A stretch of DNA of 64,000 nt. Source: Sphingobacterium tabacisoli (GTDB lineage: Bacteria > Bacteroidota > Bacteroidia > Sphingobacteriales > Sphingobacteriaceae). Positions 1-64,000 of this stretch are shown piece after piece. The notes below the pieces were generated by a model. The model worked only from the letters and a program-made list of their open reading frames with translations. It did not search any database and was not told the origin of the DNA. Location: positions 124,001 to 188,000 of the forward strand of contig NZ_JAEQMU010000004.1 of the NCBI RefSeq assembly GCF_017908035.1. Direction: 5' to 3'. Position 1 is the stretch's first letter. Every line of letters begins with the position of its first letter. A program made the position numbers and the translations under genes.

Positions 1-1180
1 CGATCTGTAGCTCCGCATTGGAAAGATGCAAACTCTCACTTACAGAATTCAAGTCTCTATTTGCTATGATTAAATCATTGTTTAAATGATGCAGCTGATT
101 TCTTGTCTTGCGAAGTCTTCTGTACTGTATCGTGATTCCCAGTAAAAGACAAGCAATAACCGAAAACCCAACTATCATAGCATTACGCTGTTGTAATATT
201 TTATTATTATAAGCATCGTAGATATTGGGGAGAACCTGTGTAATCTGTTGCATCCATCTAAAAGCCCCACTATATATTGCGTCTTGCAGGGATATTTCTA
301 CAAATTTATGTGCGATGTCGATTTCCCCTTCCTCATATAAAAGCCCCCCCAATTTCCATAAGGATACGTACTCCTTTACCGCGAACTTTACGTCTGTAAT
401 AGCCGATATAGCTAGATATAGCTTTTCGCTTTCGGTATCTCCTTTCAAATTGTACAAATTAGCAATATAGAAAGCCACGATAGCCATATCCCGTTCATCT
501 GTGGTTAACTTTTCATAAACTGCCAGCAAAACTTCCAACGCTTTATCATATTGCTGGCTCGATCGCAATTTGTTCGATAGGTATACAGAATGCCAAATCG
601 ACGTCTTAGGCGTATAAACCAAAAGGGAGTCCACATCAGCTTCTATTTTTTTGATATAGCTATTAAACTCCCCTTCTACGATAGTGTGCTCTGCCAATCC
701 CTTATGTAACTCCATTTGCGTTACATAATAAAGTCTTCTGATTTCATCATCAAGGTCTGTTCTCGTAAATAAATCCTGGTTCAATAAATCCTGGCTTTCT
801 TTATACATCCCCGTAAAAGCATAACAACGGGCAATCAATACGGTAGATTGGGCTTTGTATGAAATATTAGATGATAATTTATCCTCTGATAAGAGGAACA
901 TTTGCTGGGCGTACATCAAGGCAGAATCAATCTGCAAATCAAAATACATATCAAACAGCTCATGACAGAAATCAAACTCTTCCTTAGCATTGGAAACTGC
1001 TTGTAGCTTTTTCTTAGCCTGTTCAATCTGATCCAGCTTTGCATTAAAATAGTCCCCACGTTTGCTCAATACCTTTTCGAGCAATTCAAAAGACTCGTCA
1101 TAAGACATCTTTATCTGAGCCGTAGGCATTAGCGTTCCGAACAAAAAGAATATAACAGTAAAAATCAAATTGGCTTTCAT
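1..1180 (-). CDS. DUF6377 domain-containing putative sensor/regulator, 3' part cut by window edge
   Basis: The reverse strand is open from an ATG at 1178-1180 to the window edge, giving 393 residues and no stop. It starts with a signal-like segment (MKANLIFTVIFFLFG), continues with a helical, TPR-like periplasmic region, then has one membrane segment near residues 350-370 (MIVGFSVIACLLLGI) followed by a basic, coiled-coil-like stretch rich in N, L and R. This plan matches DUF6377 proteins, membrane regulators often found near SusC/SusD loci in Bacteroidota. Family members are roughly 500 residues or more, so the C-terminal cytoplasmic part is missing here. It has no close neighbour on its 5' side: 620 bp of AT-rich DNA separates it from the transporter. 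The family call is from recall; the function is unknown. Confidence 0.7.
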   Translation of the reverse strand, partial: MKANLIFTVIFFLFGTLMPTAQIKMSYDESFELLEKVLSKRGDYFNAKLDQIEQAKKKLQAVSNAKEEFDFCHELFDMYFDLQIDSALMYAQQMFLLSEDKLSSNISYKAQSTVLIARCYAFTGMYKESQDLLNQDLFTRTDLDDEIRRLYYVTQMELHKGLAEHTIVEGEFNSYIKKIEADVDSLLVYTPKTSIWHSVYLSNKLRSSQQYDKALEVLLAVYEKLTTDERDMAIVAFYIANLYNLKGDTESEKLYLAISAITDVKFAVKEYVSLWKLGGLLYEEGEIDIAHKFVEISLQDAIYSGAFRWMQQITQVLPNIYDAYNNKILQQRNAMIVGFSVIACLLLGITIQYRRLRKTRNQLHHLNNDLIIANRDLNSVSESLHLSNAELQI

Positions 1181-1801
1181 AAGGTTTAGTAATTGAATAC
1201 ATGATTCAGTTTATGCGAACCGACACATTGCTATCATCCCCCATACAACAATGTAACGTATTTCCATATTATAATAAAAAGGCAACATGATTAGAGGTTA
1301 AAATGGTTATGTTTAAAACCGTCTTTTTCAAATACTTTCCTATTTCTTCATTTTATTTAAATTTCAAAACCGAACAAACAAAAATCTGTTGCAAAAATAG
1401 TGCTCATCCGTTAAAAAATGACTAACCCGGAGTTAACAAAACATTAAAGATCACAATCAAATCGCTTATCAAAAGAAAATCAACACGATAACTACGTGAT
1501 ATTCGGGATTTATCATAATATGTTTAAAATTGGATTAGACTTCAAAAACAACAAAAATATGAAGCAATACGAAGTTAAATCAAAACCAAAATAAAAACAA
1601 TAAAAGTAATTTCAAAACTTATTTTAATAAAAGGCAAAAAAACAAATTTAATTTTAAAGCTAAATATCAATACTTTACTTATTTTTTTACCGAAGACTAA
1701 CGTACACAAGAAGAGATAAAAGGCTTTAGCTAAAATATGAAATAAAATGAAAACAAATAATTACATACGTGGCCCTATGTATCATTCGAATCAATAAAGA
1801 C
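1181..1801. other. AT-rich intergenic region without a gene
   Basis: These 620 bp hold no credible gene on either strand. The sequence is very rich in A and T, with many short A runs between about 1540 and 1760. It must contain the promoter of the DUF6377 gene (reading left from 1180) and the 3' end of the transporter transcript (ending at 1802). A TAnnTTTG-type box is seen at 1392-1399 on the minus strand. I saw no strong hairpin terminator behind the transporter. Confidence 0.6.
1392..1399 (-). promoter_or_regulatory. Possible -7 box (TATTTTTG) upstream of the DUF6377 gene
   Basis: The minus strand reads TATTTTTG followed by CA, which fits the Bacteroidota -7 consensus TAnnTTTG. It would give a leader of about 200 nt. 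No clear -33 TTG at the usual distance was found, so the call is weak in such AT-rich DNA. Confidence 0.3.
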
Positions 1802-2791
1802 CTACATCGTCAACGCTTTATCTTTTTCTTTTTCCAGCCGTGTCTCCTGATGAGCAGGAGTCACTAACGGTGTAATCTCTATTTCGCTCTTATTGGCGTC
1901 TTCTTTTTCGGTGACTTTCAAAAACAAATTGATATAGATCAGTCCTGCAAATAGGAGTATAATCCCGAGCAACTGCAATAGCGAAATCTGTTCCTGCAAT
2001 ACTAAAAAGGCACATAATATAGCCGCAGGAAGTTCTAATGTAAGGAGTATCGCGCTGAGTCCGGGTCCTAGTTTGGGCATCCCTACGCTAAAGCATATAG
2101 GTGGGATTACCGTACCGAATATCGCCAAGAAAAGCCCCCACTGAAAAAGACCTCCGTCAATATGGGTACTGTGGTATAGGGAATTGCAGTTCATCAAAAA
2201 AATAGCAAGAGTAGAACCAGTCGTCATCAGGGCACTCTTTTCCAGGAAATGCATCCCTTTTCCCAACTCGCTGGTGAATAGGATATAAAAACAATACAAG
2301 ACCGCAGAAGATAGAGCCAGAGCAATGCCCAACAACGAGAAGTCCTTGGTGGTAAACCCCGTAAATCCGCCCGCTAGAAATGTTGCAAACAGGATAAAAG
2401 CGGCAGCTCCCAACTGCTTGAGATGCGGCCGTCGACCGAGTACAAGCCATTCGGCAAACATGCTCATCCAGGCCATCTGCATCAGTAAAACTATCGCCAG
2501 AGAAGCTGTGATGTACTGTACAGACAGGTAATACAAATAGGTGGCGACGCCCATACAGGCTCCTGCCAAAAGGAGTTTCCACCGTCCGGCCTGTTGTGGT
2601 GCGGGGCGCTTTCTCCCATCACGCCACCATCTCCCAAATGAAGCTGCCCATAGAATCACTGCCCCGATAAAGCCCTGTATAAAGGTAACCTCTGCGGCAC
2701 TATATCCCTGCCCATAAGCAATCTTGGCGAAAGAGGACAGCATTCCATAACTAAGCGCCCCAAGAGCAACAATCAACACGTATTTATTCAT
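1802..2791 (-). CDS. EamA/DMT-family transporter
   Basis: A 329-residue integral membrane protein with about ten hydrophobic segments arranged as two EamA repeats (roughly residues 3-145 and 152-292), the normal size for drug/metabolite transporters. These carriers usually export amino acids, metabolites or toxic compounds across the inner membrane. The last 35 residues are a charged cytoplasmic tail rich in K and E, longer than usual. It is divergent from an Lrp/AsnC-type regulator 150 bp away, a classic pairing in which the regulator controls an amino-acid exporter; that suggests, but does not prove, an amino acid or related compound as substrate. A TAGATTTG -7 box lies 19 bp before the ATG. 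Confidence 0.85.
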   Translation of the reverse strand: MNKYVLIVALGALSYGMLSSFAKIAYGQGYSAAEVTFIQGFIGAVILWAASFGRWWRDGRKRPAPQQAGRWKLLLAGACMGVATYLYYLSVQYITASLAIVLLMQMAWMSMFAEWLVLGRRPHLKQLGAAAFILFATFLAGGFTGFTTKDFSLLGIALALSSAVLYCFYILFTSELGKGMHFLEKSALMTTGSTLAIFLMNCNSLYHSTHIDGGLFQWGLFLAIFGTVIPPICFSVGMPKLGPGLSAILLTLELPAAILCAFLVLQEQISLLQLLGIILLFAGLIYINLFLKVTEKEDANKSEIEITPLVTPAHQETRLEKEKDKALTM

Positions 2792-2809
2792 TACTTAATT
2801 TAGTACGGT

Positions 2810-2817
2810 CAAATCTA
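2810..2817 (-). promoter_or_regulatory. -7 box (TAGATTTG) of the EamA transporter gene
   Basis: The minus strand carries TAGATTTG, a match to TAnnTTTG, ending 19 bp before the start codon at 2791. A transcription start near 2804 would leave a short leader of about 13 nt. It lies inside the divergent regulator/transporter intergenic space, where an Lrp-type protein could act. Confidence 0.5.
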
Positions 2818-2941
2818 TCAAAACCAGAACTATACCCAATAATTAAGTTTTAAATATGTATTTTGCACACAAAAACAAGCCCATTTTCGTTTTTTAAACA
2901 AAAACAAGTCTTAAAACAAACAAAGAATCGGAAAAAATACA

Positions 2942-3403
2942 ATGGAAAAACTAAGCCTACAGGAGATGACGCTACTACGGGAGCTTCAGAAGAATGCTAA
3001 GTTTGATATAGCAGAGCTCACCGATAGCCTGAATATGTCCAGAACATCGGTATATGACCGAATAAAACGCCTGGAGAATGAAGGATACATCAAAGAATAC
3101 GTCGCTATCCTGGATCAGGAAAAAGTCGGGCTAAACTTTACAGTGATTGTAAACGTCTCGCTGATCAGTCAGCAAAAGGTACATGTAGATCGCTTTTTAG
3201 AACAAATTACAGATCTGGATGAAGTCATGGATGCTTACGTAACCGGTGGGATATTCGACATTGTACTAAAAGTGGTGGTAAGTAGCCCCGAAGCCTATAA
3301 TGCCTTCGCTTCAGGAAAGCTCTCTGCAATACCTGAAGTCAGCAAGATACAGAGTTCGTTTGTAATGCGGTATATCAAACAAACAACTGCCCTTCCATTT
3401 TAA
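2942..3403 (+). CDS. Lrp/AsnC-family transcriptional regulator
   Basis: A 153-residue protein of the standard Lrp/AsnC size. Residues about 5-60 form the winged helix-turn-helix, with the recognition helix around LNMSRTSVYDRIKRLENEGY split over residues 27-46 and the usual I-KEY-A-LD linker. Residues about 68-145 are the alpha/beta ligand-binding (RAM/AsnC) domain that binds amino acids and drives oligomer formation. It is transcribed away from the EamA exporter and probably controls it in response to an amino acid. A bidirectional terminator follows 50 bp after the stop. Confidence 0.88.
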   Translation: MEKLSLQEMTLLRELQKNAKFDIAELTDSLNMSRTSVYDRIKRLENEGYIKEYVAILDQEKVGLNFTVIVNVSLISQQKVHVDRFLEQITDLDEVMDAYVTGGIFDIVLKVVVSSPEAYNAFASGKLSAIPEVSKIQSSFVMRYIKQTTALPF

Positions 3404-3453
3404 GATCGGAGTAGAGACGTAGATAGGAATAACTGACGGGGCAGTCTAACTGA

Positions 3454-3496
3454 AAAGACCGCTTAGATAAGGGTATCTAAGAGGTCTTTGTTATTT
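3454..3496. terminator. Bidirectional intrinsic terminator between lrp-type gene and locus 1
   Basis: AAAGACC (3454-3460) pairs with GGTCTTT (3483-3489), and inside it CTTAGATA pairs with TATCTAAG around an AGGG loop, so the stem is about 15 bp with one mismatch. Short T runs follow on the + strand and A runs precede it. It lies between convergent genes and can end both the regulator transcript and the first SusCD operon. Confidence 0.75.
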
Positions 3497-3521
3497 AATA
3501 AATCGTAAGCTTTTACTTCGT

Positions 3522-4733
3522 CTATTTTTTCACTTTAATATTACGAACCATTTCCAATTGCTCATCAATGCTTCTTGTCGACTGATTCTTACGGATAAGA
3601 TCCGCCCTGATCTGTTCCCCAATCCCCAGTGCTTTATCCAGCTGATGATTTCTCCAGGTAATATAGAAATACACATGCATATATCTCGGATCTGGATTTC
3701 TTTTCAGCAAGGTCTCCATCCACGCAATCCCCTCTACACTCTGATTGGGTCTGCCGGTGAGATTGCCCAACAAGCTGGTCAAAGAAAGGGTATAGTCATC
3801 ACTGTTCTGACCATATTGATCCAAAAACGCAATACAGTTCTTGATGTAATTTTCAATGGTTACATCTAAAAACAGATTACAGTACATTTCATACTCGGCG
3901 ACATAAGGATATCCTTTGGCCTTAAACTTCTGAAGAGCGGCCGCATATTCCTCCGCCTGTGTACCTGACCTCGCCAGACCGGACAGATAGTACAGGTAAC
4001 TTTTAGATATAAATTCCTGAACCTCCTGATTACTGTTATTTATAGCAATCTCCTGCTGATGATCTTCTACATAAGTGAATAAAGTTGAAAAAGGCTCAGC
4101 TCCTACAAGCTTAATAAGTTCAAAAGTCGCTTTACTATTTTTCGCTACCGGTGTCAAGCCTTCAAAAAAATCTAAAAAATCCTTAGTAGCTTTCTCTTGT
4201 AGATAAGCCTCTTTAAGTGTTGTAAAATAGGTCTTCACAAAGTCACTATCCCTGTTTCCATTTTGCCACTTTTTCAGAATAGAAAGTAAGTTTTTGTCGG
4301 GGTTCATCGCTATCCGCGACACCTCAATAAGGGCATCCGCAGATAAGCCCCCTACTGCAGCGTGAACGACTTCTCCCTGTCCATTAAGAAACATCAGGGT
4401 AGGATAGGCCACAATCTGATACTTTTTACCCAGCTCTACTCCTACACCTTTATCATCACATTGGATTTTTAGATTTACAAAGTTGGTGTTGAAATGATTT
4501 CCAACTTTATCCTGAGAAAACACTTCCTTATCCAGCATCTTACATGGACCGCACCATGAGGTATAGAAATCGACAAAAATCAACTTGTTTTCTTGTTTCG
4601 CTTTCTCAAGCGCAATCTCATAGTCATGCAAAAAAACAATTCCCTGTGCTTTCAGCGGTTGATATATACCTGCTATAAATATTATAGCCAGCGCAAACAG
4701 GTTCAATCTTCCTTTTTTCATTATACTATCCAT
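3522..4733 (-). CDS. Thioredoxin-family protein, last gene of SusCD locus 1
   Basis: A 403-residue exported protein. An N-terminal signal segment (residues about 5-29) is followed by a thioredoxin fold (about 35-140) with the redox motif WCGPC (Cys61 and Cys64) and the cis-proline region VAYPTLMF. The remaining 260 residues look like helical, TPR-like repeats without a recognised domain. This type (thioredoxin-like plus helical tail) probably reduces or isomerises disulfides, or acts as a thiol-dependent chaperone, in the periplasm. Its ATG follows the SusD stop by two bases, so translation is coupled. The first ATG gives MDSIM; a second ATG four codons on (4721) may be the true start, as it begins a cleaner signal peptide. 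A second, similar gene ends locus 2. Confidence 0.82.
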   Translation of the reverse strand: MDSIMKKGRLNLFALAIIFIAGIYQPLKAQGIVFLHDYEIALEKAKQENKLIFVDFYTSWCGPCKMLDKEVFSQDKVGNHFNTNFVNLKIQCDDKGVGVELGKKYQIVAYPTLMFLNGQGEVVHAAVGGLSADALIEVSRIAMNPDKNLLSILKKWQNGNRDSDFVKTYFTTLKEAYLQEKATKDFLDFFEGLTPVAKNSKATFELIKLVGAEPFSTLFTYVEDHQQEIAINNSNQEVQEFISKSYLYYLSGLARSGTQAEEYAAALQKFKAKGYPYVAEYEMYCNLFLDVTIENYIKNCIAFLDQYGQNSDDYTLSLTSLLGNLTGRPNQSVEGIAWMETLLKRNPDPRYMHVYFYITWRNHQLDKALGIGEQIRADLIRKNQSTRSIDEQLEMVRNIKVKK

Positions 4734-4735
4734 TT

Positions 4736-6130
4736 TTAAATTCCTTCGTATCCTGGGTTTTGAATAATTGCTTTGTTCAATTCTTTTTCTTTCTGTGGAA
4801 TAGGCCAGATAAACTGTTTTACGGACTTGACCTGAGGTTTGATAGAATAAATCAACGCCTTACCATCCTTACCTTTTAAACGTAGGGAAGCAAACCATTC
4901 ATACCCGTTTTCCAATGCCAGTTCACGCGTTATTTCCTCAAACAAAACCGTGTGCAATTCTTCATCCGCAATGTCATTTGCCTTTAATCCCTCTTCGCCA
5001 GCACGCAACCGCAACACATTAAGTGCTGCTACCGCATTTTCCTTTTGCTTAAGATGCACATAGGCCTCCGCTTTGATCAGATCCATCTGACTGGTACGCA
5101 TATAGTAAGGAAGACAGTTGCCATCCTCTTTAAATAATTTTGGCACACGTACAGTTTCTTTGCCATTTACCATATCTACCCGCTTATAAAAAGGGGCTCT
5201 ACTATCTCCGTTCAGGATTCCCTCTAATAATGCCGTAGGCTTGAATTCTCCGCCAAACATTCTAACGATACTTCCTACATTGGAGAACACATTGGCGAGC
5301 ATCTGCGCGTCCATATATCGGGTAAACAGAAGCTCCGAAGACTTGTAACCATTTTTAAAGATATCGCCATAGGTGACTTCCCGTTTACGCAACGGATCGT
5401 TGAGGACCTCGTCTGCCAACTGGATTGCAGTATTCAAATCGCTGGCTGTGCCCCGCATTAGAAGCAGTTCGGCTTTATAAGCTTTGGCCAATAGATTGGA
5501 CGGACGGTAGACGGTGCTGAATGATGGACTGGTAGCAATAACAAAGTCCAGATCCTCCAACAATAGGTTATAGGATTCCTCTACGGTAGCACGCGGATAA
5601 TTATTGGTCGATACACGGGCAGGTTCTCTTCGCATCAGTGCACCATAAGGCGAGGTGATATCCCAAAACTGTCCATAATAGCGGAAGATATAATACTGAC
5701 CGAAAAAACGCATAAATCTGGCCTCTGCAATAATCTCCGCCTTACGGTTTCCAGCAAATTTCGTATCCGGCAATTCGCCTGTCTTTTTGATTACCGCATT
5801 AGCCGCATTTATAATCTGCGAACACTCATCCCAAGCATCCCCAGTATTGACGGTATTTTCCTCGAGATCCCTATCGAAACCCCGGAAAATACCGGAAGTA
5901 AAACCGACCATATGACTTCCATCCGAGATATAAGCTGCACCAAAAGGCCCAGGGTTCATTGCCTTAAATGGCACATAAATCCCGATCAGCGCGGCTTCTG
6001 CACTAGCGGCATCCGTAATAGCATTATCTTCCACAAGGCTGTGTGGCGGTAACTTATCAAGATAGCTATCACAGGATGTGATCCCGAATAACGCACATAA
6101 TCCAAGGCTATATATAACTGTTCTTTTCAT
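4736..6130 (-). CDS. SusD/RagB-family nutrient-binding lipoprotein, locus 1
   Basis: A 464-residue protein with a lipoprotein signal ending in ITSC (acylated Cys20), followed by the typical SusD start with an LDKLPP-type segment and a tetratricopeptide-like helical body. The C-terminus contains the conserved run ending in NPGYEGI. SusD proteins sit as lids on the outer face of SusC barrels and capture the substrate. It lies 23 bp downstream of its SusC partner and is followed directly by the thioredoxin-family gene. The substrate is not predictable from the sequence. Confidence 0.88.
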   Translation of the reverse strand: MKRTVIYSLGLCALFGITSCDSYLDKLPPHSLVEDNAITDAASAEAALIGIYVPFKAMNPGPFGAAYISDGSHMVGFTSGIFRGFDRDLEENTVNTGDAWDECSQIINAANAVIKKTGELPDTKFAGNRKAEIIAEARFMRFFGQYYIFRYYGQFWDITSPYGALMRREPARVSTNNYPRATVEESYNLLLEDLDFVIATSPSFSTVYRPSNLLAKAYKAELLLMRGTASDLNTAIQLADEVLNDPLRKREVTYGDIFKNGYKSSELLFTRYMDAQMLANVFSNVGSIVRMFGGEFKPTALLEGILNGDSRAPFYKRVDMVNGKETVRVPKLFKEDGNCLPYYMRTSQMDLIKAEAYVHLKQKENAVAALNVLRLRAGEEGLKANDIADEELHTVLFEEITRELALENGYEWFASLRLKGKDGKALIYSIKPQVKSVKQFIWPIPQKEKELNKAIIQNPGYEGI

Positions 6131-6153
6131 TATTTTTCTATTACAGGTAAAAC

Positions 6154-9100
6154 TTAAAACATGATCCGTGCACCTACTTTGAAAGTGCGTTCGTTGGGAT
6201 AAGCAGAATTATCCATCATACTTCCCTCCAAAGGATTACTACTAAAACTCTCCACATTGTATCCTGGATACTTGGTAAATGTAATCACATTGTTAACCGC
6301 AGCAAAAACATTCAGACCACTGATAATCTTTGTCTTCTGCAATATTTCTCTAGGAATATAATAAGACAGATTAATCTCTTGAATCTTTAAGAAAGAAGCA
6401 TCGTACAACCAGAAATCATTAATCTTGTTGGTATAATAACTATGGCGCATCAGCGGATACTTTGCATCGCGGTTTTCCGGAGTCCAGCGCTCTAAAGCCA
6501 GCGCATCCACGTTATTAGGTGATATATAGCTCATCTGAAGCTGATTTTCGCCATATTTCCAATATTTGACACCTCCCTTTTGGAAAGTACCAGTGATATC
6601 TAATCTTAGCCCTTTGTATTGTAATGACGAGTTAAATCCGCCATAGAAACTTGGCTGTGTTTTTCCGATCACTCGTCTATCCTCATGAATATCATCGTCC
6701 TTACCGGTTCCCGAAGAAATGTAACCGTCGCCACTCACATCCACAAACTTGATATCTCCTGGCATGGAATAAAAATTTGTTTCCTGATATCTTCTCTCTG
6801 TATTTAAGGCTTCATAGCGATCCACTTCTTCCCAACTCTGGAAAAAACCGTCTGTTTTATACCCGTAAACCAATCCCAGAGGCTGCCCCTCTTCGATGAC
6901 ATAATAAGATAGGTAAGTCGCTCCTGAAGTAGTTGATGCCCTATCAATGCCAAGCTTGGTCAGCTTGTTCGAATTTTTAGAAATATTGGCGCCAAGCTCC
7001 CAAGTAAAGTTGTCACGCTGTACAACGACACCGCTTAACCCCAGCTCAATCCCCTTATTGCTCATATTTCCAAAGTTCTGATATACAGACACGACACCCG
7101 TACTGGGTGCCATCGGTATACCGATCAGCATATTATTGATGTCTTTCTTATAGACATCGATAGAACCGCGGATGCGGCTATTTGCCATGAAACCAAAGTC
7201 TAAACCTACATTATACTCACTGGTAGACTCCCACTTCAGGTTGTCATTGCCCAGGTCTGTAGGCCGCACACCAGGCAGGTCCATATAGCTCACCCCACTC
7301 TGATACTGGGCTAACCAGCTGTAAGCTCCCACTCTATCATTACCGGTTTTTCCTGCACTCGCCCTGAATTTGAGTAGATCGACTGTGTTCTTGATCTTTT
7401 CAAAGAAAGGTTCATCAGAGATAATATATGCCGCAGACACAGCTGGGAAAAATCCGTATCTATTGGCCGGAGCAAAGCGTGAAGAACCATCGACACGAAA
7501 CGATGAAGTCAACAAATAACGGTCTTTAAATTTATAATTGAGACGGCCATAGTACCCGATAGCAGCTGTCTCTGTCACGTCCCCGCTTCCCCATTGATAT
7601 TTAGCAGCCTGCCAAACCGCATTTTGAATCTTATCATCGGCAAAATTCATATAGCGCTCATTGACGTAATCATTCTTTGAGGTATTATACTCAGTTCCCA
7701 ATACAGCGGTGATATCATGGTCACCGACCGTTTTTAAATAGGACAGGTAATTCGTGAATGTGGTATTCACCCCGCTGCTCTGATTGTCCTGAAGTACACC
7801 TGTGGCGTTGCTATAATTCTTACCGACCTGGGTAGTTCTTGGATAATACTCTTTAGCCGCGCCCTGGCTGTAATAATAATTATAACGTGTCGTAAACTTA
7901 AAGTCTTTCAAGAACCTGAACTCAGCGTAAGGACTGATATTTAACACCTTACCCGTTCTTCTCTTAGTCACATCGTTGGCCAGGATCAGAGGGTTATCTA
8001 AATAATAGCGTGTGCCATTAAAATCATAGCTAAAAATATGGTAACTACCATCCTCATTATATACTGGAATATCAGGACGCATATTTGTCGCAGTACCGAT
8101 AGAAACAGTTCCATTGGTCTCATCTGTAGTCCCCATCAAGCTAAAGCCTACCTTAACGTAATCGCTAAAGTTTTGATCGTAGTTCATATTGAGGGTATTC
8201 CGGTCGTAGTTACTTCCGACCAGCATCCCGTCATCTTTGTTCTTGCCGTACGAAAAGGAGTACTGCGAACGTTGATCCCCACCGCGAAGAGAGAGATGAT
8301 GTACCTGGGAGGTAGCTCTGCCGATCATGAGGTCGACCCAATCGGTATTTGCCGAACCGAACTTATCCGCCGGCAGGTATCGTTCGTAAATATTCACTCC
8401 TGTAGTAGGGCTGGTAAATGCTTTGACCGCATCATCTCCCCCCCGCACGTTATACCCACCTGCGATATAATTGATCAGTCCTTCTTCAAAAAGATCTTTA
8501 AACTGATCTGCATTTAAGGATTTCACTTTCTTTTCCAATGCTTTCACCCCTATATTGTAGCTATAGGAAATCTGTGGCTTGGTATAGGCTGTACCCCGTT
8601 TTGTACGGATCTCCAGTACACCGGCGGATGCGCGGGAACCGTAAATCGCTGTAGCCGAAGCTCCTTTGAGAACATCCAATGCCTGAATATCATTCGGATT
8701 GATGTCGTTCAAGTCATAGTCATCGGGCATAGGTACACCATCGACAACAACCAATGGATCTACTCCGTTACCAAGACTTGCATCACCGCGGATACGGATA
8801 CGTACGGGAGCTCCCGGAGAACTAGACCCGGTTATCACCTGTACACCGGGCAATTGTCCCTGAATGATATTACCAATAGAAATCGCAGTGGAAGATTCTA
8901 ACACTTTGGGATTAAGACTGCTTACCGCATCAGTCAGGTCACGGCGTTTGATAGTACCATACCCTGCACTGACTGTCACATTGACTTCGTCTAAGGTCGA
9001 ATCATCCAGTAGCATATTGATATTTCCAAGCTGTTCCTTTGCTTTGATCTCTATAGATCTATAGCTCACATAGCTGATGATCAGAACGGCATTTCTATCA

Positions 9101-9624
9101 ACAGATGCTAATCGAAAGGTACCATCGCGTTCTGTTTGGACGGATTGTCCTTCTCCTTTGACATGCACAGAAGCTCCGCTCAACGCCTGTCCTTTCTCAT
9201 CAACAACCTTTCCGACAACGGTTATTTTATCCGTCTGAGCACTGCTGACGCGGGGAGAAGGTGTTTTCTCCAAACGTAAAGCTACAATTTTATTGTCTAT
9301 AGAGTACCTGATATTAGAGCCGGCAAAGCACGCATTTAGGGTTTCCTCTACAGTGGCATTTTTGACGCTGATATTGATTGGATTAGCTTCTTTAATGAGG
9401 GAAGCATCGCCCAGGATATCATAGCCACTCTGGATGCGGATCGCCTTTATGACTTTTTCAAGAGGCGCATTTTTTTCTGAGATTGTAATCCGCTGTGCAA
9501 AACTATTGGCCTGTCCCTGGGACAATCCGATAGTAAGCAACACGATCACAAACCGCATGGATAACATTGTTTTTCTTGGCATAAAAGCACGCAGCTTAAA
9601 CCAATAGGAGTAATGGTCTTTCAT
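6154..9624 (-). CDS. SusC/RagA-family TonB-linked outer-membrane receptor with STN domain, locus 1
   Basis: A 1156-residue receptor. After an N-terminal signal (residues about 20-44) come an STN secretin/TonB short domain (about 50-118), a carboxypeptidase-regulatory-like beta domain (about 134-214), the TonB plug (about 222-340, with GQLPGVQV and VVVDGVPMP) and a 22-strand barrel ending in aromatic Phe (GARIMF). The STN domain is what links such receptors to a periplasmic FecR, and the fecR gene is directly upstream. The protein should import a ligand with SusD using TonB energy and report ligand occupancy to the anti-sigma factor. The leader between fecR and this gene contains a small hairpin (9700-9719). 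Start choice is uncertain because several Met codons occur in the first 24 residues. Confidence 0.9.
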   Translation of the reverse strand: MKDHYSYWFKLRAFMPRKTMLSMRFVIVLLTIGLSQGQANSFAQRITISEKNAPLEKVIKAIRIQSGYDILGDASLIKEANPINISVKNATVEETLNACFAGSNIRYSIDNKIVALRLEKTPSPRVSSAQTDKITVVGKVVDEKGQALSGASVHVKGEGQSVQTERDGTFRLASVDRNAVLIISYVSYRSIEIKAKEQLGNINMLLDDSTLDEVNVTVSAGYGTIKRRDLTDAVSSLNPKVLESSTAISIGNIIQGQLPGVQVITGSSSPGAPVRIRIRGDASLGNGVDPLVVVDGVPMPDDYDLNDINPNDIQALDVLKGASATAIYGSRASAGVLEIRTKRGTAYTKPQISYSYNIGVKALEKKVKSLNADQFKDLFEEGLINYIAGGYNVRGGDDAVKAFTSPTTGVNIYERYLPADKFGSANTDWVDLMIGRATSQVHHLSLRGGDQRSQYSFSYGKNKDDGMLVGSNYDRNTLNMNYDQNFSDYVKVGFSLMGTTDETNGTVSIGTATNMRPDIPVYNEDGSYHIFSYDFNGTRYYLDNPLILANDVTKRRTGKVLNISPYAEFRFLKDFKFTTRYNYYYSQGAAKEYYPRTTQVGKNYSNATGVLQDNQSSGVNTTFTNYLSYLKTVGDHDITAVLGTEYNTSKNDYVNERYMNFADDKIQNAVWQAAKYQWGSGDVTETAAIGYYGRLNYKFKDRYLLTSSFRVDGSSRFAPANRYGFFPAVSAAYIISDEPFFEKIKNTVDLLKFRASAGKTGNDRVGAYSWLAQYQSGVSYMDLPGVRPTDLGNDNLKWESTSEYNVGLDFGFMANSRIRGSIDVYKKDINNMLIGIPMAPSTGVVSVYQNFGNMSNKGIELGLSGVVVQRDNFTWELGANISKNSNKLTKLGIDRASTTSGATYLSYYVIEEGQPLGLVYGYKTDGFFQSWEEVDRYEALNTERRYQETNFYSMPGDIKFVDVSGDGYISSGTGKDDDIHEDRRVIGKTQPSFYGGFNSSLQYKGLRLDITGTFQKGGVKYWKYGENQLQMSYISPNNVDALALERWTPENRDAKYPLMRHSYYTNKINDFWLYDASFLKIQEINLSYYIPREILQKTKIISGLNVFAAVNNVITFTKYPGYNVESFSSNPLEGSMMDNSAYPNERTFKVGARIMF

Positions 9625-9699
9625 ATTTATTTTGGGTTAGTTATTCTTTCAAAAAAGGACAATCATGCGTGTCCACGAATTTAGGTTAAGTGTGCAGCA

Positions 9700-9719
9700 G
9701 CATAGCAGATCGGCTACGC
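9700..9719 (-). other. Hairpin in the fecR-susC leader of locus 1
   Basis: GCATAGC (9700-9706) and GCTACGC (9713-9719) pair over seven positions, one of them a G-U pair in the minus-strand RNA, around a six-base loop. Flanking GCAG/CTGC bases can extend it. There is no T run in the minus direction, so it is unlikely to be a terminator; it may protect or separate the susC part of the message. Confidence 0.35.
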
Positions 9720-9785
9720 ATATTCTGCCTGTAATCATACGTTAGTACATCAAATTCACTAATTTAAAATGGTTAGATCTTTATA

Positions 9786-10970
9786 TTAAATAACAGTAAT
9801 TTTCCTGCCGGATATCTTAAACTTCACCTTTCCGGTACGCTCCAGGGCATGCAGCACTTCGGAAATATTCTTTGAACGGGATACGGTACCTATAAAAGCG
9901 ATATTCTGGGGCTTGGATTCGTAAACGATATCCACATCGTACCATTTTGCTACCTTTTTCATGATGCTTTCAAAATCTTCATCATCAAACATAAAGTAAC
10001 CGTTCTTCCAGGCAACTGCAGACTCGGTATCCACGGTCTTCACCGCTATCAATGAACTTCCTAATTCGGTTGTGCTTTGCTGATTAGGGGTTAGCATCTT
10101 GAACATACCATTGCCCGGCAACGCTATTTTCACACGCCCTTCCAACAAGGTGGTCTTTATAGTCTTCTCTTCCGGGTAGGCCGCAATATTAAAGGATGTG
10201 CCCAGTACTTCGACAACCTGGCCTGCATTGATTACCTCAAAGGGACACTTTGTATCTTTAGCGACTTCAAAGTAAGCTTCACCTACCAGCGTCACCTGCC
10301 GCTTACCGCCCACAAAACGGGTCGGATAAGTCAATGACGATGATGCATTGAGCCACACTTTAGTACCATCAGATAGTACAACACGGTATTGCCCGCCTTG
10401 GGGAGTACGGAGCACAGCCGATTGTACCGTACCTGCCTCTTCCATCAGCGGAGTACCATCTTCATAATGGTAATTGCCATTGACCGCAATAATCTCTTCT
10501 TTATCTTCCGACAGCTCCACCGAGGTGCCATCCGACAATAACATCGTAGCACGATTACCGCCAGCAGGTATATCCTGGTTATAGACCTGTGTCCCGTCCT
10601 TTATCTCTACCGCAGGATTTCTCTCATACATGGTATACGTTGCAAATCCAATCAATGCCAGCACAGCGGCCACACTGCCCCATCGCAGGACAATCTGCTT
10701 TATACTCCTTTTCTCTTTTACACTCTCCTGATCCACTTGTTGGTTGATACGACCCAAAAGTTGCTGCACACGTGGTTCGAAATGGCTAGGCACTACAAAA
10801 TCTTCCTCTACTGCGATATCGGATGCTCCCAGTACCTCCTCTATCTCCTCATCCGTACAGTTGCAAAAAAAACGCATTAATGTCTCCCGCCCGCTATCGG
10901 GAATAGTCTTTTTAAGATACTGTTGATAGAGCTCTTTTAATTGTTTTAGATCATGCATTGGTCTCCCCAT
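9786..10970 (-). CDS. FecR-family anti-sigma factor, locus 1
   Basis: A 394-residue single-pass membrane protein. The N-terminal 90 residues are cytoplasmic and helical, the part expected to hold the sigma factor; residues about 92-114 form the membrane segment; about 185-285 is the periplasmic FecR domain (TPQGGQYRV, DGTKVWLNA, GEAYFEV, LLEGRV); about 320-392 is the C-terminal DUF4974 domain that resembles STN. It should transmit ligand binding by the neighbouring SusC to the ECF sigma factor encoded 83 bp upstream. An alternative start is Met5 (10958), preceded by a GGGGAG stretch. Confidence 0.9.
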   Translation of the reverse strand: MGRPMHDLKQLKELYQQYLKKTIPDSGRETLMRFFCNCTDEEIEEVLGASDIAVEEDFVVPSHFEPRVQQLLGRINQQVDQESVKEKRSIKQIVLRWGSVAAVLALIGFATYTMYERNPAVEIKDGTQVYNQDIPAGGNRATMLLSDGTSVELSEDKEEIIAVNGNYHYEDGTPLMEEAGTVQSAVLRTPQGGQYRVVLSDGTKVWLNASSSLTYPTRFVGGKRQVTLVGEAYFEVAKDTKCPFEVINAGQVVEVLGTSFNIAAYPEEKTIKTTLLEGRVKIALPGNGMFKMLTPNQQSTTELGSSLIAVKTVDTESAVAWKNGYFMFDDEDFESIMKKVAKWYDVDIVYESKPQNIAFIGTVSRSKNISEVLHALERTGKVKFKISGRKITVI

Positions 10971-11053
10971 TTATAAACACTACGCTTAGAAAACACAAAG
11001 GGGTTAGTCTAAATCGAAAAAAATAAAATAAAATTTAAGAATGACGACAATGC

Positions 11054-11665
11054 CTAAGAATTTAGGAGTCGTTCAGATAGTATCAAAGCAACAGCCAAAG
11101 CACCTGAGATGTATTTCTGATGCGTAAACAAATGGCTCTTGACAGCCTGTGTTGCCTTGACCAAATGTACATGCACGGTCTCCGGGCTGATTTCCAAAAT
11201 TGCCGCAGCTTCTTTGTAGGATCTACCCTGGATTTTACACAGCTGGAACACCTCCCGTTGCCTAGGAGTGAGTCCTTTTAGTGCATCATCCAAGAGCTGT
11301 TGGGTTTCCTTTGCAGCAAATGCTTCTTCTGTAAAATTTGTGATCTCCCCAACCCCATGGATCTCTTTATAGAGTAGCGTATTACGGGCTATACGGCGAT
11401 AATGGTCGATCAACATGCGCTGAGCAATGCGATACAGGTACCCTGCAAAAGGCTTTTCGGGATCAATTTGTTCGCGGCGCTCCCACAGCTTAACAAATAA
11501 TTCCTGCACAATATCATCTGCCTGCGCCGCCTCCGGCAGTTTGCCATCGAGCTTGAACAACAATTGTGGACTATGTCTATTGTACAGTATCTCAAATGCA
11601 GTATGGTTTCCTTCACGCAAAAGCAGAAGTAAAGACTTCTCATCATTATGGTCTACATTATTCAC
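11054..11665 (-). CDS. ECF RNA polymerase sigma factor (FecI-like), locus 1
   Basis: A 203-residue sigma-70 family protein with region 2 at about residues 22-90 (core binding and -10 recognition, DIVQELFVKLWERR and GYLYRIAQ) and region 4 at about 125-175 (LTPRQREVFQLCKIQG and a helix-turn-helix). It lacks regions 1 and 3, as ECF factors do. The last 20 residues (YISGALAVALILSERLL) are strongly hydrophobic, a feature shared with the other two sigma factors here. The only plausible start is GTG at 11663-11665. It heads the operon with fecR, susC, susD and the thioredoxin gene, and probably activates that operon when FecR is relieved. Confidence 0.88.
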   Translation of the reverse strand: MNNVDHNDEKSLLLLLREGNHTAFEILYNRHSPQLLFKLDGKLPEAAQADDIVQELFVKLWERREQIDPEKPFAGYLYRIAQRMLIDHYRRIARNTLLYKEIHGVGEITNFTEEAFAAKETQQLLDDALKGLTPRQREVFQLCKIQGRSYKEAAAILEISPETVHVHLVKATQAVKSHLFTHQKYISGALAVALILSERLLNS

Positions 11666-11711
11666 AACTGCTAACTCGATTAAGGTTCTAAAGTTAAGTT
11701 ATTGTTTTTTC

Positions 11712-11744
11712 AAAAAAAAATCGCCCGGTCTCCCAAGCGATTTT
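11712..11744 (-). terminator. Intrinsic terminator of SusCD locus 2
   Basis: In the minus-strand RNA AAAATCGC pairs with GCGATTTT and the inner TTGG pairs with CCGG around a GAGA loop, a stem of 12 bp with two G-U pairs, followed by a run of nine T. It lies 27 bp behind the last gene of locus 2 and just ahead of the sigma gene of locus 1, so it insulates the two loci. Confidence 0.78.
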
Positions 11745-11770
11745 CAATATTACTTTATAAAATATCGGAA

Positions 11771-12964
11771 CTACAACTGTTGTGCTCTTTCCAATAGGGC
11801 ATCTGCAATTTTGATTATTTTAGAAGTTTCATTATCGGCCAATGCCCGGGCGGCTTCAGCAGCTTTTACGGCTTCTTTTTTCTTTTTTAACGTAATACAA
11901 ATCTCAGCAAAAGTTCCCTGATTGGAGTAAGAACTTCCATCCAGCTCTACGGCTTGTTTAGCAAGAACATAACATTGATTCAAAAGTGCTTTCGAAGGGG
12001 CTTTATCTTGTCCATATTTACCCGAATTGCGACGGGCTATGAAACTTAGCTTTTCCGCTTGATCTTTTAGAATGCCTTTGCGAAACTTGTTGGTCATTTG
12101 TACAAACTCCTGATCAGTACCGTTGGCAGCTATCCATTCGACCTTATACATGGCTGCTTCAACCTGCATATCTGAGTCTCCTTGTTCAAAAAAAACAAGG
12201 CCATTTTCAAATTCCACCTTATCTTTATCCCGGATGTAACCATACATGGCATACCGCAGAAGGTGCTGTTCTTTTTTCTGAAACTCATCTTTTGGTACGG
12301 ACGTTTTAAAGAAGGCCTTGTTCGCCAAAAAGAACTTCCCATATTTATCGTTACCATTCTGTCCTAATTGCTTAATAGCCTCCCAACCGACGGGTGTCTT
12401 AAGAAAATCTGTATCTGCTAAAGCATCTAGGGCAACACGAGCGGACTGTGCTTCCTTAGGATCCACGCTACTCATCACTGTGATATAGCGCAACAAAAAC
12501 TTAGGGTCTCTTTCTCCTGAAGCAAATTGTTCTTGAATAACAGGAATATGAAAGTCCTTATTTAGGGCCTGCTTACCCTCTATAAGGAATTTATCGGCTT
12601 CCATACGGGATTGCGTACGATACACCAAAGCACCTTCTCCATCTAAGAACAAATAGGTAGGGAAACTACGAATACCATACTTTTTAGCAATATCGATCCC
12701 CTCTCCGACTTCGCAATCGAACTTGGTGTTGATAAAATTTGTGTTATAGAAATCTGCAACTTCCTTCTGGTTAAAAACATTACCTTCCATCCATTTACAG
12801 GGTGCACACCAAGAGGTGTAGCCGTCCAAGAAAATCAATTTGTCCTCAGCCTTAGCTTTAGATTTAGCTTCTGTAAAGCTTATTTTTTGGAAATCGACAT
12901 GCTCCTGTGCTTGTAAGGATGTCATTCCCATAAACAACACAAAAGCGGTAATAATCCTATTCAT
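11771..12964 (-). CDS. Thioredoxin-family protein, last gene of SusCD locus 2
   Basis: A 397-residue exported protein with a signal peptide of about 20 residues (ending LQAQ), a thioredoxin-like domain at about 25-140 with the redox motif WCAPC (Cys53 and Cys56) and cis-proline segment RSFPTYLFL, then about 250 residues of helical repeat-like sequence and a coiled, K/A-rich C-terminus. Size, order of parts and the spacing from signal to active site match the thioredoxin protein of locus 1, so the two are probably paralogs. It should work on thiols in the periplasm. It ends the locus 2 gene string, before a strong terminator. Confidence 0.82.
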   Translation of the reverse strand: MNRIITAFVLFMGMTSLQAQEHVDFQKISFTEAKSKAKAEDKLIFLDGYTSWCAPCKWMEGNVFNQKEVADFYNTNFINTKFDCEVGEGIDIAKKYGIRSFPTYLFLDGEGALVYRTQSRMEADKFLIEGKQALNKDFHIPVIQEQFASGERDPKFLLRYITVMSSVDPKEAQSARVALDALADTDFLKTPVGWEAIKQLGQNGNDKYGKFFLANKAFFKTSVPKDEFQKKEQHLLRYAMYGYIRDKDKVEFENGLVFFEQGDSDMQVEAAMYKVEWIAANGTDQEFVQMTNKFRKGILKDQAEKLSFIARRNSGKYGQDKAPSKALLNQCYVLAKQAVELDGSSYSNQGTFAEICITLKKKKEAVKAAEAARALADNETSKIIKIADALLERAQQL

Positions 12965-13025
12965 TCTGTTTGTATTTTATAGTTCTTTAAAGGGATAAAG
13001 GGGAATTACTCCCCTTTAAATTTCA

Positions 13026-14825
13026 TTACTTCGTGACCTTCTTTATAGGCCTTGTAGCGACATAAGCCGAATTATCTGATGCATTTGCCGTTAACGGATA
13101 ATATCCATGCCAGCTCGGATTTGTATTAAAGTCGAAAGTCTGAAACTGCTTGGACGTACCATTCTTCAGCATTGTTGACGACAGATAATATGAACCGGAG
13201 GAAGATGCAATTTCCAACGCAGTACCGTGTGTCTTAAGCGCATTGTTAACAGCTGTAAGATTTGCGTCCAATGCTTTTAATTCGTCCACAGCAGGTAAAT
13301 ACCAACCAATGGTATTTCCAACAGATGCTTTATATTCATACGCGTACACAAATGCACTAGTCGTCGCTGTAAGTTTGGTAGCTAACGTCTTATTCTGAGC
13401 AATTAACGCCAAGGTATTACCATATCCATCAGTATAACTAGGGGTAAAGAAATTAGCTCCGACAGCACCAAACTGCTTCGTAGTATGCTCTAAGGCTATT
13501 ATTTTAGCTTCCTTAATATTGGAAGGATTCACCCAGAATACAACACCCGTAGGTTTAAAATCAGCATCGTAGATTAAATCTCCTACCTCATAATATGCTT
13601 TAGGAGCTGCTAATGTATAAGGAAGTGAGAGACTAGCTGTCGAACCATTACCACTTACGCTTAACTTGATTTCTCCCTTACGATTAATAGTGGTAGCACC
13701 AAAGAAATCGTTAGGTGCCTTTACGTTGAGAATATTACCTGATAAAGTCACAGTCCAATCTGACGGTGCAGAAACGATACTAACAGAAGCGCCTTCACTA
13801 TAGCGGATTTCGGATTTTAGCGTTTGGCCCTCAACCGCATCAAAGCGTTTTAATGCGGAGGTAATATAAAGACCAGACGAGCTTACATTCTTAGGATGAG
13901 CTGCCATAAACTCCCACATCAAAGGCATAATACGTGTCCAATTGATACTGTGCCCTTCGTCTTCGATCATAAAAAGCTCAATATCGCCTTTACCCCCATT
14001 CCATTTTTTGGTTAAATAAGGTTTATAATTATCAATATATAAAGTATCGCTGTACACTGCATCGGCAGGAAAATATCCAGCCACCTTATTTGCCCACACC
14101 GTAATATTATCAACTACTGCTGAAGCTATTACGGATTCATCTTTCTTAGCATTAAACGCTCTAATAGGTACAACTCTATTAGGTGCAACCTCGGAATCTT
14201 GAATTTTCATTTGTCCAGCGACTGGAACTGCGGCTGCAAATATATCCGATCTATAAAATGCCAGTACATATGAAAAGATGGCTCCACTGGAATGTCCACA
14301 GGTATAGATTCGGTTTACATCTATTTTCGGAGTCTGATTTTTGAAAAAATCAACCATCGCGTCGACAAATGGAAAGTGGTTGTCAGAATTTTGCCAATTG
14401 ACAGCACTTCCAGTATCTTCACCTGCAGGAATCGCTATGATACAGTTTTGCTTAATCGCCAACTGTAATAGAGGTTGACTCATGGATACATTAGCGATAG
14501 GATCCTGCCCCGCTCCATAGCTCCCATGGAAATCAAAGATCAAAGAAATTGGTTTACTTTTGTCAATAGAAACCGGCATAAAATATTTAAACCTACGGAC
14601 AGTTGCTATTCCCTTTGTTTCGACATCAAGTTTCACCAAATGTATACCCGGTTGCAGTTCACCCTCCGTTCCTCCTGGAGTAACAGCGACCGTATCATAT
14701 TGATCTATTTCTACGTCCTTCTTCTCCTGTGACAAGTATTCACTTGTATCTTTAACACAGGACGAAAAGGCAAAAAGATAAAACAAAAGGAGTGAAAAAT
14801 AGATTCTTAAATTCATTATCTTCAT
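13026..14825 (-). CDS. Composite lipoprotein: PHB-depolymerase/feruloyl-esterase-like hydrolase with C-terminal lectin-like domain
   Basis: A 599-residue lipoprotein (signal ending FAFSSC, Cys23). Residues about 60-315 form an alpha/beta hydrolase of the polyhydroxybutyrate depolymerase/LpqC esterase type: IFDFHG oxyanion region, nucleophile in GHSSG (Ser179), an Asp in the KKDES segment and a His in EDEGHSINW. Residues about 325-405 look like a small beta-sandwich (BACON/Ig-like) domain. Residues about 410-599 resemble the DUF1566/Lcl fold (GDLIYD, GVVFWVNP, GWYLPAVDEL), related to C-type lectins. It probably cleaves an ester in the substrate of locus 2 at the cell surface. The start may be Met4. 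The joining of these three parts is unusual; only the hydrolase motifs are firm. Confidence 0.7.
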   Translation of the reverse strand: MKIMNLRIYFSLLLFYLFAFSSCVKDTSEYLSQEKKDVEIDQYDTVAVTPGGTEGELQPGIHLVKLDVETKGIATVRRFKYFMPVSIDKSKPISLIFDFHGSYGAGQDPIANVSMSQPLLQLAIKQNCIIAIPAGEDTGSAVNWQNSDNHFPFVDAMVDFFKNQTPKIDVNRIYTCGHSSGAIFSYVLAFYRSDIFAAAVPVAGQMKIQDSEVAPNRVVPIRAFNAKKDESVIASAVVDNITVWANKVAGYFPADAVYSDTLYIDNYKPYLTKKWNGGKGDIELFMIEDEGHSINWTRIMPLMWEFMAAHPKNVSSSGLYITSALKRFDAVEGQTLKSEIRYSEGASVSIVSAPSDWTVTLSGNILNVKAPNDFFGATTINRKGEIKLSVSGNGSTASLSLPYTLAAPKAYYEVGDLIYDADFKPTGVVFWVNPSNIKEAKIIALEHTTKQFGAVGANFFTPSYTDGYGNTLALIAQNKTLATKLTATTSAFVYAYEYKASVGNTIGWYLPAVDELKALDANLTAVNNALKTHGTALEIASSSGSYYLSSTMLKNGTSKQFQTFDFNTNPSWHGYYPLTANASDNSAYVATRPIKKVTK

Positions 14826-14836
14826 TACTATTTCTA

Positions 14837-16510
14837 TTAAATATTATCAATTAAGGTAACTCCCCCATCAGATCGACCATCCCGAAAATTGGTCTGGTAT
14901 TTAACCTTTACATCCACTGGAATACCTGAAATACCCTCATATTTTTCTTTTAGATTCAATCGTAAGGTCGTTCTGTCCAAATCAAAACGTAATACATCAC
15001 CTTTAAGTTCTGTTCCACTACCTTCATTATCGGCACCATAACGAGATACGCCCAAAAGTAATGTCCCTTCTGATCTGGACACGCTCATACTGGTAATCTT
15101 AGCTTCGTTATCATAACCTAATGAACTGAGTGAAAGCACTTCATGACCGGTTCCTGGGACAGTTCCTGAACCTATGTCTAAGACATTATACTTGTATAAC
15201 TTGTTTCCAGCTGTAAAAACTACATAAGGTGATGTCTTCATATTATAAAACTTACTTTCCTCAGTGGCTACACCTCCACTAACTTCCCCAGTCAAAGAAT
15301 ATTTCGTTCCAGCTTTGCCAAGTAATAGGAAACGTAGAGAACTTGATGATGATTTCAATACTGCATAAGAAGTTCCTGATTGACTCGTAGGAGATCCATA
15401 AATCAAATCGTACCCAGGAAATGCTTTCACATCCGTAGTTGGTATTTGCCGACTTATTCCTGAATTTGAATAAGAAAATCGTCCAACAGTACGGTCGAAT
15501 ACAATAAAATCACCCAAATCATAACTATGATTAAACATTGTACCCTTATCTACAGTGGGTGTCATAGTATGATAATAGCCAAAAGGTGAGAAATAGTTAC
15601 TACGGCCATAGGCGCTCTTACCATTATATGCAAAACTAGGAGTCCAGTTATAACTACTTAGCGAACCGTAATAAAGCGCCCCTCCGGAAATTAATTGAAA
15701 ATTTTCCATTTGCTGAATTCCACTACCGTATGGATTTTTACGCCATGTATAAATAGCTGATGCCATAAACTCGGGCTTATAGCCTTCTGTATCTGGTTTT
15801 GGATAATAAGCTGTTCTCGTAAAAGCATCCGCTTCTAAATAGGGTACTACATTTGGTTCTAAGGTACCTTTATCAATCAAAGCCAACTGATTGTCTACCA
15901 AAACCAGAACCCGTCCATTTCTATTCGCAAATGGAGCATTATTGGTTTCTTCTACAGGCAAGGTCGCTTCCAACATCAAAAAGTTTAAACGCTGCGGATT
16001 GGTTCCTAACGGCTTTCCAAAGCGAGATTCATAATAGTTAACAACCCAATTAGACGGTTTATCCAGCCGCAGATAAGAAATCTCTGCCTTCCCATTGGAT
16101 TTACTTAACACCATAATCAAATCGCCTGCAGTAGAAGAAGACACATTTACTTCAAAACGGAAGTAGCTCTTCACTTTAGTCTCTTTATCTTCTACTATAA
16201 AACGGGATACCTTATTTCCAGGAAGCAATTTTATTACCGTAGCTAACTCCGCACTTTGTCCAACCTTCTTACTATCAATCTCCCATAAATAATTAAACCT
16301 ACTCGTATCGCTATAAAGTGTACCTTCGAGTTTTGGACTTATTTTTAAACTATCGTCCATATCTAAAGCATACTGTCTTTCTATTCCATCTATTTTTATT
16401 TCATTAATTTCCTGATAATCCTCAGGGCCGGTACCGAGATCTTTATAACAGGAACTCAACAACAAGGCTCCCATAAAGATTCCCCAAAATTTATTATGTA
16501 TAGCTATCAT
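14837..16510 (-). CDS. PKD-like family lipoprotein, locus 2
   Basis: A 557-residue lipoprotein with signal ending ALLLSSC (Cys21) and a KDLGTGPEDY start. The first 150 residues read as tandem Ig/PKD-like sandwiches (LWEIDSKKVG is the PKD-style strand); the rest is rich in beta strands, glycine and serine, and may form a propeller-like body. Such PKD-like lipoproteins occur with DUF4843 lipoproteins next to SusC/SusD in Bacteroidota and are presumed surface-exposed binding proteins of the uptake complex. It lies 20 bp behind the DUF4843 gene and 11 bp before the esterase gene, so it is in the same operon. No enzymatic motif was seen. Confidence 0.72.
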   Translation of the reverse strand: MIAIHNKFWGIFMGALLLSSCYKDLGTGPEDYQEINEIKIDGIERQYALDMDDSLKISPKLEGTLYSDTSRFNYLWEIDSKKVGQSAELATVIKLLPGNKVSRFIVEDKETKVKSYFRFEVNVSSSTAGDLIMVLSKSNGKAEISYLRLDKPSNWVVNYYESRFGKPLGTNPQRLNFLMLEATLPVEETNNAPFANRNGRVLVLVDNQLALIDKGTLEPNVVPYLEADAFTRTAYYPKPDTEGYKPEFMASAIYTWRKNPYGSGIQQMENFQLISGGALYYGSLSSYNWTPSFAYNGKSAYGRSNYFSPFGYYHTMTPTVDKGTMFNHSYDLGDFIVFDRTVGRFSYSNSGISRQIPTTDVKAFPGYDLIYGSPTSQSGTSYAVLKSSSSSLRFLLLGKAGTKYSLTGEVSGGVATEESKFYNMKTSPYVVFTAGNKLYKYNVLDIGSGTVPGTGHEVLSLSSLGYDNEAKITSMSVSRSEGTLLLGVSRYGADNEGSGTELKGDVLRFDLDRTTLRLNLKEKYEGISGIPVDVKVKYQTNFRDGRSDGGVTLIDNI

Positions 16511-16530
16511 ATCTACTATCTTTATTACAA

Positions 16531-17307
16531 TTAATTATTTTGCTCAACTAACCGATCAATATAAATACGTGCTCCAGTCTCATCATCAAAAGTCGGTTCG
16601 CGCTCTAGATAATTACGTAAAGCTTCAAAATATTCTCTCCCCCCATTATTGAAATTGAACGGTTCTTTCTCCTTATTTGCCCATTTTTCATTAAAAGAAA
16701 TCAAGATCTTCCATTTTTTAGGATGATAAAACATTAAAGAGCCTACTCCATCCCACCATTTTGGTTTTACGAGATAGTTATTCATATACAGATGGGTGTA
16801 CAAACCATCTTTCATACCCAAATTAAAGTCTTCTGTAGCCTCCATGTCCAATGTAAGGCGATAATCTACAGGATTAATAAAACTGGTCCCTAGATCTTTC
16901 CTTAAAACAACAATGCTGAGTGTATCTTTTCTTCGTCCTGCACGAAAAGTCTGCGTCGACGAAAAAGGCTTATAATGTACACCTTCTTTCGCTGTAGTCG
17001 AATCTGGATTAATACGCACTCTGTATGTTCTATCCTTATTGGAAACATCACCGAGAAATTCTACAACAATCTTAGCGGTATCCTCTTGGACTTCGTCATC
17101 TGACATACCAAAAGATAATGTAGTACGATCAAAATAAGTTCGTCGATAAACAGTGGCCTGTCCTTGAGTTACCGTATCTTCTTTAAAATACTTAAATTGG
17201 ATACGCGATTTTTCTGTATACAAGTTATCTATGGATTGATCGCAAGAACTTAAATTTATTACGATAACAAAAAACGACAACAAGGTTAAAATATATATAC
17301 TTTTCAT
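16531..17307 (-). CDS. DUF4843 domain-containing lipoprotein, locus 2
   Basis: A 258-residue lipoprotein (signal ending VINLSSC, Cys22). The body is mostly beta, with the segment KEGVHYKPF and the tail around KWWDGVG typical of the DUF4843 family, a Calx-beta-like fold. These proteins are almost always encoded after SusD and beside a PKD-like lipoprotein, and are thought to be extra surface components of SusCD systems. The gene starts 12 bp after susD. Molecular function is unknown. Confidence 0.75.
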   Translation of the reverse strand: MKSIYILTLLSFFVIVINLSSCDQSIDNLYTEKSRIQFKYFKEDTVTQGQATVYRRTYFDRTTLSFGMSDDEVQEDTAKIVVEFLGDVSNKDRTYRVRINPDSTTAKEGVHYKPFSSTQTFRAGRRKDTLSIVVLRKDLGTSFINPVDYRLTLDMEATEDFNLGMKDGLYTHLYMNNYLVKPKWWDGVGSLMFYHPKKWKILISFNEKWANKEKEPFNFNNGGREYFEALRNYLEREPTFDDETGARIYIDRLVEQNN

Positions 17308-17319
17308 AATAAAGTTTTC

Positions 17320-18732
17320 TTAATTACGGTGTCCGTTTTCAATTTCTTTTCGTGGCATTGGAAACACAAATATGTCGTCACTTGGTGGCAATACTCCGAT
17401 TGTGCCACTATTGATTGGAATGCCAAGATTGAGTCGTTTGTATACATACCACAACTGTCCCTCGCCTACCATTTCGCGCTTCAACTCATCAAATATATAC
17501 TCCATAGTAAGGTATCCCCATGGTGCATTATTACGAATACGATGATTACGTAACTCATTGATGTATGCCTGTGCCCGCATATCGTCTACTCCTAGATATG
17601 CTTCTGCCAAAATCAAATACATCTCTGATAACTTGATCATAGGCATCTTACGAAAAATATTCTTTGTATTATCAACGGTAAACTTCATGAAAGAACCATC
17701 TACTGTAGAAAACCATTTGATATTACGGATATCATCATTATTGCCTTCATACCATTGAAACCGACTTCCAAAAGTGAGAAGTGCAGCCTTACTTCCACCT
17801 GACTCTGGTGTTGATGAAAAATGCAAAGCTTTACTATAATCTGAAATCTTTCTATTCCGCAACGAAAAGATATGCTCATCAGAGAATAGAATATCTATTT
17901 CTTCATCAGGCTTGTCAGCACTAGCAAAGTTCAACAGTTTAAACCGATTTGACTCGATTACCTCCTTGGCATATTTTATCGCGTTGTTTTTATCATTTCG
18001 CATCAAACTGACACGTGCCATTAAACCTTTGACAGCGAATAGATTCATTCGTGCCACGTATTTATCCGCATCGTTTTTATTAGTCATCTCGTAAGGTTTT
18101 ACACCTATAATTGGATCATCTGCAAGTAACCTTTCAGCTTCTCTAAGATCATCCATAACTAATTGAACGCATTGTTCAACCGTATAAATCGGAGGAAGTG
18201 ATACACCGAATTGTGTATTGTAAGGAATCCCTTGCGCCTTTGGAGAACGCTTAACATCTGGAGCAAAGAGACGAACTAAATCAAAGTGTAGATAGGCACG
18301 TAAAGCATAAGCCTCCCCTAACACCTGACTTTTTACTTTCGGTGTCAGCACATCTACATCTTTCTCTGCCCAATAAATAATATTATTAGTTGCACTGATA
18401 GCCGTATAAAGCTTATTCCAAATACCCAAGAAAGTAGATTCTACTTTTTCATCTTTATAATCAAATGCTTTTAACTTTTCGTAATCAGCTGAAATACTAT
18501 TGTAGTTATAATATTGTGCCAATAGATCCAACACCTCCATACTAAGACGCTTACCATACAAGTTCTCACTAGCCATCGCACTGTACACTCCGGCAAGAGC
18601 TTCTTGATAACCTTGCTCCGTACTAAATAACTTTTCCTGTGGAACCTTATCTGCCAGCTCCACATCCAACCACTTGTTGCACGCAGAAAAAAGAAAAACA
18701 CAGCTTAGTAGTATTAAATATTTTATCTTCAT
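17320..18732 (-). CDS. SusD/RagB-family lipoprotein, locus 2
   Basis: A 470-residue SusD-like protein with lipoprotein signal ending FLFSAC (Cys18) followed by NKWLDVELADKVP, the usual SusD N-terminus. The helical core includes the AYALRAYLHFDLVRLF segment characteristic of the family, and the C-terminus keeps PMPRKEIENG in place of the more usual IP-KEI-NPN. It pairs with the SusC encoded 10 bp upstream and probably forms its lid. The ending at HRN is a few residues shorter than typical SusD proteins. Confidence 0.87.
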   Translation of the reverse strand: MKIKYLILLSCVFLFSACNKWLDVELADKVPQEKLFSTEQGYQEALAGVYSAMASENLYGKRLSMEVLDLLAQYYNYNSISADYEKLKAFDYKDEKVESTFLGIWNKLYTAISATNNIIYWAEKDVDVLTPKVKSQVLGEAYALRAYLHFDLVRLFAPDVKRSPKAQGIPYNTQFGVSLPPIYTVEQCVQLVMDDLREAERLLADDPIIGVKPYEMTNKNDADKYVARMNLFAVKGLMARVSLMRNDKNNAIKYAKEVIESNRFKLLNFASADKPDEEIDILFSDEHIFSLRNRKISDYSKALHFSSTPESGGSKAALLTFGSRFQWYEGNNDDIRNIKWFSTVDGSFMKFTVDNTKNIFRKMPMIKLSEMYLILAEAYLGVDDMRAQAYINELRNHRIRNNAPWGYLTMEYIFDELKREMVGEGQLWYVYKRLNLGIPINSGTIGVLPPSDDIFVFPMPRKEIENGHRN

Positions 18733-18742
18733 ATCTATAGTA

Positions 18743-21700
18743 TTAGAAAGTCAAGTTAAGTCCCAATGAAACAGTCTGTGCATAGGGATAAGTCGTACCG
18801 CGTTCCATTTTTACAGTTGAGAACCGGAAAAGATCACTTGATGTCACCATAATTCGCGCACGCTCCATTCGTAAATGTTCTAACGTTCTTTTCGGGAGAT
18901 CATAAGTCAACGTTAAAGTTTGTAATCTTAAGAAATCATTCCGCTGCACCAAACGTGTTGTCTGATAAGGAGCTGATGTGTCATCAATCCGCCTATATAA
19001 TGTAACATCTCCTGGTTGCTTCCAACGCTCGTACAAAACTCTTCTATCCGCATTAAAGCGCGGATCGGAACCTTCTACCTTTTGCGCTAACGTGGAATTA
19101 TAAATTTTTGCACCATATTCATAGGCTAAAATAAAATACAGGTTAAAGTTTTTGTAGATTAGATTAGACTGGAATGTCCCCATCCACTTTGGATTCATAT
19201 CACCTACTATGATTTTATCTTTTGCATCATATTTAAAAGTAAGATCTCCGTTAAGTTTTCTATAAATCTCATTACCAGTCATTGGGTCAATCCCAAGGGA
19301 TTCCACGACCATCAATGCACTTTGTGAACGCCCTGATTCGTAGGCACGTAATGGCTTAGGACCTGTTACATTCTCTTCCTTATTGGCTTCTTCGTTCATC
19401 GCTTCCAAAGCATTAGACAGTTTTACAATCTTGTTTTTATTGGTAGCTGCACCTAAGGTGAAATTCCAAGTGACCGGACTGTTCCCGCGTAAAACATTGA
19501 AACGAAGACGCATGTCCATCCCTTTGTTTTCCATTGCGCCTAAATTCTCGGTATAGCTAGTGAATCCAGTAGATGGAGCAACGTCGATTGGCAATAAAAG
19601 GTTTTGCGTTTGCTTAATATAAGCATCAACATTTAACACCAATAAATTGCGGAACATGGTCCAGTCGGCACCAAGATTAGTCTGTAACGTGTTTTGCCAT
19701 TTCAAGGCAGGATTTCCATAACCTAGTAGTTGCGCGCCGTAGAAGCCATTGTATTCGTAGTCGGCATTATAGCTGTATTTTGTCAACGCTTGATCCGCTG
19801 AAAAATTGACCGATCCTGTACTACCGACTGATCCCCTTATCTTTAATGTACCATCGCTCTTCCACCAGGCCTCACGATCAACATTCCAAGCAGCCCCAAC
19901 CGACCAAAAAGGAGCAAAACGAGATTCTCTTCCAAAACGGCTAGAGCCATCTGTACGGAATGATAAATCCACAAAGTATTTGTTGTCATACCCAACATTG
20001 GCATTTCCAAAAAATCCAATCATCCGTGACTTATCTAAACGACCATTAGGAGTTGAGTTTTCCTTGAATTGTTGTGCATATTGAATAAAATTCAAGTTGT
20101 CAGATAGAAACCCTGTAGCCGTATAGCCTTCTCCAATCTGAGATAAAGTAACTGTATTCGCTCCGACTCCAATGTTGGTAGATATCTTATCTAAAAAGAC
20201 TTGATTATAGGAAGCTGTTACTGTACCGTCAAAATTAATATCATCCTGATCAAAAATAGTATAGCTACCCTTATTTTCACTTTTCAATTCTTTGTCAAAA
20301 ATCGAAGAAAACGGTGAAATGTATTTTTCTTCCTTAGTCAATTTTTTACTTAATGAAGCACGTCCCGTTACCCTAAAATTAGAGCTGACACGCCAATCCA
20401 TATTAAAATTGTCTTGTACCTCTAGGTAACGATTGTAATCTAAATTAGGTAAGGATGCATCCACCAATGGATTCATTGTATTATTGAATTCGTAATGACG
20501 AATCATCTCTCCTGTTGTTCGATCATAGATCCGATCAATAGGATTCATTCGTGCATACGAACTGAAGGACCCATATGGGGAATTAAAACCTTTAACATTA
20601 TTAACCGTCACATCATTACGAATCAAGAAATTGCTTTTCGGATAATAGTTAAAGCTAACGTTAATCCCATAGCGATCCCTTCCTGATCCTTTCATCACTC
20701 CCTTATCTTTATCATAATTAAGTGTAATTCCGTAACGAAAACTACGGTCACCACCCTCTACAAAAGTACTGTAACGCTGATTGACAGAAGTCGTGAGTGG
20801 TTTTGACAACCAATAAGTATCAACACCTCGAACAACCTCTGCAAGACGGTCGCTGTATTGCATATCTAATAGAAACTGCTCCTCTCGTCCAAGACTTTTA
20901 TACAACCCTCCTAATCTTTCATACTCTAATTTTTCCCAAGAATTCATCAAGTTGTAATCTCGAAGATCTGGAACGGATACATTCGAATTGGCATTAAAGG
21001 ATACCCGAACGGCGCCTTCTTTGGGTGGAATAGTCGTTATAATAATAACCCCATTCGCACCACGGGAACCATATAGAGATGTAGCAGACGCATCACGAAG
21101 AATAGCAAAAGACTCGATACGATTCATATCCAAGTCGTAGATACGTGTAGCAGACACTTCAATACCGTCTAATAAATATAAAGGCGAGTTTGGATTACTT
21201 CGCGCATCATCGGCACTAGACCGTAAATCAAAGCCATTCTCCCCACGAATGGTAATATCGGGAACCCGATTTGGATCGGAACCAAACTCTAAATTAGGTG
21301 CTACACGAATTGATGGATCGAAAGCATTTAACGCCTGCATCAAGTTTAGTGACCCTACTTTTTTCAGATCTTCACCCGACACCACAATCTGTGATCCTGT
21401 AGCACTTTCCTTTGTACGATTGAAGTAACCCGTCGAGACAGTCACTTCTTCAATGCTACTAGAAGACTTTAACACAACAGTCATCTCCTTCTTGGCTTTG
21501 ACTATCTGTTTTTCATAGCCCACAAACGAAACAATTAGATTTACCCCTTCTTTGGGTACCTTCAGTTCGAATTCGCCATTATTACCACAGGTACATCCTA
21601 GCTTCTGTCCCTCTACTTGTACTGTGGCACCAATTAGAGGTTTTCCATTCTCATCCGTAATTTTTCCTTTAATAATAACCCCATCCTGAACTTCTACATT

Positions 21701-22135
21701 ACGTACAACAGAATGATCTTTTTCTTTAGGCAACAGTACAATGGTTTTTTCTTCTATCCTATAAGTCAATCCCTTGGTAGCTAAAATATCTTCTATAGCT
21801 TTCGACAAAGGGGCATTACTTAAATCTACAGAAATGCTACTTTCTAGGTCTAACATTCTAGAATTGTAGAGAAACCCGTATCCTGTTTGTTTGGTTACTG
21901 TGCGTAGAGCATCTTTTATTTTTACACGCTGTCCTTTTAGTGTGACTTGCTGCGAATACACAGAGGCACTGAGATGTAACAGCGGAACAAGCGTTAAAAC
22001 TCCAGTTAATTTCATAATTCTCCAGATTTTTTGTGTCCTCGATCGATAACTGTCCGATTGGTCAATCGGAGAGGACAAATTAATACGGCATAGCCACCTT
22101 GCAAAAGGTGCTTTTTTATCCGAGTAGATTTGCAT
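18743..22135 (-). CDS. SusC/RagA-family TonB-linked receptor with STN domain, locus 2
   Basis: A 1130-residue receptor with STN domain at about residues 64-137, carboxypeptidase-regulatory-like domain at about 152-230, plug at about 235-370 (including GANGVIIITT) and a barrel ending in LGLNLTF. The first 40 residues precede the hydrophobic signal (Met41 onward, LTGVLTLVPLLHLSAS), so Met41 is an alternative start. The regulatory-like domain carries Cys181 and Cys183 as a C-T-C pair where most relatives have GT-TD. Through STN it should signal to the FecR encoded 168 bp upstream. A stable hairpin (22197-22218) lies in that leader. Confidence 0.9.
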   Translation of the reverse strand: MQIYSDKKAPFARWLCRINLSSPIDQSDSYRSRTQKIWRIMKLTGVLTLVPLLHLSASVYSQQVTLKGQRVKIKDALRTVTKQTGYGFLYNSRMLDLESSISVDLSNAPLSKAIEDILATKGLTYRIEEKTIVLLPKEKDHSVVRNVEVQDGVIIKGKITDENGKPLIGATVQVEGQKLGCTCGNNGEFELKVPKEGVNLIVSFVGYEKQIVKAKKEMTVVLKSSSSIEEVTVSTGYFNRTKESATGSQIVVSGEDLKKVGSLNLMQALNAFDPSIRVAPNLEFGSDPNRVPDITIRGENGFDLRSSADDARSNPNSPLYLLDGIEVSATRIYDLDMNRIESFAILRDASATSLYGSRGANGVIIITTIPPKEGAVRVSFNANSNVSVPDLRDYNLMNSWEKLEYERLGGLYKSLGREEQFLLDMQYSDRLAEVVRGVDTYWLSKPLTTSVNQRYSTFVEGGDRSFRYGITLNYDKDKGVMKGSGRDRYGINVSFNYYPKSNFLIRNDVTVNNVKGFNSPYGSFSSYARMNPIDRIYDRTTGEMIRHYEFNNTMNPLVDASLPNLDYNRYLEVQDNFNMDWRVSSNFRVTGRASLSKKLTKEEKYISPFSSIFDKELKSENKGSYTIFDQDDINFDGTVTASYNQVFLDKISTNIGVGANTVTLSQIGEGYTATGFLSDNLNFIQYAQQFKENSTPNGRLDKSRMIGFFGNANVGYDNKYFVDLSFRTDGSSRFGRESRFAPFWSVGAAWNVDREAWWKSDGTLKIRGSVGSTGSVNFSADQALTKYSYNADYEYNGFYGAQLLGYGNPALKWQNTLQTNLGADWTMFRNLLVLNVDAYIKQTQNLLLPIDVAPSTGFTSYTENLGAMENKGMDMRLRFNVLRGNSPVTWNFTLGAATNKNKIVKLSNALEAMNEEANKEENVTGPKPLRAYESGRSQSALMVVESLGIDPMTGNEIYRKLNGDLTFKYDAKDKIIVGDMNPKWMGTFQSNLIYKNFNLYFILAYEYGAKIYNSTLAQKVEGSDPRFNADRRVLYERWKQPGDVTLYRRIDDTSAPYQTTRLVQRNDFLRLQTLTLTYDLPKRTLEHLRMERARIMVTSSDLFRFSTVKMERGTTYPYAQTVSLGLNLTF

Positions 22136-22196
22136 ACTTTTGGTTAAGAGTTAGTTAATAAACAGTATAAAATGGGTAGAGACGACCTCTAATATC

Positions 22197-22218
22197 AGTC
22201 CCGATGGCCGTCGGGACT
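22197..22218 (+). other. Terminator-like hairpin between fecR and susC of locus 2, T run on the + strand
   Basis: AGTCCCGA and TCGGGACT form a perfect 8-bp stem around TGGCCG. On the + strand it is followed by six T, then ATATTTTTT, like an intrinsic terminator, although both flanking genes are on the minus strand. On the minus strand the A run comes first, so it would act as a plain stem-loop in the susC leader. Confidence 0.5.
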
Positions 22219-22303
22219 TTTTTATATTTTTTCGTCGTGTAAATTGTTATATCACATAGGCATCTTCTTCATTTTTTAGGTTTTTAATATAAGTTGTTAG
22301 TTT

Positions 22304-23479
22304 TTATTTTTTAAAACGGGATACAAGCACTCTTCTTTCCTTAATATCAAAAGTCAGTTGCTGTGAGGCGCTCAATATCCGCAGAACCTGATCGATATTT
22401 TCTTTTTTAGGTACCATTCCCCCAAATACACAATCACTATAATCTCCCTTTTCGAAAGCAACATCAACATCATACCACCTCGAAAGCGTCTGCATAATCT
22501 CCCTAATATTGCTATTATCAAAACTAAACATCCCTTCTTTCCAAGCTAATAAACTTCCTAAATCCGGAATATTATCGACACCTAAACCTCCTTGTTTCTC
22601 ATTCCATAGGCACATCTGCCCTGGACGTAACTCGACCTGGCGCCCACCGGCAGAAACCGCCACACGTCCCTCGATAAGACTCGTTTTTACAATATGTTGA
22701 TCGGGATAAGCATTGATATTAAAATGGGTTCCCAGCACTGTAATAGTCTGCTGTCTCGCCTGCACGATGAAAGGTTGCCCTTGCTTTTTAGCAACTTCAA
22801 AATAAACTTCACCAGTGATCTCGACACTACGTGTACCTTTATCGAATTGAGTAGGAAAGGTAATAGATGATTCTGCATTAAGCCATACTTTGGTTCCATC
22901 TGCCAATACTACGGCAAACTGCCCGCCTCGAGGCGTACTCAATGTGCGTTTTCCAATATCCTTTTGCGAAGCTGGCAGATCTTCGGTATTGAAAGTCATC
23001 ATACCTCCACTGTCTTTAGTCAAAAAAAGGTCTCTAGCATCATCATCAACTAAACTGTCTAAATCTAAAACACGACCATCTTCGAGATGAAGAATCGCCC
23101 GATCATCACCTGGTAATATAGTAGAATACATAGAATCGCTCGAAACAGACTCTGAATCCCCATAATGCAGTCCCAACCAACCACCAACGCAGAGCAATAC
23201 CGCAGCGGCTGTACCGATACTCCAATAAATACGTTTTACTTTTCGTCGGGCACCACGAATACGATCATGTAATGCCACTGAAACACGAGATAGAATAACT
23301 TGTTCACTAGCAATAGGAGCATCTTCTTCCCCCTCGAACTCGGCTAAAATCAAGTTACGTAAATACGTGGAGTCATTTTCTTCTTGAAAATGATCCAACA
23401 GTTGGAGGAGTTCGCTAGACGATGCTCGTCCCGCAAGATATTTGGAAAATAATTCTTTTAGATTCGTTTCTTGTTTCAA
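22304..23479 (-). CDS. FecR-family anti-sigma factor, locus 2
   Basis: A 391-residue single-pass membrane protein: cytoplasmic helical part (1-82), membrane segment (about 84-105), FecR domain (about 175-275, TPRGGQFAV, DGTKVWLNA, GEVYFEV, LIEGRV) and C-terminal DUF4974 domain (about 312-388). It begins with TTG; no in-frame Met occurs in the N-terminal domain, so the unusual start is likely real. Its sigma partner is not adjacent: an Na+/H+ antiporter gene lies between them. Like the other FecR proteins it should bind the STN domain of the receptor encoded next. Confidence 0.88.
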   Translation of the reverse strand: MKQETNLKELFSKYLAGRASSSELLQLLDHFQEENDSTYLRNLILAEFEGEEDAPIASEQVILSRVSVALHDRIRGARRKVKRIYWSIGTAAAVLLCVGGWLGLHYGDSESVSSDSMYSTILPGDDRAILHLEDGRVLDLDSLVDDDARDLFLTKDSGGMMTFNTEDLPASQKDIGKRTLSTPRGGQFAVVLADGTKVWLNAESSITFPTQFDKGTRSVEITGEVYFEVAKKQGQPFIVQARQQTITVLGTHFNINAYPDQHIVKTSLIEGRVAVSAGGRQVELRPGQMCLWNEKQGGLGVDNIPDLGSLLAWKEGMFSFDNSNIREIMQTLSRWYDVDVAFEKGDYSDCVFGGMVPKKENIDQVLRILSASQQLTFDIKERRVLVSRFKK

Positions 23480-23559
23480 ACTGATTAGGTTCTTTATAAG
23501 CTAATACGGGGATGTATTAAAAAGTACCTACTCTAAATTTACTTTTTTTTAATAAAATA

Positions 23560-25185
23560 TTATTCAACTATATCCGATGCTATGCTAGCTGCCCCAAATC
23601 GTTTCATTTCCTGCAGAATAGTTGCTGTCCAAAAATCTAATTCTAACTCTTTTTTCCGGATTATCTCCAATGAAAAACGCCCTTTCTGATAACTATCTGC
23701 GAGTTCGCGCCGCTGATAATCGACCAGACTTAACTCAAGCTGTAGATAAGCTCCTTTTTGGGCAATCTGCTCGGCTAACATAACCGGCTCTACACGGCCG
23801 TCAATCAGCTCAGACTCTTCCGCCTCCAACTTGGAAACCATAGTTTTAATAGCACTTTCGGTAAGATGTCCCCGTATAGGGATATTGGCCAAATAAGAGA
23901 TCGATCGGTCCAGCAACAGCAGGTTCAGAATATGCTCATCTTCTATCTTTTTGTCCACGGGTTTAATCAACTTAATCAATCGGGACAGCGTAAGTCCCTG
24001 TATCAACAAAGTGAAAATAATAACCACGAAAGAAACAAAAAGCACCGTACTCCGCTGCTCGATCAACAGCCCCCGCCCATCAGTAAATGGCAATGCTAAT
24101 GCGGCTGCCAATGAAACAACCCCACGCATCCCTGACCAGGATAGAATAAGATATTCCTTCCCCGATTCTGCATATATCCCCATAGTATGGGCAGACCTGC
24201 TAAATGAAAAAGCAGGAATAGCAAAAAGCACCAATAACCGGACGGCTACGAGAATCAAAAATATCAGAAACCCATAGCATACTAAAGGGAAAATTTCAGG
24301 CGAAGGTATATCAGCGAGTATGCTTGGCAACTGCATACCTAAAATAAGGAAAATCAGACCGTTCAAAATAAATATAATGACATCCCAAATATGCCCCATC
24401 TGAATTCGGCTAGCAGCAGTAAAGATGGCAAAAGAATGCCAAGAAAGATACATCCCCAAAATGACAACAGCTAGCACGCCAGAAAAACCAAGATGCTCGG
24501 AAAGACTATAAGTCGCAAAAGGCAATAAGACAACGGCAAATGTTTCAACATTGCTATCATTACGAAGGAAAGCATATATTTTGAGAAAGAGAAACCCGAC
24601 AGCAATACCAACAAAAACACCTCCCAAACTGATGTACAGAAACTGCCATCCGGCATCCCATAATGAAAAAGCTCCTGTCATAACCGCTACAACAGCACAT
24701 TTATAAGCAATTAATGCAGAAGCATCATTCAGTAAGCTCTCCCCCTCTAATAGGACAATCAATCGCTTGGGCAGAACTATACTTTTGGTAATACTACTAG
24801 CTGCCACCGCATCGGGCGGAGATACAATAGCCCCAAGTACAAACGCCAAGCCCCAGCCAAACCCAGGTAACACATGATGGACAAAAATAGCAACGATAGT
24901 GGTGGTAAGAAATACGAGGATAACAGCGAGAATGGATATTTTCGAGAACTCCTTCTTAAAATCGGGAATAGAAGTATTCCAGGCCGCATCAAATAAAACA
25001 GGCGGTAGCACCACATAAAAAATCATCTCCGGACTGATATCTATAGTAGGTAATAAACCTGTCAGACTCAACAACAGACCTACAAGTACCAACAAGATAG
25101 GAAGTGCTAGTTTTACTCGCTCCTTGACGGAAATAATAACAATTAAAATAATAGATATCCAGATAATTTTCTCTAACTCTTGCAT
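23560..25185 (-). CDS. CPA1-family Na+/H+ antiporter
   Basis: A cation:proton antiporter of 541 residues with about twelve membrane segments and a cytoplasmic C-terminal region of about 120 residues. Family motifs are intact: SPPDAVAA in the ion-binding helix, LLEGESLLNDASALI, and SWSGMRGVVSLAAALALP. It exchanges Na+ (or K+/Li+) for H+ at the inner membrane. The ATG at 25185 is preferred over the upstream in-frame TTG at 25206, because a TACTTTTG box overlaps that TTG and GAGGAG precedes the ATG. It sits between the sigma and anti-sigma genes of locus 2, on the same strand, with its own promoter-like sequence; it may be cotranscribed with them or independently expressed. Confidence 0.88.
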   Translation of the reverse strand: MQELEKIIWISIILIVIISVKERVKLALPILLVLVGLLLSLTGLLPTIDISPEMIFYVVLPPVLFDAAWNTSIPDFKKEFSKISILAVILVFLTTTIVAIFVHHVLPGFGWGLAFVLGAIVSPPDAVAASSITKSIVLPKRLIVLLEGESLLNDASALIAYKCAVVAVMTGAFSLWDAGWQFLYISLGGVFVGIAVGFLFLKIYAFLRNDSNVETFAVVLLPFATYSLSEHLGFSGVLAVVILGMYLSWHSFAIFTAASRIQMGHIWDVIIFILNGLIFLILGMQLPSILADIPSPEIFPLVCYGFLIFLILVAVRLLVLFAIPAFSFSRSAHTMGIYAESGKEYLILSWSGMRGVVSLAAALALPFTDGRGLLIEQRSTVLFVSFVVIIFTLLIQGLTLSRLIKLIKPVDKKIEDEHILNLLLLDRSISYLANIPIRGHLTESAIKTMVSKLEAEESELIDGRVEPVMLAEQIAQKGAYLQLELSLVDYQRRELADSYQKGRFSLEIIRKKELELDFWTATILQEMKRFGAASIASDIVE

Positions 25186-25203
25186 GTCTCCTCTATTAGA
25201 CCG

Positions 25204-25211
25204 CAAAAGTA
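25204..25211 (-). promoter_or_regulatory. -7 box (TACTTTTG) of the antiporter gene
   Basis: The minus strand reads TACTTTTG, matching TAnnTTTG, 19 bp before the ATG at 25185. It implies a start near 25198 and a leader of about 13 nt. The position argues that the antiporter has its own promoter and that the upstream TTG at 25206 is not the start. Confidence 0.45.
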
Positions 25212-25233
25212 ATTAGCCAAAACTCACCGACTA

Positions 25234-25247
25234 TTGACCTAAGTCAA
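25234..25247. promoter_or_regulatory. Operator-like dyad between sigma and antiporter genes
   Basis: TTGAC-CTAA-GTCAA is a perfect 5-4-5 inverted repeat lying 22 bp after the sigma stop and about 23 bp upstream of the antiporter -7 box, close to where -33 contacts would fall. This is the right place for a transcription factor controlling the antiporter. No cognate protein can be named. Confidence 0.35.
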
Positions 25248-25269
25248 AAAGGAAATGTCTAACCCATCT

Positions 25270-25872
25270 TTATTTTAAAAGATCGAACATGGCAAACGTT
25301 ATCAAAAAAAATAGAAAAGGGAACTCTTTCTTAAGAATACTGTTCGCCTTAGTAAGATGGTTATTGATAGTGGATTTGCTAATCCCTAGCAACTGAGTTA
25401 TCTCCGCATAGCTCTTACCTTCTAATTTAAAAAGGATGTATACTTGCCTACATTGGGGGGGGAGCTTATCGATAGCCCCCATTAGTCGCTCTTCTGTCTG
25501 CTTAAAAATAATATCCTCTTCAATATGTCCATATAGTTCGGAGTAATTGCGTACAAATTCTGCACGGTACCGCTCATCAACACTTTGCTTCCGGAAATAA
25601 TCGTAGACTAGATTTTGAGCTATTTTGAACAGGTAGCCCTTAAAAGATTGATTGACATCGATCTGCTCCCGCTTCTCCCAGACCCGGAAAAAGAGATCCT
25701 GCAAGAGCTCTTCGGCAGTGTCAGCCTGTCCAAGGAGACGTATCAACCGGCCCAATATCCGGGGACTATATTCTGTGTAGAGTGTGTCAAATGCGGCATA
25801 ATTTCCTCTCTTCAAAAGCAATAACTGCTCTTGCTCCTCCATATCACTACTAAAACTATTCCTCCTGAACAT
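25270..25872 (-). CDS. ECF RNA polymerase sigma factor (FecI-like), locus 2
   Basis: A 200-residue ECF sigma factor: region 2 at about residues 25-95 (EELLQDLFFRVWEKR, GYLFKIAQNL) and region 4 at about 130-178 (LPPQCRQVYILFKLEG, ISKSTINNHL helix-turn-helix). The C-terminus FPFLFFLITFAMFDLLK is a strongly hydrophobic tail. It is the first gene of locus 2, preceded by a good Bacteroidota promoter (25930-25960). Its anti-sigma partner is presumed to be the FecR at 22304-23479, two genes downstream. Met11 is a possible alternative start. Confidence 0.87.
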   Translation of the reverse strand: MFRRNSFSSDMEEQEQLLLLKRGNYAAFDTLYTEYSPRILGRLIRLLGQADTAEELLQDLFFRVWEKREQIDVNQSFKGYLFKIAQNLVYDYFRKQSVDERYRAEFVRNYSELYGHIEEDIIFKQTEERLMGAIDKLPPQCRQVYILFKLEGKSYAEITQLLGISKSTINNHLTKANSILKKEFPFLFFLITFAMFDLLK

Positions 25873-25929
25873 GTGGCCTTTGCTATTTGTCTCATCACGT
25901 TGCCTCTACTGATACAACCGATTGGAGGT

Positions 25930-25960
25930 CAAATATAAATCATATTCAAAAACAATACAA
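25930..25960 (-). promoter_or_regulatory. Promoter of SusCD locus 2 sigma gene (TTG, 20 bp, TATATTTG)
   Basis: On the minus strand TTG (25958-25960) and TATATTTG (25930-25937) are separated by exactly 20 bp, matching the Bacteroidota housekeeping promoter (-33 TTG, -7 TAnnTTTG). A start near 25924 gives a leader of about 50 nt before the ATG at 25872. This is the best two-part promoter match in the window. Confidence 0.58.
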
Positions 25961-26005
25961 GTCTATTTTCGTCTAGGTTAAATAACCCATTACGTAACTA
26001 CCGTC

Positions 26006-27151
26006 TCACTGCAACCGATCTGGAAACTGCTCTACTTTTTCAATACTCAATTGCTGCATCAGTTGGTACAGTTGAGCTTTTAACAAATTAATAGTATGGG
26101 TACCTCCTGTTTCTCCCAATGCTCCTACACCATACATAAACGGTCTTCCCATAAAGTTGAATGCAGAACCTACAGCATGCGCTCTTCCTAAATCCACCCC
26201 CGAACGGATACCTCCATCCAACATAATCGTCATCTGCTTTTTATACCGTTCATTACTAGCTAGATACATCATCGAATGTATAGAAGACTCTGCGGCATCT
26301 AACTGCCTGCCTCCATGATTGGATACAATAACCCCATCTACACCAATATGTAATGCGTCTTCCATATCTTCTTCCGTAGCTATACCTTTCAATACCAGCG
26401 GTCCCTTCCAGATATCGCGGATAGCCTTGATCTTATCAACAGTAACTTTACCTGTAAACGTGCGATTCATAAACTGACCGAGCTGTGCCAGATCGAGTCC
26501 TTTTTCCATATAAGGCTTTAACGTAGCAAATGAAGGAATACCATGTTGTAAAGTCTTGATTCCCCAAGTCGGACAGCGTATCGCCTGTAATATCGTAGAA
26601 GGCGTTAACTTCGGTGGCATGGATAGCCCACTTTTTATCTCTCGATAACGGAGTCCGAATGAAGGCACATCGACCAGCACGACCAATACGGGACATTCAA
26701 CATTCTTCAATCGTTGCAAAATATCATCACGCAAACGATTTTCAGTAGGATGATACAACTGAAACCAAGCCTTACCATCCGAAACTTCAGCTATGCGTTC
26801 AATACTCGCTGTAGATACTGTGCTAAGGATATAAGGGATGTCCTGATCCGCGGCGGCTCGCGCAAGTATCTCCGGAGCATTGGGCCACATAAGCCCCTGT
26901 AAACCGATCGGTGATATACCAAAAGGAGCACTATATTTCTTACCGAAAAGCTCTACAGACATATCTATCGCACCGACTTCCTGCAAATAACGGGGCTTTA
27001 GTAAAATTTGATCAAAATCATTCTCATTTCGAAATAGATTCAATTCTTCGTTACAGCCACCCTCTAAATAATCAAATGCAAATTTAGGTATACGGGATTT
27101 TGCCTTTTTCTTCAGGTCCGCTATGGAGGGGTATTGTGGGTTATATAACAT
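26006..27151 (-). CDS. FMN-dependent alpha-hydroxyacid dehydrogenase (L-lactate dehydrogenase/oxidase type)
   Basis: A TIM-barrel flavoenzyme of 381 residues. The N-terminus (SIADLKKKAKSRIPKFAFDY) and the catalytic motif SNHGGRQLDA, with the active-site His and Arg, define the family, as do FDYLEGG, LVLKGI (catalytic Lys) and LDGGIRSG (phosphate binding). It oxidises a 2-hydroxyacid such as L-lactate to the 2-oxoacid; exact substrate and electron acceptor are not readable. The ATG at 27151 is chosen because the 55 upstream in-frame residues are unlike the family and overlap the copper chaperone gene. It is followed by the sigma promoter region of locus 2, and has no evident pathway neighbours. 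Confidence 0.85.
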   Translation of the reverse strand: MLYNPQYPSIADLKKKAKSRIPKFAFDYLEGGCNEELNLFRNENDFDQILLKPRYLQEVGAIDMSVELFGKKYSAPFGISPIGLQGLMWPNAPEILARAAADQDIPYILSTVSTASIERIAEVSDGKAWFQLYHPTENRLRDDILQRLKNVECPVLVVLVDVPSFGLRYREIKSGLSMPPKLTPSTILQAIRCPTWGIKTLQHGIPSFATLKPYMEKGLDLAQLGQFMNRTFTGKVTVDKIKAIRDIWKGPLVLKGIATEEDMEDALHIGVDGVIVSNHGGRQLDAAESSIHSMMYLASNERYKKQMTIMLDGGIRSGVDLGRAHAVGSAFNFMGRPFMYGVGALGETGGTHTINLLKAQLYQLMQQLSIEKVEQFPDRLQ

Positions 27152-27240
27152 ATTGGTATAGTGACAAATTGAATTATAAAAATAGATTTTTTTTCGATTT
27201 TCACCTAACACAATATTACCCAATCGATACGTATTATTAA

Positions 27241-27270
27241 CACCGCAGAAGCTGGGAAGCTCCTGCGGTG
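27241..27270 (-). terminator. Hairpin downstream of the copper chaperone gene
   Basis: CACCGCAG (27241-27248) and CTGCGGTG (27263-27270), extended by five inner pairs including one G-U in the minus-strand RNA, make a 13-bp stem with a TCCC loop, 8 bp after the chaperone stop. The following bases (GTTAATAATA) are T-rich but not a clean run, so termination may be partial. Confidence 0.55.
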
Positions 27271-27278
27271 TTCTATAC

Positions 27279-27494
27279 TTAAATTTGCTCGATATTAAAT
27301 CCGGCTTCTTTGACAATTTCTACGACCTTGTCGGCACTAACACTGTCCGAACTTACCGTAAGGACTTTATCCTTATTCGTCGTATCTACTTCCCATGATG
27401 CGATACCTTCGACTTTATCCAAGTGTGGGGTCACTTTCGTAACACATCCACCACAGTTGATATTCGTTTTAAATTGAAATTTTTGAGTTTCCAT
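27279..27494 (-). CDS. Heavy-metal-associated (HMA) domain protein, copper chaperone type
   Basis: A 71-residue single HMA domain, beta-alpha-beta-beta-alpha-beta, with the metal-binding pair in NINCGGC (Cys14 and Cys17). The usual Met before the first Cys is replaced by Asn. Proteins of this size carry Cu(I), or another soft metal ion, to P-type ATPases. It lies 36 bp downstream of the copA-type gene on the same strand, consistent with a two-gene metal resistance operon. Confidence 0.85.
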   Translation of the reverse strand: METQKFQFKTNINCGGCVTKVTPHLDKVEGIASWEVDTTNKDKVLTVSSDSVSADKVVEIVKEAGFNIEQI

Positions 27495-27530
27495 TGTATT
27501 ATTGATTTATGAGTATTTAAATAATTGTGT

Positions 27531-29750
27531 TTATTTTTTCAGTTTGAGACGTAAACTATTGCTCACCACACTGACGCTGCTCAGCGCCATAGCCGCCCCC
27601 GCAATCATTGGATTCAACAAGAAGCCATTGATCGGATAGAGTAATCCCGCAGCCAAGGGAATACCAATTAGATTGTAGATAAAAGCCCAGAACAGATTCT
27701 GCTTTATCGTCGCCACGGTCTGCTTAGAGATTTTAATCGCTTGCGGGATTTTCAACAAATCGGACGAGATGATCGTCATCTTGGCCACATCCATTGCAAT
27801 ATCCGATCCTTTGCCCATTGCGATACTAACATCTGCTGTCGCCAGTGCACTACTGTCATTAATCCCATCACCGACCATCGCTACAACATGGCCCTGAGCC
27901 TGTAACTCTTTTACAAAATCGGCCTTTTGATGCGGTAACACTTCCGCCCGATAATCTGCAATCCCTGTTTGTACGGCAATCGCCGCTGCCGTCGAGTGAT
28001 TATCTCCAGTCAGCATGTACACCGATATACCTTTGGACTGAAGCTCTTTAATCGCTTTTTTGGAGGTATCCTTGACCTTGTCCGCGATAGCCATAATCCC
28101 AAGTACACTATGCTCATTGGCAAACCAGATAACCGTCTGAGCCTTATCAGCCCAAGTAGCGGCCAGTTCTGACACCTCTTTAGGAATCTCTATCTGGTAG
28201 CTAGCTAGAAGAGCAGGATTGCCCACAAGGTACTTCTGCCCATTTAAAACAGCCTCTACACCTTTGCCCGTAATACTCTCAAAACGATCTAAAGGTATCG
28301 AATTATAACCTTCTAAATGATGGACAACCGCATCGGCCAAGGGATGTTCTGATTTCCGCTCGATAGAAAAAAGCACCTGTTTTACTTCCGAAGCTCCCTC
28401 TTTCCAATATTCGGAAACGACTTTCGGCTTACCTTCTGTTATCGTACCGGTTTTATCCAAAACTATCGCGGTAATATTTTTTGACAACTGTAGACTTTCA
28501 GCATCCTTAATTAATATCCCGCTTTCAGCGGCTTTACCTACACCTACCATAATAGCTGTTGGAGTAGCCAGTCCCAGCGCACAAGGACAGGCGATAACCA
28601 ATACGGTGACGGCTGATATTAATCCCATTACCCAGGCATTATCTCCTCCTAGCACGCCCCAGAGTATCGCTGTCACGATTGCAATACCGATTACTATAGG
28701 TACAAAGACTGCTGCAATCTTATCTACCAACTTCTGCACCGGAGCTTTGGAACCCTGTGCATCCTGCACCATCCGGATAATCTGTGCCAACATGGTATCT
28801 TTACCCACCTTGTCCGCCTTAAATTGAAAACTCCCTTTTTGATTGATAGTTCCTGCATACACCCGGTCTCCCTCTTTCTTTTCTACCGGAATAGGTTCAC
28901 CGCTCAACATACTCTCGTCGACAAAGGAGACCCCACCATTGACACGACCGTCTACAGCGATCTTCTCGCCCGGTTTTACCAGTACAGTATCCCCAACCAC
29001 CAACTGTTCGATCGGAATAAGCTGTTCCTCGCCATTGGACAAAATGACCAATACGGTCTTGGGCTGCAATCCCATAAGCCTTTTAATAGCAGAAGAGGTA
29101 TTGCCTTTTGCTTTTTCTTCCAATAGCCTTCCCAATAAGATAAAAGCGATAATAACAGCGGCGGCTTCAAAATACACATGCGCCTCGACTCCTCTCTTGG
29201 TCAAAAAGTCCATCGCTACCATATTAAACAGACTAAATACGTAAGCGATACCTGTACTCAGTGCCACTAAGGTATCCATATTCGCTTTTTTATGCTGTAG
29301 CTGTTTCCAGGCATTGACAAAAAAATCTTTCCCAAACCACAGTACAACCGGTGTAGAAAATACCAGCATGATCTCATTGGCATAAGGCATATTCATAAAG
29401 AACATACCGATAACGACTACAGGCAAAGAGAGCACGATAGCACCTATCGTCTTACGCTTCAAGTCTGCATATTTTCGTTCATGGATTTCTTCCAGCACTT
29501 CCTGCTGTTTCTCTTCCTCCGCAACCAGTATATCGAAACCGATCTCCTGGAGAGCCTGCTGCAGTTTCGCAGGATCGTCATGCCCTTCCTTAAAATTGAC
29601 CGTAACCGTAGCCGTAGCAAAATTGACAGATGCATCTATGATTCCATCCACGGTCTGCGCCATGCTCTCTACGCTCGAAGCACAGCTCGCACAGCTCATA
29701 TTCAGTACCGGAAAGGATTTTTTTATTTGTTTTGTTTCTATTACTTCCAT
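27531..29750 (-). CDS. copA: Copper-translocating P-type ATPase
   Basis: A 739-residue P1B-type ATPase. One N-terminal HMA domain (residues about 10-75) carries MSCASC; eight membrane segments follow, with the ion-binding motif CPC at about residue 390, the phosphorylation motif DKTGT at about 430, TGD in MLTGDN and the hinge GDGINDS. The last two membrane helices contain the YN and MxxSS residues of the Cu(I)-exporting subgroup (P1B-1). It pumps Cu(I) out of the cytoplasm. The upstream region (29784-29794) has a small perfect dyad, GCAATCATTGC, that could be an operator; no metal regulator gene is adjacent. Confidence 0.92.
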
Positions 29751-29832
29751 AATCCCATATGTATTTTAACCTTACAAAGGTGGGCAATCATTGCTCGATT
29801 GTATTATAGTATTTGGGAAATGTGTTATAGAA

Positions 29833-32800
29833 TTACGAAGATGCTAATGCCAACAGGTCTTCTTTGGAAAGACTATTGAACCAGTTTGCATCGGTACCGA
29901 CAAGGTCACTCGCCAGCTTTTGTTTGCGCTGTTTGAGGTCAATTATTTTTTCTTCAATGCTGTTGGTACAGATAAGGCGTACCGCTGTCACTTTTTTATC
30001 CTGCCCGATACGGTAGCTCCTATCAATAGCTTGATTTTCTACCGCCGGATTCCACCAGGGATCCACCAGATACACATAGTCGGCTCCCGTTAGATTCAAC
30101 CCTACCCCTCCTGCCTTCAGGCTGATAAGAAATACACGGATGGAATCGTCATGCTGGAACTCCGAAACGATGACTTTTCGGTTTTTAGACTGCCCTGTAA
30201 GATAGGAATAAGCAATATTATTTTGATCCAACCGCTCTTTTACCAAATCCAGCATCCCTACGAACTGCGAAAAAACAAGTATTTTGTGCGCCCCCATCTT
30301 ACCCTTTATCTGCTCTACGAGCACATCTATCTTAACACTATTTGAGGAGTAGTACCCTTCCTGCAATAGTGCGGGCGAGTTGCATAACTGCCTAAGTCGG
30401 GTCAGCGAAGCCAGAACATGTAGACGGTCCTGATCCAACAGGTCAGCATTGGTGCCGTTGATATAGTTGCGGACTTCCTCTTCATACGCCGAGTAAATAG
30501 TACGTTGCGCTTCGCTCATATCGCAATAAATGACGGACTCCGTCTTATCTGGGAGCTCGTGTAAGACCTGCCGCTTGGTCCGTCGCAATATAAAGGGGGC
30601 AATCTTTTGCTCGAGCTCTATCGCCCGTTGTCTGAAATCGAACTGATCTATTGGTGTAGCATAGGTATCTTTGAAAAACTGCTTATTGCCAAGCAACCCA
30701 GGACAAGCGAAGGAAAATAGTCCATAAATATCAAAAGTACCGTTCTCTATAGGGGTACCTGTCAGAACAATCCGATTGTCTGACTTTAAAATATTAACGG
30801 TCTTATAGCGTTCTGAATTCGGATTTTTTATCAGCTGTGCTTCATCAAGAAATACATACCCAAAGGATTGCGTTCTAAAAAAGCTAATATCCGACGAAAG
30901 TATACCGTAGCTGACTAGAATGACATCATAATCTGTGAGTAGCCGTTCTTTTTTAGACCTCGGCATCGCATTATAATTAAGCACGCGCAGGCTAGGTGCA
31001 AAACGGGCAAGTTCGTCCTCCCAATTGAACAACAACGAAGTGGGTAAAACAATAAGGTGAGGATTTGCACTTGATCTAGCCCTGAGGTGCAGCAAAAAAG
31101 CGATAACCTGAACAGTCTTCCCAAGTCCCATATCATCAGCAAGACAACCACCAAAGCCAAAACGGTCCAAGAAACAAAGCCAGTTAAACCCTTCCTGCTG
31201 ATAGTCCCGTAAGGTAGTTTGCAGGCCAACGGGGACTTTCACCACTGGAATAGAGGTTGCTTCTAAAAAATCATGCTGGAGGACGGCGAGTTCTTCACGC
31301 ACTTCGTTGGCTAACACATCTTTCTCAAAATACGCTGCTACTTCAGAAAAACGGATTTTGGGTATATGCAACAGTTCCTTTTCCAGCTGTGCCATACTAA
31401 AGTAACGGCTTATTCTATCCATCCACTCATCGGGCAACAGTCCTAATGTACCGTCATCCAATTGGACAAATTTGCTTTTATTTCGAAAAGCGCGCTGAAT
31501 CTGCCGTATTCGAGCTACCTGTCCGCCAAAATTGATTTTGACATGTACATTGAACCAATCTTTACCGCTATTTACTTTGATATCGACTTTCCCTTTATAA
31601 GGATTAATTCCTGTTCCGCCCAGCTCTTGAAACCCTAAAATGGTAATACCTGCTTCACGCCAGGACTCAAATGCGGCTAAGAACCAGGAATCATCGAAAA
31701 ACTTATCCTTGTGCAAGTAGAAATACTGCGCGTACTGCAACTGTTCTTCAAAATCGGGATGCTGACTGAGTATGGCAGCGGTAAAACGGTCTTCGTATTC
31801 CGAATCGCGGTTCCGTTTGAATCTATTGCCGCCCGCATCCAAAACATAGAGCTGTTTACGCGAATAGACCGGTATTTCAGAATCATCGTAACGAACCACC
31901 GGTGTAAGCGAGATAAAGGTGCCTTCTTTTTGTAAATACAGCAAACACTCCATCTCTGGTTTATCATCCCCGACCGTTGCAGAAAGGGCTTTATGGATAT
32001 AGGCGTATTCGATGTCGACATAATCCTCTATGGGATCCAAAAACTGCTTCGCAAAAGCATCGTATTTCGAACTGTGTATCAACAGCGTTTCATTATTACT
32101 TTTTAAAAACTGTAGGACACGCAACAGATCACGATCAGGCACATAGATGTACTGCTGTTTAAAAAAGATAAAGCAATCGTTTTTTAAGACCAGTTCGGAT
32201 ATGGGCACAATGGCCCCTAAAACAGATAATGCGCTATTGACCTCGTAAAATGGTTCTTTCTTGAGGACTTTTAATTTTAACTCGGGCTTGACAACAGCGA
32301 GTTTCACAGGAAGCAGACTTTTCACAGCGATACTCTCCGAATAACTCCTATCATGATAATACACATCTAGCCCAATAGGGTTGGATGCAATAATCTTTAA
32401 TGCGAGTATCTCGGTGGCGCTGGCTTCGCCCTCAAACCTATTCTGATAACTAAGCAAGGCCGTCAAAAAACGAACGTTATCCATACTATTGTCCTGTAAT
32501 AATTGTTTCGTCAGGTCTACAGGAGTCAATGGATTTTTCAATTTGCCCTGTTGTGATGTCTCAGCCTCAAATAACAGGAAATTGACCTGATCGTAAAACC
32601 GGTGCTTGCTCAACACCAATATCCATTTTTTTACATCACTTTGGGATAGATAAACAGGTACAGGAGAATCAGTCCTGGCAAAGGAAGCTTGCTTTAAAAA
32701 CGATTGGTCCACACGCAGTAACTCCTTTTGCTTGCTAAAGATCTGTAGTTTACCCTCTTCAAACTGTAATTGAAAATAGGCGTCCATATCCGTTTCATGC

Positions 32801-33180
32801 TCTAGTCCGTATCCCCTAGCAAGGCTACGAAGCCGGGCATCGCGGACCTTAGGATCAAAAAACACACGTAGCTCCTCGCGCTTGAGAATAGCATCCAACA
32901 CTTCAAACTGATGGACGCATAGCTTATCAGACTGGATGCCACAGGTACAAGTCAACGCTACGGTATCCCTTTCCTGCGAAACGCTGACCTTCGGATAGTC
33001 AAGCTCCCCTACATCTTTCGTAAAAACAGCTTCATTCACCTTCATATCCAATGGAACGAAAAGTGCACTATCTTCTAGTGCTAGACCACTAACACCTACT
33101 GACAGATGACGCATCAAATCATAAATAGAACATGTCCCTAATGAGATGTTCCTAAGAATGACGACGTGTATTTGCTCCAT
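29833..33180 (-). CDS. SNF2-family DEAD/DEAH-type helicase with SWIM zinc finger
   Basis: A 1115-residue protein. An N-terminal SWIM-type zinc finger, TCTCGIQ followed by LCVHQF, is near residues 75-95. A long middle region without recognised motifs follows, then the SNF2 ATPase: DDMGLGKT (Walker A, about residue 684), DEAQ box in FLDEAQLIKN, and the helicase C lobe with VDPWWNPAVENQAIDRSYR and IGQ. It probably remodels protein-DNA complexes or stalled RNA polymerase using ATP; bacterial relatives include RapA-like and HepA-like proteins. It stands alone, 83 bp from copA and 134 bp from the peptidase gene, so no functional link to neighbours is shown. Confidence 0.85.
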   Translation of the reverse strand: MEQIHVVILRNISLGTCSIYDLMRHLSVGVSGLALEDSALFVPLDMKVNEAVFTKDVGELDYPKVSVSQERDTVALTCTCGIQSDKLCVHQFEVLDAILKREELRVFFDPKVRDARLRSLARGYGLEHETDMDAYFQLQFEEGKLQIFSKQKELLRVDQSFLKQASFARTDSPVPVYLSQSDVKKWILVLSKHRFYDQVNFLLFEAETSQQGKLKNPLTPVDLTKQLLQDNSMDNVRFLTALLSYQNRFEGEASATEILALKIIASNPIGLDVYYHDRSYSESIAVKSLLPVKLAVVKPELKLKVLKKEPFYEVNSALSVLGAIVPISELVLKNDCFIFFKQQYIYVPDRDLLRVLQFLKSNNETLLIHSSKYDAFAKQFLDPIEDYVDIEYAYIHKALSATVGDDKPEMECLLYLQKEGTFISLTPVVRYDDSEIPVYSRKQLYVLDAGGNRFKRNRDSEYEDRFTAAILSQHPDFEEQLQYAQYFYLHKDKFFDDSWFLAAFESWREAGITILGFQELGGTGINPYKGKVDIKVNSGKDWFNVHVKINFGGQVARIRQIQRAFRNKSKFVQLDDGTLGLLPDEWMDRISRYFSMAQLEKELLHIPKIRFSEVAAYFEKDVLANEVREELAVLQHDFLEATSIPVVKVPVGLQTTLRDYQQEGFNWLCFLDRFGFGGCLADDMGLGKTVQVIAFLLHLRARSSANPHLIVLPTSLLFNWEDELARFAPSLRVLNYNAMPRSKKERLLTDYDVILVSYGILSSDISFFRTQSFGYVFLDEAQLIKNPNSERYKTVNILKSDNRIVLTGTPIENGTFDIYGLFSFACPGLLGNKQFFKDTYATPIDQFDFRQRAIELEQKIAPFILRRTKRQVLHELPDKTESVIYCDMSEAQRTIYSAYEEEVRNYINGTNADLLDQDRLHVLASLTRLRQLCNSPALLQEGYYSSNSVKIDVLVEQIKGKMGAHKILVFSQFVGMLDLVKERLDQNNIAYSYLTGQSKNRKVIVSEFQHDDSIRVFLISLKAGGVGLNLTGADYVYLVDPWWNPAVENQAIDRSYRIGQDKKVTAVRLICTNSIEEKIIDLKQRKQKLASDLVGTDANWFNSLSKEDLLALASS

Positions 33181-33263
33181 GCAGTTATTGGGTTCTTATT
33201 CCAGCTGTTGTTTATACCGTTGCAATATCCTACTATTTGTGCAGAATACAGCTATGGAGGGCA

Positions 33264-33293
33264 TAAAAAAAGGAGGTGCTCAACGCACCTCCT
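33264..33293 (-). terminator. Intrinsic terminator of SusCD locus 3
   Basis: AGGAGGTGC (33271-33279) and GCACCTCCT (33285-33293) form a perfect 9-bp GC-rich stem around TCAAC. In the minus direction it is followed by seven T. It begins 21 bp behind the stop of the S9 peptidase gene and ends the third SusCD operon. Confidence 0.83.
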
Positions 33294-33313
33294 AAGGAAA
33301 AACCAAATTCTGA

Positions 33314-35407
33314 TTAGGGTATCATATAAGTCTCGGTAAAACTTTTTTCCATCTCCCTAGAGTGAACGGATTTGTTTCGCATAAAGAACCATCCATGTGC
33401 GGCATTCGGATAAAGCATCAACTCAAATTGCTTCCGCTCCTCTTGCAGTGCATCGACCAAACGAATCGTATTGCGCATATGCACATTATCATCCAACGTA
33501 CCTTGTGCAATGCTCAACTTACCCTGAAGATTTTTAACATAGTGTAGCGTACTGGAAGTGTAATATCCCTCCGGATTTTCTTTTGGCGTATCCATAAAGC
33601 GTTCGGTATAAGCCGAATCATAGAACTTCCAATCGGTAACCGCCCCTCCTGCTACCCCCGCTTTGAATGTTTCAGGCGCTTTAAGCAGCGCCATTACAGT
33701 GATGTATCCACCGTAACTAAAGCCTTTTATCCCTACATACTCAGGATCTATAAAGGGGTATTTTTTCTTTATTTCTTCGACGACGAAAGCATAATCTTTC
33801 ACTTCCCAGTCTCCAAGGTTACGATGCATATAATCTTGTCCTTTCTTACCGAAATGTCCAGATCCTCTATGATCGATCTGCACACGTATCATATTGAGGG
33901 TATCCGCCATCGGGTCACCAAATCCTCCGTAATAGCCATCCCGCACCGTACCTGCATTCGGACCTCCATAAATCAATACCATCAGTCCGTGTTTACGATT
34001 TGGATCAAGCTTGGCTGGAAATGAGATGCGCGCAGGGAGCTCGAAGCCATCAACTGTCTGGAATCTCAACAGCTCTGTCCTAGAAGCCTGCCCCTGTAAG
34101 CGATCATAATCCTTTCCTTTACTATCGGCGAGCTCACGGATTACTTTGCCTTTGTTATCGAGAATAGCGATACGCTCAGGCGTCTTATAGTTGCTATAAC
34201 TGCTAATAAAATAGCTAGCATCAGGAGAAAGTTGCGTTTTGTGTGTATATTCTCCAAAGGTAAGCCGATCTATCTGTCCGTTCTTTAAACTTACTTTGTA
34301 CAAGTCATCGCGGGTAGAGTTCTCCCGATTGCCAGTGATATACAATACACCTTCTTTCTCTTGAACCTTATCGATACTCTTCACAGTCCATTCACCCGTC
34401 GTCAAGGGACGTACCAGTTTTCCACTTCTATCGTAAAGATAAAGGTGCATCCAGCCCGTCTTGTCGGATTGAACCAAGAACTGCTTACTATGAGGCAAGA
34501 ACGTAATTTTATCCTTTTGATCTATAGCTACCCACGTTTTTTGAGTTTCAGCATAGATACTACGTTTCTTACCCGTGCGTGGATCTACGGCAGAGACAAC
34601 TAGCGAGTCCTGACCTCTATTCAACCATTGTACGTAAAGCTCATCGGACTCGGGGGTCCATAATGGCTGCCCAAAATACTGATCTTCCTTGGGATCATAG
34701 TCCGCCCAAATCACCGCATCCTTTTCTAAATTGTATATTCCAACACTGACATCGGGGTTTTTATCTCCTGGAAGCGGGTAATAAACAGGAACCTGTATAA
34801 CGTGTTGCGCCGTATCCACCGCCATATAATGAACAGGGACCTGCGTATCGTCAAAACGCATAAAGGCTATTTTCTTGCTATCAGGGCTCCACCAAAAAGC
34901 ACGGTAGTTCATGTCTCTACCAAGAATCTCTTCGTTATAGATCCAGGAAGACCAGCCATTATATATAGCTGCTGCTCCATCGTTTGTCAGCTGCTTGACT
35001 TCGCCCTTATCGATATGGTACAAAAAGAGATTGCCCCCTTTCGTATAAGCCAGATGGCTCGAATCAGGAGAAAGCGTGGTATTCTGCATATCCCGTAATT
35101 GAACCTCTTTCTTCCCATTCCTTGCCGCAATGCGTACATCTCCATTCTTGGCAACAGAAATAGCACTCGGAGTATAGCTTGTAGGTACCTGTTTAGTTTG
35201 TTCTTTACCAGTCTTAACATGAATCACTACATTTTCCGAGCCTGTCCCTGTGGAGGATTTCCGAAAGAATGCATAATGATTGTTATCTTCCCATCTGTAG
35301 TTGCTCAGCCGATTGACGTAATCATAAGGTGAGTTGCTCGGGACCTGTGCTACCGCAACGCCTATTCCACAGGCACCAATCACTGCTAATGTTTTAATCC
35401 AACTCAT
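33314..35407 (-). CDS. S9-family peptidase, dipeptidyl-peptidase IV type, locus 3
   Basis: A 697-residue exported enzyme with an N-terminal signal (to about residue 20), a beta-propeller (about 25-430) and a C-terminal alpha/beta hydrolase (about 450-697). The triad is visible: GFSYGG with Ser564, an Asp in GTLDDN (639/640) and His671 in AAHGWF. The propeller contains WIYNEE with the double Glu (159/160) that in DPP IV binds the free N-terminus of the peptide. It should remove X-Pro or X-Ala dipeptides in the periplasm. It follows the TlpA-like gene by four bases, at the end of locus 3, which links this SusCD system to peptides. Confidence 0.9.
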   Translation of the reverse strand: MSWIKTLAVIGACGIGVAVAQVPSNSPYDYVNRLSNYRWEDNNHYAFFRKSSTGTGSENVVIHVKTGKEQTKQVPTSYTPSAISVAKNGDVRIAARNGKKEVQLRDMQNTTLSPDSSHLAYTKGGNLFLYHIDKGEVKQLTNDGAAAIYNGWSSWIYNEEILGRDMNYRAFWWSPDSKKIAFMRFDDTQVPVHYMAVDTAQHVIQVPVYYPLPGDKNPDVSVGIYNLEKDAVIWADYDPKEDQYFGQPLWTPESDELYVQWLNRGQDSLVVSAVDPRTGKKRSIYAETQKTWVAIDQKDKITFLPHSKQFLVQSDKTGWMHLYLYDRSGKLVRPLTTGEWTVKSIDKVQEKEGVLYITGNRENSTRDDLYKVSLKNGQIDRLTFGEYTHKTQLSPDASYFISSYSNYKTPERIAILDNKGKVIRELADSKGKDYDRLQGQASRTELLRFQTVDGFELPARISFPAKLDPNRKHGLMVLIYGGPNAGTVRDGYYGGFGDPMADTLNMIRVQIDHRGSGHFGKKGQDYMHRNLGDWEVKDYAFVVEEIKKKYPFIDPEYVGIKGFSYGGYITVMALLKAPETFKAGVAGGAVTDWKFYDSAYTERFMDTPKENPEGYYTSSTLHYVKNLQGKLSIAQGTLDDNVHMRNTIRLVDALQEERKQFELMLYPNAAHGWFFMRNKSVHSREMEKSFTETYMIP

Positions 35408-35411
35408 TCGA

Positions 35412-36770
35412 TTACTTTTTAAGCTCTGCCTCCAACATTTTCTTTAACTCAGGATCGCTAGGTCTAGGTGCGTCCGATGTCACAACCTTGCCCTCTTTGT
35501 TGAATACCATAAAACGTGGAATTCCTTTGATTTTATAATCTTTCGTAATCTTCGAATTCCACCCACCAGCAAATAACTGTACTCCGCCCAGGCGTTCGTC
35601 CTTGATCATTTGCTTCCATTTATCTTTGTCCTTAGCCTCATCAACGGATACCGATATGATAACGATGTCTTTACCTTTTACGGCTTCTTCCAATTCTCTC
35701 AATGCAGGAAACTGTGCCTTACAAGGACCACACCAGGTAGCCCATACATCTACTAGAACGACTTTCCCTTTATAATCACTCAGAGAAATTTGCTTGCCAT
35801 TGGCATCAGGATAAGTAAAATCAGAAGCTTCTTCACCCGCTTTACTCTGATAGAGTTTAGCTCCTAAATCTTCTAATACCACCTTCTGTGTAGGAACATC
35901 AAAATATGATGCGTTTTTCTCCGTAAATGCCGTAAACTGATCATAGGTCTTGATTATAGGTAGACGCCCTTTTATTAAATAAGAGGCTTTTTGCTCATTT
36001 GTACTAAGGTAGGGTAATAAAACCTCGTCATCTTTGATATCATGCTGCCGCGCGATATACCCTATATACATACCTACGAAACGTTCACCGTAAAGATATT
36101 TCATCACGTTGTTACTCGCGAACTTATCTTTTTGTACAAGCGTAGAATAAATAGCTGGTCGTTGCACCGATGCGTCAGGATGTGCTGTACGGGGGGTACT
36201 CAGAAAGTTGAGCGCATAGAAATCCATGCTCATACGTGCATAATCCTTCATCAAAGCGTTAAATGCTACATTTTTGGTATTGACCTGCTTTTGAAAATCC
36301 GTAACAATTTTGTCGGCATTTTCCATTGCTGGAAAAAAATCAACATATGTACTTCTTGATTTATTAAAATAAACAGCTTTACCTTTTATCTCATTACTCA
36401 ATGTGTTCCATTGCTGTAACTGTTGGTTTTCTTCGGAAAGACTTCCCAATAGCTCACTCTGTACCCCTGTGATATTCATTTGAATGTTCTCTCCCTTCTT
36501 GATATAGAAATCAAACTGGCCATCCATCAGTGAGGGAGCTCCAACAGCATAGAAGCCTTCATAACTCGGTGTAAATAAAAATCCGTAGCTACCATCTGCC
36601 CCGATGTCTGTCTTAGCAATAGAAACCGGTGCTCCATGCTCAATGCGCATCAGCTCTATACTTGTATAGCGTACAGATCCTGGCTCGATGATCCCTTGAA
36701 TACTACTCATCTGAGCCATTAAGCTACTTCCTGCAACCATACTGATTACCGTCAATATTATTTTTTTCAT
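35412..36770 (-). CDS. TlpA-like thiol-disulfide oxidoreductase with N-terminal DUF4369-like domain, locus 3
   Basis: A 452-residue exported protein. After the signal (residues about 1-20) comes a DUF4369-like beta domain (about 23-115), a helical middle, and a C-terminal TlpA/ResA/AhpC-TSA domain (about 310-452) with WCGPC at about residue 345 and the KGKVVLVDVWAT strand before it. The domain reduces disulfides on periplasmic targets. Such proteins are common beside SusC/SusD genes in Bacteroidota. It lies 112 bp behind susD, with a long imperfect hairpin in the gap, and is translationally close to the S9 peptidase gene. Its architecture differs from the thioredoxin proteins of loci 1 and 2, where the thioredoxin fold comes first. 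Confidence 0.87.
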   Translation of the reverse strand: MKKIILTVISMVAGSSLMAQMSSIQGIIEPGSVRYTSIELMRIEHGAPVSIAKTDIGADGSYGFLFTPSYEGFYAVGAPSLMDGQFDFYIKKGENIQMNITGVQSELLGSLSEENQQLQQWNTLSNEIKGKAVYFNKSRSTYVDFFPAMENADKIVTDFQKQVNTKNVAFNALMKDYARMSMDFYALNFLSTPRTAHPDASVQRPAIYSTLVQKDKFASNNVMKYLYGERFVGMYIGYIARQHDIKDDEVLLPYLSTNEQKASYLIKGRLPIIKTYDQFTAFTEKNASYFDVPTQKVVLEDLGAKLYQSKAGEEASDFTYPDANGKQISLSDYKGKVVLVDVWATWCGPCKAQFPALRELEEAVKGKDIVIISVSVDEAKDKDKWKQMIKDERLGGVQLFAGGWNSKITKDYKIKGIPRFMVFNKEGKVVTSDAPRPSDPELKKMLEAELKK

Positions 36771-36788
36771 CTGTTTAAATTTGTGTTG

Positions 36789-36841
36789 AAGCCATCAGAT
36801 TTACTCATTCTCTTGTGTAAATGAATAAATCTTAATGGTTT
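36789..36841 (-). other. Long imperfect hairpin between susD and tlpA-like genes of locus 3
   Basis: AAGCCAT (36789-36795) pairs with ATGGTTT (36835-36841), AGATTTA (36797-36803) with TAAATCT (36826-36832), and TCATT (36805-36809) with AATGA (36820-36824): 19 pairs with small bulges and a 10-base loop. No T run follows in the minus direction, so it is more likely an RNA processing or stability element than a terminator. Confidence 0.45.
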
Positions 36842-36882
36842 CTTAGTTGTTATTTATTATATTATTTTTCTTGTCTCTGAAA

Positions 36883-38526
36883 TTATTCCCAACCTGGATT
36901 TTGTGTTAACTTGTTCCCTGGCTTGATCATTTCCGTCAATGGAATCGGGTACAAATAATGCTTGTTCAAAAATATCCGCTGTTTCGCTATATTTTTGATC
37001 GTATAAGTCTTAACGTTGGTTGTAGGATTACGTACAATCTCCATCTTCTTGATGGGATTGGTTGTTGTGCTGAACAGCTGCGTTGCCAATTTCCAACGTT
37101 TTACATCGTGAAATCGGAAGTCTTCAAATGCCAACTCTATACGTCTTTCCTGGCGGATCGCCTCACGCATCTCGTCCTTGGATAAACCTCCCCTTAGATC
37201 TGGCATCTGTGCACGACTCCGCACTTTGTTGATTGCCTCATAAACTGTAGCATCCGGTCCCGCACTTTCATTCTGCGCTTCAGCATAGTTTAATAAGACC
37301 TCCGCATAACGCGCTAAGATCCAGTTTTGTGAAGAACGTACATTTGCGTCCGCAAACTGAATACTTTCGTCCGTAAATTTCTTTAGATAATACCCTGTAT
37401 TACTGACCCAACCACCGACCATACCTCCAGAAAGTGTCAGATCCAGTCCCCCATTATAGAGTTGCATGGCCCGGCCTCGAAAACTAGCCCCATCGTACAA
37501 AACAGTCGCTGCAAAGCGTGGATCACGACCTACGTACGGATTGTTCGGGTCATATCCCGAATTCGGATCACTGATTGACAAACCTGTCGCCTGCATCTGA
37601 TAAGCATCCACTAGATTCTGGGTAGGTAGCGTCCCTCCACGTCCGCCAAATGCGGGCGGTTGATTATTCGAGTCAAACAGATGTCCTCGCTCTGACCTGT
37701 TTTCGTTATGCTGAACGGAGAGAATTATCTCCGTATTCATCTTATTTTTACTCGAAAATACAGCAGCGTAATCCACTGGTAAATTATAAATTCCTAAATC
37801 CATAATATCCTGAGAGGTTATGGCAGCATCTGCCCAACGCTCGGCTATCATTTCGACACGGGCTTTGTAAACTAATGCGGCCCCTTTGGTAATTCTTCCC
37901 CAATCGGAAGCGGCATAACTCTTTGGTAATACCTTGGCTACCTCCTGAAACTCCTGAATTAAAAAATCCTGAAAAGCCGTAAGTGACGCACGCTCTACAA
38001 ATGCCTCCTCATCAATCGATTCCTGTGCAGTGGTAATAATGGGTAATGGCCCAAACCATTGCATCATGTCATAGTAATAGTATGCCCTCAAAAAACGAAC
38101 TTCCGCCTTCATACGCTGATTCAGTTCCTGATTACCGGGGACCTGATCAACTTTCTGGATGAACTCATTCGCTCTACGGATAAAAGTCCAACGGTCAGAA
38201 GTCCACATTCCATTCAAAGGCGAATTACTGGCATCATAATTACCCAACCAATAGGCATTAAACGCAGCACCGTTCACCTCGGCATCATCCGTCAGATTGG
38301 ACAATAAATTACCATTGAATACACTCGCACTATAGTGCGGCAACGAAAAACCGGAGCTTAGTTTGGAATAAAAATTGGCCGTATATACCAATACCATATC
38401 CTGATTTTGCCACATCAGAACATCAGTCACCTGATCTGGCGGTGTAATATCCAAAATACTATTACAACTGCTCAGGCTCAAGCCTATAGACAATAACCCG
38501 ATATATTTTATTTTTCTTAAATTCAT
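36883..38526 (-). CDS. SusD/RagB-family lipoprotein, locus 3
   Basis: A 547-residue SusD homologue, lipoprotein signal ending LSLSSC (Cys21), then the NSILDITPPD start common to the family. The helical core includes RFLRAYYYYDMMQWFG and GAALVYKARVEM, and the C-terminus has LYPIPLTEMIKPG with NPGWE as the last residues, both standard. It partners the SusC encoded 18 bp upstream. At 547 residues it is nearer the usual RagB length than the SusD proteins of loci 1 and 2. Confidence 0.9.
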   Translation of the reverse strand: MNLRKIKYIGLLSIGLSLSSCNSILDITPPDQVTDVLMWQNQDMVLVYTANFYSKLSSGFSLPHYSASVFNGNLLSNLTDDAEVNGAAFNAYWLGNYDASNSPLNGMWTSDRWTFIRRANEFIQKVDQVPGNQELNQRMKAEVRFLRAYYYYDMMQWFGPLPIITTAQESIDEEAFVERASLTAFQDFLIQEFQEVAKVLPKSYAASDWGRITKGAALVYKARVEMIAERWADAAITSQDIMDLGIYNLPVDYAAVFSSKNKMNTEIILSVQHNENRSERGHLFDSNNQPPAFGGRGGTLPTQNLVDAYQMQATGLSISDPNSGYDPNNPYVGRDPRFAATVLYDGASFRGRAMQLYNGGLDLTLSGGMVGGWVSNTGYYLKKFTDESIQFADANVRSSQNWILARYAEVLLNYAEAQNESAGPDATVYEAINKVRSRAQMPDLRGGLSKDEMREAIRQERRIELAFEDFRFHDVKRWKLATQLFSTTTNPIKKMEIVRNPTTNVKTYTIKNIAKQRIFLNKHYLYPIPLTEMIKPGNKLTQNPGWE

Positions 38527-38544
38527 TTCTCGTCTTCTTTCGTA

Positions 38545-41500
38545 TTAAAAGGATAAACTAACACCAAAACCTATATTCTTTTGTGTGGGATAAAACGCTC
38601 CATTAGTGCCACCATTGCCAACATTGGGTGTTTCAGGATCTATTCCCCCCTCTACCGTAGTCCAGGTAAAGAGATTCGACGCCTGCACATATACCCGCAT
38701 GGTGCGTAAATGAGCTGATTTCAAGAAGTCGGCGGGGACTTGATAGGATAGCCTTAAATCCCGCAAGCGAACAAAGTCATCTTTCTCAAGATTGTTGTCA
38801 TTTCGTCTACTATTATTGGTTGATCTGCCCTGCCTTGGATATCGAGCCCCTTCATTGCCTAGTCTCCAGGTATTCTCATACATATAAGCCCAGGTTGAGG
38901 TATTGCTATATTGAATATAACCTCCTAAACCCGCGTTGAAAAATGCCGTCAACATGAAATTTTTATAGTGAACATCAAATCCCAAACCTAAGTTATAGGG
39001 AGGAAAGCCGTAATTGTTATGCCAGTATTGATCTTCGGCAGTCAATTTTCCATCTCCATTGAGATCATTAAATTTTAAGTCTCCCGGTTTTATGGTTTTG
39101 TTTTTCATACCGTCCTGATCAACATGCCAGGCATCAATATCAGCCTGGTTCTGGAATAATCCCGCACTTTGATACACCAAGATATTATTAACGGAGCGCC
39201 CTTCCATTCGCTGATAATCGGGCAATTCGGAAGTTCCTTGGTCAACATAAACCGAGCGTACAAACGTAAAGTTTCCGTTGATCCCCAATTTCCAATCCGC
39301 ATTGAACTGATGCTTGCTGGATATATTGAAGTCTATCCCCCGGTCACGCATCTTCGCAAAGTTTTGTATCGGTGCTCCAATACCAAATGTCTGTGGTAGT
39401 GTTACAGCTTTACTCAGCAGGATATCATAGCGGTTTTTTTGAAATACATCAACGACAAACCCAAGCTTTCCATTCCACAATGTAGCCTCTAAACCGATAT
39501 TCTCCTGTCTATTCTTTGCCCAGGTGATACCGCGGTTGGGCATAGTACCGTTAGCTAAAAAGAAGGTAGGAGCAAAGGCAGTCCCAAACATATAAGCACT
39601 GGGATATTGATTACCGGTGTTAGCCACACGATAGGTATAATAGTAAGAGTTAGCACCTATGCCATCATCTCCTGTAAGCCCTATGGAAGCTCTTAGCTTT
39701 AACGCATTGACCGTACCACGTAAGGGTTCGAAGAATTCTTCTTTGGATATATTCCAGGCTGCTGATGCTCCAGGGAAGAAACCCCAACGATTACCAGGTG
39801 CGAAAATTGTAGATCCATCAAACCGAAAACTTCCCTCTAAAAAGTAACGCTCATCGTAGTTATAGTTAACACGTCCCACATAGCCTAAACGTGCCGACTG
39901 TGTACGTTTACCTGAAGTAACTTCCCCTGCCGTCGATCCAATATCGATGATATCCAATCCGGGAGCAATCAGGTTAATACGTTTATCCGTATTCGCATCA
40001 AAAGAAGATTCGGTAACGGTGAAAAGTCCCAATAAATCTACCCCATGAACACCAAACTTACGCTTATAGGTAACCCCTAAGTCTGCGGTATAAGTATTCC
40101 CATCATTTACTTGATCTTCAACCGAAGGCTTACCTGCTCCTGATACCAATCTGGTTCCTGTTGGTGAAGATGGATCCCATTGGTATAAAGGTACGGGGAC
40201 AATATAATCTTTGACACGAGAGAAGCTCTTGTCCACAGCTATATTCCCATAAGCTGAAAGTCCAGGGACAGCCTTACTTTCCCAAGTTAATTTCCCCACC
40301 ATGGTAATAAAATTGTCTTTGGTGTACCTATATCCTGCCCGATCAGAAATATCAGCCATTGGGTTTCGCCCTCCCCCTGTACCGACTCCAAAAGTACCAT
40401 CATGCATATAAATCGGAGTCAATGGCGAAGAGTTTAATGCCGAAGAGAGGACACCAGATCCCCTGACATCTTGCTTGCCCCCACGATAACCGATATTAAC
40501 CTGCGCTTTGAGTTGATCACTGAGCTTAAAATCTAAATTAGACTGCAAGGTATATCTCCTATATCCATTGCCCGCATACATACCATCCTGATCCGTAAAA
40601 GATCCCGAAACAAAATAACGTACAGCTTCAGTTCCGCCATTGATATTCATACTATGACTGTGTACTAGCGAAGAAGAATTCGTCAACAGGTCGATCCAAT
40701 TGGTATTTGCAAAACGATAGGGAGCATATTGATTTCGGATGGTATCCAGTATCGCTGGAGAATAAGGGGCTACAAGACCATCGTTAATTGCCGCTTCATT
40801 CTGTGATAGCGCATACGTATAGCCATCCAACATTTCAATCATCCTTCCCGGTCTGCTCCATGTTGTATTATTCACATAGTTAAAACTTGGTTTCCCTATC
40901 TTACCGCGCTTTGTGGTAATAATAATCACTCCATTCGCAGCCCTTGATCCATACACTGCTCCGGCAGCATTATCTTTTAATACCGAAATACTTTCTACCT
41001 CGTTAGGATCTAGCTCTTGTAGGTTAAATTGCGACCCCGAATTTTGATCCCGAGGTACACCATCGATAACAAGTAACGGCGGTTGTGTATAAGAGGTAGT
41101 ACGAACCATCAGTGTAGCATTATCTGATCCTGGCACACCGGAGCTGCTACGGGAAACCACACCTGGAAGACGCCCAGAAAACACCTGCGAGATATTGGTC
41201 GTAGGCATCTGTGTAATTTCTTCTGTCGTAATTGTAGAAACCGCTGTGGTTAGATTTTCTTTTTTCGCTGTCCCGTAGCCAATAACGACCATCTCCTCGA
41301 GTTCCTGATTTTGAAGCGTTAGGGTAATTTTATTTTCTACATCTGGCAAAAGCGTAGCTATCTTACCCACATACCCCACCATAGAAACACTGGCTTTCAG
41401 ATTCTCCGTTCCCGGAATCAAAAAATAACCATTCTGATCACTCTGAAACTGATTCTCTACATTCGCAACGCGAATAGTAACCCCCGGCAACCCTAAGCCT

Positions 41501-41913
41501 TTTTCATCAAGGACACGTCCTTTGATATACTGCTGCTGTTGCTGTACACGTGATGCTGCCCGGCGCTTAAAGACAATCGTGCGATCGGCAAGAGTATAAG
41601 TAATTGGCTGCTCGATACAACAGCTCTCCAGAACTTCTTTTAATGGTCTGTCTTTAACATCAATATTGACTGGCTTAAAGGATTTGGCCAAATCTGGGGA
41701 ATAGGCAAAATCATATCCCGTCTGTTTACGAAGCTCTCTTATAACTTCTTCTAGGCTAGCATTCTTGAACTTGAGGCTCACCTGCTGTGCACTCAGTCCG
41801 AAGGAGCTTGCCATCAATACGCCCATAACAACAGGTTTAATGCATTTTCTAGCACTGAAGGTGCTAAAAATACGATTTCCCATCTTTTTTTCAGTATCCG
41901 ATTTAGGTTGCAT
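38545..41913 (-). CDS. SusC/RagA-family TonB-linked receptor with STN domain, locus 3
   Basis: A 1122-residue receptor: signal (to about residue 42), STN domain (about 46-118, containing a vicinal Cys98-Cys99), carboxypeptidase-regulatory-like domain (about 128-210), plug (about 212-340, with EEMVVIGYGTAKKENLT, a sequence typical of SusC) and barrel ending FGVSLSF. The STN domain fits its place behind a fecR/sigma pair. With the SusD and peptidase of this operon it probably imports oligopeptides, an inference from context. Met11 is an alternative start. Confidence 0.91.
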   Translation of the reverse strand: MQPKSDTEKKMGNRIFSTFSARKCIKPVVMGVLMASSFGLSAQQVSLKFKNASLEEVIRELRKQTGYDFAYSPDLAKSFKPVNIDVKDRPLKEVLESCCIEQPITYTLADRTIVFKRRAASRVQQQQQYIKGRVLDEKGLGLPGVTIRVANVENQFQSDQNGYFLIPGTENLKASVSMVGYVGKIATLLPDVENKITLTLQNQELEEMVVIGYGTAKKENLTTAVSTITTEEITQMPTTNISQVFSGRLPGVVSRSSSGVPGSDNATLMVRTTSYTQPPLLVIDGVPRDQNSGSQFNLQELDPNEVESISVLKDNAAGAVYGSRAANGVIIITTKRGKIGKPSFNYVNNTTWSRPGRMIEMLDGYTYALSQNEAAINDGLVAPYSPAILDTIRNQYAPYRFANTNWIDLLTNSSSLVHSHSMNINGGTEAVRYFVSGSFTDQDGMYAGNGYRRYTLQSNLDFKLSDQLKAQVNIGYRGGKQDVRGSGVLSSALNSSPLTPIYMHDGTFGVGTGGGRNPMADISDRAGYRYTKDNFITMVGKLTWESKAVPGLSAYGNIAVDKSFSRVKDYIVPVPLYQWDPSSPTGTRLVSGAGKPSVEDQVNDGNTYTADLGVTYKRKFGVHGVDLLGLFTVTESSFDANTDKRINLIAPGLDIIDIGSTAGEVTSGKRTQSARLGYVGRVNYNYDERYFLEGSFRFDGSTIFAPGNRWGFFPGASAAWNISKEEFFEPLRGTVNALKLRASIGLTGDDGIGANSYYYTYRVANTGNQYPSAYMFGTAFAPTFFLANGTMPNRGITWAKNRQENIGLEATLWNGKLGFVVDVFQKNRYDILLSKAVTLPQTFGIGAPIQNFAKMRDRGIDFNISSKHQFNADWKLGINGNFTFVRSVYVDQGTSELPDYQRMEGRSVNNILVYQSAGLFQNQADIDAWHVDQDGMKNKTIKPGDLKFNDLNGDGKLTAEDQYWHNNYGFPPYNLGLGFDVHYKNFMLTAFFNAGLGGYIQYSNTSTWAYMYENTWRLGNEGARYPRQGRSTNNSRRNDNNLEKDDFVRLRDLRLSYQVPADFLKSAHLRTMRVYVQASNLFTWTTVEGGIDPETPNVGNGGTNGAFYPTQKNIGFGVSLSF

Positions 41914-41960
41914 ATTAAAAATTGTAAATAGTTTCTTTTCTATAATTAAGGTTGGTTTTC

Positions 41961-43133
41961 TTATTTGGTTAGGTATACCTTATTGCCTTGAATACGATAA
42001 TTGATCCCGATACTTTCATACAAAATCTTCAACATAGCATTCAATGGCTTATCACGAGAGACCTGCAATGTGATATACTGAGCCCTGGCTTCTTCACTAC
42101 ATTCAATCTGTACGCCATACCACCGCTCTAGAATCGGAATCAAGCTACCTAGACGCTTGCCATGCAAATAAAAATCACCCTCTTTCCAAGCGACATACTC
42201 TTGGACATCTACCGAACGGACCTGAATCGCATCGTCGACAATAGCCTGTTGGCCAGGTGCAAGGACGCGCTGCGCTCCATTTCGAATTATTTTCACTTTC
42301 CCTTCGACCAATGTCGTACGATAGGACGCTTGTCCACTATAAGCCTCCACATTGAACTGTGTACCCAATACCTCTACTTCATGTCCTCTGGAGCGGACAA
42401 TAAAAGACTTGGCTATATGATGCTGGTATTTTTTACTGACTTCAAAATAAGCTTCTCCATTCAGCTCAACTGTCCTTTCGGTAGTACCTTTGAAAGTAGA
42501 GGGAAAACGTAAAGACGAAGCAGCATTGAGCCATACTTTGGTTCCATCTTCCAACTCTATCTGATAGTGTCCACCCTGAGGAACAGTGATGGTCTGCCAT
42601 GTGACAGCAGATCCCGACTCACCTACGTCGGCTATAGATTCGCCATTCTCATACGCAATACCTGATGTCTGCACCTTGATCCCACCATGATGGTCATCTA
42701 GATTTACAAGCGTACCATCATCTAAGGATAGGGTAGCCACGTTTCCTTTGGAGTGGATCTGTATTTCCAAGGGTTCGACCTGCTGCTGGGTCAATTGCTG
42801 TGGAGCAGGAAGTCTAAACCAATAAAACGCAAACCCGGCGACAAGTAACACAGAAGCAGCAACAGCTCCCCAATAGAGTCGCAAGCGTCTACTCGGCGCC
42901 ACAGTAACTTCCTCTGCTGGTTGTTCGATGATACCAAAGAGGATCTGGTCCCTAAGCGCTGGGCGCAAAGCGATTTCATCTTGTTCCTCTTCGAAGGACT
43001 TGCCTATCAACTCACGAACTACCTCTGCAGTAGACTCTTCGTTCATCAGCTGAAAAAGCTCACGCTTTTCGGCTTTGGAACAAGTTTGATTGATATAGCA
43101 TATCCACAGATATTCTATCCTATCTCTATCCAT
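41961..43133 (-). CDS. FecR-family anti-sigma factor, locus 3
   Basis: A 390-residue single-pass protein: cytoplasmic part (1-82), membrane helix (about 86-107), FecR domain (about 180-285: VPQGGHYQI, DGTKVWLNA, GEAYFEV, LVEGKV) and DUF4974 domain (about 315-388). It lies 111 bp behind its sigma factor gene and 47 bp ahead of susC, so no long leader separates it from the receptor gene, unlike in loci 1 and 2. It should keep the sigma factor inactive until the receptor binds ligand. Confidence 0.9.
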   Translation of the reverse strand: MDRDRIEYLWICYINQTCSKAEKRELFQLMNEESTAEVVRELIGKSFEEEQDEIALRPALRDQILFGIIEQPAEEVTVAPSRRLRLYWGAVAASVLLVAGFAFYWFRLPAPQQLTQQQVEPLEIQIHSKGNVATLSLDDGTLVNLDDHHGGIKVQTSGIAYENGESIADVGESGSAVTWQTITVPQGGHYQIELEDGTKVWLNAASSLRFPSTFKGTTERTVELNGEAYFEVSKKYQHHIAKSFIVRSRGHEVEVLGTQFNVEAYSGQASYRTTLVEGKVKIIRNGAQRVLAPGQQAIVDDAIQVRSVDVQEYVAWKEGDFYLHGKRLGSLIPILERWYGVQIECSEEARAQYITLQVSRDKPLNAMLKILYESIGINYRIQGNKVYLTK

Positions 43134-43244
43134 AATTTGTTTTATGAAAATGGTAAAGTAGTAGACTGACGTACTTCATACTACCGCTTCGATACTGAAG
43201 ACTTTGAAAAAAACAGGTCGGGTAGGTTTTTATTTAACTTTTTT

Positions 43245-43826
43245 TTATCTAATCAATAGAATGACTAAATAAGCTGGGAAACCGCTATTTATCAACACCA
43301 TTCGCAGCTGTCTCAAGCTCTCTTTCATATGAAAATGAACTGTATGAGTCGATATATCCAGTTGTTCTGCCGCTTGTTGATAACTCATTCCTTCTATACG
43401 ACACAATTGATAAACTTCTCGCTGTTTTGGGGTAAGGTGAGCCAAGGCCTGTTCAAGTACATGCTGTCCTTCTTTCGCATGGATACCCTCCTCCATACTA
43501 TGGTCGACAAAATATTTATCATCTTCCCATTCTTCCAACTCTAGAAAATGTATTGCTTGAGACTTGAGCATATCGAAGGCCACATTCCGCGCTGTACGTA
43601 TAAGGTAACCCTCCAACTGTTCGACCTCGAGCAACCTCGAGCGAAATTTCCAGATACGCAGGAATACTTCCTGTACCACCTCCTGCGCAAGGTTCTCCGA
43701 CCGCGTCAGTTTAAGTGCAAACGCATTTACCTTAGGGCTAAAAAAATCAAATAGGGATGTAAAAGCCTGCTCATCTCCGGCAGCCAAAAGCTGAGTAAAC
43801 TCCTGATTGAATGTAGGCTTTAACAT
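43245..43826 (-). CDS. ECF RNA polymerase sigma factor (FecI-like), locus 3
   Basis: A 193-residue ECF sigma factor with region 2 at about residues 20-90 (LAQEVVQEVFLRIWKFR, GYLIRTARNVAFD) and region 4 at about 125-178 (LTPKQREVYQLCRIEGMS, DISTHTVHFHM). The tail GFPAYLVILLIR is short and hydrophobic. It is the first gene of locus 3, with a TATCTTTG -7 box 23 bp before its ATG and two inverted repeats further upstream. It presumably drives the receptor operon when released by FecR. Confidence 0.88.
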   Translation of the reverse strand: MLKPTFNQEFTQLLAAGDEQAFTSLFDFFSPKVNAFALKLTRSENLAQEVVQEVFLRIWKFRSRLLEVEQLEGYLIRTARNVAFDMLKSQAIHFLELEEWEDDKYFVDHSMEEGIHAKEGQHVLEQALAHLTPKQREVYQLCRIEGMSYQQAAEQLDISTHTVHFHMKESLRQLRMVLINSGFPAYLVILLIR

Positions 43827-43848
43827 GTATATGATTCTTATTGGGAGG

Positions 43849-43856
43849 CAAAGATA
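43849..43856 (-). promoter_or_regulatory. -7 box (TATCTTTG) of the locus 3 sigma gene
   Basis: Minus strand TATCTTTG followed by CC matches the Bacteroidota -7 consensus and predicts a start near 43843, a 17-nt leader. The T run of the upstream hairpin (43863-43887) runs straight into this box, so the end of one transcript and the start of the next are packed together. Confidence 0.5.
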
Positions 43857-43887
43857 AAAAACTGAACAAGCATTGCATGCTTGTTCA
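43856..43887 (-). terminator. Perfect 11-bp hairpin plus T run just upstream of the locus 3 sigma promoter
   Basis: TGAACAAGCAT (43863-43873) and ATGCTTGTTCA (43877-43887) are perfect inverted repeats with a three-base loop. In the minus direction GTTTTTT follows. It would end transcripts coming from the oxidoreductase/DUF2480 operon, or work as an attenuator if a promoter lies further upstream (43911-43918). Confidence 0.5.
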
Positions 43888-43892
43888 ATCGA

Positions 43893-43919
43893 GTAAATTT
43901 GTTCAGGTCACAAATTTAC
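43893..43919. promoter_or_regulatory. Inverted repeat GTAAATTTG-9-CAAATTTAC with two outward -7-like boxes
   Basis: GTAAATTTG (43893-43901) and CAAATTTAC (43911-43919) are a perfect 9-bp inverted repeat with a 9-bp spacer. Each arm contains TAAATTTG, a TAnnTTTG match, one on each strand. It could be an operator, or a pair of promoters, upstream of the locus 3 sigma gene. Confidence 0.4.
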
Positions 43920-43974
43920 AATCCGATAACAGAAGGAGGCTATCCACTCCGCTAGATGAAATGTAACTATGATA

Positions 43975-44000
43975 CCCCTTGCCGTTGAGAAGGCAAGGGG
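43975..44000 (-). terminator. GC-rich hairpin behind the NAD(P)H oxidoreductase gene
   Basis: CCCCTTGCC (43975-43983) and GGCAAGGGG (43992-44000) make a perfect 9-bp stem with an 8-base loop, 7 bp after the oxidoreductase stop. No T run follows in the minus direction, so it may act together with the second hairpin at 43856-43887. Confidence 0.5.
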
Positions 44001-44007
44001 ATATTAA

Positions 44008-44553
44008 TTACTTATTAAAAGGAGAATGTAGCATGAGCTTGACCATCTTGTCAATTCTTTCCGTATACTCTTCCGTCAATTCCCGATTGGCTGTAAACAA
44101 CTGTTTACGCTGCATCGGTAAGCTATAAGGTAATGTCCAGCCACGCAATGATTTGGCCACATCATCCATCCCATTAATCCCTTGCATCGCCTGTACCCCG
44201 TCAGCCCAACAGACAAGACCAATCAATTTGCCTGTCAAATAAGGCGCTTGTAATTTTGCACTGCACTCTAACCAATCGAGACAGTTTTTCATTACCCCGG
44301 TCATTCCTCCATGATAAAGAGGAGTGAGCCATACATGTAAATCAGCCTCTCTAAACATGATATTCATACGATCTACAGCATTGGGCACTTTATTGAGCGT
44401 TGTATCAAACAAGGGAACCCCAGAATCTGTAACTCTAAAAACATCGACAGAAGCATTTTCCGCCAGAAACTTTTCCTCAAAATACTTTGTTATTATTTCG
44501 GAAGTAGCTCCTTCTCTTCGGTCCAGCGAACCGTTAAACAATAATACCTTCAT
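44008..44553 (-). CDS. NAD(P)H-dependent FMN reductase/flavodoxin-fold oxidoreductase
   Basis: A 181-residue flavodoxin-fold protein. The N-terminal strand and phosphate loop read VLLFNGSLDRREGATSEI, and the second flavin contact is TPLYHGGMTGVMKNCLDWLE (about residues 73-92), both typical of the NADPH-dependent FMN reductase family. It should transfer electrons from NAD(P)H to FMN or to small quinone- or azo-type acceptors in the cytoplasm. The ATG at 44553 is chosen since it starts at the first strand; it lies 4 bp after the DUF2480 stop, so the two genes are cotranscribed. The 15 upstream in-frame residues would overlap that gene. Confidence 0.8.
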   Translation of the reverse strand: MKVLLFNGSLDRREGATSEIITKYFEEKFLAENASVDVFRVTDSGVPLFDTTLNKVPNAVDRMNIMFREADLHVWLTPLYHGGMTGVMKNCLDWLECSAKLQAPYLTGKLIGLVCWADGVQAMQGINGMDDVAKSLRGWTLPYSLPMQRKQLFTANRELTEEYTERIDKMVKLMLHSPFNK

Positions 44554-44557
44554 AAAT

Positions 44558-45058
44558 CTATCTTTTAAAAATAACTTTAGGCATACCCGCCTCACCATAC
44601 ATCAACGTCGCGACTACTGGGCGCAACTTATCTACGACCACCATAAAAAGATCCGGATCAATTTTAGGATTGGCCTTTACAACGACCTTGGCTCCTTCCA
44701 AATGTGTAAATTCGGCCCGTACAAGCTCCTCTCGCCACAAGAGGTTCTTGACTTCATCCACTGTTCTATAGTCTACCCGTTTGGCAATACCATGTAACTT
44801 ATCTGCCAGCATAAAATAAACCCAGGTCGGAATGATGGTATCTTCGCTGCAACCGATAGCAACTACCCTATCGGACAAAGCAGCCCAATCATACCGGGAC
44901 AATTCTTCTTTAAACTCCTTTTCCTTTATGATAAGCCCCATAAACAGAAAGTCCTTGATGTCAAGAAAAAAAACTTCCTCCTGTGGCTCGTAATCCATCA
45001 GATCGACGGTTATAATACCGGATGCATGCACCTTGTTAAAAAAAACTTCTTCTTCCAT
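44558..45058 (-). CDS. DUF2480 family protein
   Basis: A 166-residue soluble protein that matches the Bacteroidota-specific DUF2480 family: it starts EEEVFFNKVHASGIITVDL, has a DIKDFLFMGLIIKEK segment and a conserved GCSEDTIIPTWVYFML centre, and ends GMPKVIFKR. No catalytic motif or membrane segment was seen, and its role is unknown. In many Bacteroidota genomes it lies near Fe-S cluster (SUF) genes; here the divergent neighbour is a SufR-like regulator, which fits that association (from recall). It heads a two-gene operon with the oxidoreductase. Confidence 0.8.
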   Translation of the reverse strand: MEEEVFFNKVHASGIITVDLMDYEPQEEVFFLDIKDFLFMGLIIKEKEFKEELSRYDWAALSDRVVAIGCSEDTIIPTWVYFMLADKLHGIAKRVDYRTVDEVKNLLWREELVRAEFTHLEGAKVVVKANPKIDPDLFMVVVDKLRPVVATLMYGEAGMPKVIFKR

Positions 45059-45112
45059 ATCCTACTTTTTAAAATACACAAATTAACTGGAGATCTACCA
45101 GCTCAATGTGAA

Positions 45113-45126
45113 GGGTTTACAAACCC
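45113..45126. promoter_or_regulatory. Palindrome GGGTTT-AC-AAACCC in the divergent control region
   Basis: A perfect 6-2-6 inverted repeat lies 55 bp upstream of the DUF2480 start and 242 bp upstream of the SufR-like gene. Its symmetry and position suit a dimeric regulator binding site; the divergent helix-turn-helix regulator is the obvious candidate. No promoter box could be tied to it firmly. Confidence 0.35.
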
Positions 45127-45203
45127 AATATTACCTGTACAATGTAACAGTCGTAATGAATAAAATTAAAGAAACTTCGATAATCCATATTGCAAAAATG
45201 AGA

Positions 45204-45251
45204 AATGCGGATTAATAAAACAAGTTAAAACTTGTTTTATTAATCCGCATT
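45204..45251. repeat. Perfect 22-bp inverted repeat with 4-nt loop in a divergent intergenic region
   Basis: Positions 45204-45225 and 45230-45251 are exact reverse complements around TAAA. The arms begin AATGCGGATTAATAAAACAA. It lies between the start sites of two divergent genes, so it is not downstream of either and is not an ordinary terminator. It could be a cruciform or operator, a leader RNA hairpin, or the remnant of a lost gene or mobile element. Confidence 0.7.
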
Positions 45252-45334
45252 AAAAAACGACCGAAGAGAGTTGATGGAGCCCCTGCAATATAATGTCAAA
45301 TCAATAGAACAAACACTTTCAGAAAAAATAGGAT

Positions 45335-45342
45335 TATCTTTG
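45335..45342 (+). promoter_or_regulatory. -7 box (TATCTTTG) of the SufR-like regulator gene
   Basis: TATCTTTG followed by CGCC matches TAnnTTTG and predicts a start near 45348, about 20 nt before the ATG at 45368. The large inverted repeat ends 84 bp upstream, so it is outside this transcript but within reach as a regulatory site. Confidence 0.5.
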
Positions 45343-45367
45343 CGCCAGAACATAACAAACTGTACGA

Positions 45368-46006
45368 ATGAAAAAAGAAAGTGTAGACCGTATCTTAATG
45401 ATTATCAAAATGCGTGGAGAGGCTACACTTGCTTTAATAGCATCTGAACTGGGCATTACCAAGGAAGGTGCCCGTCAGCATCTCCATCGTCTGATCCAAT
45501 CCGAACTGGTGGTCTCTGAACAACGGAGCGAGGGCGTAGGGCGTCCAACGATATACTACGCGCTCACAGAAAAAGGTTTTTCACGCTTCCCTGATACGCA
45601 TGCTCAGGTTACTGTTGATTTATTGCATGCCGTAAAAAGCCTTTTGGGAGACGACGCCTTAGACCTTTTGATTTCGGACCGGGAACAACAGACCTATACC
45701 CGATATGCTGCTGCACTAACGGGATTAGATACCATAGAAAGTCGATTGGAGAAGCTTGGTCAACTGCGTAGCGAGGAAGGATACATGGCAGAATGGAAGA
45801 AAGAAGAGGATGTCTATTATTTTATAGAGAGCCACTGCCCTATCTGTGCGGCGGCCACAGCCTGTCAGGGGTTTTGTCGGGCCGAGCTGCAGAACTTTAT
45901 CAAACTGTTTGGACCTGCATACGAGATCAAACGGCTGGAGCATATCCTCGCCAAGGATAGGCGCTGTGTATATGAAATCAAGAAATCGCCCAAGGCAACT
46001 AAATAG
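45368..46006 (+). CDS. SufR-like Fe-S cluster-binding winged-HTH regulator
   Basis: A 212-residue protein with a winged helix-turn-helix at about residues 5-75 (LIASELGITKEGARQHLHRL, GVGRPTIYYALTEKG) and a C-terminal domain with five Cys: CPIC at 157/160, Cys166, Cys170 and Cys200. This Cys arrangement and the domain order match SufR and the related DeoR/ArsR-type regulators, in which the Cys residues bind an Fe-S cluster that controls DNA binding. It probably senses iron-sulfur status or oxidation. No suf genes are in the window; the divergent neighbours are DUF2480 and a flavin reductase, which may be its targets. It is followed by the str operon. Confidence 0.82.
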   Translation: MKKESVDRILMIIKMRGEATLALIASELGITKEGARQHLHRLIQSELVVSEQRSEGVGRPTIYYALTEKGFSRFPDTHAQVTVDLLHAVKSLLGDDALDLLISDREQQTYTRYAAALTGLDTIESRLEKLGQLRSEEGYMAEWKKEEDVYYFIESHCPICAAATACQGFCRAELQNFIKLFGPAYEIKRLEHILAKDRRCVYEIKKSPKATK

Positions 46007-46021
46007 TTTTTCAAACCAGAG

Positions 46022-46044
46022 GTTTCAAAATGTTGAAACATTTT
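46022..46044 (+). terminator. Weak terminator-like hairpin behind the SufR-like gene
   Basis: GTTTCA (46022-46027) and TGAAAC (46034-46039) pair around AAATGT, followed by ATTTTATAT. The same stretch also reads as a palindrome, AAAATGTT-GA-AACATTTT (46027-46044), 35 bp upstream of the rpsL -7 box, so it may instead be an operator. Confidence 0.35.
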
Positions 46045-46079
46045 ATATCCTAACTATTTACAGTTCAAAATATTCTTTA

Positions 46080-46087
46080 TATCTTTG
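46080..46087 (+). promoter_or_regulatory. -7 box (TATCTTTG) of the str operon
   Basis: TATCTTTG followed by CGG is a perfect TAnnTTTG box 50 bp before the rpsL start codon. A start near 46093 leaves a leader of about 44 nt rich in A, as often seen for Bacteroidota ribosomal genes. No clear -33 TTG is at the standard distance. Confidence 0.55.
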
Positions 46088-46136
46088 CGGACTTTAATAG
46101 TATTTTTAAACAAAATTTAAAAACAAAAACAGGTAA

Positions 46137-46550
46137 ATGCCTACTATTCAACAATTAGTTAGAAAAGGTAGAGTAGCTCTGGTTGACAAGAGTAAGTCAC
46201 CAGCGTTGGACTCATGTCCACAGCGAAGAGGTGTATGTACACGTGTATATACTACTACCCCTAAAAAACCAAACTCAGCAATGCGTAAAGTAGCTCGTGT
46301 ACGTTTAACAAACGGTAAAGAGGTCAACGCTTACATCCCTGGAGAAGGTCACAACTTACAAGAGCACTCGATCGTTTTGATCCGTGGTGGTCGTGTTAAA
46401 GATTTACCAGGTGTGCGTTACCACATCATCCGTGGTGCATTAGATACTTCAGGTGTAGCAGGTCGTAACCAACGTCGTTCTAAGTATGGAACTAAGCGTC
46501 CTAAACCAGGACAAGCAGCTGCAGCTCCAGCAAAAGGCAAAAAGAAATAA
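46137..46550 (+). CDS. rpsL: 30S ribosomal protein S12
   Basis: A 137-residue protein clearly homologous to S12, including [20 protein letters not shown] and [20 protein letters not shown], with a basic, alanine-rich tail ending KGKKK. S12 sits at the decoding centre and controls fidelity. Lys43 and Lys88, where changes give streptomycin resistance, are the wild-type residues. It is the first gene of the str operon, with strong codon bias like its followers. Confidence 0.98.
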
Positions 46551-46569
46551 TTAAACGGAGGAAAGAAAA

Positions 46570-47037
46570 ATGAGAAAATCAAAACCAAAAAAGAGAATCA
46601 TTTTACCTGATCCAAAGTTTAACGACGTTCAGGTAACACGTTTTGTAAACAATATGATGTTTGACGGTAAGAAATCTATCGCTTACTCTATTTTTTACGA
46701 TGCAGTAGAATTAGTAGAACAAAAAACACAAGAGAACGGACTAGAAGCTTGGAAAAAAGCTTTGAACAACGTAATGCCTGCAGTAGAGGTTAAATCTCGC
46801 CGTGTTGGTGGTGCCAACTTCCAAGTTCCTATGGAAGTACGTCCAGAGCGTAAAATCGCTTTAGGGATGAAATGGTTAATTTCTTACGCTCGCAAGCGTG
46901 GTGAAAAAACTATGTTCGAAAAATTAGCAGGAGAGATCATTTCAGCTTCTAAAGGTGAAGGTGCTGCTGTGAAGAAGAAAGAAGATACGCATAAAATGGC
47001 GGAAGCTAACAAAGCGTTCTCACACTTCAGATTCTAA
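46570..47037 (+). CDS. rpsG: 30S ribosomal protein S7
   Basis: A 155-residue S7 of normal bacterial length, with [20 protein letters not shown] at the N-terminus and the conserved [11 protein letters not shown] and KRGEKTM segments. S7 nucleates assembly of the 30S head by binding 16S rRNA and contacts the E site. It follows rpsL by 19 bp, with GGAGGAAAG just before the ATG, a Shine-Dalgarno-like sequence that is rare in this phylum. In other bacteria S7 is the feedback repressor of this operon. Confidence 0.98.
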
Positions 47038-47064
47038 TTTTGAAAACGACAAAACAAATATGAT

Positions 47065-47111
47065 TACACCGATCGCAGATAAAGATTTCCATCATTATCA
47101 CGATCGGTGTA
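47065..47111 (+). other. Hairpin in the rpsG-fusA intercistronic leader
   Basis: TACACCGATCG (47065-47075) and CGATCGGTGTA (47101-47111) are a perfect 11-bp inverted repeat; inside, GATAA and TTATC pair again. The element fills the 130-bp gap ahead of fusA. There is no T run, so it is probably not a terminator; it may be a protein-binding control site or a stability element. Confidence 0.6.
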
Positions 47112-47167
47112 CTTATTTAAACTGTTAAAATTAAACAGCCTCCCAAAGGCAAACTGCAAAAAATAAA

Positions 47168-49291
47168 ATGGCAAAAGATTTAAAATTAGTTAGAAATATC
47201 GGTATCGCTGCTCACATCGATGCTGGTAAAACAACAACTACAGAACGTATACTCTTCTACTCTGGTGTAAACCACAAATTGGGAGAGACTCACGAAGGTT
47301 CTGCGACTACAGACTGGATGGCACAAGAGCAAGAGCGTGGTATCACGATCACATCTGCAGCTGTAACTGTATTCTGGAACTACCGTAACAAAAAATACCA
47401 AGTAAACGTAATCGATACTCCTGGACACGTGGATTTCACGGTTGAGGTAAACCGTTCGTTACGTGTACTAGATGGTCTAGTTTTCTTGTTCTCAGCAGTT
47501 GATGGTGTTGAACCTCAATCAGAGACTAACTGGAGATTGGCTGATGGATACAAAGTACCTCGTATTGGTTTCGTTAACAAAATGGACCGTTCAGGTGCTG
47601 ACTTCTTGAAAGTAGTTGGCCAAGTAAAATCTATGTTAGGATCAAATGCTGTCGCTTTACAATTACCAATCGGTGCGGAAGATGGTTTCGAAGGTGTAGT
47701 TGACTTGATCAACAACCGTGGTATGGTATGGAATGAGGCAGACAAAGGAATGACTTTTACTGAAGTTCCTATTCCTGCGGACATGTTGGACGAGGTAGCT
47801 GAGTACCGTGAGAAATTATTAGAAGCTGTTGCTTCTTATGATGAGACTTTGATGGAGAAATTCTTCGAAGATCCAAACTCATTGACTGAGCGCGAAATCT
47901 TAGATGCTTTACGTAAAGCAGTATTGGACAACGCAATCGTTCCTATGGTATGTGGTTCATCTTTCAAAAACAAAGGTGTACAGACCATGCTTGATTTAGT
48001 AATGGAGTTATTACCTTCACCTCTTGATATCGAAGCGGTAAAAGGTACAAACCCTAACACTGGTGAAGAAATCGAGCGTAAGCCATCTGAAGCTGAGCCA
48101 TTCGCTGCTTTAGGTTTCAAAATTGCGACTGACCCATTCGTAGGCCGTCTATGTTTTGTACGTGCTTACTCAGGTGTATTAGACGCTGGTTCGTATGTAT
48201 TAAACACACGTTCAGGAAACAGAGAGCGTATCTCTCGTATCTTCCAAATGCACGCTAACAAACAAAACCCAATCGAAAGAATCAGTGCGGGTGATATCGG
48301 TGCAGTTGTAGGTTTCAAAGACATCAAAACAGGTGATACACTATGTGACGAAAAGAATCCTATCGTTCTTGAGTCAATGCAATTCCCAGAACCAGTTATC
48401 GGTTTAGCGATCGAGCCTAAAACTCAAGCTGACGTAGATAAATTAGGTATCGGCTTAAGTAAATTGGCTGAAGAGGATCCTACATTCGTAGTAAAAACTG
48501 ACGAAGAGACTGGTCAGACTGTAATCTCAGGTATGGGTGAGCTTCACTTGGATATCTTGATCGACCGTCTACGTCGCGAATTTAAAGTTGAGGTAAACCA
48601 AGGTGCTCCTCAAGTAGCATACAAAGAGTCTATCAAAGGTAGCACTGAACACCGTGAGGTTTACAAAAAACAATCAGGTGGTCGTGGTAAATTTGCGGAT
48701 ATCAAAGTTGTTATCTCTCCTGTTGACGAAGATTACGATAATACGAAATCAGCTTTACAATTTGTAAACGAAATCGTTGGTGGTGCTATCCCTAAAGAGT
48801 ACATCCCTTCTGTTCAAAAAGGTTTCGAAGCATCTTTGAACAATGGTGTATTAGCTGGATACCCACTATCAGGAATGAAAGTTCGTTTGATCGATGGTTC
48901 ATTCCACGCAGTCGATTCAGATGCTTTATCATTTGAATTGGCAGGAAAAATGGCATACCGTAATGCATTACCTAAATGTTCTCCAGTATTGATGGAGCCT
49001 ATCATGAAGGTAGAAGTATTGACTCCAGAAGAAAACATGGGTGATGTAATGGGTGACTTGAACCGTCGTCGTGGTCAGATGCAAGGTCTAGACACACGTA
49101 ATGGTGCTCAAGTAATCAAAGCTATCGTACCTCTTTCTGAGATGTTTGGTTACGTAACACAATTACGTACTATCACTTCAGGTCGTGCGACTTCAACTAT
49201 GGAATTTGACCACTATGCAGAGGCACCACGTAACGTACAAGACGACGTGATTGCTAAATCTAAAGGTAGAGTTAAAAGTATAGAAGACTAA
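47168..49291 (+). CDS. fusA: Elongation factor G
   Basis: A 707-residue translational GTPase with the five-domain EF-G layout. The G domain shows [15 protein letters not shown] (P-loop), RGITITSAA (switch I), DTPGHVDFT and NKMD; the C-terminal domains carry GRGKFADIK and [16 protein letters not shown] drives translocation of the tRNA-mRNA complex on the ribosome. Its place behind rpsL and rpsG is the classical str arrangement. Only one copy is seen in this window. A 130-bp leader with a strong hairpin separates it from rpsG. Confidence 0.98.
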
Positions 49292-49301
49292 TAATTGAGA
49301 G

Positions 49302-49360
49302 TAAGGATAAAGTAGCAAAGATGAAGGACATGTCTTTGATCTTTGCTACTTCCCTCCTTA
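49302..49360 (+). other. Large hairpin in the fusA-rpsJ intercistronic region
   Basis: AAGTAGCAAAGAT (49310-49322) and ATCTTTGCTACTT (49339-49351) are a perfect 13-bp inverted repeat. The stem continues inward after one G-G mismatch (AAGGA with TCTTT around CATG) and outward after a bulge (TAAGGA with TCCTTA). The whole is about 24 bp and has no T run after it. It lies 11 bp behind fusA and 74 bp ahead of rpsJ. Confidence 0.65.
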
Positions 49361-49433
49361 ATCCAAAGACAGATAAACCGGTCGCTGGTTGCGAATAGCT
49401 CTAATCAGCGGTCATCTTTAAAAACAAATAAAA

Positions 49434-49739
49434 ATGAGCCAAAGAATCAGAATCAAATTGAAATCTTACGATTACAATTTAGTTGACAAATCAGCTGAGA
49501 AAATCGTAAAAACAGTAAAACCTACAGGTGCAGTTGTTAGTGGTCCTATTCCATTGCCTACTGAGAAAAAAATCTATACGGTATTACGTTCACCACACGT
49601 TAACAAAAAAGCACGTGAGCAATTCCAATTGTGTTCTTACAAGAGATTGTTAGACATCTACTCATCTAACTCAAAAACAGTTGATGCGTTGATGAAATTA
49701 GAATTACCTTCAGGTGTTGAAGTTGAAATCAAAGTGTGA
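49434..49739 (+). CDS. rpsJ: 30S ribosomal protein S10
   Basis: A 101-residue S10, the usual length, with [20 protein letters not shown] and the loop [16 protein letters not shown]10 is part of the 30S head and, as NusE, of the antitermination complex. It closes the str operon here: a strong terminator begins 23 bp after the stop, and the next gene is an unrelated SDR. In most bacteria rpsJ is the first gene of the S10 operon (rplC, rplD and so on), which is absent here. Confidence 0.98.
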
Positions 49740-49761
49740 TAGATTTCAGTTACTGAAAAAG

Positions 49762-49793
49762 AAAAGCCTTCTTGTTAGAGAAGGCTTTTTTTA
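49762..49793 (+). terminator. Strong intrinsic terminator after rpsJ
   Basis: AAAAGCCTTCT (49762-49772) and AGAAGGCTTTT (49779-49789) form a perfect 11-bp stem around TGTTAG, followed by a run of T. It ends the rpsL-rpsG-fusA-rpsJ transcript. Confidence 0.88.
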
Positions 49794-49869
49794 TGGATAC
49801 AAGCGAAGCCATCCTGTTAAATAAACGTAAACTCTACACGGAATGGGTGCAAGGGTACAAACTATTGCC

Positions 49870-49877
49870 TAATTTTG
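49870..49877 (+). promoter_or_regulatory. -7 box (TAATTTTG) overlapping the start of the SDR gene; leaderless transcript likely
   Basis: TAATTTTG matches TAnnTTTG and ends only three bases before the ATG at 49881. With the usual 4-6 bp from this box to the start of transcription, the message would begin at or next to the A of the ATG. An in-frame TTG at 49875 lies inside the box and cannot be the start. Confidence 0.5.
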
Positions 49878-49880
49878 TAT

Positions 49881-50597
49881 ATGGAGAATTTAAAAGGAAA
49901 GAATGCACTCATCACCGGTGGCGGTAGAGGCTTAGGTAAGGCAACTGCCCTAGCGTTTGCCAAAGAAGGCATCAACGTAGCGATTACAGGCAGGAATGAA
50001 CAACTATTGAAAGAGACCATCGCTGAGCTAACAGCTCTTGGAGTACAGGCGACTTATGCGGTCTTTGACGTGGCTGATTTTGACGCTGTGACGATGGCTA
50101 TAGCCAAATTAAACGCGGACTTTGGAACATTCGACATTCTGGTCAACAATGCAGGCGTAGCCGCTTTTGGATCGGTATTGGATATGGATCCAGAAACCTG
50201 GAAAGACATTATCGAAACCAATCTATTGGGCACCTATTATGTCACTAAAGCGGTACTACCACAGCTTATAGAAAAGAATGAGGGAGATATCATTAATGTA
50301 TCTTCTACCGCAGGTCTGAATGGCGCAGCCACCACGTCCGCATACAGTGCTTCCAAATTTGGCGTTATTGGTTTCTCAGACTCACTGATGCGCGAAGTAC
50401 GTAAAAACAACATCCGTGTGTGTACACTAATGCCAAGTACTATTGCATCGGATATGTCCAAAGAACTGAAGCTCACAGACGGCAATCCAGAGACCGTGCT
50501 ACAACCGGAAGACTTTGCCGAACTCATTGTAGCTAATCTAAAATTACCACGTAGAGCGATGCTAAAATCAGCTTCATTGTGGTCTACAAATCCATAG
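49881..50597 (+). CDS. Short-chain dehydrogenase/reductase (SDR), 3-oxoacyl-ACP reductase-like
   Basis: A classical SDR of 238 residues: cofactor loop TGGGRGLG, NNAGV, active-site Ser in NVSSTAG and the YSASK catalytic Tyr/Lys pair. It reduces or oxidises carbonyl groups with NAD(P)H; substrate is not predictable, though the sequence is closest in style to 3-ketoacyl reductases. The ATG at 49881 is preferred over the TTG two codons upstream. It stands alone between two terminators, with a promoter immediately before its start. Confidence 0.85.
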   Translation: MENLKGKNALITGGGRGLGKATALAFAKEGINVAITGRNEQLLKETIAELTALGVQATYAVFDVADFDAVTMAIAKLNADFGTFDILVNNAGVAAFGSVLDMDPETWKDIIETNLLGTYYVTKAVLPQLIEKNEGDIINVSSTAGLNGAATTSAYSASKFGVIGFSDSLMREVRKNNIRVCTLMPSTIASDMSKELKLTDGNPETVLQPEDFAELIVANLKLPRRAMLKSASLWSTNP

Positions 50598-50603
50598 ATA
50601 ACA

Positions 50604-50631
50604 AAAAAGCCTCACAAATGTGAGGCTTTTT
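50604..50631. terminator. Bidirectional terminator between SDR and outer-membrane protein genes
   Basis: AAAAAGCCTCAC and GTGAGGCTTTTT form a perfect 12-bp stem around AAAT, with T runs on both strands. The flanking genes are convergent, so it can serve both. Confidence 0.85.
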
Positions 50632-50653
50632 ATTTTTTGAACTTCTATTCAAA

Positions 50654-51292
50654 TTAGAATTTGAAAGTCAAACCGAATTTAGCAGTATTGAAGAAGTTAT
50701 TGAAAACATTTACGTTAGTATTGAATTCAGTCTCCGCTTTAGCACCGTCTACATCAGCTTTACGTGAGTTGAAAGAAACAACATCAGCGAAAGCAAAGTT
50801 AACAGCGATTTTCTCCGTTAAGAAGAAGTTAGCACCGATACCTGCATTAGCACCAAATCCATTGAATTTAGCTGCATCAGTTTTAACATCACCTACTTTT
50901 TTCTCACCAATTTTTTCGTTCATGTAACCAACACCTACCTCAGTGTAAGTTTTGAAACGTGAACCAACTTCTAAGAAGTAGTAACGTCCGAAAGCACCAA
51001 CACCAAAGTTTTTGTCTGTAGCTACAGTTTTGATATCAGCTGCATAAGTAGTTTTTTTATCTTGACCGAAACCGAAGTCAACTCCCACTGCGATTTTATC
51101 AGTTACGAAGTAACCAGCTTTAGGATTAAAGTTAAATCCTGATGTTTTAGCTTTTGTTCCTTTATCATTAGTGTTTGAAGAGTTGAAGTTACCTTCTACG
51201 ATGAAGTTACCTTTTTCAAAACCAAATTCTTGTGCTTGAGAAGCAGCAGTCAAACCTGCAACAGCAGTTAATGTAAGTAAAAATTTTTTCAT
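50654..51292 (-). CDS. Outer-membrane beta-barrel protein (porin-family/OmpW-like size)
   Basis: A 212-residue exported protein with signal peptide ending TAASQAQ (about residue 20) and a body of alternating hydrophobic strands with short turns (GYFVTDKIAVGVDFGFG, GAFGRYYFLEVGSRF), ending in Phe (GLTFKF), the C-terminal signature of outer-membrane barrels. It is likely an eight-stranded barrel. Highly biased codon use (GAA, AAA, GCT) suggests strong expression, and its promoter has a clean TACATTTG box. Its ligand or role is unknown. Confidence 0.82.
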   Translation of the reverse strand: MKKFLLTLTAVAGLTAASQAQEFGFEKGNFIVEGNFNSSNTNDKGTKAKTSGFNFNPKAGYFVTDKIAVGVDFGFGQDKKTTYAADIKTVATDKNFGVGAFGRYYFLEVGSRFKTYTEVGVGYMNEKIGEKKVGDVKTDAAKFNGFGANAGIGANFFLTEKIAVNFAFADVVSFNSRKADVDGAKAETEFNTNVNVFNNFFNTAKFGLTFKF

Positions 51293-51319
51293 ATCTTTTT
51301 AATTTATATTTAACAATGG

Positions 51320-51327
51320 CAAATGTA
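51320..51327 (-). promoter_or_regulatory. -7 box (TACATTTG) of the outer-membrane barrel gene
   Basis: Minus strand TACATTTG matches TAnnTTTG, 27 bp before the ATG at 51292, giving a leader of about 22 nt with AAAAAGA just ahead of the start. The upstream DNA is A/T-rich with long T runs on the minus strand, which may act as an UP-like element. Confidence 0.5.
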
Positions 51328-51505
51328 GAACTTTTTAAAATCAAAAAAAGAACAAAAAGTCTTCTAATTGTCACAACAACTAAAACAATGAAATAAAAAA
51401 CTAAAAATCAATTAGTTACAAATGTAACAATTGTGTTTTTTATCAAAATCCAATAAAAACGGCACCTTTTATACAATAATATCAAGAAAAAAAGCATTTT
51501 AACAC

Positions 51506-51528
51506 TGACTATTAATCAATAATAGTCA
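51506..51528. promoter_or_regulatory. Perfect 9-bp dyad TGACTATTA-5-TAATAGTCA
   Basis: The two arms (51506-51514 and 51520-51528) are exact reverse complements with a 5-bp spacer, centred about 225 bp upstream of the barrel gene, in an otherwise empty 265-bp stretch. Such spacing is typical of an operator for a dimeric regulator. No regulator can be assigned. Confidence 0.35.
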
Positions 51529-51558
51529 ATTATTTAAAAGGTTTCAAACGAAACTATA

Positions 51559-51605
51559 AAAACAGCTCTAAAAATTTTGAGCGAATGAAATTTTAGAGCT
51601 GTTTT
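51559..51605 (-). terminator. Terminator of the MFS transporter gene
   Basis: AAAACAGCTCTAAAA (51559-51573) and TTTTAGAGCTGTTTT (51591-51605) are a perfect 15-bp inverted repeat with a 17-base loop. In the minus direction GTTTTTAT follows. It lies 26 bp after the transporter stop. Confidence 0.75.
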
Positions 51606-51630
51606 GGTCAATACCGACTGCCCCATCCGC

Positions 51631-52869
51631 TTACACCTTCAGCTCTGAGACGTCCTTCGACTGTTGCTTATACATTCGAAAACAACAAAGAGCCAAACCG
51701 ATACCTGTTAGTCCAGCCGATAATAGAAAAGGCATCCCAGGAAAATAAAACTCCGCCCCATCTCTTGTGAAGTAAGAGAAGCTGGAAGTCATAATCGGTG
51801 GAGCGACAAAAGTCGTAAATCCGAGCAAGCAACCTAGAACTCCCTGGAGCGCTCCTTGTTCGTTGTCAGGCACGCTAAGGGAAAGAATACTTTGCATAGC
51901 TGTTCCTTGAATACCTCCAATAATAAATACAATTATTCCTCCGAATAATAACCATTGCATATCTGTGAAAGCAAAAATTAAAAACCCCAGTAGAATGCAA
52001 CATAATCCACCAATCAACATCTTCCATTCCCCTATCCTATCCGTCAGAAAAGCTACTCCACATAATTGTACAATAATAGAAAGCGCACCAATAAATGCCA
52101 AGGAATATCCCACCATTGCGTTACTCCAACGAAACTTCTCAATCGTAAAAAATGACCATACACTCTCCATACTGTGGGTAGCCATAGAAACAAATAACAT
52201 CGCGATCACCAACGACCAAACGGCAGGGAGTCTCCTCAATTGTACAAGAGCTCCCAAAGGGTTCGCTTTTTTCCAATCAAATTTTCGACGATTATGTTTC
52301 TCCAATGACTCTTCAAAGAAAAAGTAGCCGAATACAAAATTGACCAGACTCAGGATTGCCGAAAAGAGAAAAGGCATATGTGTTCCCCATTGGGCCAGTA
52401 CGCCTCCTATTGCAGGGCCTAGTATAAACCCCGCACCAAAAGCTGCATTTATAAAGCCGAAATATTTTGTTCGATCTTTTCCTGTACTGATATCGGCAAT
52501 ACAGGCCGATGCTACCGAAAAACTCGCTCCGGTCATGCCAGCAATTGTCCGCCCCCAAAATAACCAAAGTATGTTAGGGGCAAAAGCCAAGAAAACACAA
52601 TCAATTCCAAATCCGAATAAGGAACTCAAAAGTACAGGACGACGACCATAAGCATCGCTAAGATTCCCCAGTATAGGAGCGAATACAAATTGCATAAAAG
52701 CATAACTGAAAGAAAGCCAACCTCCATACTGGGCGGCAGTACTAATATCGGTGTGCAATAAATCGGTCAGTAATTGTGGTAACACAGGAAAAATAATTCC
52801 AAAACCAGCGGTATCTATCGTGACCACTATAACGATAAAAACTAGAGTATATCTCTGTTTAGATTTCAT
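51631..52869 (-). CDS. TCR/Tet-family MFS transporter
   Basis: A 412-residue, 12-segment major facilitator protein. Motif A between helices 2 and 3 reads GNLSDAYGRRPVLL, the first helix TIDTAGFGIIFPVLP and the fourth/fifth helix RTIAGMTGASFSVASACIADIS, both characteristic of the TetA/Tet group of drug:H+ antiporters. It probably expels a hydrophobic compound in exchange for protons. Homology to TetA does not prove tetracycline transport: chromosomal members of this group in Bacteroidota have unknown substrates. No TetR-like regulator is adjacent. The upstream leader is long and holds small dyads. Confidence 0.85.
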   Translation of the reverse strand: MKSKQRYTLVFIVIVVTIDTAGFGIIFPVLPQLLTDLLHTDISTAAQYGGWLSFSYAFMQFVFAPILGNLSDAYGRRPVLLSSLFGFGIDCVFLAFAPNILWLFWGRTIAGMTGASFSVASACIADISTGKDRTKYFGFINAAFGAGFILGPAIGGVLAQWGTHMPFLFSAILSLVNFVFGYFFFEESLEKHNRRKFDWKKANPLGALVQLRRLPAVWSLVIAMLFVSMATHSMESVWSFFTIEKFRWSNAMVGYSLAFIGALSIIVQLCGVAFLTDRIGEWKMLIGGLCCILLGFLIFAFTDMQWLLFGGIIVFIIGGIQGTAMQSILSLSVPDNEQGALQGVLGCLLGFTTFVAPPIMTSSFSYFTRDGAEFYFPGMPFLLSAGLTGIGLALCCFRMYKQQSKDVSELKV

Positions 52870-52947
52870 ATTGATGTGACAATAATAAATAAGCCACTAT
52901 GCCTGACGCATAATGTCTGTTAACAATATATTTTAATACATGGAATG

Positions 52948-52964
52948 CACTTCGATCAGAAGTG
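52948..52964. promoter_or_regulatory. Dyad CACTTC-5-GAAGTG in the MFS gene leader
   Basis: CACTTC (52948-52953) and GAAGTG (52959-52964) are perfect inverted repeats with a 5-bp spacer, between the predicted transcription start (about 53013) and the ATG (52869). It could be an operator or an RNA hairpin regulating the transporter. Support is positional only. Confidence 0.3.
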
Positions 52965-53018
52965 ATCAAAGCGTAGTTCTATAGAAAAGAATATTTTTAT
53001 TACTGCCGCATAATAGCA

Positions 53019-53026
53019 CAAAGGTA
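53019..53026 (-). promoter_or_regulatory. -7 box (TACCTTTG) of the MFS transporter gene
   Basis: Minus strand TACCTTTG followed by TG matches TAnnTTTG. It would give a leader of about 144 nt before the ATG at 52869, long for this phylum, so a second start closer to the gene cannot be excluded. Confidence 0.4.
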
Positions 53027-53140
53027 TTAAAAAGAAAGCTTAACATCAAAATTTCCTGACCAATACAAACAATCAGCTTAGATTTTATCTTTTGGGTCCA
53101 TCTTCTATCTCCCCTACGGTTGGAAGACTTATTATACAAC

Positions 53141-53166
53141 AGACCTTATATATTATCTTAAGGTCT
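53141..53166 (+). other. Terminator-like hairpin in the 52.9-53.6 kb intergenic region
   Basis: AGACCTTA (53141-53148) and TAAGGTCT (53159-53166) form a perfect 8-bp stem with a 10-base AT loop, followed by TATTTTA on the + strand. No + strand gene ends nearby, so its role is unclear. Confidence 0.35.
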
Positions 53167-53231
53167 TATTTTACGCAGCGATTTATTCGAATGGTCTTTT
53201 AATGGTGCATCTACCCTTCTTCAAGAATACT

Positions 53232-53334
53232 GGGGGACAAGTTCGGGATAGCGTTGGTTGTTGTTTGCCTATCGTTTGCCTTGGAGGCGAAGTGAAGGCA
53301 AAGGAATACCGAAGGGTAGGCGAAGTTGTCCCAA
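53232..53334. other. Structured non-coding element with nested inverted repeats
   Basis: GGGACAAGTTCG (from 53234) pairs with CGAAGTTGTCCC (53321-53332) with one mismatch, a TGCCTATC segment (from 53276) pairs loosely with GGTAGGCG, and TTTGCCTT with AAGGCAAA closes the centre. The parts nest into one imperfect hairpin of about 100 nt. It is GC-richer than the flanks and has no coding sense I can support. It may be a small RNA or an interspersed repeat. Confidence 0.4.
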
Positions 53335-53388
53335 AGAAACCCCGAAGCAGGTACAGTGCTATATCGAAGGACAACCGAAGCTACACCA

Positions 53389-53438
53389 GACTTGAGGGGA
53401 CTTGAACGGACTTAAGGAGAGTTGAGGAGACTTTTATA
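53389..53438. repeat. Degenerate tandem repeat of 10-bp units (consensus GACTTGAGGA)
   Basis: Five consecutive 10-bp units start at 53389, 53399, 53409, 53419 and 53429. The first four differ from the consensus GACTTGAGGA at one to three positions; the fifth keeps only GACTT. A unit of about one helical turn puts every copy on the same face of the DNA. Upstream, the pentamer CGAAG occurs six times between 53288 and 53380. Confidence 0.6.
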
Positions 53439-53560
53439 CTTCGAATACTAACTCGAAGTGTAAGTCACCTTTTTATCTCCTAATTACTATCTTTCAAAAA
53501 GCAAAAGCCTAAGCTACTCTGGCACAACTCGAAGAACATGCAGTCGTTTAGAACCTGCAC

Positions 53561-54091
53561 TTACACATTAGAATCGTTTAACAAAATTTTAATCTGTTTG
53601 AGATGGTGGATCGGGTGGTATCCCATTAAATAGAAAATTTCCCGGACACTCATTTTACCTAATAGAGGATGTGGTATGACTAAGCGATCCAGTTCATCTT
53701 CTTCGTAAAGCCCCAACAGCGCTTCTATCTTTTCAAGATCACCTTGGATGGTCGTCGTAATGGTTTCTTTTTCCGCCAAACTAACTTCCGCAGGAGGCAA
53801 GAACTGCTCCGGAGCTTTTAGACTGGTTTGGGTATAATTATCCAGAACTGTTTGGTAGTCCCAACTCTCCCTTTCTAATAGGCCGAACATCTGAGCTAGA
53901 TATTCTTTCGATGCCAATGCTCTGGTAAACGGGACTATCGTCAATGCGATATGATTTAACTGTTGCCCAGCTGTCCATTTCCCTTCTCGGGTGTAGAGGT
54001 ATTCTTTTTCGTTCAATTGGTCTATATAATCCACCGCGGTTTGATGGTTTTTTACGAACGTTTCAATTAATTGGTGCTTTGTCATATTCAA
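53561..54091 (-). CDS. DinB-superfamily protein
   Basis: A 176-residue four-helix-bundle protein of the DinB/YfiT superfamily. The metal-ligand His residues are visible: His47 in GQQLNHIAL and His159 with His162/163 in YHPIHHLKQI. Family members include thiol-dependent transferases (bacillithiol or mycothiol S-transferases) and proteins of unknown function; no substrate can be given. The start is probably Met3 (54085). It stands alone between a terminator and the repeat-rich intergenic region. Confidence 0.8.
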   Translation of the reverse strand: MNMTKHQLIETFVKNHQTAVDYIDQLNEKEYLYTREGKWTAGQQLNHIALTIVPFTRALASKEYLAQMFGLLERESWDYQTVLDNYTQTSLKAPEQFLPPAEVSLAEKETITTTIQGDLEKIEALLGLYEEDELDRLVIPHPLLGKMSVREIFYLMGYHPIHHLKQIKILLNDSNV

Positions 54092-54125
54092 AAGTGATTA
54101 GCTATATGAACCTAAAAGTACCAAT

Positions 54126-54153
54126 AAAAGCTCTAAGTTTCCTTAGAGCTTTT
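54126..54153 (-). terminator. Terminator of the siderophore importer operon
   Basis: AAAAGCTCTAAG and CTTAGAGCTTTT form a perfect 12-bp stem with loop TTTC, 15 bp after the binding-protein stop; T runs lie on both sides. The same hairpin, with three base differences, recurs at 58195-58222 behind the divergent AraC gene. Confidence 0.75.
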
Positions 54154-54167
54154 CAATAAATATTTTA

Positions 54168-55103
54168 CTATAAGGCCTGATTTACCTCATCAATCATTCT
54201 GTTGATAGAAATCACTCCTCCTCCCGCTAGATACCATGTTTCGGAATCTAAGTACACAATCTTTCCATTTTTAAAGGCGTTTGTGCGTTGGATCAATTTG
54301 TTCTCAACTTCCTCTTTGTTTAATGGAGTATCACCAATAGCGGCACTTCTATCCACCACAAATAAGATATCAGGATTGGTCTCTGCAATAAATTCGTTAG
54401 AAGTTTTCGTGCCATGAAGATGGGTATCTAAACCTTTTGCTGCCTCCTGTACACCTAGAATATCGTGGATAAGACCAAAGCGTGAACCACTGCCATAAGC
54501 ACTAAAACGTCCTTTGTTATGTAATACGACTAACGCCTTTGCATCGGATTTCCCTGCTTTTTCTTTGACCGATGCGGCCTTCTCCTTGATAGCGGCTAGG
54601 GAAGCTTCAAACTCTTTTTCCTTACCGAAGATCTTACCCAGGTTGGTGGTATTTTTCGCTAATGCACCGAACTGGTCTTTTGTATCCCAGACAGGGATAA
54701 TAGTCGGGGCAATTTTAGAAATCTGTTCATAGGAATCTTTCAGCCTTCCTCCGATAATGATTAAATCAGGATTCAGCTCATTCAATTTTTCGATATTAGC
54801 CTCAACCAGATTCCCCAGGTCAGCAATGCTCTCATCGTCCTTATATTTTGAAAGATACTTTGGCACTCCTGTTTTGGGGATACCTACCGGCTTTACGCCT
54901 ATAAAGTCTAGGTTTTCCAATTGACTAAAGTCCAATACGACTACTCTTTTGGGATTGACCGGCACATCTACCGTTCCCAATTCATGAGTTATGGTGACTT
55001 TATCGTTAGATCCTTCACCTTCAGTCTTACTTTGGCTGGCATTGTTACATCCCGTAAAAGCGACTGTTATCGCCAATGCGAATAAAAAAACAGATTTTTT
55101 CAT
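54168..55103 (-). CDS. Siderophore ABC importer, substrate-binding lipoprotein (FatB/YclQ type)
   Basis: A 311-residue lipoprotein (signal ending VAFTGC, Cys19, then an S/E/G-rich linker) with the class III periplasmic-binding fold: KRVVVLDFSQLENLDFIGVK, LNELNPDLIIIGGR, VVLHNKGRFSAYG and DILFVVDRS. The sequence style is that of the FatB/YclQ branch, which binds catecholate or petrobactin-type siderophores, or stripped derivatives. It delivers the complex to the two permeases encoded 27 bp upstream. In a Gram-negative it would be tethered to the inner membrane, facing the periplasm. The gene for the ATPase is not found beside it. Confidence 0.88.
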   Translation of the reverse strand: MKKSVFLFALAITVAFTGCNNASQSKTEGEGSNDKVTITHELGTVDVPVNPKRVVVLDFSQLENLDFIGVKPVGIPKTGVPKYLSKYKDDESIADLGNLVEANIEKLNELNPDLIIIGGRLKDSYEQISKIAPTIIPVWDTKDQFGALAKNTTNLGKIFGKEKEFEASLAAIKEKAASVKEKAGKSDAKALVVLHNKGRFSAYGSGSRFGLIHDILGVQEAAKGLDTHLHGTKTSNEFIAETNPDILFVVDRSAAIGDTPLNKEEVENKLIQRTNAFKNGKIVYLDSETWYLAGGGVISINRMIDEVNQAL

Positions 55104-55130
55104 ATGTATATTATTTAAACAGAATTAGCA

Positions 55131-56081
55131 CTATATTTTTTTGACTTTTAACAATAGATACAGGAAATATATCCCTCCCACTAGGTTGATAATCGTACTG
55201 ATAGGGGTAGAAAAATTAAGTATCCGTTCCATAATGAACTGCCCTCCGACAATAGCAACAATAGCTACCAGGCAACAGGCAGGAATAACCAATCCGTGGC
55301 GCTGTGACTTAATCAATTGGTAAGTTACATTGGTCACCAACAAGCCTAGAAAGGCGATAGGACCGATTAGCGCTGTTGAAACCGATACAAGAATAGCAAT
55401 GATAATAAAGAAGGTCTTCACCACCTTAGGGTAATCCACCCCAAGACTAATTGCTTGATCACGTCCCAAAGCAAGTACATCGAGATACCGATTCATTCGA
55501 AAACCGAAGAGCAGAACGATTACCAAAATACCTGTAGCATACCATAGCAAGCTTTCATTGATCTTATTGAAAGAGGCAAACATCTTTCCCTGGATAATGA
55601 AAAAGTTATTGGGATCAATCAATAGCTGCATAAAAGAGCTGAACGTATTGAACAAAATCCCTAGTACCAGTCCCACCAATAGCAACAAATACATATTGTT
55701 GCGCCCTCTTCTATAAATCAGAAAATAAAGCAGAAAGGAAAATCCGATCATGAATAGAACCGACAGCAAGAAATTGTCAAAACTATTAAGAACACGGAAA
55801 GTCATATCGCCGTATACAAACACGATTATGGTCTGCAATAGCATATAGACTGATTCAAATCCCATAATAGAAGGGGTTAAAATCCTATTGGCAGTGATCG
55901 TCTGAAAAGCAACAGAGGAATAAGCAACACAACAAGCTACGACAAGCATCGCGACCAACTTGATGGACCTTAATTCTAATGCAAACCGCCAACTAGTCCC
56001 AAGATTATAGCCTAAGAATAAACCTATAATAATAAGGGCCAATAATAGTAATAGCAAAACTCTCTTCTTGTTCTCCTTCAT
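55131..56081 (-). CDS. Siderophore ABC importer permease (FatC/YclO type)
   Basis: A 316-residue FecCD-family permease with eight to ten membrane helices. GLLVTNVTYQLIKSQRHGLV and ISTIINLVGGIYFLYLLLK are the conserved C-terminal segments that form the ATPase contact and the last helix. It forms the channel with the second permease, with whose gene it overlaps by four bases (ATGA). Its stop is 27 bp before the binding-protein gene, where related operons carry the ATPase. Confidence 0.88.
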   Translation of the reverse strand: MKENKKRVLLLLLLALIIIGLFLGYNLGTSWRFALELRSIKLVAMLVVACCVAYSSVAFQTITANRILTPSIMGFESVYMLLQTIIVFVYGDMTFRVLNSFDNFLLSVLFMIGFSFLLYFLIYRRGRNNMYLLLLVGLVLGILFNTFSSFMQLLIDPNNFFIIQGKMFASFNKINESLLWYATGILVIVLLFGFRMNRYLDVLALGRDQAISLGVDYPKVVKTFFIIIAILVSVSTALIGPIAFLGLLVTNVTYQLIKSQRHGLVIPACCLVAIVAIVGGQFIMERILNFSTPISTIINLVGGIYFLYLLLKVKKI

Positions 56082-57019
56082 TTCTTGCGCAATAAAAGAA
56101 GGAGAAATAGTATACCTCCAATAAAACCAACGACCATACCTATCGGAACCTCGAAAGGGAAAATGATTACCCTTCCGATAATGTCACAGATCAGCAGGAA
56201 AATAGCTCCCCATAGTGCAACATAAGGAAGTGTCTTCTTAATATTATCGCCATATACCATACTGACTATATTCGGAACGACCAACCCCAGAAAAGTAATA
56301 GAACCGGCAGTGATAATGACAGTACTAACCGTTAAGGAGACACATAATACCCCTATATTCATAACAGCTTTGTAATTCAGGCCAAGATTTTTGGAGAAAT
56401 CCCGCCCCATCCCTACGACCGCAAACTTATTGGCATATAGATAAGTAACTATTATCGCAGGTAGACTGACGTAAATAAGCTCGTACTGCCCCTGCAAAAT
56501 ACCTGAAAAATCACCCATCATCCAGGCGTTCATATCTTGCACTAAATTATGGTTGACAGCGAAAAAAGTAGCGATAGAGTTCAGAATACCTCCAAACATA
56601 AGTCCTACTAATGGAATAAAAATAACGTTGCGGAATCGTATACGTTCCGTAATAAATAAGAAGAGTAAGCTACCTAGAAATGTAAAACAGAACGCAAAAG
56701 CCCCTTTTACAAGCATACTAGATGCTGGAATAAGAAACATCCCTGCCAATAAGCCCATCTTGGCTGCTTCTAATGTCCCAGCTGTAGTGGGTGACACAAA
56801 TTTATTCTGTGTCATCTGTTGCATAATAAGGCCACATACACTCAATCCGATTCCAGCTAGCATCAAGGATATCGTCCTTGGTATGCGACTCAAAGACACA
56901 ATAGAAATCTTGTCCACATCCCATCGAAGAATATCTGATACAGAAATATCGGCCACTCCTACAAATAAGGAGAGTATAGAAAAAAATAATAAAACGAATA
57001 TAAGTAGTGTTGTCTTCAA
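56078..57019 (-). CDS. Siderophore ABC importer permease (FatD/YclN type); start corrected
   Basis: A FecCD-family permease, 313 residues from the proposed start. It contains GIGLSVCGLIMQQMTQNKFV, the highly conserved motif before helix 3, and ends GMVVGFIGGILFLLLLLRKK. An in-frame ATG at 57136 would add 39 polar residues unlike the family, and a TAGCTTTG promoter box (57112-57119) lies inside that extension. The TTG at 57017-57019, starting LKTTLLIF, therefore fits better, though AAGGAG abuts it too closely to be a good ribosome site. It is the first gene of the operon, divergent from the AraC-type regulator. Confidence 0.82.
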   Translation of the reverse strand: MKTTLLIFVLLFFSILSLFVGVADISVSDILRWDVDKISIVSLSRIPRTISLMLAGIGLSVCGLIMQQMTQNKFVSPTTAGTLEAAKMGLLAGMFLIPASSMLVKGAFAFCFTFLGSLLFLFITERIRFRNVIFIPLVGLMFGGILNSIATFFAVNHNLVQDMNAWMMGDFSGILQGQYELIYVSLPAIIVTYLYANKFAVVGMGRDFSKNLGLNYKAVMNIGVLCVSLTVSTVIITAGSITFLGLVVPNIVSMVYGDNIKKTLPYVALWGAIFLLICDIIGRVIIFPFEVPIGMVVGFIGGILFLLLLLRKK

Positions 57020-57111
57020 CTCCTTAGCCCAGTATTTGAAACAATTAACAGAATCATTACAATGATATGCCTTAAAGCTATTCTTATTAAGACTTATTAT
57101 AAATATATTTG

Positions 57112-57119
57112 CAAAGCTA
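57112..57119 (-). promoter_or_regulatory. -7 box (TAGCTTTG) of the siderophore importer operon
   Basis: Minus strand TAGCTTTG followed by CA matches TAnnTTTG. The start would be near 57105, leaving about 85 nt before the TTG at 57019. The box lies 62 bp from the divergent AraC gene start, so the regulator could bind between them. Confidence 0.45.
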
Positions 57120-57180
57120 GATTTATCTAAATGCAAGAGGTTAACAAAACAGGATGATTATTTAATATAAAGGGATTAAA

Positions 57181-58167
57181 ATGAGGCTTTCAGCAAAGTT
57201 GAAACAGGTTGACAGGTATTATATCCAAAAGGAAATAGACGATGCCTATAACAGGTCTACCCTACTGGACGAAAGGGAAGTTGACATTGTAGAAGACAGA
57301 ATAGGCCAAATCACCTACAAACAGATGTCCTGCGGGGGCATGTTGTTAATTGATGTAACAATGACCCTGCAACATGCTATGACGGATATCTTCAAGATAG
57401 ACGGTGAAAGTGTCATGATGGAGTTTATGTTTGACTCTAAAATAGAAGCTGATATTGATAAGCTAACACACTCTACATGGGATCTAGCCAACACACATAA
57501 TATAACCTTCTCTAAAAACTACCAAGGACGGTTTAAAATACCTCCAAACATCCCTGTTCAGTTTCTAATCATCATCCTCTCTAAGGAGTATTATTTTAAC
57601 CTCATTCCGAAAGACTATATACTGCATCAAGAGTTTGCAAATAATATCTTCGAACAAAAGACAGCCACCCTATCCGGCACGATGCTGCAGTTCAACCCGT
57701 CTATGCATGCTGTCATTCACGAAATAAGGTCATGCACTAGAAAAGGAGAGTTAAAACGCCTCTATATTGAGAATAAAATACAAGAGCTCCTCTTATTGCA
57801 ACTCGAAATAAACCAAAAGCAACATCTTCTATATAATAGATCAGGCTTGAATGACCGTGACCATAAAAAGCTACTGGAAGCCAAGAATATATTAGACATC
57901 GGCTTTAGAGATGCCCCAGGAATTCCGGAGCTTGCTCGTATGAGCTATCTCAATGAGTTCAAGCTCAAAAAAGGCTTCAAATCCTGTTTTGGCATGACCA
58001 TAAAGAGTTATGTCATTTCTTTACGGATGAGACATGCCATAGATTTATTGAATGAAGAGAAACATAGTATAACCGAAATTGCCTACCTGTGCGGATATAA
58101 TGGCATCGTACAGTTCTCCTCTGCATTTAAAGCGTATTATGGTTACGCTCCGAGTAATATGAAATAA
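57181..58167 (+). CDS. AraC-family transcriptional regulator (PchR-like)
   Basis: A 328-residue protein with a poorly conserved N-terminal ligand domain (about 1-215) and a C-terminal AraC DNA-binding domain (about 228-328) with two helix-turn-helix units: IPELARMSYLNEFKLKKGFK and ITEIAYLCGYNGIVQFSSAF, closing in YYGYAPSNMK. N-terminal residues and domain order recall PchR, which activates siderophore uptake genes when the ferric complex enters the cell. It is divergent from the importer operon, only 44 bp from its longest possible reading frame, and probably activates it. Confidence 0.85.
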   Translation: MRLSAKLKQVDRYYIQKEIDDAYNRSTLLDEREVDIVEDRIGQITYKQMSCGGMLLIDVTMTLQHAMTDIFKIDGESVMMEFMFDSKIEADIDKLTHSTWDLANTHNITFSKNYQGRFKIPPNIPVQFLIIILSKEYYFNLIPKDYILHQEFANNIFEQKTATLSGTMLQFNPSMHAVIHEIRSCTRKGELKRLYIENKIQELLLLQLEINQKQHLLYNRSGLNDRDHKKLLEAKNILDIGFRDAPGIPELARMSYLNEFKLKKGFKSCFGMTIKSYVISLRMRHAIDLLNEEKHSITEIAYLCGYNGIVQFSSAFKAYYGYAPSNMK

Positions 58168-58194
58168 ATGGGATTTTTCGGGGGAATAAATAAC

Positions 58195-58224
58195 AAAAGC
58201 TCCAAGTTTCCTTGAAGCTTTTTA
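58195..58224 (+). terminator. Terminator behind the AraC-type gene
   Basis: AAAAGCTCCAAG and CTTGAAGCTTTT pair over 11 of 12 positions around TTTC, followed by T and ATAG. It ends the regulator message 28 bp after its stop, 4 bp before the tRNA gene, and is 25/28 identical to the hairpin at 54126-54153. Confidence 0.7.
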
Positions 58225-58227
58225 TAG

Positions 58228-58301
58228 TAGCGGGGAGCAGGATCGAACTGCCGACCTCAGGGTTATGAATCCTGCGCTCTAACCATCTGAGCTACCCCGC
58301 C
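58228..58301 (-). tRNA. tRNA-Met (anticodon CAT)
   Basis: The minus strand folds into a full cloverleaf of 74 nt. The acceptor arm GGCGGGG pairs with CCCCGCT; the D arm is GCTC/GAGC; the anticodon loop is TTCATAA with anticodon CAT; the T arm is GGCAG/CTGCT around TTCGATC; discriminator A is at 58228. CCA is not encoded. The first pair is G-U rather than a mismatch, and the three G-C pairs of initiator tRNA are lacking at the anticodon stem, so this should be an elongator tRNA-Met. A tRNA-Ile read by lysidine also has CAT, but its body usually differs. Confidence 0.93.
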
Positions 58302-58541
58302 GTTTCAGTGATGCAAATATAGCAATAAGGAATTATTTTCAAAGTAATTTTTTAGAGATTTTAATAATTTTATAACCTTCAAAAAAGCCCCCTTACGCAA
58401 TTATCTAAGAATGAAAGCTGTAACATGTTGACAACTTTTTGGATGTTAACAAATTTTATTCTGCTTCATGTGCTTTTAAAATAAAAATATGTATTATTAC
58501 AGAAATCAATATGAAAACGTTAACTAAAAAATGATTTAGCT

Positions 58542-58919
58542 ATGTCGGAAAAAACTAAAATTCACCTAGAATATATAATCAACTCTTCTCCACGTATTCT
58601 TTACCCTTATTTAATTGAGCCGAACGATCTTGCACAATGGTTTGCTGATGATGTAATCTATCACGATGGAGTCTACGAATTCATTTGGGATGGAGAATCT
58701 CACAGAGCAAAAATTGCTGTTTTTAAAGAAAACAAATATGTTAAGTTCAAATGGATAGATGACGAACCCCACTTTTTCGAACTGGAAATCATACAGGATG
58801 AGTTAACAAATGATGTCGCGCTCGCTATCACAGACCATGCGAAAGACGAAAATGTAGAAGATCGAAAAAAAATCTGGGATAACTCGATAAGCTATCTTCA
58901 AAGTGTAATTGGTGCTTAA
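58542..58919 (+). CDS. START-like/AHSA1-type domain protein
   Basis: A 125-residue cytoplasmic protein of the SRPBCC/START-like superfamily, of the short Bacteroidota type. It begins with KIHLEYIINSSPRILYPYLI and has the LAQWFADDV loop and a WDGESHRAKI strand, then the long C-terminal helix ending LQSVIGA. Such domains bind hydrophobic ligands in a deep pocket; this subgroup has no known function. It is 66 bp from the LptF/LptG gene, which has its own promoter. Confidence 0.8.
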   Translation: MSEKTKIHLEYIINSSPRILYPYLIEPNDLAQWFADDVIYHDGVYEFIWDGESHRAKIAVFKENKYVKFKWIDDEPHFFELEIIQDELTNDVALAITDHAKDENVEDRKKIWDNSISYLQSVIGA

Positions 58920-58926
58920 AATTCTG

Positions 58927-58934
58927 TACCTTTG
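58927..58934 (+). promoter_or_regulatory. -7 box (TACCTTTG) of the LptF/LptG-family gene
   Basis: TACCTTTG followed by TT is a TAnnTTTG match directly after the START-like stop codon. It predicts a start near 58940, about 45 nt before the ATG at 58986. The permease gene is therefore probably transcribed separately from the START-like gene. Confidence 0.45.
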
Positions 58935-58985
58935 TTTATCACGCATAGCCTCATGTAAAGCTAACAAGGCTATGCTTATAGATAC

Positions 58986-60443
58986 ATGAAAAAAGTACAC
59001 AAATTAATACTACAAGCATTCATTAAGCCATTCATTGTCACATTTTGTATCGTGATGTTTGTGCTTTTGATGCTTTTTTTATTTAAGTATATCGACGACC
59101 TAATCGGAAAAGGATTCGAGTGGTATGTTATTATGGAGCTTATCGGCTATCAATGTGCCGTACAGTTGTCCATGGCCCTCCCACTTTCCATGCTTCTCTC
59201 CTCTATCATGACTTTTGGTAACTTGGGAGAAAGCTATGAATTGGTCGCCATAAAAGCTGCAGGTGTTTCATTACGAAAAGCCATGAGCCCTTTATTTATT
59301 CTAGTTGGCATATTTGCAGCGGGTTCCTTTTTATTTTCCGATTATATTCTGCCTGTAGTCAATCTAAAGATGGGCTCGTTATTATGGGATGTTCGCAACA
59401 AAAAGGCTGACTTTCTTATCAAACCAGGAATCTTCAACAGTACTATTCCGGGATATGCAATCCGAGCCAAAAGCAAAAGCAAAGACGGCACCGTACTATA
59501 CGACCTCACAATCTACGACAAATCAAAAGGCAATACCGCGAGTGATGTCCTTGTAGCAAAAGAAGGATATATGTACAATTCACGAGATCAAAGCTTTATG
59601 ATCTTAAAGCTTATCGATGGCGTTCGTTATGAAGACTCTCGTTCGAATAATGCAAAAACCTATGACCCACGTCAGCAGTTCACTCGTTTTTATTTCAAAG
59701 AAACAGAGACTAAGTTTGATATGGATGCGTTTGAAATGAAGCGTACCGACGAAAACCTCTTCAAACAACATCATCAGATGCTAAATCTACGTCAGCTTAA
59801 GCTTAAGTCTGATACCAACCTTATGGAGTTAGATAGCGTCTCCAGGATTAGTGCTCAGGAACTAAAACATAATATCCTTTATACGTCTCGATACTATAAC
59901 GAGGGGAATAGAGAGAAAGCCAAAATAAAAATCAATGACGATATCCTGACCTATATTCCCGAATCCAACAGACGAAATGTGGTAAGCAGTGCTCTTGGAC
60001 AGATTCAACAATTCAAAGACGGTACCTTTAATAGAGCTGCCGAATATCAAGGACTGATTGATAAGGATATTCGCTATGATGTTGAATATCATAGGAAATT
60101 CACACTAGCCATTTCCTGTCTTCTCCTCTTTGCTATTGGAGCCCCATTAGGTGCAATCATTAGAAAAGGTGGGTTAGGTGCTCCTGTAGTCATATCGATC
60201 ATATTCTTTCTTATATACCATATCATATCGACTGTAGCAGAGAAGTCAGCAAAAGATGGAGCTATCACTCCTTTTTGGGGAATGTGGATGGCCATAGTCG
60301 TGCTTACGCCTTTAGCCGCGTTCCTTACCTACAAATCCACTACGGATTCTGCGCTGTTTGATATGGATCAATACAAGATAAAAGCACAACTTGCATTAGG
60401 CTGGATTAAAGACAAACTAAAAATCAAAAAACAAAAGGCTTAA
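58986..60443 (+). CDS. LptF/LptG-family (YjgP/YjgQ) lipopolysaccharide export permease
   Basis: A 485-residue membrane protein of the YjgP/YjgQ family: three N-terminal membrane helices (about 10-125, with MALPLSMLLSSIMTFGNLGE, the conserved family motif), a large periplasmic jellyroll (about 140-370) and three C-terminal helices (about 375-465, with FTLAISCLLLFAIGAPLGAI). Two such proteins form the Lpt inner-membrane exporter with LptB and carry LPS to the surface. Here there is only one, and no lptB or lptC nearby. It is longer than the usual 360-390 residues of E. coli LptF/G, as in other Bacteroidota. Confidence 0.88.
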   Translation: MKKVHKLILQAFIKPFIVTFCIVMFVLLMLFLFKYIDDLIGKGFEWYVIMELIGYQCAVQLSMALPLSMLLSSIMTFGNLGESYELVAIKAAGVSLRKAMSPLFILVGIFAAGSFLFSDYILPVVNLKMGSLLWDVRNKKADFLIKPGIFNSTIPGYAIRAKSKSKDGTVLYDLTIYDKSKGNTASDVLVAKEGYMYNSRDQSFMILKLIDGVRYEDSRSNNAKTYDPRQQFTRFYFKETETKFDMDAFEMKRTDENLFKQHHQMLNLRQLKLKSDTNLMELDSVSRISAQELKHNILYTSRYYNEGNREKAKIKINDDILTYIPESNRRNVVSSALGQIQQFKDGTFNRAAEYQGLIDKDIRYDVEYHRKFTLAISCLLLFAIGAPLGAIIRKGGLGAPVVISIIFFLIYHIISTVAEKSAKDGAITPFWGMWMAIVVLTPLAAFLTYKSTTDSALFDMDQYKIKAQLALGWIKDKLKIKKQKA

Positions 60444-60488
60444 TTCCGATTTTGACTTCTTGATTATCAAAAGAACAAAAATCAAATA

Positions 60489-60496
60489 TACCTTTG
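60489..60496 (+). promoter_or_regulatory. -7 box (TACCTTTG) of the ribBA gene
   Basis: TACCTTTG followed by TA matches TAnnTTTG and lies 22 bp before the ATG at 60519, giving a leader of about 16 nt. Such a short leader leaves no room for an FMN riboswitch. Confidence 0.5.
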
Positions 60497-60518
60497 TAAT
60501 TGGAAAACTAATATATCA

Positions 60519-61733
60519 ATGGATATAAAATTAAACACAATCGAAGAAGCCATTGAAGACATCAAGGCTGGAAAAGTAATCATTGTAGTGGACGATGAGG
60601 ACAGGGAGAATGAAGGCGACTTTATTACTGCAGCTAGAAATGCTACCCCTGAAATAATAAACTTCATGGCGACACATGGACGCGGATTAGTGTGTGCACC
60701 ATTATCGGAAGAGCGTTGTAAAGAGCTCAACCTACACCCAATGGTAGGCCAAAATACCGCTATATACGAAACAAACTTTACCGTCTCTGTAGACTTACAG
60801 GGATATGGTTGTACCACAGGAATATCAGCTTCAGACCGCTCGAAGACAATAAAGGCGTTAATAGACCCTAACATTAAACCTGAAGAATTAGGTCGTCCAG
60901 GTCATATATTTCCATTGATAGCGATGGATGGGGGCGTTCTACGTCGTACTGGACACACCGAAGCAACGGTTGATATAGCAAGACTTGCAGGTTTCGAGCC
61001 AGCAGGTGTATTGGTAGAGATTCTTAAAGAAGACGGAGAAATGGCAAGGCTTCCTGATTTACTGGAAGTTGCCAAACGTTTTGACCTCAAAATCATTAGT
61101 ATAGAGGATCTAATCGAGTATCGTCTAAAACACGACTCATTAATCAACGAAGAGGTATCCGTAAAAATGCCTACGGCATACGGTGACTTCAAGATGAAAG
61201 CTTTTACCCAAAAGAATAGTGGTGAACAGCACCTTGCTATATACAAAGGCGAATGGAAAGAAGACGAACCGGTATTGGTACGTGTACACAGCTCTTGTAT
61301 GACGGGAGATATATTTGGGTCATGCCGCTGCGACTGTGGCCCTCAGCTCCACAAAGCCATGGAAATGATTGAGAAAGAAGGTAAGGGCATCATCGTATAC
61401 ATGAACCAAGAAGGACGGGGTATCGGCTTAATCAATAAACTTCACGCCTACAAATTGCAGGAAGAAGGTATCGATACAGTAGATGCTAATATCCAACTGG
61501 GATTCAAAGCGGATCATAGAGACTATGGTGTAGGTGCTCAGATACTCCGCCATATGGGAGTTTCAAAAATGAGACTAATGTCCAACAATCCGACAAAAAG
61601 AGCTGGTCTAGTAGGGTATGGACTTGAGGTTGTTGAAAATGTGCCTATCGAAATAGAGCCCAATGTATACAACGAAGAGTATTTAAAAACTAAACGTGAC
61701 CGAATGGGACATACCATTCTCAAAAACATATAA
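60519..61733 (+). CDS. ribBA: Bifunctional 3,4-dihydroxy-2-butanone 4-phosphate synthase / GTP cyclohydrolase II
   Basis: A 404-residue fusion. RibB (about residues 5-205) carries [20 protein letters not shown] and [14 protein letters not shown]; RibA (about 210-400) carries the zinc-binding Cys set in [27 protein letters not shown] and RPGLVGYG-like [12 protein letters not shown]. All catalytic residues look intact in both halves. It makes the two precursors of riboflavin: dihydroxybutanone phosphate from ribulose 5-phosphate, and the pyrimidine from GTP. It is a stand-alone gene with its own promoter and terminator. Confidence 0.97.
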
Positions 61734-61736
61734 ATA

Positions 61737-61765
61737 AAAAAAAGAGGACTTGATCCTCTTTTTTT
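61737..61765. terminator. Bidirectional terminator between ribBA and a small barrel gene
   Basis: AAAAAAAGAGGA (61737-61748) and TCCTCTTTTTTT (61754-61765) pair around CTTGA, with T runs on both strands. The flanking genes are convergent. Confidence 0.8.
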
Positions 61766-61769
61766 ATTT

Positions 61770-62267
61770 CTACCATAAGTGATAACGCACACCCAACATC
61801 GCATAGTTGGGCTTGAATTTTTCATCGGTCGTAATGTACTTCATCTTATATCCAGCATAGACGGATAGCTTAACAGGAGAAAAGTAATAACTGACTCCTA
61901 CTTGTCCATTCATAACAAATGCATCATTGTTGACCTGTTCATAATCACGCTCTTCCCCTTTTGTATAACGAACAAATTCTCCAGAAGCACCTACCCCTAG
62001 AAAAACATTCCAATTGCTTTTTCTTTTATTCAAAAGAGAAAACAGATAATCAGCACCTGTAACTACAACCGTATCTCCAGCATGCACCTGTGCTTGCAAT
62101 GCACTCCGGCTATCAAGGTCATACTTCGCCTGAACACCAAAAGTCTTTTCTCTGGCCTTTTTCACGTTTATATCCCCATAAAACCCGAATGCCCAATTAT
62201 GTTCCTGGCTAAATGAAACGGTTGTCAGGGCTACTACCGCTATTAAAGTCAAAATTCCTTTTATCAT
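61770..62267 (-). CDS. Small outer-membrane beta-barrel protein
   Basis: A 165-residue exported protein: signal ending TVSFSQ (about residue 21), strands with alternating hydrophobic residues (FGFYGDINV, NVFLGVGASGEFVRY, VGVSYYFSPVKLSVYAGYKM) and final RYHLW with an aromatic end. It is likely an eight-stranded barrel, unrelated in detail to the barrel at 50654-51292. It starts 7 bp after the HemJ stop and is the last gene of that transcript, so it may have a role in the membrane context of HemJ; this is only positional. Confidence 0.7.
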   Translation of the reverse strand: MIKGILTLIAVVALTTVSFSQEHNWAFGFYGDINVKKAREKTFGVQAKYDLDSRSALQAQVHAGDTVVVTGADYLFSLLNKRKSNWNVFLGVGASGEFVRYTKGEERDYEQVNNDAFVMNGQVGVSYYFSPVKLSVYAGYKMKYITTDEKFKPNYAMLGVRYHLW

Positions 62268-62274
62268 AATAGTT

Positions 62275-62826
62275 TTAATCTACTTGTTCTCCTTTTGATT
62301 TACGATATGTTTTATAAAGCTTAATCAAAAACATCAGCAATACTGCCAGACACACAATGCCTAATACGCCATATATCCAGTTGAGTGCTGATTTCAAAAT
62401 AACAACAAATACGATTGCAAACAACAGTATTGTAGAAAGTTCATTCCAGAGCCTCAACTGTGTAGAGGTCCAGGTCGAAGTTTCATCACGAAGTGCATGC
62501 ATTATCCGCTGTGATCTGAAATGATAAAAAACCATACCTACAACAAACAACAGCTTGACATGCATCCATCCCAACGTCAGCAATCCAGGACTCGTGTATA
62601 GCATCAGTAGTGCCGAAGCTATCGCAATATACATTGCCGGAGTCGTTATCACCCACCATAGGCGGTTTTCCATTAATGTAAACTGCTTATGCAAAATCTG
62701 ATATTCGACCTCTCCCTTACCTTTTGCTTCAGTATGATAGATAAAAAGTCGGGGCATATAAAATAATCCCGCCATCCAACAGATCACAAAAATAATATGC
62801 ACTGCTTTCGCATATAGGTATATCAT
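62275..62826 (-). CDS. hemJ: Protoporphyrinogen IX oxidase HemJ (CopD-like membrane protein)
   Basis: A 183-residue protein with four to five membrane helices. The N-terminus KAVHIIFVICWMAGLFYMP with RLF and His31 holds His10, and WMHVKLLF holds Lys91; the His and Lys residues are the invariant ones of the HemJ family. HemJ oxidises protoporphyrinogen IX to protoporphyrin IX in the haem pathway; the encoded haem enzyme HemE lies just upstream, supporting the call. A TATTTTTG box four bases before the ATG suggests a leaderless message, and a terminator separates it from hemE. HemJ proteins are usually 140-210 residues. Confidence 0.85.
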   Translation of the reverse strand: MIYLYAKAVHIIFVICWMAGLFYMPRLFIYHTEAKGKGEVEYQILHKQFTLMENRLWWVITTPAMYIAIASALLMLYTSPGLLTLGWMHVKLLFVVGMVFYHFRSQRIMHALRDETSTWTSTQLRLWNELSTILLFAIVFVVILKSALNWIYGVLGIVCLAVLLMFLIKLYKTYRKSKGEQVD

Positions 62827-62830
62827 AGCA

Positions 62831-62838
62831 CAAAAATA
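62831..62838 (-). promoter_or_regulatory. -7 box (TATTTTTG) next to the hemJ start; leaderless transcript likely
   Basis: Minus strand TATTTTTG ends at 62831, and the ATG starts at 62826, with only TGCT between. With 4-6 bp from box to start site, transcription would begin at the ATG itself. The T run of the hemE terminator runs into this box. Confidence 0.5.
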
Positions 62839-62870
62839 AAAAGGAAAAATTAAATAATTTTTCCTTTTTT
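62838..62870 (-). terminator. Terminator between hemE and hemJ
   Basis: AAAAAGGAAAAATT (62838-62851) and AATTTTTCCTTTTT (62856-62869) are a perfect 14-bp inverted repeat around AAAT, 11 bp behind the hemE stop. Its T run ends in the hemJ promoter box, so the two genes are probably separate units. Confidence 0.78.
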
Positions 62871-62880
62871 AATCTAATCG

Positions 62881-63915
62881 TTAGTATCTAAACTCTCTTA
62901 TGACTTCCACTGCGTATTTGACATGGTCAAATGGCATATCAGGCATAATACCATGCCCTAGGTTACATATAAAGCCATTTTCCCCACGCATTCTTTCAAA
63001 CAACTCATGAATCTTAGCTTTAATCACCGGTTTGTCTGCGTACATGATAAACGGATCTAAGTTTCCTTGGACAGCCATGCCTGCAGGCAGACTTTTCTTG
63101 ATATTTAGCAGATCCGCATTCCAATCAACAGAAATAACGTCAGGGTTACTTGCAGCCATTACAGGTGCAAATACAGATGCTCCTTTAGCAAATGATATTA
63201 CAGGTACTGTACGCTTCAGATTTGCTAAAATATACTTATTGTATTTATGCGAGAATGTATGGTAGTCATTCCACGATAGTGCATTAGCCCAGCTATCGAA
63301 AAGCTGAACAGCATTAACACCTGCATCGATCTGCATATTCAAGTAAGCTATCGTCAGGTCCGCTATTTTCTGAAGAATAAGGTGCGCCAATTCAGGCTCA
63401 TTATTCAACATCAACTTCGTTAACTTAAAATCTCGAGAAGATCCACCTTCAACCAAATAACTTAGTATTGTAAACGGCGCTCCCGCAAATCCAATCAAAG
63501 GAATGCGTCCATCAAGACGTTGTTGTATAACACGGATTGCATCCGCTACATATTGCAATTTGTCAAGACAATCCACTGATAGATTTTCGGCATCCTTCCA
63601 AGTACGGACAGGGTTCGAAAAACGAGGCCCTACTCCTTGCTCAAAAGAAAGATCTCCTCCCATTGCCTCTCCAGTGACGAGGATATCCGAAAATAAAATG
63701 GCAGCATCAATACCTAAAAGATCAACTGGAAGCATAGTTACATCTGCGGCGACCTCTGGAGTTTTACACATCTCCAAAAAGCTGTATTTATTTTTAATCT
63801 CCCAATATTCCGGCATAAAACGTCCTGCTTGACGCATCATCCATACCGGAGGTCTCTCGACTTGCTGCGAAAGCGCAGCCTTGATAAACAAATCGTTCTG
63901 TAAAGTTGTACTCAC
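62881..63915 (-). CDS. hemE: Uroporphyrinogen decarboxylase
   Basis: A 344-residue TIM-barrel enzyme of the normal length. It has the substrate-binding motif PPVWMMRQAGRFMPEYWE near the N-terminus, LFSDILVTGEAMGGDLSFE, GFAGAPFTILSYLVEGG and NLGHGIMPDMPFDHVKY at the end, all typical of HemE. It removes four carboxyl groups from uroporphyrinogen III to give coproporphyrinogen III, the branch point to haem. It lies 6 bp behind an incomplete gene of the same strand, so it belongs to an operon that continues outside the window. Confidence 0.97.
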   Translation of the reverse strand: MSTTLQNDLFIKAALSQQVERPPVWMMRQAGRFMPEYWEIKNKYSFLEMCKTPEVAADVTMLPVDLLGIDAAILFSDILVTGEAMGGDLSFEQGVGPRFSNPVRTWKDAENLSVDCLDKLQYVADAIRVIQQRLDGRIPLIGFAGAPFTILSYLVEGGSSRDFKLTKLMLNNEPELAHLILQKIADLTIAYLNMQIDAGVNAVQLFDSWANALSWNDYHTFSHKYNKYILANLKRTVPVISFAKGASVFAPVMAASNPDVISVDWNADLLNIKKSLPAGMAVQGNLDPFIMYADKPVIKAKIHELFERMRGENGFICNLGHGIMPDMPFDHVKYAVEVIREFRY

Positions 63916-63921
63916 TATTTC

Positions 63922-64000
63922 TTAATTATATTTTTTTACGTCTTCTCTAATTTTTGCAACGATATCACGTTGTCTATGCGTCAAAGCCAGCTTATCTGTG
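63922..64000 (-). CDS. 3' end of an unidentified gene upstream of hemE
   Basis: The minus strand is open from the window edge to a TAA at 63922-63924, six bases before the hemE ATG. The visible C-terminus is about 25 residues, charged and helical, TDKLALTHRQRDIVAKIRED followed by VKKYN. I do not recognise the family from this fragment; its closeness to hemE points to a cotranscribed partner, perhaps also in haem synthesis. Confidence 0.65.
   Translation of the reverse strand, partial: TDKLALTHRQRDIVAKIREDVKKYN

Follow-up and report, generated by a model that had tools for sequence, protein, structure and literature searches.

An ECF sigma factor gene, a CPA1 Na+/H+ antiporter gene and a fecR-type anti-sigma gene follow one another on the minus strand of the window, the whole 64-kb stretch of DNA analysed here, with SusC and SusD genes next in order. 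The features of the locus are, in minus-strand order:

25270..25872, minus strand: ECF sigma factor gene of the TIGR02985 family, identified by profile match, with orthologues in 8 genomes
25234..25247, minus strand: FNR-type dyad TTGACTTAGGTCAA, the predicted antiporter operator; the identical 14-mer is also found at an MFS-Crp operon
25204..25211, minus strand: sigma-A type -7 box TACTTTTG (TAnnTTTG), 22 bp from the dyad
23560..25185, minus strand: gene for a CPA1 Na+/H+ antiporter of 541 aa, counted from the ATG (TIGR00831 over the cut-off, PF00999, solved NHE/SOS1 relatives)
23480..23551, minus strand: conserved module upstream of fecR (TAGGTACTTT...AAAGRACCTAATCA), alike in loci that have the antiporter and loci that lack it
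22304..23479, minus strand: fecR-type anti-sigma gene with a TTG start (FecR and FecR_C domains)
18743..22135, minus strand: SusC-type TonB-dependent receptor gene with an STN domain (domain match), a neighbour of fecR that is conserved in relatives

The coordinates and profile matches agree with the initial annotation, which had placed the antiporter between the sigma and fecR genes on the same strand with gaps of about 80 bp: 84 bp lie between the sigma stop codon and the antiporter ATG, and 80 bp between the antiporter stop codon and the fecR start. In the profile search, the sigma gene scored 141 bits against TIGR02985, above the cut-off. The antiporter belongs to the CPA1 family TIGR00831 (a_cpa1), which it matches full-length over the curated cut-off (304.6 bits against 279.6, residues 16-531 of 548). 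The solved NHE7, SOS1 and NHE1 structures are among its relatives, and its transport activity is presumably Na+/H+ exchange. It is the sole match of its kind in the window genome (G000; E <= 0.001), and its subfamily (at least 55% identity) differs from CPA1 antiporters generally in being present in only five of the Sphingobacterium genomes searched. The ATG at 25185 is the likely start, favoured over an upstream TTG at 25206 because the MQELEKI start is common to the copies in genomes G078 and G091.

As in the FecI/FecR/SusC signalling loci of Bacteroidetes, an ECF sigma factor, a FecR protein with a FecR_C domain, an STN-bearing SusC and a SusD occur here in the usual order, and the SusC-type receptor (18743..22135) is presumed to be the partner of the sigma/FecR pair. 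Unlike in those cell-surface signalling loci, sigma and fecR are here separated by the gene for an unrelated transporter, which has a control site of another kind. No published description of an antiporter splitting a sigma/fecR pair was found in the open-access literature.

Split pairs are rare, though not unique, in the window genome, as judged from the 97 best sigma matches. Pairing each of these with a FecR domain located downstream of the sigma domain, on the same strand and within 4 kb, gave 85 pairs, and the domain-to-domain gap was 316-866 bp in 82 of them (median of all 85, 670 bp). The exceptional gaps measured 1096, 1690 and 2379 bp, the last, that of the antiporter locus, being the largest among the 85. 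The pair with the 1690-bp gap is a second split pair (L086:1202-4090, G000:C13), with a DUF4369/thioredoxin gene between sigma and fecR. Altogether, the 5.5-Mb genome contains 117 TIGR02985 sigma matches (56 over the cut-off) and 89 FecR domains.

Close orthologues of the window sigma/fecR pair were detected in 8 of the 94 genus genomes. The antiporter lies between the two genes in three of these eight loci, those of the window genome, MAG G078 (antiporter 93% identical to the window copy) and S. yanglingense G091 (88%). It is missing from the orthologous sigma-fecR-SusC loci of the other five (G034, G077, G048, G047 and G007) and is, thus, not conserved with the locus as a whole. In G034, the site is empty amid identical neighbours (SNF2, CopA, FMN dehydrogenase, sigma, fecR, SusC and SusD), and in the sigma and FecR trees, the three antiporter-bearing loci form one clade adjoining G034 (support 95/94 and 93/88). 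The five empty orthologous sites and the single carrier clade identify the antiporter as a lineage-specific insertion between sigma and fecR. Because carriers and non-carriers have a similar block just upstream of fecR, the insert can be placed between the sigma stop codon and this block.

The initial annotation had considered a recent insertion; the insertion stands, but its recency does not, since it is older than the divergence of the three species, among which dS reaches about 0.95. Among these species, the antiporter shows dN of 0.04-0.07, dS of 0.42-0.95 and dN/dS of about 0.07-0.09, and the gene is under purifying selection. Its GC content (0.42) and GC3 (0.40) fall inside the range of its neighbours, which rules out a foreign composition and, together with the low dN/dS, indicates an old, maintained insertion. 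The annotated absence of flanking direct repeats and transposase remnants held up: a search for border direct repeats around the antiporter was empty, no transposase or other mobile-element genes were present among the genes of the locus, and the transposase, terminal repeats and target duplication of a mobile-element cassette are lacking. A plasmid origin was rejected, the best plasmid relatives being merely 39% identical, and the wider family and class searches returned no antiporters closer than about 40% outside the genus.

Members of the antiporter subfamily occupy two further positions, in genomes G079 (65% identity) and G037 (58%), at L038:6306-7916 and L039:6255-7844, respectively. These genes stand away from any such sigma/fecR pair and directly adjoin a cluster encoding an MFS transporter, RibB, a siderophore-interacting-type flavoprotein and a Crp-family regulator, so that the antiporter and the Crp cluster share a neighbourhood in two other genomes. 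Near relatives of these two genomes, G007 and G051, lack it. The G079 and G037 positions suggest repeated movement or loss of the antiporter unit.

The -7 box and the operator-like dyad that had been ascribed to the antiporter are both present as described: upstream of the gene, TTGACTTAGGTCAA is followed, after 22 bp, by TACTTTTG. The window genome (5.47 Mb) has two copies of this 14-mer, one ahead of the antiporter and one ahead of the MFS-Crp operon on C9, which means that the antiporter carries the identical dyad of a Crp-family regulator's own operon. Both the motif and its spacing are common to the antiporter and Crp operons, and the combination of dyad, exactly 22 bp and a TAnnTTTG-like box precedes the antiporter in five genomes and the Crp operon in 16. 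Upstream of the antiporter, the dyad is conserved in G078, G091 and G037 and weaker in G079, where it is imperfect (TTGATGTAGGTCAT, 3.8 bits). At Crp-cluster sites, TAnnTTTG matches average 5.2 of 6 when the spacing is 22, and the average reaches at most 2.45 for the other spacings from 14 to 31. The regulon in the window genome was scanned by sequence pattern, and a 6/6 box at spacing 22 was found in 2 of the 10 TTGAC-N4-GTCAA sites, namely those of the antiporter and the Crp operon. When the pattern was tightened to end in TNNTTTTG, the antiporter site was the sole match in this genome, and the reversed control pattern had 0 occurrences in the 94 genomes. Using a promoter matrix built from Crp-operon promoters only, with the antiporter site excluded, the antiporter site ranked first in the 64-kb window with 27.3 bits (runner-up, 9.7), and after removal of own-clade sites from the matrix, it scored 24.1 against 8.0 bits.

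In Flavobacterium, the sigma-A box TAnnTTTG sits at -12 to -5 (PMC9723704), and in class II FNR promoters, the site lies at -41.5, as in FF-41.5 with the FNR box TTGATNNNNATCAA (PMC4505428). Applying this box position, a Flavobacterium rather than a Sphingobacterium value, the dyad centre would therefore fall at -41.5, the class II FNR geometry. The 22-bp spacing to a TAnnTTTG-like box in all promoters compared fits such a centre, the start site being predicted. Like FNR-type class II promoters, the antiporter promoter has TTGA half-sites, a 4-bp centre and a predicted position of -41.5, whereas its dyad has TTGAC in place of TTGAT and its box is the Bacteroidetes sigma-A TAnnTTTG.

The Crp-family regulator gene of the window genome lies in the MFS-Crp operon (G000:C9, L059:8267-8860), and its orthologues in 16 genomes have the dyad upstream at the same 22-bp spacing. 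The solved relatives of the regulator are Crp-family proteins, including DNR. The invariant SQETLSR recognition helix with which it ends is equivalent to the E-T-x-S-R helix of FNR, whose Glu209, Ser212 and Arg213 read TTGAT-N4-ATCAA (PMC4505428), and it is a putative DNA-binding protein on these grounds. Unlike FNR, it keeps one invariant cysteine only (C63), and an FNR-type iron-sulphur cluster is, therefore, not expected. Its AlphaFold model was poor (pLDDT 57) and was set aside. The window genome encodes about 20 Crp-like paralogues, and another of them could read the antiporter dyad.

Considering these data, the antiporter is probably a unit of a Crp/Fnr-type regulon that was inserted, with its own promoter, between sigma and fecR, and the FNR-like regulator on C9, rather than the neighbouring ECF sigma, is its most likely controller. 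The inserted piece would consist of the Crp/Fnr operator, the sigma-A promoter and the antiporter gene, and this complete unit would have entered the locus in the common ancestor of the window organism, G078 and S. yanglingense. From sequence, we infer binding by the C9 regulator, activation rather than repression, and an inducing signal: TTGAC-N4-GTCAA, with its centre at -41.5, would be occupied by a dimer of the regulator, which would serve as a class II activator of the antiporter. The neighbouring ECF sigma is unnecessary to explain antiporter expression, and the antiporter appears to be a lodger with its own regulation, not a part of the uptake system. The locus offers a natural, replicated example of a transcription unit that invaded a two-gene sigma/anti-sigma module together with its own operator, for which the empty-site sister species (G034) serves as a control. 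It also outlines in Sphingobacterium a compact candidate Crp/Fnr-type regulon whose precise predicted promoter geometry is directly testable.

No terminators were detected in the sigma-antiporter and antiporter-fecR gaps. Read-through from sigma into the antiporter is possible, as is read-through from the antiporter onto fecR, given that no terminator was found between them. It is conceivable, if doubtful, and compatible with an inserted regulon unit, that transcription from the Crp-driven antiporter promoter extends into fecR, so that the Crp signal raises the anti-sigma level and damps the uptake system. The insert has split the sigma-fecR unit, and fecR follows on the same strand after 80 bp, but the fecR upstream module is retained in 8 of 8 genomes and may give fecR independent expression. 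Somewhat less probable still is that a Crp signal sets the anti-sigma dose via this read-through and, in just three species, gates a SusCD uptake system; the Crp operon in relatives holds flavin and siderophore-type reductase genes. Such Crp-driven read-through, if true, would mean that a transplanted antiporter unit rewires the sigma/anti-sigma pair.

A functional role for the antiporter within the uptake system, in which it would share a transcript with sigma and fecR or be switched on by the sigma factor and would link ion gradients to TonB-dependent import, is unlikely. The shared strand, the short gaps with no detected terminator and the maintenance of the arrangement in three species are consistent with such a role, but the antiporter is absent from the five other orthologous loci, it stayed in G091 while the receptor was replaced (43% identity), and in G079 and G037, it lies apart from any such pair. 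The co-regulation with the uptake system that the initial annotation had envisaged is also not supported by the promoter, a sigma-A type box with a Crp/Fnr dyad that is shared with the unrelated Crp operon and not with the sigma/fecR locus. Upstream of SusC, the analysis gave no confident ECF promoter motif with which the antiporter promoter could be compared. Least probable of all is that the arrangement is ancestral and disappeared from the other species, since, even though presence and absence alone do not fix the direction and close antiporter relatives occur in just five genomes of the genus, at least two losses would be needed, each sparing the conserved module upstream of fecR, and the carriers form one clade beside the empty G034.

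In eight species, the fecR upstream block (23480-23551) keeps two arms, TAGGTACTTT and AAAGRACCTA, invariant and ends just before the TTG start; it may act as an operator in DNA or fold as a hairpin in RNA. A covariation check gave invariant arms and only one pair with a two-sided change, which does not establish a hairpin; an Rfam search returned no matches. Masking of a Shine-Dalgarno sequence by the dyad was dropped because Bacteroidetes mRNAs are devoid of such sequences (PMC6847099). The SusC leader (22136-22230, minus strand) is conserved in seven species, with a stem GTCCCGACGGCCATCGGGAC, a palindrome around TAGAGSTMGYCTCTA and a near-invariant stretch of 30 nt before the ATG. At the G091 locus, SusC (L031:1963-5460) is 91% identical to the window receptor (18743-22135) in its first 100 residues, with 26-57% identity beyond them; the receptor appears to have been exchanged, with the STN signalling end and the upstream leader kept.
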